A stretch of DNA of 29,257 nucleotides from a virus. Where the stretch lies: positions 1 to 29,257 of the IMG/VR virus record IMGVR_UViG_3300005732_000031, one strand, 5' to 3'. Numbering within the stretch: position 1 is the first letter of the stretch; every line of letters starts with the position of its first letter. Of the stretch, positions 1-29,257 are shown piece after piece. The notes beneath the pieces are model-generated. The model had not been told where the DNA came from, searched no databases, and was given only the letters and a program-made list of their open reading frames with translations. The translations under genes were made by a program, and so were the position numbers.

Positions 1-1080
1 GAACCACCAGAGGAACCTCCTACAGAACCGGAGGAGCCTACAGATCCTAGTAATCCATGCCCTCAAGGACCAGATGAGCCGCCTACAGATCCTGAACCGC
101 CTGTAGATCCAGACGATCCGTGTGAGAAGTACTGCGTATGGCAGGCTACTTTCTCTATAGACCCTCAGGTGCCTTTTGTATGGCAAAAAGTTAAAGACGA
201 ATGCGATCAACAAGCAGAAGACTGTAACACATGTGGAGAGCCTGACAGATTCCCAGCACATGCGTGTGAGATTATAAAAGTCAAGTGCGGGCAGGGGCAA
301 GACCCTTGCGTACCTGATGAGAGCCTTATAGAGCCTTTTGGTTCTCTAGGCCTAGTTAGCACGTCTGATACGGAGTGCTCAACTACTACAACAGAAGGAC
401 CTTGCACAGGTACTTGCAAGTGGGAAGTATCTACTGGGGATTCAAAATGGTATTTAGTAGAAAGTGACTGCGCTCTTACCTCAGGATGTAACTGCCCTAG
501 TGACGGTCTTGCAGGTCAACTAGGAGTTCCGGGTCATAATTTTGAAGAAAACTGCGGAGACCCCCCTACAGAGCCTGGGAGATATTGCTACTATGAGAGT
601 GGTAAAGTATTGAAAGGATGTGTAAGTAGCTACAGCTCTACTGGAAATCAATGTGATGACGGATGTGAACCTATGGGTACTTGCTGCGAGAACGGAACTT
701 GTACAGAGTCGGTATTCAAATCAGACTGTAATGGGTTTTGGAAGCAATACATATCACCATCCATACATAGCTGTGAGAGTTTGTCTACAGACCCTAGATG
801 TGCCGCAACTACAACTAGCACGACACAAGCACCTACAACTACAACGACTACAGCACCTACTACGACCACAACATCAGCACCAAGCTGTACTGGTACATGT
901 GATTATCTATGCGTAGGAGGTTCATGGGTGTTCAACGATAGTACAGGATGTAGTACTGGCTGTACCTGCCCTGATCCTGAGATTTCAGTATGCGTAGACG
1001 ATGCAACCGACACCAAAGACTGTATCAACACTAGTACTACAGCAGACCCAGGCGGCGGCGGTGGCGGGCCTCCTGTATAA
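1..1080 (+). CDS. Cys-rich, Thr-linker virion-type protein (5' partial)
   Basis: The frame is open from base 1, so the gene begins upstream of the window; a GTG at 169 is an internal codon, not a convincing start. The visible 359 residues begin with a Pro/Glu/Asp-rich stretch (residues 1-45), followed by cysteine-rich modules with about 34 cysteines. Two modules of the same type can be seen: CTGTCKW followed later by GCNCP (about residues 135-170), and CTGTCDY followed by GCTCP (about 300-325). Between them lies a CC-ENGTC module. The modules are joined by Thr/Ala/Pro linkers near residues 130 and 275, and the protein ends in a run of glycines. The repeated disulfide-type modules and flexible linkers suggest an extracellular or virion-surface protein, consistent with the tail gene nearby. 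A terminator follows directly. No enzyme motif is recognised; the exact virion role is inference. Confidence 0.75.
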   Translation, partial: EPPEEPPTEPEEPTDPSNPCPQGPDEPPTDPEPPVDPDDPCEKYCVWQATFSIDPQVPFVWQKVKDECDQQAEDCNTCGEPDRFPAHACEIIKVKCGQGQDPCVPDESLIEPFGSLGLVSTSDTECSTTTTEGPCTGTCKWEVSTGDSKWYLVESDCALTSGCNCPSDGLAGQLGVPGHNFEENCGDPPTEPGRYCYYESGKVLKGCVSSYSSTGNQCDDGCEPMGTCCENGTCTESVFKSDCNGFWKQYISPSIHSCESLSTDPRCAATTTSTTQAPTTTTTTAPTTTTTSAPSCTGTCDYLCVGGSWVFNDSTGCSTGCTCPDPEISVCVDDATDTKDCINTSTTADPGGGGGGPPV

Positions 1081-1095
1081 TTCTTTCAAAAATAG

Positions 1096-1123
1096 CAGGG
1101 AGCCAAAAAACTCCCTGTTTTTT
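1096..1123 (+). terminator. Rho-independent terminator after the Cys-rich gene
   Basis: A 7-bp perfect stem CAGGGAG / CTCCCTG with loop CCAAAAAA is followed by six T. It ends the upstream structural transcript, and the next promoter starts two bases after it. Confidence 0.9.
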
Positions 1124-1124
1124 G

Positions 1125-1156
1125 TGAACCTATTAATAATTAAGACCGTATAAATA
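1125..1156 (+). promoter_or_regulatory. Predicted ECF-type late promoter P1
   Basis: TGAACC (1125-1130), a 16-bp spacer, then CGTATAAATA (1147-1156). The same pair with the same spacing occurs at 6365 and 28368. The AAC core in the -35 and CGT in the -10 are the usual ECF sigma promoter signature; the TATAAATA part also looks like the T4 late promoter. It would drive the glycosyltransferase and tail genes at 1201-6357. Recognition by the sigma factor encoded at 23970 is inference. Confidence 0.75.
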
Positions 1157-1200
1157 TAAGATATAGAACATACCCCCCTTTAAGAAATAAGGAATAAAAA

Positions 1201-3030
1201 ATGAGTAAAAGACCTATCCTAACAATCGGCATGCCCACATGTTATGATTTTTCAGGAGCATTGCAATCTGTAATGGCCTTAAAGATGTATCATGACCTAA
1301 ACAATGGAGATCTAGAAATAATCGTCGTAGACAACACTCCAGATGTTGCAGAAAGACGAGCTCTGAGAGATCAGATATATCACAAACCAAACCCCGAAAA
1401 ACCTTCGGACTACAAAATAGCTGAAAATGTAAAATATTTTGAATTTACAGAGGAAAGAGGCCCAGCAGAGACCAAGAATATGGTTTTTGAGAATGCCACA
1501 GGGGAATACGTGATGTGCATTGATAGTCACGTACTTCTTAAAAAAGATTCAGTACAAGAGCTAATCTCTTTTCTTAAGGGATTAAAAGGAGAGGACAGAG
1601 ATCACTTCTACACAGGACCTTTACGACACAACGGAGGGGCTCTCTCAACCCATTGGAATATAAAATGGAGAGGGCAGATGTTAGGGACTTGGGGTGTGGA
1701 TGCTGCCTTGCTAGCTGACTCGTCTCCTAAAGACATCCCAGCAAATGGATGTGGTCTTATTCTATGCAGAAAAGATAGTTGGCTGGGTTTTAATAAAGAC
1801 TTTAACGGATTCGGAGGAGAGGAAGTTTATATCCATGATAAATATAGAAAAGAAGGAAGAAGAGTTCTCCTCCTTCCTAGTTTAGAATGGTGGCATCGTT
1901 TTGGGAAACCAAATACAAAACACTACAACCTGTCTACCTACTCTAAAGTTCGAAACTACGTAATAGGCTATCTTGAACTAGGAAAAGATATACAAGATAT
2001 TTATGACCATTTCGTAAGTCTTGAAAAAGGCAGAGACAACCTAATAGAACATTTAGTAGAGGAACATAGCGAAAAGAAAAGTAGACTAGAAGAACTAACG
2101 CAACAAGAGTTAGAAGTAATACATGCTAGATACAAACTACATAAAAAACAATGGGAATGGTTGATTAAAGACCCAGTAGCTAACATTAAACCAACAAACA
2201 CCCCTAAAGAAGATCTATTTAAAGCAGTTGCAGATTCCAAAGACATATCGGACATGTCAAATCATTTTGGAATTTTTAGAAGATTTGCAGAAGAGAGTAA
2301 AAACTATGCAGAATTAACTAGAAGACCTCATAGCTGGTTACCAGCAGGGGTGTCCGAGATCCCAGTAAAGTCATTTCTTTATAACTCAGCACCTTTACCA
2401 GTAGCTGAGGGTTTTGAAAACGTAAATATAACAACTGTAGACACTTTTGAAAAAGGATTAGAAGCCTTAGGTAACGAAGAGTCCTTGTTCGATATGGTTT
2501 TTCTCAAACTACCACACGAAGCACATGCAGGGTATGCAGTGTTAGATAAAGTAGCAAAGAAAGCAAATAAATTTATCGCTATTCATGATACTAAGTTTAA
2601 CATGAAAGCAGATCTAGGTAAAGCTATAGAGCAGTTTGTAGAGGATACAGAATGGAATGTGGCTTTTCATAGCAATGCACAGTATGGTTTTACTGTTCTA
2701 ACTAAAGATAAAGTAGATAAGAAAATAGTAGCATGGGTTCCCGAGATTGGACCAGGCACCGAGATGAAAAAACTACTTAAAAAAGTAGGAATCGAAGCAA
2801 CTCCAGATTGCTCTTGCAATGCTAGGGCTGTTGATATGAATGTCAGAGGAGAAGAATGGTGTCTGAATAATTTAGAACTAATTGTTAACTGGTTGGAATA
2901 CGAAGCCAAGAGAAGACAAGACAAAAGCTCTAAGCTATTTACTAGAACAGCAGCTAAGCTCCTAGTTAAAACAGCATGTGCTCTATCTTCTAGAAAGAAA
3001 AAGAAACTCAGTAAAAAGAGAAAAAAGTAA
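1201..3030 (+). CDS. Family-2 glycosyltransferase with extra C-terminal domains
   Basis: The N-terminal 240 residues are a GT-A glycosyltransferase fold: an ILTIGMPTC strand, IIVVDNTPD, a DxD-like metal site DSH at residues 108-110, and a GFGGEE segment (203-208) followed by WWHRFG, as in GalNAc-transferase-like members. Residues 250-330 look helical and charged. Residues about 400-500 resemble a Rossmann/methyltransferase-like fold with an IAIHDTK strand. A short module near 515-570 carries CSC and EEWC cysteines, and the last 20 residues are strongly basic. It probably transfers a sugar from a nucleotide sugar to a virion protein or a host surface glycan; acceptor and donor cannot be read. 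The start has AAGGA upstream (1189-1193), and the next gene begins on the base after the stop. Transcription is predicted from the promoter at 1125. Confidence 0.8.
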   Translation: MSKRPILTIGMPTCYDFSGALQSVMALKMYHDLNNGDLEIIVVDNTPDVAERRALRDQIYHKPNPEKPSDYKIAENVKYFEFTEERGPAETKNMVFENATGEYVMCIDSHVLLKKDSVQELISFLKGLKGEDRDHFYTGPLRHNGGALSTHWNIKWRGQMLGTWGVDAALLADSSPKDIPANGCGLILCRKDSWLGFNKDFNGFGGEEVYIHDKYRKEGRRVLLLPSLEWWHRFGKPNTKHYNLSTYSKVRNYVIGYLELGKDIQDIYDHFVSLEKGRDNLIEHLVEEHSEKKSRLEELTQQELEVIHARYKLHKKQWEWLIKDPVANIKPTNTPKEDLFKAVADSKDISDMSNHFGIFRRFAEESKNYAELTRRPHSWLPAGVSEIPVKSFLYNSAPLPVAEGFENVNITTVDTFEKGLEALGNEESLFDMVFLKLPHEAHAGYAVLDKVAKKANKFIAIHDTKFNMKADLGKAIEQFVEDTEWNVAFHSNAQYGFTVLTKDKVDKKIVAWVPEIGPGTEMKKLLKKVGIEATPDCSCNARAVDMNVRGEEWCLNNLELIVNWLEYEAKRRQDKSSKLFTRTAAKLLVKTACALSSRKKKKLSKKRKK

Positions 3031-4263
3031 ATGAAGTTATCCATTTGCATAGTAGTAAAAGACAGATCAAAAGTACCCACCAAAGATGGGTACTTATATC
3101 TGCTCCCTAAATGTATAGAGTCTATTAGTAATTATCACTCTCCTGAACAGATAGAAGTAGTTATCTGCGATTTTCATTCCAAGGATTGGCCTTTAGAGGA
3201 GTGGGTAGATGATTATAGAGGAGAAGTAGACGTAAATATAGTAAAATCGGATGGGGATTTTTCTTTAGGAAAAGGGAGAAACATAGCAGCTAACAATGCT
3301 AAATATAATGTTCTTCTTTTTCTAGACGCAGACTGCCTAATAGACGACTCCGCTATAGATACAGGGTTATATTACACCCATAATGACCTAACTTGCTTCC
3401 CTTTTATTTCTTTTATAGGTAAAGAAGGGGAGATATCACAAGGTAACGTACTAAACAATGGATCTGGTGTTTGTTTTATAACTAGAGATATGTTTTTTAG
3501 CACTAGCGGGTGGCCCGAGTTTAAATCATGGGGCGGAGAGGATGACATCTTCGCTAACCTAATACATAAAAGACATAAAAAAAGGTACTATGAAAAAGGC
3601 ATAAAACACCAATGGCACCCATCTGATATATCACAGATACACTATAAAAACAGAATGCTATCAGACTATACTAATTATATAAAAAATAAAAACCATGTTA
3701 AACAAAGTATAGAACCTGCGCATAAAAAAATAGTAGAAGGCTTAAAAAATAAAATTATATCTATAAATGAAAGTGTAGACAGAAAAGAAGAATCAATACT
3801 AGTAATTAGTAAGTTTAACAAACAGCCAATACATAATATAGATTCTTTTGATAAAGTAGTAAGATGTGATATGCACCCTACTTTAAACTACGAAAAAATA
3901 GTAGGAGAAAAAACTACACATACTTTTAGAGATAGTACTTTTAACCCACAGATACAGATACAAATACTAGATGATAAGAGAATATCAGAAGAAGATGAGT
4001 ACGAGATGCCCCTAACTATATACGGGTATCTAAGAGGATTACCAAGCAATAATTACTGCAGAACAGTGTCTTCTGAGTTTGTAATATCTATTTGGTTGTT
4101 ACTGTTTTATAACAAAGTACACCTAGCCGGTCATTTTACTGACTATAACAACGAAAAAGAAGTAATTACGTATTACGGAGCTAAGTATAACTCAACCCGA
4201 TTAGAGATAAGTAACGAGTTAGAATTCTTAAAAAAATTAGAAAACAAAATAATATTATTATAA
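3031..4263 (+). CDS. Two-domain glycosyltransferase (GT2 plus sialyltransferase-like C-terminus)
   Basis: Residues 1-205 form a GT2/GT-A domain: LSICIVVKDR at the start, the metal-binding DAD at residues 99-101, and WGGEDD at 167-172, the usual site of the catalytic base. Residues about 250-405 are a second domain. It has VVRCD, VGEKTTHTF, YGYLRG, a VSSEF helix and VHLAGHFTDY, an order that resembles GT29/GT42 sialyltransferase-like folds, although the match is by eye and tentative. The ATG directly abuts the previous stop, so the two glycosyltransferases are surely co-expressed and likely act on the same glycan. Their position between structural genes suggests glycosylation of tail or capsid proteins. 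Confidence 0.75.
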   Translation: MKLSICIVVKDRSKVPTKDGYLYLLPKCIESISNYHSPEQIEVVICDFHSKDWPLEEWVDDYRGEVDVNIVKSDGDFSLGKGRNIAANNAKYNVLLFLDADCLIDDSAIDTGLYYTHNDLTCFPFISFIGKEGEISQGNVLNNGSGVCFITRDMFFSTSGWPEFKSWGGEDDIFANLIHKRHKKRYYEKGIKHQWHPSDISQIHYKNRMLSDYTNYIKNKNHVKQSIEPAHKKIVEGLKNKIISINESVDRKEESILVISKFNKQPIHNIDSFDKVVRCDMHPTLNYEKIVGEKTTHTFRDSTFNPQIQIQILDDKRISEEDEYEMPLTIYGYLRGLPSNNYCRTVSSEFVISIWLLLFYNKVHLAGHFTDYNNEKEVITYYGAKYNSTRLEISNELEFLKKLENKIILL

Positions 4264-4272
4264 GGCGTACTC

Positions 4273-6357
4273 ATGACATGCGATCCTAATTATAACTTAG
4301 ACCATAGATTGATATCTTTTCAATCAAGCCACGTACTAAATGGTGAATACTCTGCGTCCGTATTTCTTATGGACACAACCCGCTTAGATGACCCTACAAA
4401 CGTAGCAGAAGGGGAATCATGCGGCTCTGGGATATCGCCAATACAAGTAACGATAGATGTACAAGAAGGCGCGACTCCCGAAACACCTTTAGCATACGGA
4501 AGCGCCTCTGCAGGAGAAAACACAGATCTAGAAGACTGCCTCACGGATGGTTTGGTGCCTCCTAACTGGGTGTATGGCCTTAAGCAATCTTATGATAAAT
4601 CAATAAACGATGGAACGGCGACTATAGATGTCAGTTCTTTCTTTGAGCACCTAAAAGGAAAGGCTATATCTACTCAGCAATTTAGAGGAGAGTATATTAA
4701 AAACGTATTCGATGTGCTTTTTGCATATTATCTAGGAGTACCTCCTCACCTATTTAATATAGTAGGCTATAGCGGGAATGTATGGGATAACGACACGATA
4801 TTAGGACCTATAGAAGGCGCAGATACTTATGCTGAATTACAAGCATTATGCACTGCAGCTGGCGCTAATATTTTTGTACAGACAGACGGTAAGCTAACTA
4901 TAGAAAAATGGAAAGATGAATCAAGCCCAGTAGAGTATATAATACCTGAAAGAATGACAATATCAGCAGAGCCGGCAGGTTATTCAAAAGGAAGAACAAC
5001 TGTAATTAGAGCAAGAGGGGCTTCTTTGGGGATGATGGACTGCGGAGATCAGGTAATCTCAAATAACGACGACACTGACGGGTCTAGTAAAAAAGGAACA
5101 ATGAAAAAAGTAGCAGTGTCTGGTATTAAGACAAAGTCAGTAAAAATAACTCATAACAATCTTACAGGAACAGAAGACGATATTAGAAATGCACTAGAAA
5201 TATCCCCTACTGTTACTAGGCTAGGTAGTAAGAAGAACATAGGAGCTGGTACTTACTCTGCCAGATATACCCCTAAGAGCTTAGACACATTCTTCGGACC
5301 TAACCCAGCTTCTATAGAGTTTTTAATATACGGAACACGCCAATCAAAACAAGCAGAAGGTTTTTACGGAGATTATTTCGGCCCTAAGTACCACAAAGCA
5401 TATGCTAATCAACGCTCTTTTGAAAATAAAAGACTAGAATGGTTAGCAGGTATGTTCCCTATTCCTTTTTCTTCTTTTGGAAAAGGAGCTTTTGGGACTG
5501 ATATTTTTAATAATAAACAAGATGACCCAGACAATAAAGATGGAAAGTACCAACAAGATCAGCCTACTTTCCAACAATTAGAAGTAGTAGCCACTTCTCC
5601 TTTAGAAGCACTAAGAGGTCCTGAACTAGAAGAAATAGGAAACAAGTATGTTTACACTAAGGACAGGCTTTTCGATTTGGCAGTTAGAAGATTTAAAGAA
5701 ATTAAAATGTCAGAAAATACTTGGAATGTTCAAACAGGATATCTCCCTTGTATTAAACTAAACCAAGTAGTGGAGTTCAAAACACTAGATACCGAAGACG
5801 CTCCTTCTAGGACAATAAAAGGAATAGTAGGCGGGATTAGCCTAGAACATTCGGAGACAGACGAAGGGCCTTCTACTATTATGAATCTCACAATAATGTC
5901 TACCGATTGCCTGGGGAGTGACACTTATACATCCAGCAATCTAGTAAACACAAGATGTGCGGGAGACAACGCCAACACACTGTCCCCATGGGCTACTAGT
6001 GCTTTGGGGTTAGACCAGCAGTCAGGAATGAGCTATAATAACGGTTTTTTATTTACAACACCTGGAACCTCATTAGCATTCTTGGGCTACTCTTTAGATA
6101 CAATAGATACCTCCGCCCAATCATATGACTGGTCCTTTGATTACTATAGAATGCAAGGAACCGCAAACCTATTTCTAACAATGCCTGTTTCCGGTGGGAC
6201 AGGAAGTCAAACTTTAGGAGGATCGGGCACAGCATCGGGGACTATAAACCCGTCAGGAGCTACTAGTTCTGATTTTGTATGGCAACTCATGGCAACAGGC
6301 GCTGCTAACTACTATTCAATACAGAATTTTATAGTAACAAAAACAGTAATAGGATAA
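4273..6357 (+). CDS. Baseplate hub / tail-tip-like structural protein
   Basis: This 694-residue protein has no signal peptide or membrane segment. Several features are typical of tail hub proteins (gp27/gpD/Tal-like): a segment near residues 135-160 with VFDVLFAYYLGVPP, a later DTYAELQALCTAAGANIFVQ segment followed by DGKLTIEKW (about 195-215), and near residues 490-545 a LPCIKLNQVVEF-type beta domain ending in LEHSETDEGPSTIMNLTI. The C-terminal 120 residues are Gly/Ser/Thr-rich (GGSGTASGTINPSG), like a beta-structured adaptor to other tail parts. It is in the same predicted transcript as the two glycosyltransferases, ten bases downstream of the second. The hub assignment is from fold-like patterns only, so an adjacent baseplate role is possible. 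Confidence 0.6.
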   Translation: MTCDPNYNLDHRLISFQSSHVLNGEYSASVFLMDTTRLDDPTNVAEGESCGSGISPIQVTIDVQEGATPETPLAYGSASAGENTDLEDCLTDGLVPPNWVYGLKQSYDKSINDGTATIDVSSFFEHLKGKAISTQQFRGEYIKNVFDVLFAYYLGVPPHLFNIVGYSGNVWDNDTILGPIEGADTYAELQALCTAAGANIFVQTDGKLTIEKWKDESSPVEYIIPERMTISAEPAGYSKGRTTVIRARGASLGMMDCGDQVISNNDDTDGSSKKGTMKKVAVSGIKTKSVKITHNNLTGTEDDIRNALEISPTVTRLGSKKNIGAGTYSARYTPKSLDTFFGPNPASIEFLIYGTRQSKQAEGFYGDYFGPKYHKAYANQRSFENKRLEWLAGMFPIPFSSFGKGAFGTDIFNNKQDDPDNKDGKYQQDQPTFQQLEVVATSPLEALRGPELEEIGNKYVYTKDRLFDLAVRRFKEIKMSENTWNVQTGYLPCIKLNQVVEFKTLDTEDAPSRTIKGIVGGISLEHSETDEGPSTIMNLTIMSTDCLGSDTYTSSNLVNTRCAGDNANTLSPWATSALGLDQQSGMSYNNGFLFTTPGTSLAFLGYSLDTIDTSAQSYDWSFDYYRMQGTANLFLTMPVSGGTGSQTLGGSGTASGTINPSGATSSDFVWQLMATGAANYYSIQNFIVTKTVIG

Positions 6358-6364
6358 GAAACAG

Positions 6365-6396
6365 TGAACCTAAAACAACCTCACTACGTATAAATA
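6365..6396 (+). promoter_or_regulatory. Predicted ECF-type late promoter P2
   Basis: TGAACC (6365-6370), a 16-bp spacer, then CGTATAAATA (6387-6396). It agrees with the promoter at 1125 over GTGAACCTA and CGTATAAATAT, while the 14 bases between are unrelated, which argues for selection on the two boxes. It would drive gene 6444 and perhaps the small genes after it. Confidence 0.75.
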
Positions 6397-6443
6397 TTAC
6401 GCAGTAAGACTGTCAACAAGAAAAAAATAAGGAAAAATAAGAG

Positions 6444-7250
6444 ATGAAATTATCGAAGTTTATGCTAGAAGAAAAGTTTTTTAAGATCCAAACGCCTATT
6501 AACCCCAATAGAGAGATCGCCCTAACTCCTGAGTTTAAGGATCCGGAGTTCGATAGGTTTGAGATCGGCCAACATACTATCTCCTTTTATATCGGAGATA
6601 ATAAGGCATGCGAACTAGCACACGTAAAAGGCGAGATGGTAGGTAATGATACTAGAGGCGGCGAAACTATACTAAGACCGGCACCAGCTAGTAAGTCTAG
6701 ATTTGATAGATTCTGGAAGCCAGACAGAGTCCAGCCGATCTACGTAGAGCCTGTAGAGGTAGAGGTAGATAGCTCAGGATTAGCCATTATTTCAGACCTA
6801 AAAGAGGCTAAGAAATACAACAATGTTGGTATTAAAAGAAACCCTGACACTCTTTCTGAGATTGATCAGCTGTTCCAGAAGGGGTTTAATAAGGTTCTTT
6901 ATATTCAAAACCCTCCTGCAGATTTTGATTCGTTTGTTTCTCTTATGAGCAATATGTCAGATGCTTTTGAAGATAATCCAAATGTAGGGGCTGTACAAGG
7001 TTACTCTAGATTAAACTCAGAAGACGGAGCAGCTGCTTCGGTAGAAGAGTATGAATGGGATGGTTTTGTTATTACAAAAGCAACATGGTCTAAGATAAAA
7101 GGAAAGGCACTAAAAGCCAAAACAAGAAACTTTACAAGAACTCTAAAAGTAGTTTTCGATGAAAAAAGACTAATAAGATTATCTTTGGATATGAGCCGCA
7201 ACAAGCAGTTTACAAAATCAGACTCTAGAAGGAAAAAGTTTAATGTCTAA
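6444..7250 (+). CDS. Unknown protein, possibly a degenerate glycosyltransferase-like fold
   Basis: I do not recognise this 268-residue protein. Its first 115 residues carry no clear motif. Residues about 130-220 have a layout like the second half of a GT-A domain: VLYIQNPPADFDSF, then DNPNVGAVQGYS, then WDGFVITKATWSKI, but the DxD metal site is absent. The C-terminal 50 residues are basic and end in SRRKKFNV. It stands behind its own ECF-type promoter (6365), so it is probably made late, with virion assembly or modification as the likely setting. Its stop overlaps the next start in an ATGTCTAA junction. Confidence 0.6.
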   Translation: MKLSKFMLEEKFFKIQTPINPNREIALTPEFKDPEFDRFEIGQHTISFYIGDNKACELAHVKGEMVGNDTRGGETILRPAPASKSRFDRFWKPDRVQPIYVEPVEVEVDSSGLAIISDLKEAKKYNNVGIKRNPDTLSEIDQLFQKGFNKVLYIQNPPADFDSFVSLMSNMSDAFEDNPNVGAVQGYSRLNSEDGAAASVEEYEWDGFVITKATWSKIKGKALKAKTRNFTRTLKVVFDEKRLIRLSLDMSRNKQFTKSDSRRKKFNV

Positions 7251-7524
7251 TGTCCAAAACAAGCCAAACGACTATCTTAGGTGTATCCACAAAGGAAAGA
7301 ATACAGGAACAAGATTAGGCGGCTGACGACATAAAGAAAGCGAATTTGAGTGTCAAATTCACGAAACAGCTATTAAGGTTAAGGTTGCTTGTAGTCGCGG
7401 GCAGAGCCTACCTAATGGAATATGTGCCACTTGTCAAGAGATGACATTGCCAGGCACGGAAAAAGCAGAAGCTTATTTAAAGTATTTAAATGAACTAGGA
7501 AAAGCAGATAATACAGGAGAATAA
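7243..7524 (+). CDS. Small Cys-rich zinc-type protein interrupted by an in-frame UGA
   Basis: Starting at ATG 7243 (AAGGA nine bases upstream), the frame reads 27 codons, meets TGA at 7324-7326, and then stays open for 65 more codons to TAA at 7522. Both halves look coding and belong together: CIHKG (C14, H16) before the TGA, and ECQIH (C37, H40), VKVACSRG (C50) and ICATC (C61, C64) after it, the spacing of a small zinc-binding protein. The TGA sits where a further cysteine would fit (GG-stop-RH). No ATG, GTG or TTG restarts the second half before codon 67. An 8-bp perfect hairpin lies 15 bases downstream, and the stop context is UGA-C, which is leaky. It is either a readthrough/recoded gene, a gene broken by a point mutation, or a sequencing error. 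Confidence 0.6.
7342..7360 (+). promoter_or_regulatory. Hairpin downstream of the in-frame UGA
   Basis: GAATTTGA, loop GTG, TCAAATTC: a perfect 8-bp stem that starts 15 bases after the TGA at 7324. Its position resembles stem-loops that stimulate stop readthrough or act as bacterial SECIS elements, but it lacks an obvious SECIS bulge, so this role is inference. Confidence 0.4.
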
Positions 7525-7527
7525 TAA

Positions 7528-7863
7528 ATGTTAGAAAATATTCAGTTGGCAGGTTACTATCTATTCTTGGTGGCGTGCTTGGCCTTGCCCTCATGGAGAC
7601 TAAGCTCTTTGCTTAGATTCGAAGACGGCCCTTTCGAGATTCTATATAAATTTAGAAAAGCAATCGGAGTAAATGAGGACAAGTTCCCTGCAAATACAAT
7701 TACAGGCATCTTCACATGTACAGCTTGTTTTTCAATTTGGCTTGGCTTCTTTACTTGGGGTTTGGCGTTTATTCCTTTTAATTACTTACTACCTTTTATC
7801 GTAGTAGGAAACTCAGCTAGCCTATACATCATTTTAGAAGATAAGGTATTAAAAGATGGATAA
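7528..7863 (+). CDS. DUF1360-like small membrane protein
   Basis: This 111-residue protein has hydrophobic segments at about residues 6-22, 65-82 and 83-103. The WRLSSLLRFEDGPF motif near residues 22-36 and CTACFSIWLG near 65-75 match the DUF1360 layout, in which an arginine/EDGPF block precedes a CxxC at the membrane. The function of the family is unknown; an inner-membrane location is predicted. GGAG stands upstream (7515-7519), just inside the end of the preceding gene. The last bases overlap the following gene in an ATGGATAA junction, which suggests coupled translation. Confidence 0.7.
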   Translation: MLENIQLAGYYLFLVACLALPSWRLSSLLRFEDGPFEILYKFRKAIGVNEDKFPANTITGIFTCTACFSIWLGFFTWGLAFIPFNYLLPFIVVGNSASLYIILEDKVLKDG

Positions 7864-8458
7864 GAGTTTGGCAGAGCTATTACTAGAAAATGGAGAAGCC
7901 ACTTTACCTCTCTTGGCGCTAATTGCTATTAGCACTAAGAGAGGTAAAATAATGCGTATTAAGTATGATGATATAGCTAAATCATGCGAATGGCTTACTC
8001 TAGGTCCAGAGTTAGATGCCCTAGAAAGATCGGGTTTACTCAAAAACGACAAAAAGAACGAAGTAATAGAACTAGGCGATGGGGTCAGATACTTTTATCA
8101 ACCACCGGAGAGGGTTAAGAAAGAAAAAGCACCTCCTACAGAAAAACAAATGTATACGCATCCTCTACTTGAGACCTTAGCAGAGGCCACAGGATACCCT
8201 ATAGATTGGATTTCCGGAAGAGGCAAGTACATGAAATTACTTTCTGCTCTAAAAAGAAGAGAAAAAGACACAACCATAACCGAAGTAGCTACGTATATAA
8301 AGAATAACGAAGTAGAAGTTACATTACAAAACCTAATGTCTAAGAAAGGATTTGAAATGTACTTAAAACTAAGTAAAAATCAAGAAAGAGCACCTAGGTT
8401 AGATAAACATACAGACAGAGTAAAGAGAGCAGATTACGGCGATCAGCAGCCTTTTTAA
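7856..8458 (+). CDS. Winged-helix-like protein beside the helicase loader (possible replication initiator)
   Basis: Residues 1-60 look like a winged helix: IAISTKRGKIMRIKYDDIA, then LTLGPELDALERSGLL, then a short beta wing through residue 75. Residues 80-95 are a Pro/Lys-rich linker, and residues 100-175 are helical and charged, ending in a polar tail. No enzyme motif is present. Phage replication initiators (O- or DnaD-type) often have a DNA-binding winged helix and stand directly before a DnaC-like loader, as here, with the loader 13 bases downstream. On that basis a role in origin recognition or helicase loading is inferred; a transcription regulator is the alternative. Confidence 0.55.
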   Translation: MDKSLAELLLENGEATLPLLALIAISTKRGKIMRIKYDDIAKSCEWLTLGPELDALERSGLLKNDKKNEVIELGDGVRYFYQPPERVKKEKAPPTEKQMYTHPLLETLAEATGYPIDWISGRGKYMKLLSALKRREKDTTITEVATYIKNNEVEVTLQNLMSKKGFEMYLKLSKNQERAPRLDKHTDRVKRADYGDQQPF

Positions 8459-8471
8459 AGGAAGGAAACAT

Positions 8472-9053
8472 ATGAGTATATCAAAACAGCATAGAGAACT
8501 GTTTACATATTACGGTATTCCCAAGAAGCATTGGGACGTTAGACTGGGAGAACTACCTGAGTCGGAGTATAAAAAAGAGATCGAAGACTGGGTTTTGAAC
8601 TTTAAAGATAAACTAAAAGCAGGAAAAGGTCTTTACTTGTACGGGCCTTACGGCACTGGGAAATCAGCAATCGGGTCAATGCTACTTAGAGCAGCAGCTG
8701 CTAATAGGATCCCAGGATTGTGGCTAAATTACAAAGAACTCCAATCTATATCAATTAACGTAAATGACCACATGTTCTCATCAGACATGACTATGATGGA
8801 CCGAATAATGACAGTAGACTTCTTATTCGTAGATGAATTTCAGATTAAGAACAATCAACACTGGTCTGTAGATAAGCTAGATGACATAATTAGGCAGAGG
8901 TTTCAAAACGAATTAACAACAGTTATTGCGTCAAACGTAAGCCCAGCTGATCTAGTTAAGAAAGAGATGTGTGGGTCTTTGGCAGATTTTCTAAGGGAAG
9001 CAGTTTCTTCCTTGATGATCTCTGGAAAAGACTTTAGAGGATTAAAACGATAA
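8472..9053 (+). CDS. DnaC/IstB-type AAA+ helicase loader
   Basis: A 193-residue AAA+ ATPase. The Walker A is GPYGTGKS at residues 58-65, Walker B is LFVDEF ending at residue 123, and an IASNVSP segment near residue 155 matches sensor 1. The C-terminal LREAVSSLMISGKDFRG holds a likely arginine finger or sensor 2 region. Members of this family load the replicative hexameric helicase onto DNA with ATP, which fits the DnaB-like helicase gene that follows after 23 bases. A strong Shine-Dalgarno (AAGGAAGG) precedes the ATG. It is shorter than E. coli DnaC (245 residues) and has little N-terminal extension, so the helicase-binding part may be reduced or supplied by the upstream protein. Confidence 0.85.
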   Translation: MSISKQHRELFTYYGIPKKHWDVRLGELPESEYKKEIEDWVLNFKDKLKAGKGLYLYGPYGTGKSAIGSMLLRAAAANRIPGLWLNYKELQSISINVNDHMFSSDMTMMDRIMTVDFLFVDEFQIKNNQHWSVDKLDDIIRQRFQNELTTVIASNVSPADLVKKEMCGSLADFLREAVSSLMISGKDFRGLKR

Positions 9054-9076
9054 GATAAAAAAGAAAGATATAGAAT

Positions 9077-10342
9077 ATGAATGCGCCAGTAAAAAGACAC
9101 ACACAAGGGTTGCGATTAGTACAGTATGTTCTTGAAGAGAAATCATGGGACATTCTTACAGATAACCAGATTAGAGATGAGTTCTTCTACGCAGATAGTA
9201 AGGTCTGTATAAACTTTATTAGGAAGTATCAAACGCAGTACAACGAACTACCTCCTCTAGATTTAGTAGAGCAGGAAGTAAATGTAAAGTTCCCTAGCCA
9301 AGTAGCTAGACAGTACGCTATTAACGATTTTATAAAGTACAAAGCAACAAAAGAGATTCAGAGAGCAGTTCTGTCAGTAAAAGACAATGCAATCTCCGAC
9401 CCCTTCCAATGCCTAGCGGATCTCAAAAAGAACCTAAATCAAGTAGAGGTAATAAACACTACTAAGACTTTCAGCGAGTCTGCAGAAGAGCGTTTCTTAG
9501 AGTACGTAGAAGATAAGAAGAAAGAAAAAATAGGAGCAATGCCGGCGTATCCGTCTCTTCAGAGAGAGTTTGGGGCCTATGAAGATGGCACTGTAAACGC
9601 AGTTCTAGGTGTAACAGGTGCCGGTAAGACGTGGTACTCTGCCACTCAGGCTATTTTCTCAGCCTACGCACAAGGCGAGAAAGTCTTACTCGTATCAATG
9701 GAAAACCCTAAAAAGTCTATAGATGCTAGACTAGATGCGCTATACCATAAACTGCCTTTTAGCGATCTTAAACGATTGATTCTAGACATGCGAGTCCAGA
9801 AGAAATGGTATGATGATATTGAGAAACTGCAAGCAGTAGAACGAGGCGATATCATATCAGTAGATGCAAGAGAAGTAAAGTATACTGAGGACATTATTCG
9901 ACTACAAGAGGCTGTAAACCCTACGTTTGTTATCGTCGACGGTGCTTATAAAGTAACAACCAGAGAACACGGTAGCAACTATGAGAAATCATCTAGAACA
10001 CTACAGGAACTAGAAGACGCAGCTAAGATGACAAACGTCCCCTATCTAATGACTTCTCAGCTAAACAAAACAGCTATGAAAACAAAAGGAGGAAGAGAGA
10101 CGGGCTTCGAAGCTAGATTTAACCAAGAGTGGTTGCTAAACCCGTCAACCGTAGTAGCACTACTTCAGAGCGACGACGACTTAATCTTCAACAGAGTACA
10201 AGCCATGGTTTGTAAGAATAGAGAGTCGGGCGGGGATGTGAATCAGGATCCGTTCTACATTAATCAAAATAAAATATTGATGGATTTTACAGAGCAAGTA
10301 GAGGAGAACCTAGACGAAGAACTTATGAGCTCGATATACTAG
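9077..10342 (+). CDS. DnaB-like replicative DNA helicase (SF4)
   Basis: 421 residues with the two-part plan of replicative helicases. Residues 1-140 are the helical N-terminal domain. The RecA-like motor follows with Walker A GVTGAGKT at residues 178-185, the strand VLLVSMEN, Walker B FVIVDGAYK near residue 295, and the YLMTSQLNK segment near 330 that ends the conserved SF4 core. The C-terminus is acidic. It unwinds the fork using NTP hydrolysis and would work with the loader upstream and the primase downstream. Glu replaces Asp in the MEN motif as is usual for DnaB. The family call is secure, although the C-terminal arginine-finger region cannot be checked by eye. Confidence 0.88.
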   Translation: MNAPVKRHTQGLRLVQYVLEEKSWDILTDNQIRDEFFYADSKVCINFIRKYQTQYNELPPLDLVEQEVNVKFPSQVARQYAINDFIKYKATKEIQRAVLSVKDNAISDPFQCLADLKKNLNQVEVINTTKTFSESAEERFLEYVEDKKKEKIGAMPAYPSLQREFGAYEDGTVNAVLGVTGAGKTWYSATQAIFSAYAQGEKVLLVSMENPKKSIDARLDALYHKLPFSDLKRLILDMRVQKKWYDDIEKLQAVERGDIISVDAREVKYTEDIIRLQEAVNPTFVIVDGAYKVTTREHGSNYEKSSRTLQELEDAAKMTNVPYLMTSQLNKTAMKTKGGRETGFEARFNQEWLLNPSTVVALLQSDDDLIFNRVQAMVCKNRESGGDVNQDPFYINQNKILMDFTEQVEENLDEELMSSIY

Positions 10343-10395
10343 ATTAGGAATTAGAGAAGCATAACTATCCCTACCCAAATCTACGGAAACTAAAA

Positions 10396-11091
10396 ATGCC
10401 TAAAAACGTTAGAGGACGCAAACAAAGACCAGAACAAAAGAGAAGCAGAGAGAAAAGAAGAGACCTACAAGTTAGAGTCGCCGCAAAGAATCAAGAACAA
10501 CAAGACCTCTTAGATTCTTTAAATGACGATAGAATACGATACATCGCAGCTACTGGAATAGCAGGTAGTGGCAAAACCTTTTTGGCATGCCACTATTCAA
10601 TGCAGCAGTTACTAGCTAATAAGGTCAATAAGATCGTATTACTAAGATCTGTGACGCAAGTAGCCGGTGAGGACATGGGATTTCTCCCAGGATCGGTAGA
10701 GGAAAAACTACAGTTCTTTCTGCAGCCAATGATTGCTAATCTAAAGAAGTTTTCCAACGGACGATACGAGGACCTATACAGCTGTAAGAAAATAGAAGTA
10801 GCACCTTTAGCTATGGTTAGAGGAATGAGCTTTGAAAACTGTATAGTACTAGTTGATGAATGTCAGAACGTTAGCTCAGAAATCCTTAAAGCACTCCTAA
10901 CTAGAGTAGCTGATTCTAGTAAACTCATAATGATGGGAGACTACCGTCAAAACGATACCGAAAAAGTAAAAACAGACTTTGAGGACGTGTGCGAAAGGCT
11001 AGATGGTATGTCCTGCTTTGACTGGATTGAGCTCTCAAAAAGCGTCAGATCTAAGAATATTCAAGAGATTTTACGCCGCTTAGATGGCTAA
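10396..11091 (+). CDS. phoH: PhoH-like ATPase
   Basis: A single-domain P-loop ATPase of 231 residues: Walker A GIAGSGKT at 54-61, QVAGEDMGFLPG near 95-105, LVDECQN for Walker B near 155, and MGDYRQND near 175-182, all hallmarks of the PhoH core. The first 30 residues are highly basic (many Lys/Arg), which suggests nucleic acid contact. PhoH proteins are common in marine phages, and RNA helicase or nuclease-linked roles are proposed, but the job in infection is not settled. The weak Shine-Dalgarno and 53-base gap suggest it follows the helicase on the same transcript. It ends the unit, with a hairpin and a new promoter after it. Confidence 0.9.
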   Translation: MPKNVRGRKQRPEQKRSREKRRDLQVRVAAKNQEQQDLLDSLNDDRIRYIAATGIAGSGKTFLACHYSMQQLLANKVNKIVLLRSVTQVAGEDMGFLPGSVEEKLQFFLQPMIANLKKFSNGRYEDLYSCKKIEVAPLAMVRGMSFENCIVLVDECQNVSSEILKALLTRVADSSKLIMMGDYRQNDTEKVKTDFEDVCERLDGMSCFDWIELSKSVRSKNIQEILRRLDG

Positions 11092-11117
11092 AAACCCCCA
11101 AATATTAACAAATGTCG

Positions 11118-11151
11118 AAGGAATATCCGTAGGAAACTAGGGGTATTCCTT
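11118..11151 (+). terminator. Hairpin after phoH, overlapping the next -35 box
   Basis: AAGGAATA (11118-11125) pairs perfectly with TATTCCTT (11144-11151), with CC/GG pairs inside. The T-run is weak (TTGACTTTTAT). Its 3' arm includes the first two bases of the -35 box at 11150. It may act as a partial terminator or processing site. Confidence 0.45.
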
Positions 11152-11178
11152 GACTTTTATACAGACACGGTATATAAT
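11150..11178 (+). promoter_or_regulatory. Sigma-70 promoter for primase and SSB
   Basis: TTGACT (11150-11155), a 17-bp spacer, then TATAAT (11173-11178), a near-perfect host-type promoter. The spacer ends in CAGACACGGTA, nearly the same as in the promoter at 22824. It should be active with host RNA polymerase early in infection. Confidence 0.9.
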
Positions 11179-11188
11179 GTATATAGAC

Positions 11189-11204
11189 GGGCGGTTTCCC
11201 GCCC
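11189..11204 (+). promoter_or_regulatory. GC-rich 5'-leader hairpin
   Basis: GGGCGG, loop TTTC, CCGCCC, directly downstream of the -10 box so that it would lie at the very 5' end of the primase mRNA. No T-run follows, so it is not a terminator. A stabilising 5' hairpin against RNases is the likely role (inference). Confidence 0.55.
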
Positions 11205-11231
11205 TTATGATTAAGAATATAGGAGATTTAC

Positions 11232-12164
11232 ATGTCAGGACGAATGGGTGAGACTACCCGTCTTTTAGATATACTGAATATCTATTACAATAAGAGCAAA
11301 GATTACATAACACTTTCCTGCCCTTTTGCACACCTACCAGAGACATCTCACAGAGGTGGAGATAAGAATCCTTCCTTTGTTATCTACCCTGACAGCGATT
11401 TTGCTGTGTGTTACGGCTGCGGTACTAAGATGAATCTTACAGATTTATTTGAAAACCTGTCTAACATGAAAGACAAAGATCTCAATCTAGAGTACCTAGA
11501 TGCTTTTATAGATTTTGATTGCATTTTAGCAGCGGAAGAAGATGATGAAAACTATCCGTTGAATGATAGTATTCTACAATTTCTACACACAGATAGAAAA
11601 GAAGAAATAAGAAAAGGATTAATGTCTAGAAAGAATCCAATAGACTCAGACAACATCCCTTTCCTAATATATTATGATGACCAGATGAACATGGTGGTCT
11701 CTGCTATTAGAAACGCAGACGGAACTCTAGTGGGCGCTACAGGGCGTAACTTAGATACTAAATCCAAGTTCAAACATCATCATTACTTTGGAGTCCAAAC
11801 AGCAAAGACTCTTTTAGGTTTAGAGAGACAAGATGCTAGTAAGGCAATAATAGTCGAAGGAATGACAGACTTCCTAAACGCCTACGACAAGATAACTAAA
11901 CTAAAACTAGATTATAACGTATATGCCACCTTAACTTGCTCTATGTCAGATTGGCAGGCAAGAGAGTTGGTAGATGTATCAAAACCCCTATACATGTGCT
12001 GGGATCAAGACGCAGCAGCAAACAGTAAAAGAGAAGCAAGTTTAGCGAAAGTAAAAGACGCATACTGCTTATACGACTGTAAGTGGGGTTTTAAAAACGA
12101 AGACGGAAGCATCAAAGACATAGGCGATTTATGCTATGATGAATTCCAACAAATTTTTGGATAA
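11232..12164 (+). CDS. DnaG-like primase with CHC2 zinc finger and Toprim domain
   Basis: 310 residues. The N-terminal zinc site reads C30-PFA-H34, then C60-YG-C63, the CHC2 pattern. A Toprim domain follows: AIIVEGMTDF near residue 210 supplies the catalytic Glu, and YMCWDQDAAA near 260 the DxD. There is no C-terminal helicase-interaction domain of the DnaG size, and no fused helicase as in T7 gp4; the helicase is the separate gene at 9077. It makes RNA primers for the lagging strand. It is the first gene behind the sigma-70 promoter at 11150, with AGGAG upstream of the ATG, and is followed by a weak terminator before the SSB gene. Confidence 0.87.
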   Translation: MSGRMGETTRLLDILNIYYNKSKDYITLSCPFAHLPETSHRGGDKNPSFVIYPDSDFAVCYGCGTKMNLTDLFENLSNMKDKDLNLEYLDAFIDFDCILAAEEDDENYPLNDSILQFLHTDRKEEIRKGLMSRKNPIDSDNIPFLIYYDDQMNMVVSAIRNADGTLVGATGRNLDTKSKFKHHHYFGVQTAKTLLGLERQDASKAIIVEGMTDFLNAYDKITKLKLDYNVYATLTCSMSDWQARELVDVSKPLYMCWDQDAAANSKREASLAKVKDAYCLYDCKWGFKNEDGSIKDIGDLCYDEFQQIFG

Positions 12165-12180
12165 CTGAAACGGTTCAGTT
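12163..12180 (+). promoter_or_regulatory. Hairpin at the primase stop codon
   Basis: AACTGAA, loop ACGG, TTCAGTT: a perfect 7-bp stem that begins inside the stop codon and stands just before the terminator-like structure at 12190. It may protect the mRNA end or help attenuate. Confidence 0.4.
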
Positions 12181-12189
12181 CTTTGCAAC

Positions 12190-12215
12190 GCCTAATCAAA
12201 AGGCAAGTTTTTTTT
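12190..12215 (+). terminator. Weak terminator/attenuator between primase and SSB
   Basis: GCCT, 7-base loop, AGGC, AAG, then eight T. The stem is short, so partial termination with readthrough into the SSB gene is likely; no promoter for the SSB gene alone is visible. Confidence 0.5.
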
Positions 12216-12230
12216 AAAGAGGTTTAAATT

Positions 12231-12944
12231 ATGAGTTCACAATGGTTTCAATCAGCAGTCCCAACCAGCAGTGGTAAGAAGTTCTCAGTAGATGATGCAG
12301 CCAATAATTGGCCGTTTAATCTAAAAGTTGGAGAAGAGGCCAAGATCACTTTTCTAAACGGAGACGACGACGACATTCCTCCGATCCATTACCACAAAGT
12401 AATGTTCGAAGGAAAAGTAACTAGAGTAGCTTGCACAGCAGCGGAGCATCTAGGTGGGTACTGTCACTTCTGTGAATATGCAAAAACACAGCCTGCAAAT
12501 CAGCAGTGGAAAACAGAGAAAAAAGCAGAATACTGCTACACTATCTTAGATGATCGTATGATCACAAAAGATAACGGAGAAAAAGTCATGCCACGAAAAC
12601 GTCTCCGCCTCTCTACTGAGACAGATCACAAAAAGATCTTACAAATCAGAGAAACAGCTATCAAAAAGATGGGAAGAGAAGGCATCCAAAAAGTTTGGAT
12701 CGAATGTCAGCGCCCATCTGACGTAGACAAAGCAGCAGCAGTAGGTATTCTAGGTCAGATCCTAAATGATCTAGACGTTAGCGAGTACGAAGAGGATTAC
12801 CTAAAGCCCTTCACATTTGACGAAATCCTAGCTCAGTTTGTAACTGATCCAGCAGAGATCGCCAAAGTCGCAGCCGAGTACCCTATCCCAGGGATGAGCA
12901 CTGGCTCTTCCGATGGAGGTATTCAGATTAACGACGCCTTCTAA
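12231..12944 (+). CDS. Zinc-finger single-stranded DNA-binding protein
   Basis: 237 residues. A zinc site is visible at C68, H73, C78 and C81 (around YCHFCEYA), as in gp32-like and marine-phage SSBs. The strands before and after it (AKITFLNG, KVWIECQR) fit an OB fold. The tail is acidic and Gly/Ser-rich, ending in INDAF, the acidic-aromatic end by which SSBs bind partner proteins. It would coat ssDNA at the fork and assist the RecA-like protein at 18817. It is the second gene of the primase unit and ends at a terminator. The alternative, a T7 gp2.5-like SSB, is less likely because of the zinc site. Confidence 0.8.
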   Translation: MSSQWFQSAVPTSSGKKFSVDDAANNWPFNLKVGEEAKITFLNGDDDDIPPIHYHKVMFEGKVTRVACTAAEHLGGYCHFCEYAKTQPANQQWKTEKKAEYCYTILDDRMITKDNGEKVMPRKRLRLSTETDHKKILQIRETAIKKMGREGIQKVWIECQRPSDVDKAAAVGILGQILNDLDVSEYEEDYLKPFTFDEILAQFVTDPAEIAKVAAEYPIPGMSTGSSDGGIQINDAF

Positions 12945-12961
12945 TTTAGAAGACTACACGC

Positions 12962-12999
12962 CCTCCCGAAAGCCGCTGCAGGTGAGTAGGGAGGTTTTT
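12962..12999 (+). terminator. Rho-independent terminator after SSB
   Basis: CCTCCC (12962-12967) pairs with GGGAGG (12989-12994), followed by five T. The loop is long (21 bases) and has extra pairing potential. Confidence 0.75.
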
Positions 13000-13006
13000 A
13001 AGCTGC

Positions 13007-13071
13007 ATCAATATATTGATGAAAAAAATGATTTAGAGACGCACCTTATCTTATCTTATCTTACTCTAAAT
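13007..13071 (+). promoter_or_regulatory. Structured leader of the protease gene
   Basis: A perfect 14-bp palindrome ATCAATATATTGAT (13007-13020) is followed by an inverted repeat ATTTAGAG (13031-13038) / CTCTAAAT (13064-13071). Inside that loop stands CTTAT repeated nearly four times (13045-13063). The stem ends 13 bases before the start codon, so it could control translation; the palindrome could be an operator. No promoter box of either class is clear here. Confidence 0.45.
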
Positions 13072-13084
13072 ACGAGAAACTGTC

Positions 13085-13840
13085 ATGAACAAACTCAACA
13101 TCAGCTTACTTATATTATTATTATTATTTAACCCTATCTCTATAAACAAAAGCGCTTTTGCAGACGATAAAACACAACCTGCAAAATGGGTTTTTCTAGA
13201 AAAAGATGACATATCCAAAAAAGGATGTTTCATTGAGCTTTCAGTTAACGGACAATACGCAGGCCACGGAAGCGGCACACTAATCTCAGTAAATGACAAC
13301 AAAAGACACCCAAAAAATAACTGCCTATCAGAAGCTATAGTAGTTACATGTAATCATGTAACACCAGAAAGATCACCTATGGTATCTGTAAAGTGGCAAG
13401 ACGGATCAAAATATCCAGCTTTAGTAATAGCAAGAAATACTAAGACAGATGTTTCTATCTTAAAGACATGGGTAAAATCCGGAACCACACCTGCGGCTAT
13501 GAACATCCTGCCAGTAGCCAGAGGTAGTAAAGTCAGATGCTTCGGCTACGGAGGTATCACAGACATAACTAAACCTAGGTATTTTGAAGCAGAGATTATA
13601 AGTCACGATGTAGCGGACTCTATAATTATAAACGAAGATGTAGTCCCTGGCGATAGCGGAGGCGGAATCTTCAATGACAAAGGCCAACTAATAGGCCTTA
13701 TAGCTCATGGTAATTCTAGATTCCGATCAGAAGACGGAGTAACGTACACACCTATTGGACAAGGGTCTACGGCCTCTATTATATTAAGATTATTAAAAGA
13801 TTATACAGAAAGATACGATCACTTCTACTCCGACCAGTAA
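13085..13840 (+). CDS. Secreted trypsin-like serine protease
   Basis: A signal peptide is evident: two Asn/Lys-flanked basic positions, a Leu/Ile run (residues 6-15) and an SAFA cleavage site after A26. The mature chain has the S1 chymotrypsin-fold triad: H91 in VVTCNHVTP, D122 in KTDVSILK, S191 in VPGDSGGG, preceded by GSGTLIS. So it is likely active, cutting proteins in the periplasm or outside the cell. It has no PDZ domain, unlike DegP/HtrA. The gene has its own structured leader after a terminator, and the SPFH-protein gene follows 17 bases downstream, so the two are probably one unit. Processing of host envelope proteins, receptors or virion precursors are possible roles; none is shown by the sequence. 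Confidence 0.87.
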   Translation: MNKLNISLLILLLLFNPISINKSAFADDKTQPAKWVFLEKDDISKKGCFIELSVNGQYAGHGSGTLISVNDNKRHPKNNCLSEAIVVTCNHVTPERSPMVSVKWQDGSKYPALVIARNTKTDVSILKTWVKSGTTPAAMNILPVARGSKVRCFGYGGITDITKPRYFEAEIISHDVADSIIINEDVVPGDSGGGIFNDKGQLIGLIAHGNSRFRSEDGVTYTPIGQGSTASIILRLLKDYTERYDHFYSDQ

Positions 13841-13857
13841 TTTAAGGGGGAGCTACA

Positions 13858-14424
13858 ATGGACGTCTTTTCTATAATAGGAGAGATCATAAGATCTCTGC
13901 TAAAAGTAGTGCCAAAATTAGTCATAATAAGATCCACACACGAAGGGATTAAATTTAAGTACGGATCGAAGGTGGTTAAAATAACATCTAAAAACGGATT
14001 AGGAGTATTCAGCAAAACAGGAATTCATGTTTACTGGCCTCTAGTCACAGAGATAGAAGTTATTCCTATTAGAAGACAAACCGCCGATCTACACTCTCAA
14101 TACCTGAGTACAAAAGATAACGTAACTATAGGCTTATCGGGAGTATTGGTTTATCAAATAGCAGATGTTGAAAAAACACTTACAGCCTGCTATAACTATG
14201 AAGAAACAATCCCAGAGATAGCCCTAGCTGCTATTAAAAAAGTAGTTATAACTTATGATTTTAAGTACTTACAGGAGAATGGAGACCTAGTAGATAAGCA
14301 TCTTACTAAAGAGATGAGAGGTTTCCTAAAACCATATGGAGTCAGAGTAGTATCTGTTTGCCTATCTGATTTCTCCAAGTGCAGAGTCCTAGCCCTGTGG
14401 GGTGCTTCTAATTCTGGAGTTTAA
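13858..14424 (+). CDS. SPFH/band-7 (prohibitin-stomatin-like) membrane protein
   Basis: 188 residues. A hydrophobic N-terminal stretch (about 5-24) would anchor the protein. The SPFH core follows: HEGIKFKYG, GIHVYWPLVTEIEVIPIR, STKDNVTIGLSGVLVYQI and the EIALAAIKKVV helix. It is short for the family (usually over 250 residues) and lacks the long C-terminal coiled coil used for oligomer rings. SPFH proteins organise membrane microdomains and often hold membrane proteases (HflKC with FtsH, stomatins with NfeD). Placement directly after a secreted protease, with a strong Shine-Dalgarno (GGGGGAG), makes a protease partner role attractive but unproven. A strong terminator ends the unit. Confidence 0.8.
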   Translation: MDVFSIIGEIIRSLLKVVPKLVIIRSTHEGIKFKYGSKVVKITSKNGLGVFSKTGIHVYWPLVTEIEVIPIRRQTADLHSQYLSTKDNVTIGLSGVLVYQIADVEKTLTACYNYEETIPEIALAAIKKVVITYDFKYLQENGDLVDKHLTKEMRGFLKPYGVRVVSVCLSDFSKCRVLALWGASNSGV

Positions 14425-14458
14425 TTTTAATTTTTCTAAGAACCAAAAAGGTTTTGAG

Positions 14459-14492
14459 CTCGTATTCTAATATAGGAATACGAGTTTTTTTT
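14459..14492 (+). terminator. Strong terminator after the protease/SPFH unit
   Basis: A perfect 9-bp stem CTCGTATTC / GAATACGAG with loop TAATATAG, followed by eight T. Confidence 0.93.
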
Positions 14493-14511
14493 ATGCAATA
14501 AGGTAAAAACA

Positions 14512-16422
14512 ATGAAAATAATGACAAACGAAGTAATAAGCAACCTAATTAAGTCTGGCGTATGCTCTATCGACGCCGAGCACGATCCCAAAGCATTTAT
14601 CCAAGACAGCGATTTTGATCTATGGGGCGCTGGGCTGTCTTACCTAGTAGACGGCAAGATCGTAACGCACTGGCTAACCGAGAGGGATGATATCCAAACA
14701 GCGTTAGATGTAGTCTGCGATAAGGACTTAAAGATGGTATGTCACTTCGGTCAAGCAGATATTACTATGTTTTTAGGAGCGAATTACACATTCAAGAAAG
14801 ACCCAGACGTTAGATGCACGGCTATCGCGTACAACATGCTAAATGAAAACAGATCCCAGTCCGAGTTAGGTTTGAAGGGCGGCTTACTTCCTCGTATTCT
14901 AAAAAGAACAAGAGCGGGTTTTATGGAATGCGCTGCTAACGGCCCCGAGACTGATGTGTTTATTCAGTATGCTAAGGACGACGTATATGACCAGTTAGAG
15001 TTGTACATGATAGCGGAGAAGGCGCTAAAGGAACAAAACCTATATGAGGTCTATAAACTAGTCACTAAAAGTATCGTTCCGTTTTCAGATATGATATATG
15101 AAGGCATGCCTTTCTCCATGGAAAACGCAGAAGAGCTTTACCATAAGTTTACAACCCTAGAAGAAGAACTGGAGCATGCTATTTACGGAGCTATTGGTTA
15201 CATTGACCTAGGGTCTAGCGCCCAGTTAGCCAACCGACTATTTAAGCAACTTAGGTATTCTCATAAAATGGACAAGATGAAGAAGACCAAAACAGGGTAC
15301 TCTACAGGAATTGAGAACCTTAAGATCTTGGCAGAAAAGTACGAAGCAGCAGAGTTGTTGGTTGCTTGGCGTACTTGCTCTAAGATGAAAAGCACGTACA
15401 TCGACCCTTTCTGCGAGCAGGCAGAGAGGTACGGGCGCGTCTTCGATAATTGGTTCCTAACAAGCACCACAGGACGTACCAAGACAAAGAGATTTCAGCT
15501 GATCCCTAACGGATTGGGTAAGAACATCAAACACAATACAACAGTCAAGGCCGCGTTCTCAGATCTAAAACTTAGAAAGATGATCAAAGCAGAAGAAGGA
15601 CACGACCTAGTGGTTGTTGACTTCTCATCCCTAGAGTACCGAACAGCAGCCGTGGCTTCTAACGATCAAAAGCTAATTAACATGTATCAGGCTTACAAAT
15701 GCTCAGCATGTGGGGAGTCTGGAAAATCAAACAAACCTATATACTGCTGCCCTAAGTGCAATGCGGTAGAGGAGTTTAAGCACGGAGAAGATCTCCACTC
15801 TTTTATGAGAGACGTAAGCAACAGGTACGGAGCAGGTATCGACAGAAGCCAAGCCAAAGGCGTTAGTTTCTGTATCGTGTTTGGAGGAGGAGCGTGGAAG
15901 CTAAGTCAGATGTTGGGTCTCGATGAGCGCACTTGTGAGAAGATCATGAGAGCTCTTCTCGACGAATTCTCAGGTATCGAAAAATGGCAAAAGGATATGG
16001 AAAGAAAAACCAAACAAGGAAACAAAGTAGAAACTAGAGACTTCTTTGGGAGACGGCGACAGATCGACATTCAAGAACGTATTGCAAAAGATCCATACGG
16101 TAACGCAAATAACGTAAGAAACAAAGCTAAGAACGAGCTCATTAACTTTGAATGTCAATCACCTGGATGTATTATCTGCCAGATAGCTCTCCGTAAGACC
16201 CGTCAAACCCTAAAAGACAAAGGACTATGGAATATGCCAGACGGTAGCAAAGGAGGGAGAATCATATCCATGGTACACGACGAACTAGTCCTGCACGCTC
16301 CTAGTGAGATCGCAGAACAAGTACTAGAGGTTACCAAAGACTGTATGGGGAACGCGATTACCTGTGCCGTGCCCTTTAACGTAGAAGGCGATATCGCTAA
16401 GACATACGCGGAGGCTAAATAA
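14512..16422 (+). CDS. polA: Family A DNA polymerase with 3'-5' exonuclease and internal zinc ribbon
   Basis: 636 residues. The exonuclease part has D21-A-E23 (SIDAEHD), CHFGQADI near 84, and YAKDD near 160. The polymerase part has motif A DFSSLEYR (D370, E375), motif B K449-xxx-F453-xxx-F457-G, and motif C HDE (589-591). Phe at the position equal to E. coli 762 is the ancestral form reported for virulent phages; the Tyr766-equivalent is Phe. Between motifs A and B there is a CxxC (397/400) and CCPKC (412-416) zinc ribbon, an unusual insert at the fingers base. No 5'-3' nuclease domain is present. The gene follows a terminator; AAGG eight bases before ATG 14512 favours this start over ATG 14521. 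It copies the phage genome with the helicase, primase and SSB. Confidence 0.93.
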   Translation: MKIMTNEVISNLIKSGVCSIDAEHDPKAFIQDSDFDLWGAGLSYLVDGKIVTHWLTERDDIQTALDVVCDKDLKMVCHFGQADITMFLGANYTFKKDPDVRCTAIAYNMLNENRSQSELGLKGGLLPRILKRTRAGFMECAANGPETDVFIQYAKDDVYDQLELYMIAEKALKEQNLYEVYKLVTKSIVPFSDMIYEGMPFSMENAEELYHKFTTLEEELEHAIYGAIGYIDLGSSAQLANRLFKQLRYSHKMDKMKKTKTGYSTGIENLKILAEKYEAAELLVAWRTCSKMKSTYIDPFCEQAERYGRVFDNWFLTSTTGRTKTKRFQLIPNGLGKNIKHNTTVKAAFSDLKLRKMIKAEEGHDLVVVDFSSLEYRTAAVASNDQKLINMYQAYKCSACGESGKSNKPIYCCPKCNAVEEFKHGEDLHSFMRDVSNRYGAGIDRSQAKGVSFCIVFGGGAWKLSQMLGLDERTCEKIMRALLDEFSGIEKWQKDMERKTKQGNKVETRDFFGRRRQIDIQERIAKDPYGNANNVRNKAKNELINFECQSPGCIICQIALRKTRQTLKDKGLWNMPDGSKGGRIISMVHDELVLHAPSEIAEQVLEVTKDCMGNAITCAVPFNVEGDIAKTYAEAK

Positions 16423-16904
16423 TGTCAGTAGACTTAAAATCTATATGGGAAGATAGTGAAGAGTTCGATTTGCAAGAAGTGCAAACAGTTCTTATGACTG
16501 AGTTTAGACCCCATAAGTATAAACATGAGGCAGTACGCCGTAACACTAACTCAGATATTAAATTCAGAGAGTATTTAAAAAGAGAAGGTAAGTCAGACTA
16601 CAGAGCAGATTTCGCATTGTTAAACCCTCTTTGGTTTGAAGATTACAAAAACTACCCAGACTGGTCTCATCTTGACATCAGAGGGTTAGTATGGGGGTTA
16701 GTAGTAGAGTTAGACGGTTCAGGAGGTCGGTTCTCTCACCAAGGAGCAGGAGCCGAACGAGACCGTAAAAAGAATGTAGAGTTTTTACTAGAAGGATTGG
16801 TTACTATACGGTTTACAGTCCAGACAGTACGTAACTCTCCGGATTATGTCACTTATGAAATATATAAACTAATTAAGTATTTTGACTTAGATAAAGTAAA
16901 ATAA
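16422..16904 (+). CDS. PD-(D/E)XK endonuclease-like protein
   Basis: 160 residues whose start overlaps the polymerase stop by one base (TAATG). Residues about 55-145 match the DUF559/Vsr-like nuclease plan: YRADFALL supplies an Asp, LVVELDGSGG the second acidic pair, then GAGAERDRKKNVEFLLEG and VTIRFT. In this family a helix with a conserved R-D-x-x-K follows the catalytic strands, as here. It should nick or cut DNA or branched DNA; in this setting, repair, host DNA degradation or replication-end processing are plausible. Coupled translation to the polymerase favours a replication-linked role. The family call is by motif only. Confidence 0.65.
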   Translation: MSVDLKSIWEDSEEFDLQEVQTVLMTEFRPHKYKHEAVRRNTNSDIKFREYLKREGKSDYRADFALLNPLWFEDYKNYPDWSHLDIRGLVWGLVVELDGSGGRFSHQGAGAERDRKKNVEFLLEGLVTIRFTVQTVRNSPDYVTYEIYKLIKYFDLDKVK

Positions 16905-16918
16905 GGGAAATAACAAAA

Positions 16919-18277
16919 ATGAATTACATAGATGCTATGTTTAACATGCCTAGAGAAGATGTTAGTCACGAGGTTCTTAGACGAGAGCTAGTAGTTACTT
17001 CTAACAAAGGATTCAGAGGATCTATTCTTTCAGAAAAGTGCTATGACGTAGATAAGAAAAAAGGCATGGTGAGAGTTCCTATTCCATGGGCTTTAAAAAA
17101 AGGCTTACAGGGAGAGGACAAAACGCCGTACCCACAAGCAGATTGGCCTGAGATAGATCTACAATATAGACACAATCAGAAGGAAGTAGTAGAAAAGACA
17201 GTAGAGCATATCCTTAAGAACAGATGCTCTAGAATAAAAGCAGGTACGGGATTCGGAAAGTCCGTTGTAGCTATTGCTATGGCGATGCGGTTAAATACTA
17301 ACTGCTTAATTGTAGTCCCTACTAACGAGATTCTAGAGCAGTTTAAAGCTACGGCTACTGATATTTTCGGTATCGAACCAGGAGTAATTAAGGGAAAGAA
17401 GCAGGAACTAGATAAACTAGTAGTTGTTACTACTTACCAGACACTGTCGGGTAGGTTGAAGAAAGCCCATAATAAATTAGAGACACTAGGATATGAGGAC
17501 AGCTTCGGATTGTTAGTTATTGACGAAGCGCACCTTTGCGGGTGTGACAGTTTTAGAAGAATCCTACACAGTATTAACAGCCGATATCGACTGTCTGTCT
17601 CCGCGGACTTCTATCGCGCAGACAAGCTGGAAGGAGTCTACAGTATTTATCTAGGAGAGATAGCGGCTATAGGTAAGAAGGATAAGACTAAAACCCTAGA
17701 GAGGCTATTGTATACGCCTACTTTCACAAAGTCTATAAACCCGATGCAGTGCTTAGATAGGTTAGGGGAGTTCTCTCACGTAGAGTATTTGACCAAACTA
17801 GCCGCTAGTCCTGTATACAATAAGCAGCTAGTCTCCGTAATCAAGGAAGTTCTTAAGACAGGAGGACGGAGAATCTTAGTAGGGATGAAAAGAGTAGAAC
17901 AAGCAACTATCATACAAGAAATGTTAGGAGAAGATATTTGCGGTAAGTTCATGGGCGGAATGAAACCTACTGAGTTAGAAGAAGCAGCCAAGAAGCCAGT
18001 GATCTGCTGGACTAAATCTAACCTAGGATTTGATATTTCCAAGTTCTTAGGCGATGAAGAGTCCAAAGCTCTAGACCCTCTCAATACAGTAATTGTCGCA
18101 TACCCCACTAAGAATAGCTTACAGCTTATCGGGAGAGCAGGTAGAGAATTTAGAGGCAAGCCAACGCTAATTATCCATCCTGTAATCCAGAATGATTTTT
18201 ATTCTAAGTCGGCGTTCTATAAGAATTACGAAAAGAATTATAAAAATATTAAGAAAATTACTAAAATAACACAATAA
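16919..18277 (+). CDS. SF2 DNA helicase (UvsW/DEAH-like)
   Basis: 452 residues with the SF2 motif set: Walker A AGTGFGKS near residues 105-112, motif Ia IVVPTNEIL, DEAH in LLVIDEAHLCG near 200, an atypical motif III SVSADFYRAD instead of SAT-P, ILVGMKRVEQA in domain 2, and motif VI QLIGRAGR near 400. The order and size resemble T4 UvsW and phage type-III-restriction-like helicases, which unwind branched DNA and RNA-DNA hybrids to drive origin- to recombination-dependent replication. Its position between polymerase and RecA fits. AAGGGA precedes the start. The last 25 residues are rich in Lys/Asn/Tyr. The exact subfamily is uncertain. Confidence 0.83.
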   Translation: MNYIDAMFNMPREDVSHEVLRRELVVTSNKGFRGSILSEKCYDVDKKKGMVRVPIPWALKKGLQGEDKTPYPQADWPEIDLQYRHNQKEVVEKTVEHILKNRCSRIKAGTGFGKSVVAIAMAMRLNTNCLIVVPTNEILEQFKATATDIFGIEPGVIKGKKQELDKLVVVTTYQTLSGRLKKAHNKLETLGYEDSFGLLVIDEAHLCGCDSFRRILHSINSRYRLSVSADFYRADKLEGVYSIYLGEIAAIGKKDKTKTLERLLYTPTFTKSINPMQCLDRLGEFSHVEYLTKLAASPVYNKQLVSVIKEVLKTGGRRILVGMKRVEQATIIQEMLGEDICGKFMGGMKPTELEEAAKKPVICWTKSNLGFDISKFLGDEESKALDPLNTVIVAYPTKNSLQLIGRAGREFRGKPTLIIHPVIQNDFYSKSAFYKNYEKNYKNIKKITKITQ

Positions 18278-18280
18278 AAC

Positions 18281-18312
18281 ACAACTATTATGTATCTAAA
18301 TACGTATAAACT
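18281..18312 (+). promoter_or_regulatory. Weak candidate ECF-type promoter P4
   Basis: ACAACT (18281-18286), a 16-bp spacer, then CGTATAAACT (18303-18312). It keeps the AAC and CGTATAAA cores and spacing of the promoters at 1125, 6365 and 28368 but with mismatches. It would drive the small gene at 18347 and the recombination genes after it. Confidence 0.4.
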
Positions 18313-18346
18313 ATAGATAAAAGTATCTTTAACAAAAGGAATTACG

Positions 18347-18502
18347 ATGAAAAATGAAGACAGATTAGATGACCATAAAGAAACGTTTCTTCTAATGTTC
18401 ACTAACAGATTGCGAAATGCTTTAAAAACAGGTAGTTCAGAGGATTTTCAAGCTTTAGAGCAAGGTTTAGAGGCAGCTAAGAGACTAACACTAGGAGAAT
18501 AA
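18347..18502 (+). CDS. Small unknown helical protein (51 aa)
   Basis: ATG 18347 with AAAGGA upstream (18335-18340). The 51 residues are charged and helical (LRNALKTGSSEDF, ALEQGLEAAKRL), with no cysteine or membrane segment. It fills the gap between the helicase and the next gene, which begins five bases after its stop with AGGAG inside this gene's end. Supported by start, spacing and composition; function unknown. Confidence 0.65.
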   Translation: MKNEDRLDDHKETFLLMFTNRLRNALKTGSSEDFQALEQGLEAAKRLTLGE

Positions 18503-18506
18503 GATA

Positions 18507-18815
18507 ATGGAAAAAGAGATTAAAGCAAAAGTAGTTACCGCATATAAGAAGAGCGGTAAGTTAATCAGCGAAGAAGATAAAACAGAAACACTAGAAGTAG
18601 TTAGATTACAGGACGACGCCCCGTATGTAACAGTATCTACAGACAGAAAAGCCACTATTAACTTAGGTAATTATAGCAGCGCATCTGTAGGTGTATTCTG
18701 CTCCGCACCTGCTCTCCTCAATGAGGAAGATATGGAAAGAGCATATAAGTTTATCTCTGATTTTTGCGAGAGCAAGGTCAAAGAAGCAGTAGACAACATT
18801 ACAGGAGGTAACTAG
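18507..18815 (+). CDS. Unknown protein encoded directly before recA/uvsX
   Basis: 102 residues, not recognised by name. Residues 1-50 look beta-rich (IKAKVVTAYKK, YVTVSTDRK). The centre has INLGNYSSASVGVFCSAP, and residues 72-98 form a charged helix (EEDMERAYKFISDF). The central NLGNY-plus-strand followed by an amphipathic helix resembles small proteins often encoded beside phage recombination genes, from memory and without proof. The stop is one base before the start of the RecA-like gene, whose Shine-Dalgarno lies within this gene, so both are tightly co-translated. A recombination mediator role would fit but is only a guess from position. Confidence 0.6.
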   Translation: MEKEIKAKVVTAYKKSGKLISEEDKTETLEVVRLQDDAPYVTVSTDRKATINLGNYSSASVGVFCSAPALLNEEDMERAYKFISDFCESKVKEAVDNITGGN

Positions 18816-18816
18816 T

Positions 18817-19893
18817 ATGACAAGCAAAGAAGTAGACGCGCTATTTAATAGCCTTAGAAAAGGGATCGGAGACGATCTATTTCTAGGGGCCATCCCTGTG
18901 AAAAGATGGGATACAGGTATCTACGCTTTAAACAAAGCAATAGGTGGTGGTATCCCAGCAGGGAGATTCACACTTCTAGTCGGAAAGGAATCTACAGGAA
19001 AAAGCACAATTGCAGCCAAGCTAGGCGGGATTGTTAGTTCAATGAACCGAGAAACCGGAGAGATCTGCGAATCTGGCGCTGCTGAGGCATGTAGAGTATT
19101 GTACGTAGACGCCGAAGGTACTCTAGATGAAGCATGGTGTGCTCACCACAATTATTACCCTGATGAAGACAACGGCGCCGAGAACGGCAACAGAATTATG
19201 TCTACCACAACAGGGAACCAAACAGTAGATGCTGTTACTACAGTCATCAACTCAGGATTATACAGTCTTATTATTGTAGACTCAATCGAAGCACTAGTGC
19301 CCTACAAGGACTTGGAGAAATCATCCGAGGATTTTAAAACAGGCACTAAAGCTAAAATGAATAACGAAGCTTTCAGAATCTGGCAGGTAGCTCTAACAGA
19401 AGCTAACCACCCTATTCCAGAAGACAAATGGTGGCAGAGAACTACCGTTCTTTGCATTAACCAATTACGAGAAGCAATAAGCACCGTGCCTGCTCCTCCT
19501 GTGATTCCAGGAGGTAGAGGTCAGGTACAGGCGGCTTCTATTGTCATTCAGATGAATACTCCTAAATATACCGACGCCAACAAACTAGGAGCATTAGGTA
19601 CATTTAAAGGAGTAACTAGGAAGAACAAAACATTCCAACCTAAGGTTCCTTTTGAGTATGACATGTTACTAAAAAGTGATGGAGTATTTGAGATCGGAAC
19701 AGTAGATAATGTTCGCTCTATCATCCAAGATATCCGACGCTTCGGCATCTGGGAGAAGAAAGAAGACGGCCTGTGGCATTTATTCGAATACACCGCAGCT
19801 AAACAGTCTGAGTTCGAAGATAAAATGAGAGCAGAACCAGAAGTAGAACTAGATATAATGACTAAAGTTATTCAATATCTAAAGGACAACTAA
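18817..19893 (+). CDS. uvsX: RecA/UvsX-like recombinase
   Basis: 358 residues, close to bacterial RecA and T4 UvsX in length. Walker A is GKESTGKS at residues 56-63, VLYVDAEG supplies the catalytic acidic strand near 105, LIIVDSIEALVP is Walker B near 148, and CINQLRE near 220 is the allosteric NQxR motif, followed by the loop 2 GGRGQVQAAS region. It would form filaments on ssDNA and exchange strands in recombination-dependent replication and repair, with the zinc-finger SSB. A strong AGGAGG is nine bases before ATG. The acidic residues near the C-terminus (AEPEVELD) are usual for regulation of DNA entry. The last base of its stop is the first base of the next gene. Confidence 0.92.
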   Translation: MTSKEVDALFNSLRKGIGDDLFLGAIPVKRWDTGIYALNKAIGGGIPAGRFTLLVGKESTGKSTIAAKLGGIVSSMNRETGEICESGAAEACRVLYVDAEGTLDEAWCAHHNYYPDEDNGAENGNRIMSTTTGNQTVDAVTTVINSGLYSLIIVDSIEALVPYKDLEKSSEDFKTGTKAKMNNEAFRIWQVALTEANHPIPEDKWWQRTTVLCINQLREAISTVPAPPVIPGGRGQVQAASIVIQMNTPKYTDANKLGALGTFKGVTRKNKTFQPKVPFEYDMLLKSDGVFEIGTVDNVRSIIQDIRRFGIWEKKEDGLWHLFEYTAAKQSEFEDKMRAEPEVELDIMTKVIQYLKDN

Positions 19894-20453
19894 TGGTAAA
19901 AAGAAAGATAGGAAGACTCGGAAGTGCTAAAAACGATAAAAAGGTAGCACAAAAGAGAGAGAAGCAGCTAGCTAAGGAGTTAGGCGGTTTTGCAACCCCT
20001 AACTCTGGGGCTGTCCCAGGGTTCCCAGGTGACGTGCATCTAAAAAGCTGGCTTCTAGAAGACAAACACACCAGCGACCAGCGATACATCCTAGGACTAA
20101 TAGAGCTAAACAAAGTAACTAGAGAAGCAGCTAGCGTAGGTGATAGAAAACCAATGATGATGTTTAAGTTCTTTAAAGGAATTAAGATAGGAACCCCATC
20201 AGAGATAGCACTAGTCCCTGAGATGTACCTTAGTACTTATTCCTTCTCAAGATTAGATTCTAAGGAAGAAGTAAGAACTAAAACAAAATCTATTACAACA
20301 AAATTTATAAACGAAAAGTACGAAGAAGCTCTTTCGCAAGACGTAATTTTCACACATACAATAACCTTCAACAAAGTAGCCAAAGGCGTAGCTACTTGTT
20401 GGACGCTTATCCCAAAATACGACCTAGAAAAATTAGGAGCATTTAATGATTAA
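19893..20453 (+). CDS. Holliday-junction-resolvase-like PD-(D/E)XK nuclease
   Basis: 186 residues. A basic N-terminus (VKRKIGRLG) leads into KELGGFATPNSGAVPG, then the catalytic set GDVHLKSWLLEDK near residues 45-60, with Asp, Glu and Lys in the D-(E)xK order, and GLIELNKVTREAASVG, a helix typical of Hjc/phage resolvase-like proteins. It likely cuts branched recombination intermediates before packaging. Start overlaps the recA stop (TAATG), and its own stop overlaps the next gene in ATGATTAA, so the three are coupled. The C-terminal 90 residues are beta-rich and not recognised. A plain endonuclease is the alternative. Confidence 0.65.
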   Translation: MVKRKIGRLGSAKNDKKVAQKREKQLAKELGGFATPNSGAVPGFPGDVHLKSWLLEDKHTSDQRYILGLIELNKVTREAASVGDRKPMMMFKFFKGIKIGTPSEIALVPEMYLSTYSFSRLDSKEEVRTKTKSITTKFINEKYEEALSQDVIFTHTITFNKVAKGVATCWTLIPKYDLEKLGAFND

Positions 20454-21189
20454 CGATATTAACCCACCCGCTATAGTCCGAGCAATGCATGACGAAAAGA
20501 CAGCCAGAGAATGGCACGAGCAGGGTTTGGCAGCAGAGATAAAAAGATCTGCAGGGACGCTAGAGCAGGCTGAGTCTTGGTATTACCTAAAAGAAGGAGC
20601 CGGTTATCAAGAACTAGGCTACCAATCCATTGCGGAATACGTTTTTAAAGAGTTCGGAAAGAGCGCGGCTACTTGCGATAAGTATATCCAAATCTATCGA
20701 GTAATGTGCGTAGACTTGAAAAAAGATATGACAGAACTAGCCACTATCGGTGCTGGTAAGTTGTCCAAAGTAGTAGGTCACGTAGATGAAAACAACGTAG
20801 ATCAAGTATTATCTGACATTAGAAACATGAGTCAGAAGCAGATTGATGAAAGAATCAAACAGGAAAAACCTATTCAGACTCCCGAAGAATCTGACGATGA
20901 CAGAGAAGAGCAGAAAACCTTGAGAATGAAAGGCCCTGCTTCTATGGTCGATGTTATTGAGGATGCCACCAGAGCGGCTAAAGGAGAGATCGTAAACATG
21001 TCTTCTTTCAAAACTGTAGATGATATTCCAGATCTATACGCTATGAACTACATCATGAGTTGCTTCATGAGTTCTGTGTCCCTAGAAGGAAACCCAGTTA
21101 GCTCACTAGAAAACTCTATTGCCAGTCTAGAACAAGCCTACGGCGTTACTATCGACTGGAAGGAAGGAAAGCGTGAGATCAATGTCTAA
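20446..21189 (+). CDS. HTH/ParB-like or DUF3102-like DNA-binding protein
   Basis: 247 residues. Residues 45-90 read as a helix-turn-helix: YQELGYQSIAEYVFKEFG, then SAATCDKYIQIYRV, like a sequence-specific DNA-binding module. LATIGAGKLSKVVGHVDENNV and VLSDIRNMSQKQIDERI form a helical part similar to ParB-type or DUF3102 proteins. Residues 145-180 are acidic and charged. No catalytic motif is seen. It sits in the recombination cluster by an 8-base overlap, so DNA-structure binding, regulation or partition are possible; which one cannot be read. Confidence 0.55.
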   Translation: MINDINPPAIVRAMHDEKTAREWHEQGLAAEIKRSAGTLEQAESWYYLKEGAGYQELGYQSIAEYVFKEFGKSAATCDKYIQIYRVMCVDLKKDMTELATIGAGKLSKVVGHVDENNVDQVLSDIRNMSQKQIDERIKQEKPIQTPEESDDDREEQKTLRMKGPASMVDVIEDATRAAKGEIVNMSSFKTVDDIPDLYAMNYIMSCFMSSVSLEGNPVSSLENSIASLEQAYGVTIDWKEGKREINV

Positions 21190-21526
21190 ACTAGATTGGC
21201 TTACAGAAGAACAATGGACTAGAGGCGCTGCGGCAATTGACCGAGACGGTTATGACGTTTCACCCTCCAGCATGGACGCTGTCAAGTGGGACTTAACCGG
21301 AGCTTTGCAGATCTCCTTCTATTCAGAAGTAGAGCGACAAGAAGCAGAGAACCAGTTTAAGAAAGCCTACTTGCACTTTTTCAAAGACAAACTTAAGGAT
21401 CAAGATGGCATCTTGCACTCTTATCATAACTCAGAAGGCAAGAAGGTGCAAGTTCTACCTCTATATGAGATGAACGACACTTTGACTTGGGCAGAGGTTA
21501 GGAAACTATTACTATACGTAGGATAA
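21182..21526 (+). CDS. DUF6197-like protein of unknown function
   Basis: ATG 21182 is preferred over GTG 21173, because AAGGAAGG (21162-21169) and the ATGTCTAA overlap with the preceding stop fit the junction style of this genome. The 114 residues start SKLDWL and contain TRGAAAIDRDGYDVSP followed by AVKWDLTGAL near residues 10-42, the pattern of DUF6197-type phage proteins (W-GA-D-DG-SP-A-W-GAL). The remainder is helical with LTWAEVRKLL at the end. The role is unknown. It belongs to the same transcript as the HTH protein and the MazG-like gene. Confidence 0.6.
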   Translation: MSKLDWLTEEQWTRGAAAIDRDGYDVSPSSMDAVKWDLTGALQISFYSEVERQEAENQFKKAYLHFFKDKLKDQDGILHSYHNSEGKKVQVLPLYEMNDTLTWAEVRKLLLYVG

Positions 21527-21532
21527 TATATT

Positions 21533-21892
21533 ATGAACAACATTTACAGAAGCTTCGTAGACTCTAGATGTAAAGAGGGCGAAGATATAAAACAGGAGAT
21601 GACGCCTGAACAGGCTCACCTCCTACACATGGCAGTTGGCGTGGCCGGAGAAGCCGGAGAGCTCCTAGACGCCATAAAGAAACACACTATCTATCAGAAG
21701 CCGTTAGATCTGGAGAATGTAGAAGAGGAACTAGGGGATCTATTATTTTATATGACAGGAATAATGAATACCTTAGATGTTCCCAACTTAGATTACTTAA
21801 CAAATAAGAATACTCAAAAGTTGACAAAACGATATTCAACAGGACAGTACTCAAACGAACAAGCTCAAGATAGAGCAGATAAGGAAGGCTAA
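21533..21892 (+). CDS. mazG: MazG-like NTP pyrophosphohydrolase
   Basis: 119 residues, the single-domain size. The all-alpha NTP-PPase core is clear: LLHMAVGVAGEAGELLDAIKK (about 29-49, ExxE) and ENVEEELGDLLFYM (61-74, ExxD), the acidic residues that bind magnesium. Such proteins hydrolyse (d)NTPs to NMP and pyrophosphate; phage copies may adjust nucleotide pools or lower (p)ppGpp-linked signalling. Residues after 85 are a polar tail. Six bases separate it from the preceding stop and two from the next start, so it is in the same unit as the exonuclease gene that follows. Confidence 0.82.
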   Translation: MNNIYRSFVDSRCKEGEDIKQEMTPEQAHLLHMAVGVAGEAGELLDAIKKHTIYQKPLDLENVEEELGDLLFYMTGIMNTLDVPNLDYLTNKNTQKLTKRYSTGQYSNEQAQDRADKEG

Positions 21893-21894
21893 TA

Positions 21895-22767
21895 ATGGGC
21901 AAAATAGAAAGCTCTAAATGGTTTCAAGCAGCTAAGCAAGAAAAGACAAAGGTTAAAAGAGCAGAAATCCCGGCCTCATACTTACAGAGATTGCTTAATT
22001 ATAATAATGTAGAAGATACCAGAAGGTATGCTAGGTCACTCCATTGCGGGGTGATCGGGAGTTTAGACTCAGAGCAAGCTTTTTACGACGCTCTTGTTAA
22101 TTTTTGGGAACCACAGTATAGTGAATTAGATTATAAGAAAGATTTCTACCTAAATATAGGCACAATGCTAGGTGAGATGTTCGCAGAACGGCTACATAGA
22201 GTCCCAGGGTTGACTACTTGTATTAGTAAAGATTATAAAGAGGAGAGAATTCAAAACGACGAATTCGGATATGCTGGTTATATTGACTTTATAATGGATG
22301 TTAACACAGTAAAACATTATGGGAAAAAGACAACACCAGAAGACCTACCAGAAGTAAAAGACCTAAGAGTCTTCGAGATGAAGACAACAGGAGAAAGAAA
22401 CTACAATAAATGGGTAGACTCTAGTGAGTTGTCTTTTAAGTACAGGTGTCAGCTAAGTCTGTATATCCAAGATCAGTTAGAAAAAGGAGTAGTCGAGACG
22501 GAAAACGGCTTCTTTATCTTACAAAGCAGAGACGACCCTAACAAACATAGAGTCATGCCGTACACCATGGAGAGCAAGGTAATATCCAAGGCACAAGAAG
22601 TTTGCACTAAATTTTGGGATCACGTAGTAGCTAGAACGCTCCCAAGCGGAGATGATATTAAACCCGTAGAAGGGTTCTGTATTTCTAAAGCAATTGACAA
22701 ATGCAATGAAAAGGGCAGAGAATGGCCTAAATATTTTGGATGGACTCAAAAAGATTTTATTAAGTAA
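21895..22767 (+). CDS. RecB/Cas4-like PD-(D/E)XK exonuclease
   Basis: 290 residues. The nuclease set is GYAGYIDF with D131, then VFEMKTT with E161 and K163, then SFKYRCQLSLYIQDQ near 180-194, where the YxxQ is the helix usually following the active site in Cas4, YqaJ and RecB-type nucleases. An upstream His in the LHRV segment near residue 100 may be the first ligand. It would resect DNA ends for recombination by the RecA-like protein and the SSB. The C-terminal CISKAIDKC and WPKYFGW are of unknown role; no clear iron-sulfur cluster set is seen. It is the last gene before a strong terminator, which closes the replication/recombination block. Confidence 0.75.
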   Translation: MGKIESSKWFQAAKQEKTKVKRAEIPASYLQRLLNYNNVEDTRRYARSLHCGVIGSLDSEQAFYDALVNFWEPQYSELDYKKDFYLNIGTMLGEMFAERLHRVPGLTTCISKDYKEERIQNDEFGYAGYIDFIMDVNTVKHYGKKTTPEDLPEVKDLRVFEMKTTGERNYNKWVDSSELSFKYRCQLSLYIQDQLEKGVVETENGFFILQSRDDPNKHRVMPYTMESKVISKAQEVCTKFWDHVVARTLPSGDDIKPVEGFCISKAIDKCNEKGREWPKYFGWTQKDFIK

Positions 22768-22774
22768 TTTACGT

Positions 22775-22813
22775 AATATAGCTGTTTTCTGTGAACTCAG
22801 CTATATTTTTTTA
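22775..22813 (+). terminator. Strong terminator after the exonuclease gene
   Basis: AATATAGCTG (22775-22784) pairs with CAGCTATATT (22798-22807) and is followed by a run of T. It is placed 11 bases before the next -35 box, so the following operon is insulated. Confidence 0.93.
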
Positions 22814-22823
22814 TATTCAAACC

Positions 22824-22852
22824 TTGACTACTCCTCAGACACTGTATATAAT
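22824..22852 (+). promoter_or_regulatory. Sigma-70 promoter of the IF-1/sigma operon
   Basis: TTGACT (22824-22829), a 17-bp spacer, TATAAT (22847-22852). The spacer end CAGACACTGTA matches that of the promoter at 11150. Near-consensus strength and host-type boxes argue for early transcription by host RNA polymerase of the genes that follow. Confidence 0.92.
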
Positions 22853-22876
22853 AAAAGTGACAGGAAAGGAAAAACA

Positions 22877-23143
22877 ATGAGTAGGAAATTAACAATCCCA
22901 ATCCAGCATTTAGATTTATTTTCATCTATTTTAAAGAAGATGGGATGCGATACTTTCACAGAAAATGATAATAAGTACTCGCCAGACTTTTCTTTTTCAA
23001 TAGGAGACGACAGATTTTGGGGTTACAAGAGAAGTTTTTTAATAGAGTTTAACGGAGATGACGACAATACTCTGCAAGCTATTAATGAGCAATACGAGTA
23101 CGTCGTAGCACAATTAACAAAAGAACAGGAGAAACAAGATTAA
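22877..23143 (+). CDS. Small unknown protein, first gene of the IF-1/sigma operon
   Basis: ATG 22877 is the true start, with AGGAAAGG nine bases upstream and the promoter 25 bases away; a longer reading frame from 22694 would run through the terminator and promoter. The 88 residues (MSRKLTIPIQ, LFSSILKKMGC, FSIGDDRFWGY, LIEFNGDDDN) show an alternating strand and helix pattern and an acidic end. I do not recognise the family. It overlaps the AUU-started gene at its stop. Function unknown; being first behind a strong early promoter suggests abundant early synthesis. Confidence 0.75.
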   Translation: MSRKLTIPIQHLDLFSSILKKMGCDTFTENDNKYSPDFSFSIGDDRFWGYKRSFLIEFNGDDDNTLQAINEQYEYVVAQLTKEQEKQD

Positions 23144-23318
23144 TATCAATCAAATCGAAGAACTATTACAACAACGTACTACTTTTGAAGAAGGTCAGAT
23201 CTTAATGTACTTAGCTGACCGCCTAGGTTTTGACTTATATCAGAACAAAAAACCGGCAGGCTATTATTACGATCAAACTGGAGAGTACTTTTTTAGAAAG
23301 GATCCAAACTATGCCTAA
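23139..23318 (+). CDS. Small protein apparently started at AUU, upstream of the IF-1 gene
   Basis: The frame 23139-23318 is coding by appearance: 59 residues, with IEELLQQRTTFEEG, YLADRLGFDLY and a C-terminal GYYYDQTGEYFFRKD. It has no ATG, GTG or TTG before codon 23. AGGAG (23127-23131) is seven bases before ATT 23139, the ideal spacing, and ATTAA overlaps the preceding stop. The downstream ATG 23205 would give only 37 residues and has no clear Shine-Dalgarno. Start at AUU is therefore the best reading, as in bacterial infC, whose AUU is controlled by IF3. The stop overlaps the IF-1 start in ATGCCTAA. Function unknown. Confidence 0.6.
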   Translation: MNINQIEELLQQRTTFEEGQILMYLADRLGFDLYQNKKPAGYYYDQTGEYFFRKDPNYA

Positions 23319-23526
23319 AGAAGAAAAGATGAAAGTCAAAGGGACAGTGGTAGGGCAGGAGAGGAACTATTTTCTAGTCCAACCAGAGGAGCTAAATGAC
23401 GTTATCCAGTGCACGATTGCAGGTAAGCTACGAAAGTTTAATATTACTATCACTCTAGGGGACATAGTAGAGATTGAACTGTCTGCATACGACCTCACAA
23501 AAGCAAGAATTACAAAAAGAATGTAA
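23311..23526 (+). CDS. infA: Translation initiation factor IF-1-like protein
   Basis: ATG 23311 with AAAGGA eight bases upstream gives 71 residues; bacterial IF-1 has about 72. The S1-like OB fold of IF-1 is read over its whole length: MPKEEKMKVKGTVV at the start corresponds to the E. coli AKED-MQGTV region, IAGKLRKFN to the ISGKMRKNY strand, and GDIVEIELSAYDLTKARI to GDKVTVELTPYDLSKGRI. IF-1 binds the 30S A site and helps IF-2 and IF-3 select start codons. A longer frame from TTG 23230 overlaps another gene and is rejected. The gene is third in an early operon, followed by an unknown gene and an ECF sigma. It may act with the host factors, replace host IF-1 or shift initiation to phage mRNAs. 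Confidence 0.9.
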   Translation: MPKEEKMKVKGTVVGQERNYFLVQPEELNDVIQCTIAGKLRKFNITITLGDIVEIELSAYDLTKARITKRM

Positions 23527-23547
23527 ATAGTTACAAGGAATAATATT

Positions 23548-23964
23548 ATGATTGTTGAACAAGGCGATTACTTTGTCATTAACGAGAAACCTTTTATCAC
23601 ATCAGACCCAGACGGCACTCTGCGGCAGCACAGACCAGAGTTCGAAGGCATGGTGTTCTTTGCACTGGAAGTCTCTTATCCTATGGTTTTAGCGGAAGTA
23701 GTAGAGCGCTCAAAAGATAAGGAAGCTAAGCCGTTGGTAATGTCTTTGGATTCTAATTCGTTCTTAGAGAAGAACGAGGAAACAGGAACATCTACAAGCT
23801 CGCTAGTAGTAGTATCTCAGGCCTACGGAGATTGTTTCAGGAACAGCAGGAAGCTAGATATCTCATCAGCTTTAGATTTCGGACTAAGCAAAGAAGAAAT
23901 AGACCTGCTAAATTTAGATGATAATGAAGATACAAAAGACGACCTTGACGATTTGGAGTTTTAA
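23548..23964 (+). CDS. Unknown protein with a very acidic C-terminus
   Basis: 138 residues of unknown family. The first 65 are beta-like (YFVINEKPF, GMVFFALEVSYPM), and there is a GTSTSSLVVVSQAYGDC segment in the centre. Residues 110-138 carry a hinge (SKEEIDLLNL) and a tail of Asp/Glu (DDNEDTKDD). Such tails often contact RNA polymerase, ribosomes or other proteins. It stands between the IF-1-like gene and the sigma gene, so a role as a cofactor or anti-sigma would fit the operon, but no motif shows it. AAGGA precedes the start. Confidence 0.6.
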   Translation: MIVEQGDYFVINEKPFITSDPDGTLRQHRPEFEGMVFFALEVSYPMVLAEVVERSKDKEAKPLVMSLDSNSFLEKNEETGTSTSSLVVVSQAYGDCFRNSRKLDISSALDFGLSKEEIDLLNLDDNEDTKDDLDDLEF

Positions 23965-23969
23965 TAAAT

Positions 23970-24536
23970 ATGATTACACTACAAGAAGCATACGACCAGA
24001 ACGAGACAAAAGTAAGAGCAATTGTTCAAAGCAAAGTTTCTAACTTTCATGATGGAGAGCAGATTATTCAAGAAGTATGGCAACGAGTGTGTCTAGGTTT
24101 TAAAAGCTATGATCAAAAGCGACCTTTCGATAGCTGGGCTTTTAGGTTTTGCGCTAACGCCATTTCCGACTTTTACAGAAAAGCCTACACCACTAGAGAA
24201 ATCTCTATGTCCTCCCTAGTAAGCGCAGATACTCCCGAAGATGACACGTACAGCGAAACCGTAGAGGATGTTTTACTGTATGAGCAGAGTCCAAATAAAC
24301 AAACAACAGCAGTAGAGGATCTAATCACACAGGAACGTAAGTTAAAAATCCACAAAGCTATTAGCTTACTACCCGAGTCTGTCCGATACTGTATCGACAG
24401 TTACTACATCTACGGCAACAAAGTTAAAGAAATCGCAGAAGAGTTAGATCTGCCTGTTAACACAATCAAGAGCAGACTACGTATCGGACGAGAGAGATTA
24501 GCATATCTCCTACAAGAGGAGGGTACCGATGCTTAG
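23970..24536 (+). CDS. ECF-type sigma factor
   Basis: 188 residues, the ECF size. Region 2 is at about residues 25-72: QIIQEVWQRVCLGF, then RPFDSWAFRFCANAISDFYR, which holds the core-binding and -10 recognition helices. A linker of about 55 residues (TPEDDTYSET) follows, and region 4 lies at about 130-182: LPESVRYCIDSYY, then KVKEIAEELDLPVNTIKSRLRIGRERL, a clear helix-turn-helix for the -35 box. Regions 1.1, 1.2 and 3 are missing. T4 gp55 lacks region 4, so this is not a gp55-type late sigma. Promoters with an ECF-like TGAACC and CGTATAAATA pair occur at 1125, 6365 and 28368; it likely reads them. The gene is fifth in the operon from the promoter at 22824. Confidence 0.92.
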   Translation: MITLQEAYDQNETKVRAIVQSKVSNFHDGEQIIQEVWQRVCLGFKSYDQKRPFDSWAFRFCANAISDFYRKAYTTREISMSSLVSADTPEDDTYSETVEDVLLYEQSPNKQTTAVEDLITQERKLKIHKAISLLPESVRYCIDSYYIYGNKVKEIAEELDLPVNTIKSRLRIGRERLAYLLQEEGTDA

Positions 24537-24678
24537 TTGTATTTGCGGAGGATCAGCAGAGGTGCTAGGGTTAGTGATAGCATCAGGCATCTTAACCTAC
24601 TCAATTACGTCAGCTAAAAAGTGCTATATTTGCGCAGAAAGAAGTTTAAAATGGATAAAAAGCAAAACAAAACCATAA
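24529..24678 (+). CDS. Small Cys-containing membrane protein (49 aa)
   Basis: ATG 24529 lies inside the end of the sigma gene, with AGGAGG (24516-24521) at seven bases. The 49 residues start MLSCICGGSAEVLGL and hold one hydrophobic span (about 10-27, VLGLVIASGILTYSI), then KKCYICAERSLKW. CxC before and CxxC after the span might bind metal or form disulfides. It could be an anti-sigma or small membrane regulator because it is coupled to the sigma gene, but no motif proves that. It overlaps the next gene by 28 bases in another frame. Confidence 0.6.
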   Translation: MLSCICGGSAEVLGLVIASGILTYSITSAKKCYICAERSLKWIKSKTKP

Positions 24679-24998
24679 ACGGACTAAAGAATTTTTCTAT
24701 AACAGACTATGATAGCAACTGCCCTGTGGATAAGCTATTTATAAATCAAGAGCTTTTACGTGTACAATATAGTGCTAAATCTAGCAAACTAAAGAGAGCC
24801 AGATCAAAAGGTGACAGAGAGCGGCTGACTAAAGAGATAGATGAGATTAAAGAACTAGCACGTATAAATGCAGAAAACATTCAAAAAGAAATAGAAAACA
24901 AAAATAAACTAAAACTAACTGAGCAAGAGGCTTTAATAGACGAAGAAGTAAACAGGATGATAAAAGAACGCCAATTAAAGCCTAAGAAAAGAAAATGA
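24651..24998 (+). CDS. Coiled-coil charged protein, unknown
   Basis: ATG 24651 is preferred; an in-frame TTG 30 bases upstream lies inside the preceding small gene and has no clear support. The 115 residues have a polar start (MDKKQNKTINGLKNFS) and then a long Lys/Glu helix from about residue 35 to the end (ERLTKEIDEIKELARINAENI) that looks like a coiled coil. The C-terminus is basic (KPKKRK). Nucleic acid or protein binding is possible. This is the only gene in the window that ends in TGA. Two overlapping hairpins follow the stop. Function unknown. Confidence 0.65.
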   Translation: MDKKQNKTINGLKNFSITDYDSNCPVDKLFINQELLRVQYSAKSSKLKRARSKGDRERLTKEIDEIKELARINAENIQKEIENKNKLKLTEQEALIDEEVNRMIKERQLKPKKRK

Positions 24999-24999
24999 G

Positions 25000-25026
25000 G
25001 CAGTAAATAACTGCTTGAGTTCAAGC
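25000..25026 (+). promoter_or_regulatory. Two overlapping small hairpins
   Basis: GCAGT-AAATA-ACTGC (25000-25014) and GCTTGA-GT-TCAAGC (25013-25026) share two bases, so only one full stem can form at a time. They lie between the coiled-coil gene and the next one; no T-run follows. They may be a processing or regulatory site. Confidence 0.35.
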
Positions 25027-25062
25027 AACAGAAAATAAATTAACTAAACTAGGAGATTAAAA

Positions 25063-25482
25063 ATGACAAGATTTGACAGAACATACGACGTATCAAACAA
25101 CGGAAAAGGCCAATCACAACCAATCCGCCGCCCCAACAACCGCCCAACCCACCTTATCTACGATGAAGTACGCGGAACATGGGTAGATCCTAATCCAGAT
25201 GAGCATCACGTATCTGCTGGGATGGACATTGTCTCGGAAGCAGAAGCGGCTCAAGAAGCTGAATTAACACAAGAACCAGCTGTAGTAACCCCAGAGCCCG
25301 TAGTAGAGCCAGAGACCGTCACAGAGGACGATACAGCCATCGTAGAGGCAGCCGAAGAGGCACAGGCAGAAGAACTAGCCGAAACCCCTGAAGTAGTCTC
25401 AGAAGACCCTGTAGAGCCTGTAGAAGAGCCCGCAGAAGCTCCTGTAGACAATGCAGTCGGCGGAAACCCAGACGCAGTATAA
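25063..25482 (+). CDS. Acidic low-complexity protein, unknown
   Basis: 139 residues. The first 55 are basic and polar with Arg/Asn-Pro (QPIRRPNNRPTH, VRGTWVDPNPDE). From residue 60 to the end the sequence is nearly all Glu, Val, Pro, Ala and Thr (EEPAEAPVDNAVG, PEVVSEDPVEPVEE), strongly negative and probably disordered. Such proteins may mimic DNA, shield against nucleases or act as a flexible virion linker; no sequence evidence decides. AGGAG stands nine bases before the ATG, and a strong terminator ends the gene. It is a single-gene tail end of the sigma operon or has an unseen promoter. Confidence 0.65.
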   Translation: MTRFDRTYDVSNNGKGQSQPIRRPNNRPTHLIYDEVRGTWVDPNPDEHHVSAGMDIVSEAEAAQEAELTQEPAVVTPEPVVEPETVTEDDTAIVEAAEEAQAEELAETPEVVSEDPVEPVEEPAEAPVDNAVGGNPDAV

Positions 25483-25489
25483 TACTATT

Positions 25490-25536
25490 ATAGCGAAGCG
25501 AGCCGCCTTACCTCGGCTCCGCTTGCTATTTTTTTT
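25490..25536 (+). terminator. Strong GC-rich terminator
   Basis: ATAGC, AAGCG and AGCCG pair with CGGCT, CGCTT and GCTAT in order, giving a long stem with small bulges, followed by eight T. It closes the unit before the repeat cluster. Confidence 0.9.
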
Positions 25537-25551
25537 CCACACACCTACAGG

Positions 25552-25590
25552 CAAGCTACGACAGCACGCTACGACAGCAAGCTACGACGG
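25552..25590 (+). repeat. Three tandem 13-bp repeats
   Basis: CAAGCTACGACAG, CACGCTACGACAG and CAAGCTACGACGG stand directly head to tail (25552-25564, 25565-25577, 25578-25590), with one base differing in the second and one in the third. They lie between a terminator and the start of the next gene. Possible roles are an iteron-like binding array or operator; no promoter boxes are obvious in them. Confidence 0.9.
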
Positions 25591-25625
25591 CCTGCAACAC
25601 AAATAACCGACAGGAGATCCCGACA

Positions 25626-25871
25626 ATGAACCAATGGCAAGATATCGCCACTGCCCCAAAAGTCGCAACTGCAGAAAGCCCTTATTTTATACTGGGTACA
25701 GACGGAACTACCCAAAGGGTAATTTGGTGGTACGCGGACTATCCTTATAATCAAGGGGAGTGGGTTTACGGAGAGTATGCAGACTGTGGTTGTTGCTATT
25801 CGGATTTTCTTACGTATGATCCTACTCACTGGATGCCGCTTCCACTCTTACCTAATAAAGAAAAAGGATAA
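25626..25871 (+). CDS. DUF551-like protein
   Basis: 81 residues with the DUF551 layout: WQDIATAPK at the start, YFILGTDGTTQRVIWWY in the centre and the terminal THWMPLPLLP block. A CGCC motif lies near residue 55. DUF551 proteins are small, common in phages and of unknown function. Aromatic-rich and compact, with no signal peptide. AGGAG is about eight bases before ATG. It is the first gene after the tandem repeats and is followed six bases later by another small gene. Confidence 0.75.
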   Translation: MNQWQDIATAPKVATAESPYFILGTDGTTQRVIWWYADYPYNQGEWVYGEYADCGCCYSDFLTYDPTHWMPLPLLPNKEKG

Positions 25872-25897
25872 TTTCAATGATTAAAGAGGTGAATAAT

Positions 25898-26089
25898 ATG
25901 CAAGTTTATGTTGTTATGGAAGTTTTTGTCAACAATGTTACCGAACCTCCCACTATTGTTGGGGTTTTTAGCGACAAAGACCGAGCTGAGAGGTTGGCGG
26001 CTGCCGGCTACTTTTACATGATGGAAGAGGTTACCCTTGATTGCGAGAAATTCTTTTCTAGATTGCAAGGGTTGCCTGAAAAGAACTAG
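25898..26089 (+). CDS. Small unknown protein (63 aa)
   Basis: ATG 25898 is chosen because AGAGGTG is six bases upstream and the protein then begins MQVYVVMEVF, the usual start of this kind of small protein; ATG 25877 gives seven extra residues and has AAGGA upstream, so it cannot be excluded. The protein has strand-helix-strand character: YVVMEVFVNN, IVGVFSDKDRAERLAAAGYF, then VTLDCEKFFSR. The middle resembles small phage proteins in which a VGVFSDKE-type helix follows a beta hairpin. No function known. Confidence 0.65.
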   Translation: MQVYVVMEVFVNNVTEPPTIVGVFSDKDRAERLAAAGYFYMMEEVTLDCEKFFSRLQGLPEKN

Positions 26090-26139
26090 ATGAAAGGTAA
26101 TTAAAAACAATATATTATTTAAGAAAAAGGAATAAAATA

Positions 26140-26361
26140 ATGAACAGAAGAGGATTTATAGGAACAATCGCAGCTCTCACGGCTCTGGCAAACTCCAAAC
26201 CAGAACCAGTGAGCCCTAGTTACGAGATGAAAAGAAGCTTACTCATACCTGACCCGTCAGTTACTAACAACCCCATCGGTAATGAAGAATGTAGACGATG
26301 GGATTCTATTTACATTGCAGATGGTCCTTATGACGGCTTGCTGAAACACAAAGAAAGGTAG
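26140..26361 (+). CDS. Small protein with a Tat-like signal peptide
   Basis: 73 residues starting MNRRGFIGTIAALTALA: a twin-arginine RRGFIG motif, a short hydrophobic stretch (residues 7-17) and a likely cleavage site after ALA. The RRxF(I/L) type and moderate hydrophobicity match Tat signals, which export folded proteins. The remaining 55 residues (NSKPEPVSPS, LIPDPSVTNN, YIADGPYDG) are polar and not recognised. If exported it would reach the periplasm or outer surface. A chance RR at the start is possible because the protein is small. AAGGA precedes the start. Confidence 0.6.
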   Translation: MNRRGFIGTIAALTALANSKPEPVSPSYEMKRSLLIPDPSVTNNPIGNEECRRWDSIYIADGPYDGLLKHKER

Positions 26362-26368
26362 GTTCCTA

Positions 26369-26740
26369 ATGTTTGTTATAGAGTACGAGTGCGGCTGGAC
26401 TGGAAGAGACATGACCAAACTGTGTTATGAAGACACACTAGAAGAAGCGATAAAGAACATAGATAACGAAGATACCTGTGTAGGTCGGCTACAGTCTGTA
26501 GTAGAGGTAGAGAGAGTAGATAAAGTAGAAGACTGTGTAGACCCTTGCGCTCTAATGATATTGTGCGATTTGGAAATTAACACAGAAGGAAGCGAATATT
26601 TTAATAACCCTGATCTATATATGAAAACGTTAGAAACCAAAGGATGGCTCCTAGACGGCCAACCTGATCATAAAAGAGCAGATAAAGAGGTTAATGCGTT
26701 CTTACAAAAGAAAGCGCCAAAAGTAAAAATAAACGAGTAG
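26369..26740 (+). CDS. Unknown cysteine-containing protein
   Basis: 123 residues with no recognised family. The start MFVIEYECGWTG is a strand; YEDTLEEAIKNID follows as a helix. Further on there is VVEVERVDKVEDCVDPCALMI, where two cysteines may be paired, then a charged C-terminal helix (KEVNAFLQKK). It starts seven bases after the previous stop with AGGT inside that gene's end. Its likely role is unknown; no signal peptide or membrane segment. Confidence 0.65.
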   Translation: MFVIEYECGWTGRDMTKLCYEDTLEEAIKNIDNEDTCVGRLQSVVEVERVDKVEDCVDPCALMILCDLEINTEGSEYFNNPDLYMKTLETKGWLLDGQPDHKRADKEVNAFLQKKAPKVKINE

Positions 26741-26780
26741 ACTAAGCGCATCTTTACCTAATAAAATAAAAAGGCAGAAT

Positions 26781-27215
26781 ATGAACAGTGACGAAAAACA
26801 AAAGGAATACAAAAGAAGACGCAGACATTTATGGAGTCGCTGGAGTCAATCAGAGGCTGAAGAGTTTATCAAAGATCTTTCCGAAAAGCTAAAACCAAAA
26901 TATCACGTAGGCTTGTTCGGATCTTCCTTGATTTTCGAAGAGAAGCATGAAACAAAAGGTGATTTGGATATTCTTATCATCCCGCACAACAGCAACGAGC
27001 ATAATATCGAAGACATTCACAAGATTCTGATGGAAGAAGTGGGTCTTTACAACATGTCAACAGCTATAAGTGTACGCAGGGCTTGGCAGAAATTTGGTAG
27101 CAACGACAAGAAGGTCTGCGAAGTGTGGGCTTTGAATGACAGCCCTTATTACCCCAAAAAGGTGGATATTTTTTACCCCTATGCGGATATTGAAAAATTA
27201 GGAACTGTTAATTAA
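26781..27215 (+). CDS. Nucleotidyltransferase-like protein
   Basis: 144 residues. A basic helical start (QKEYKRRRRHLWSRW) precedes VGLFGSSLIF near residue 43-52 and GDLDILIIPH near 60-69, the GS and DxD signature of the polymerase-beta-type nucleotidyltransferase fold. KKVDIFYPYA near 127-136 may supply the third catalytic Asp. Such proteins move a nucleotide from NTP to a protein or RNA; related phage or host versions act as antitoxins or modify tRNA. Whether it is active is not shown. It is flanked by short unknown genes. AGGCAG upstream is a weak Shine-Dalgarno. Confidence 0.65.
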   Translation: MNSDEKQKEYKRRRRHLWSRWSQSEAEEFIKDLSEKLKPKYHVGLFGSSLIFEEKHETKGDLDILIIPHNSNEHNIEDIHKILMEEVGLYNMSTAISVRRAWQKFGSNDKKVCEVWALNDSPYYPKKVDIFYPYADIEKLGTVN

Positions 27216-27280
27216 ATTAAAAAATAATTTCAAATAATGAATAAAACAGAAAAGAAACTTTTACAAAAAGGAGAAGAAAA

Positions 27281-28360
27281 ATGTCCGGACCTAATTACGG
27301 AATGTCAGAAGATCTAAAAAACGCCCTCAAATTCGGGCTAATGAAGTATCATCCATATTGCAGCGATAAATTTTATTCGCTAATGGAAGAGGCAAGAAGA
27401 GTAAACCCCTTAGAAGATATGTCGGAAGAGGAACGAGAAGTGTTCAACACCACCGATATTGGTTACAAGGGTGTCTATGATGCGGAAGGTAAAACGCAAA
27501 TTGTCTATCTAGACCTCCCGATCTCAGATATGGAAAAGAACGTCAATGAACAAGACATGTTCGATACTCCAGAAGAAGCAGAAGCCCGCGCACAAGAGTT
27601 GGGCGGTAGCGGATACCACGTACATGCAAATGACGACGGCAGCGTGTTCTATATGCCATTTTCTAGCATGGAAGAGTACGCCGCGGCGCGAGAGATGGTC
27701 GAGTACCAATACGAAGATCATGATGATGAGTACTATAAAGGGCATCATTATGAAGAAAAAGCAGTTTCGGCGAAGGTAGAGGCAGCGTTGGAAAAAAAAG
27801 TAAAGGAACATAATGAAAAGGTTGGCGATGTTAAGTCTAAGCGCACCACCCTTAGAGCATTAAAAGCTGTATTTAAGAGAGGTGTAGGCGCTTACAACAC
27901 GAACCCAGGAAGTGTTAGGCCTCATATTCGATCAGCAGATGAATGGGCCTACGCTCGCGTAAAAAGTTTTCTCTACGTATTGCGCAATGGACGTTTCCGT
28001 AGCGGAAAACACGACACGGATCTCTTACCTGATAGCCATCCCAAAAGCTCAAAAAGCATGGAAGAGAAAGCCGTGTATCAGGGACAAGACGTTCCTCTCG
28101 GTAAGCCTAGCAAGGGCGATGTAAAAAAATTCAAAGTCTACGTAATGAACCCCGCCACAAATAAGGTGATTAAGGTGAACTTTGGTCTTAGCGTAGACCG
28201 AGACAAGTTGGAAGACCCTGCACGTCGTAAGGCGTTTGCCGACCGTCATGGTTGTGAGCAAGCCAATGACAAGACCACGCCTAAGTATTGGGCCTGTCGG
28301 ACTCCAAACTTTTATCACCGTATTTTCGGTGGATCTAAGATTAATGCTCGATGGTGGTAG
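27281..28360 (+). CDS. Composite capsid/prohead-type protein (DUF5824 and DUF5754-like modules)
   Basis: 359 residues with three modules seen also in marine phage head proteins. Residues about 95-150: an EEAEARAQELGG-YHVHANDD-VFYMPF segment like that attached to prohead proteins. Residues about 190-265: LRALKAVFKRGVGAYNT, DEWAYARVKSFLY and LLPDSHPKSSK, the DUF5824 pattern. Residues about 280-345: KFKVYVMNPATNKVIKVNFG, ending CEQANDKTTPKYWACR, the DUF5754 pattern. The middle is charged and helical. The codon use and content look more structural than its early-gene neighbours. GGAG is seven bases before the start. A predicted ECF promoter and a terminator follow. The exact virion role is inferred from module company. 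Confidence 0.7.
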   Translation: MSGPNYGMSEDLKNALKFGLMKYHPYCSDKFYSLMEEARRVNPLEDMSEEEREVFNTTDIGYKGVYDAEGKTQIVYLDLPISDMEKNVNEQDMFDTPEEAEARAQELGGSGYHVHANDDGSVFYMPFSSMEEYAAAREMVEYQYEDHDDEYYKGHHYEEKAVSAKVEAALEKKVKEHNEKVGDVKSKRTTLRALKAVFKRGVGAYNTNPGSVRPHIRSADEWAYARVKSFLYVLRNGRFRSGKHDTDLLPDSHPKSSKSMEEKAVYQGQDVPLGKPSKGDVKKFKVYVMNPATNKVIKVNFGLSVDRDKLEDPARRKAFADRHGCEQANDKTTPKYWACRTPNFYHRIFGGSKINARWW

Positions 28361-28367
28361 TTTCTAC

Positions 28368-28399
28368 TGAACCCTTTTAGAGTATGACCCGTATAAGTA
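28368..28399 (+). promoter_or_regulatory. Predicted ECF-type late promoter P3
   Basis: TGAACC (28368-28373), a 16-bp spacer, CGTATAAGTA (28390-28399), one mismatch from the two upstream copies. The predicted start would be at about 28405, inside the terminator stem, so P3 transcripts would carry only half of that stem and escape it. Confidence 0.65.
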
Positions 28400-28428
28400 G
28401 TAGCCAGCAATTGGCTGCTACTTTTTTT
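28399..28428 (+). terminator. Terminator after the composite capsid-type gene
   Basis: AGTAGC, bulged C, AGC, loop AATTG, GCT, GCTACT, then seven T (28422-28428). It stops transcripts from upstream; its left arm abuts the -10 of the promoter at 28368. Confidence 0.88.
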
Positions 28429-28453
28429 ATGAAACTAGATAAGGAATAGATAA

Positions 28454-28627
28454 ATGACATATAACACTACAGCAGAGCAGCAACAAGACTACGTAAACGA
28501 CATAATATCAATGTATGATAAGGTTGTTAGAATACACGGAATTTCAAGCCCCCAGGCCTGTAGCCTAGCCGAGGTAGTTCGAGAAGAACAAAATAGACTA
28601 GCTAAGCTAACCGATCAGAGTGAGTAA
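28454..28627 (+). CDS. Small unknown protein (57 aa)
   Basis: ATG 28454, with AAGGA at 28441-28445, and a 57-residue polar helical protein (TAEQQQDYVNDIISMYD, then SSPQACSLAEVV, REEQNRLAKL). It is the first gene after promoter P3. No recognised domain. Confidence 0.65.
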   Translation: MTYNTTAEQQQDYVNDIISMYDKVVRIHGISSPQACSLAEVVREEQNRLAKLTDQSE

Positions 28628-28628
28628 A

Positions 28629-28706
28629 ATGGGATTAAAACTATTTAAATATAAGATTACATGGTTTATAAAAGGCGGATTAAGATGGATAGGAATCAGT
28701 ACATAA
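28629..28706 (+). CDS. Very short possible peptide (25 aa)
   Basis: ATG 28629 follows one base after the preceding stop and reads MGLKLFKYKITWFIKGG to a TAA at 28704. It is basic and amphipathic with several aromatics, which could be a small membrane-active peptide, but 25 codons is weak evidence and the next gene begins inside it. Treat as uncertain. Confidence 0.3.
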   Translation: MGLKLFKYKITWFIKGGLRWIGIST

Positions 28707-28891
28707 AGGATTTAAAGCTAGAAAATGCGGAACTTAGAGACTTAGTAAGTCAGGTTTCTGAATCTACTAATAATGTAGGCCTTCTAAGGGATCATAACGT
28801 AAATTTATATCAGTTTTTAAGAGCGAGTTTAAGTAATATTGATGATAATCCTAATCTTAAGAAGAAAGTAAGGAAAACACTATGGACTTAA
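28685..28891 (+). CDS. Coiled-coil small protein (68 aa)
   Basis: ATG 28685 preceded by AAGGCGG is chosen over the ATG at 28661. The 68 residues begin MDRNQYIKDLKLENAELRDLV, a leucine-zipper-like heptad with L10, L12, L17, L20. A polar segment follows (SESTNNVGLLRDHN), and LKKKVRKTL at the end is basic. Self-association is likely; the function is unknown. Its end overlaps the next gene by 10 bases. Confidence 0.6.
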   Translation: MDRNQYIKDLKLENAELRDLVSQVSESTNNVGLLRDHNVNLYQFLRASLSNIDDNPNLKKKVRKTLWT

Positions 28892-29079
28892 TTATTAAAA
28901 GCTGCGAATCTTGGCACTGTCACAATAAGCCAGTCTTTGGTTATACTTTTAGAACTACCTGCGGTAAGGTCTTTGTAGCTGACCCTACTAATACAGGGGC
29001 TTATATGATGAGTGGTAAGAGGTTTTCTAACATAAAAGAATGCGAAAATTATATAAAGAAAGAGATCAATAATGACTAA
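28882..29079 (+). CDS. Small unknown protein (65 aa)
   Basis: 65 residues. The start MDLIIKSCESWHCHNK has CxxxxC and an adjacent His, which could bind metal; GYTFRTTCGKVFVADP is beta-like, and FSNIKECENYIKKE is a helix. Not recognised. Overlaps the preceding gene by 10 bases and the next in ATGACTAA, hence it is read with both. Confidence 0.6.
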   Translation: MDLIIKSCESWHCHNKPVFGYTFRTTCGKVFVADPTNTGAYMMSGKRFSNIKECENYIKKEINND

Positions 29080-29257
29080 GAAATGGGATACATGCTACCT
29101 AGATTGGGATGGTGTAATCTGGGATTTCATGACGGCGTTCTGCGAATGGCTTGGTTACGAAGTCCCTGAAGCTTGCAAATGGGAGTTCTACGAAGAGTTA
29201 AGTATGACTAAAACATACTTCGAAGAAATACTCGCTGGACTACCGCAAGAGTTCTGG
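29072..29257 (+). CDS. HAD-superfamily 5'(3')-deoxynucleotidase-like protein (3' partial)
   Basis: The gene starts at ATG 29072 and runs off the window after 62 codons. CYLDWDGVIWDF at residues 8-19 is the HAD motif I (DxDG, nucleophile D11), followed by FCEWLGYEVPEAC and a WEFYEEL helix, as in NT5C-type 5'(3')-deoxyribonucleotidases that remove phosphate from dNMPs. Phage copies can adjust nucleotide pools with a MazG-type enzyme such as that at 21533. The later HAD motifs are outside the window. It overlaps the previous gene by eight bases. Confidence 0.75.
   Translation, partial: MTKKWDTCYLDWDGVIWDFMTAFCEWLGYEVPEACKWEFYEELSMTKTYFEEILAGLPQEFW

Follow-up and report, generated by a model that had tools for sequence, protein, structure and literature searches.

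A conserved in-frame UGA in a Cys-rich, glycosyltransferase-associated gene of two diverged tailed phages suggests site-specific recoding, possibly to selenocysteine

The window analyzed here, a linear virus record of 29 kb taken at its full length (29,257 nt), is a contig from an uncultured tailed phage. Its genes encode GT2 glycosyltransferases, a large probable tail protein, DnaC-like and DnaB-like proteins, PhoH, a primase, a polymerase, a RecA-like protein and a sigma factor. No close relative of this phage was found in the collections searched, from which records very near the window may have been left out. The features surrounding the gene under study, a small Cys/His-rich open reading frame interrupted by a TGA codon, are listed in Table 1. 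As a separate observation, the polymerase gene (14512-16422) is of the PolA type, with the motif DFSSLEYR, and carries after motif A a Cys-rich insertion (CSACGESGKSNKPIYCCPKCNA) that is missing from the phage polymerases compared.

Table 1. Features of the UGA gene and its neighborhood in the window
Feature	Position	Strand	Remarks
GT2 glycosyltransferase, FGGEE.YIH type	1201..3030	+	Members of its family carry or neighbor the Cys domain
Large probable tail protein	4273..6357	+	34% identical to its L243 counterpart; gauge of divergence between the two phages
Upstream gene	6444..7250	+	Homologue directly precedes the UGA gene in L243 too (phmmer E 2e-10)
Cys/His-rich ORF	7243..7524	+	93 codons plus stop; single in-frame TGA; CxH...CxxH...CxxC small protein, GT-associated
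First knuckle, C14-x-H16	7282..7290	+	Kept across the Cys-rich family
In-frame TGA (UGA-C)	7324..7326	+	Codon 28 of the ORF; context GGC GGC TGA CGN, as in the relative L243
Perfect 8-bp hairpin	7342..7360	+	GAATTTGA-GTG-TCAAATTC; loop GUG; over the codons for FECQIH; SECIS-like geometry, weak energy
C37-x-x-H40 (F-x-C-x-x-H motif)	7351..7362	+	Kept across the Cys-rich family
Last knuckle, C61-x-x-C64	7423..7434	+	Kept across the Cys-rich family

The ORF translates as MSNVQNKPNDYLRCIHKGKNTGTRLGG up to the TGA and as RHKESEFECQIHETAIKVKVACSRGQSLPNGICATCQEM...GE from there to its own stop codon, the TGA being the sole interruption. An earlier note, made from the sequence alone, had claimed that the frame stays open on either side of this TGA and that the stop stands in a UGA-C context. 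Both statements hold: a single Cys/His-rich frame is split by the TGA alone, and a C lies directly 3' of it. The same note had put the first restart codon near the end of the second half; the earliest ATG, GTG or TTG in fact lies 38 codons past the TGA, out of 65, which is just past the middle, and only the lack of any restart over those 38 codons stands. The start of the frame overlaps the upstream gene by 8 nt and its end is 3 nt short of the next ATG, a tight fit between neighbors as expected for a real gene in a packed operon. Both strands of the window were scanned for frames with at least 20 codons from a start, one stop and at least 40 further open codons, with no early restart and little overlap with longer ORFs, and this gene was the sole match. 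An AlphaFold model of the Cys-rich protein reached a pLDDT of only 42 and yielded no usable structure.

Stop codon usage in the window is strongly skewed. The 37 called genes end in TAA (29), TAG (7) or TGA (1), and TGA terminates none of the 22 ORFs of at least 150 aa, versus 45% in compared contigs with similar GC. A genome-wide code reassignment was considered and ruled out, as the called genes contain no further in-frame TGA and one of them ends in TGA.

A single syntenic relative was found, through a GT2 motif scan. This relative, L243, is part of the 52.6-kb contig IMGVR_UViG_3300049846_001015 and has in common with the window a GT2 gene, the tail protein, a homologue of the gene at 6444-7250, and DnaC-like and DnaB-like genes. 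Immediately after that homologue comes L243:6779-7018(-), which reads MSCKKGKNVKLANGFTEAELELCVHRGKPTGDKVGGG, an in-frame TGA, and then RGKGVVFECAVHGLCAIKKYTSTQKQQPCATCTNYEKRQEQ up to its stop. The TGA is in the same place as in the window, within GGC GGC TGA CGG (GGC GGC TGA CGA in the window), and the second half of the gene is intact, with no ATG, GTG or TTG at all past the TGA. When the UGA is treated as X, the two proteins align with a score of 87, while the best of the shuffles scored 54 (0/3000). Aligned separately, the N-terminal halves were equaled by 0/3000 shuffles and the C-terminal halves by 7/3000. The interrupted-ORF scan of the L243 contig returned four matches, this homologue among them. 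TGA as a stop, strongly avoided in the window, is yet the most used one in this related phage.

Directly after the L243 UGA gene comes a UGA-free Cys paralogue, L243:6547-6809(-) (CTHRGKQCGTKRTSSCSKC...; SCSKC), which starts inside the last part of the UGA gene, the two overlapping by 23 nt. Its start codon has no clear ribosome-binding site, and ribosomes may have to read through the UGA in order to translate it.

Other searches added no further relative. Scanning with the tail protein found none beyond L243, and scans with the DnaB-like and polymerase proteins found no close one. As a single-protein query against IMG/VR, GTDB contigs, phages and plasmids, the Cys ORF returned nothing, a few matches at E ~5 being judged spurious; scans with a DNA motif for CIHKG..TG and with a two-knuckle pattern gave chance matches only. 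The window and L243 genes are the only two UGA-containing members known from these searches.

A profile search of the collected contigs and of Planctomycetota genomes defined a family with the pattern CxHRG...CxxC...F/YxCxxHxxC...CxxC, with members in phages and Planctomycetes. Both halves of the window and L243 proteins are homologous to this family, and the features of GT2-associated Cys-rich small proteins are met: CxH, F/YxCxxH and CxxC in order, and association with a GT2 gene. A profile built from UGA-free Cys homologues only scored 18.1 for the window protein and 42.1 for that of L243, in each case above all of ∼5000 shuffles. The domain is part of a long ORF in each of L325, L326 and L335 (Planctomycetota genomes); in L331-L334 and L338 the ORF is short. 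The Planctomycetota genomes contain Cys homologues but no credible UGA member, their stop-containing matches being spurious. L139(-) has the Cys-rich domain as a C-terminal fusion to a GT2 glycosyltransferase that belongs to the family of the one at 1201-3030 in the window.

The UGA-free homologues run uninterrupted through the site of the UGA. Neither UGA protein has a Cys in the second knuckle region, and the UGA is the only codon there able to supply one. Homologues carry a CxxC around this site, and with the UGA masked as X the exact Cys column varies with gap placement; in one homologue (L325) the second knuckle is absent altogether. The suggestion in the earlier note that a Cys is expected here, to be checked by aligning homologues, is thus upheld at the level of the motif, with the UGA at the second CxxC knuckle, and not at the level of an exact column.

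Judged by comparison, ORF 7243-7524 is one homologous unit across the UGA, and the UGA occupies the same place in two highly diverged phages. Site-specific recoding of this codon, of whatever kind, is very probable, an assessment that rests on comparison and on no experiment. The programmed read-through or recoding proposed from the sequence is therefore supported by a syntenic relative with a TGA in the same place and homology on both sides, and the outcome that would have refuted it, random stops in relatives as in a decayed gene, was not met. Two tests for a selenoprotein gene are passed, namely homologous coding sequence on both sides of the UGA and conservation of the UGA in two distinct sequences; a published criterion for new selenoproteins is a UGA shared by two sequences, together with the existence of Cys homologues (PMC1088965). 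The long genes of L243 use UGA as their commonest stop (24/47), and a further stop does not tend to follow it closely, so the decoding of the UGA gene must be signal-specific.

Selenocysteine (Sec) insertion is a known bacterial route for decoding a marked UGA. The reading that we favor, by a slight lean only, is that ORF 7243-7524 is a functional phage gene for a small, zinc-knuckle-type, glycosyltransferase-linked protein whose UGA is recoded, most likely as Sec. Taken by itself, the identity of the residue as Sec is an even call; it is inferred, with no protein data and no host Sec machinery seen. Host SelB would deliver Sec to the UGA, helped by the hairpin just downstream, and Sec would replace a Cys ligand in the second metal knuckle. 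Sec fits because of the UGA codon itself, the Cys-type homologues and the hairpins of bacterial SECIS geometry. What counts against it is that Sec would have an unusual role, presumably that of a structural metal ligand. The earlier note had listed Cys, Trp or Sec as the inserted residue; Trp is not favored, and the choice between Sec and Cys remains unresolved.

The hairpin, previously claimed as an 8-bp stem 15 bases past the TGA, is present and perfect. Its loop is 23 nt from the UGA. No other perfect 8-bp stem in the 29 kb has a 3-nt loop, and loops of 3-10 nt occur on just six distinct stems of this kind, this one included. Its energy is -4.8 kcal/mol (free folding of the 40-50 nt past the UGA gives -6.6 to -6.9), and the 58-nt segment that contains it has no unusual stability relative to shuffles (z = -1.05). 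The bacterial SECIS model given in a 2026 review, in which phages and viruses go unmentioned, has a loop of 3-9 nt with G in the first two positions, a stem of 4-16 bp, a UGA-to-loop distance of 16-37 nt, and an energy of -7.5 kcal/mol or better (PMC13188914). The window hairpin meets the geometric constraints and misses the energy limit, while the L243 hairpin (7-bp stem, loop GGUCU, spacing 36 nt, -8.2 kcal/mol) meets all four. Its GGUCU loop is that of E. coli fdhF. The share of all TGA triplets that have a stem of at least 7 bp downstream in SECIS geometry is 2.2% in the window, for energies of -4 kcal/mol or better, and 5.7% in L243, for energies of -6 kcal/mol or better. The two hairpins are unlike in sequence, position and spacing; hence they give no evidence of a conserved structure, and their SECIS fit supports Sec without proving it. 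An Rfam search returned no SECIS match, and no tRNA-Sec at gathering score in the window. A role of the window hairpin in read-through remains unproven, the hairpin of the relative being different and at another distance.

The main competing explanation, unlikely on balance and still a real possibility, is that the phage itself encodes a suppressor tRNA, with anticodon UCA, that reads the UGA as Cys or some other standard amino acid. Such a tRNA of 69 nt is present in the relative (L329:15019-15087(-), equivalent to 35019-35087 of contig IMGVR_UViG_3300049846_001015), in an intergenic gap; it shares the strand of the only other UGA gene, which lies 0.9 kb upstream of it. It is the only UCA tRNA among the eight that ARAGORN detected in 3.1 Mb of examined sequence. 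Its T-arm and acceptor are fully paired, the D-arm is minimal, there is no long variable arm, and the discriminator is U73; the acceptor has GGC...GCC ends and reaches 8 bp if a terminal G-U pair is counted. U73 and the GGC/GCC ends resemble tRNA-Cys identity elements, and the anticodons UCA and GCA differ at position 34 alone. Insertion of Cys would suit the motif, and tRNA-Cys variants with a UCA anticodon that can be charged with Cys have been described (PMC7609411). A suppressor would also explain why UGA stops are avoided in the window, and this avoidance, together with the UCA tRNA near the L243 gene, fits suppression better than SelB-dependent insertion.

Several observations weigh against this suppressor. 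About half of the L243 genes end in UGA without back-up stops, and a general suppressor would disturb them. The L243 tRNA matches Rfam tRNA-Sec at 25 bits (gathering 47), with no better tRNA match, and this score and the tiny D-arm mean that it may be decayed. No tRNA and no UCA-arm structure was found in the window, even under relaxed rules, in what is only a 29-kb fragment; the tRNA gene of the window phage would have to sit on a part of the genome outside the contig. Phages that reassign UGA usually have many in-frame UGAs, and here there is one. The test for a phage opal suppressor, UGA as sense in many genes, fails, with one such gene in the window and UGA a normal stop in L243. The points on both sides could be reconciled by a Cys tRNA that depends on SelB, which is speculation.

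It is improbable that the UGA-C is merely leaky, with stimulated read-through by a near-cognate host tRNA yielding a minority of full-length product in which the inserted residue is irrelevant. The appeal of this reading lies in the UGA-C context and downstream stem-loops of both genes, and in the homologue L325, which manages without the second knuckle. However, the 27- and 37-residue products that end at the UGA hold the first knuckle only, and it is unlikely that they serve as the main functional form; the position of the UGA at the family CxxC suggests that the identity of the residue matters.

A nonsense mutation, a decaying gene or an assembly error at a former Cys codon is very improbable. 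One base change would suffice, and no reads are available for the window, a metagenomic contig. Nevertheless, random nonsense or decay is very unlikely because the same TGA and intact halves occur in L243, a relative so diverged that the tail proteins share only 34% identity, and a base-calling error is unlikely because the same TGA recurs in an independent contig, so that this explanation is strongly disfavored. Two products (a short N-terminal peptide and a protein started past the UGA) or a frameshift at GGC-TGA can scarcely be credited, as nothing positive besides the stop itself speaks for them, 38 codons pass in the window before any ATG, GTG or TTG and in L243 none occurs at all, the second half is homologous in the zero frame in both, and intact homologues cross the site.

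Site-specific UGA recoding of a single gene is barely documented in tailed phages and was not found described in the literature searched, where the UGA cases met were genome-wide code switches. If Sec is the inserted residue, phages carry selenoproteins and rely on host SelB; if Cys is inserted by the phage's own tRNA, these phages have a small recoding system of a new kind. In both cases, gene callers miss or split such Cys-rich UGA genes.

Set beside known systems, the gene probably represents either a phage selenoprotein family or a UGA=Cys family with a phage-borne minimal UCA tRNA, in which a residue of a GT-associated metal knuckle is recoded under an otherwise standard code. The GT2-associated Cys-rich domains (L139, L331-L335, L338) resemble the window gene in CxHRG...F/YxCxxH...CxxC and in lying beside or fused to a GT2, and differ in having Cys codons in the second knuckle region and no UGA. 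Like bacterial selenoproteins with a bSECIS, such as E. coli FdhF and those of the Sargasso Sea selenoproteome (PMC1088965), the gene has a conserved in-frame UGA, Cys homologues and a stem-loop just downstream, inside the coding region. Unlike them, it belongs to a phage, its small metal-knuckle-type product has no redox motif, and the window hairpin is too weak. The L243 tRNA shares with the selC*-type tRNA-Cys(UCA) (PMC7609411) its anticodon, U73 and an 8-bp acceptor with G-U, and a Cys site is plausible, but it is a phage-encoded tRNA of 69 nt with a minimal D-arm; it fails the selC*-type test for want of the long variable arm, and no cysS* or selB* was seen nearby. The crAss-like phages with tRNA-SUP-TCA (PMC12386605) offer a parallel to the UCA tRNA of L243 and to the avoidance of UGA stops in the window, whereas here a single UGA in one gene, rather than many, is concerned and UGA is still the main stop of L243.
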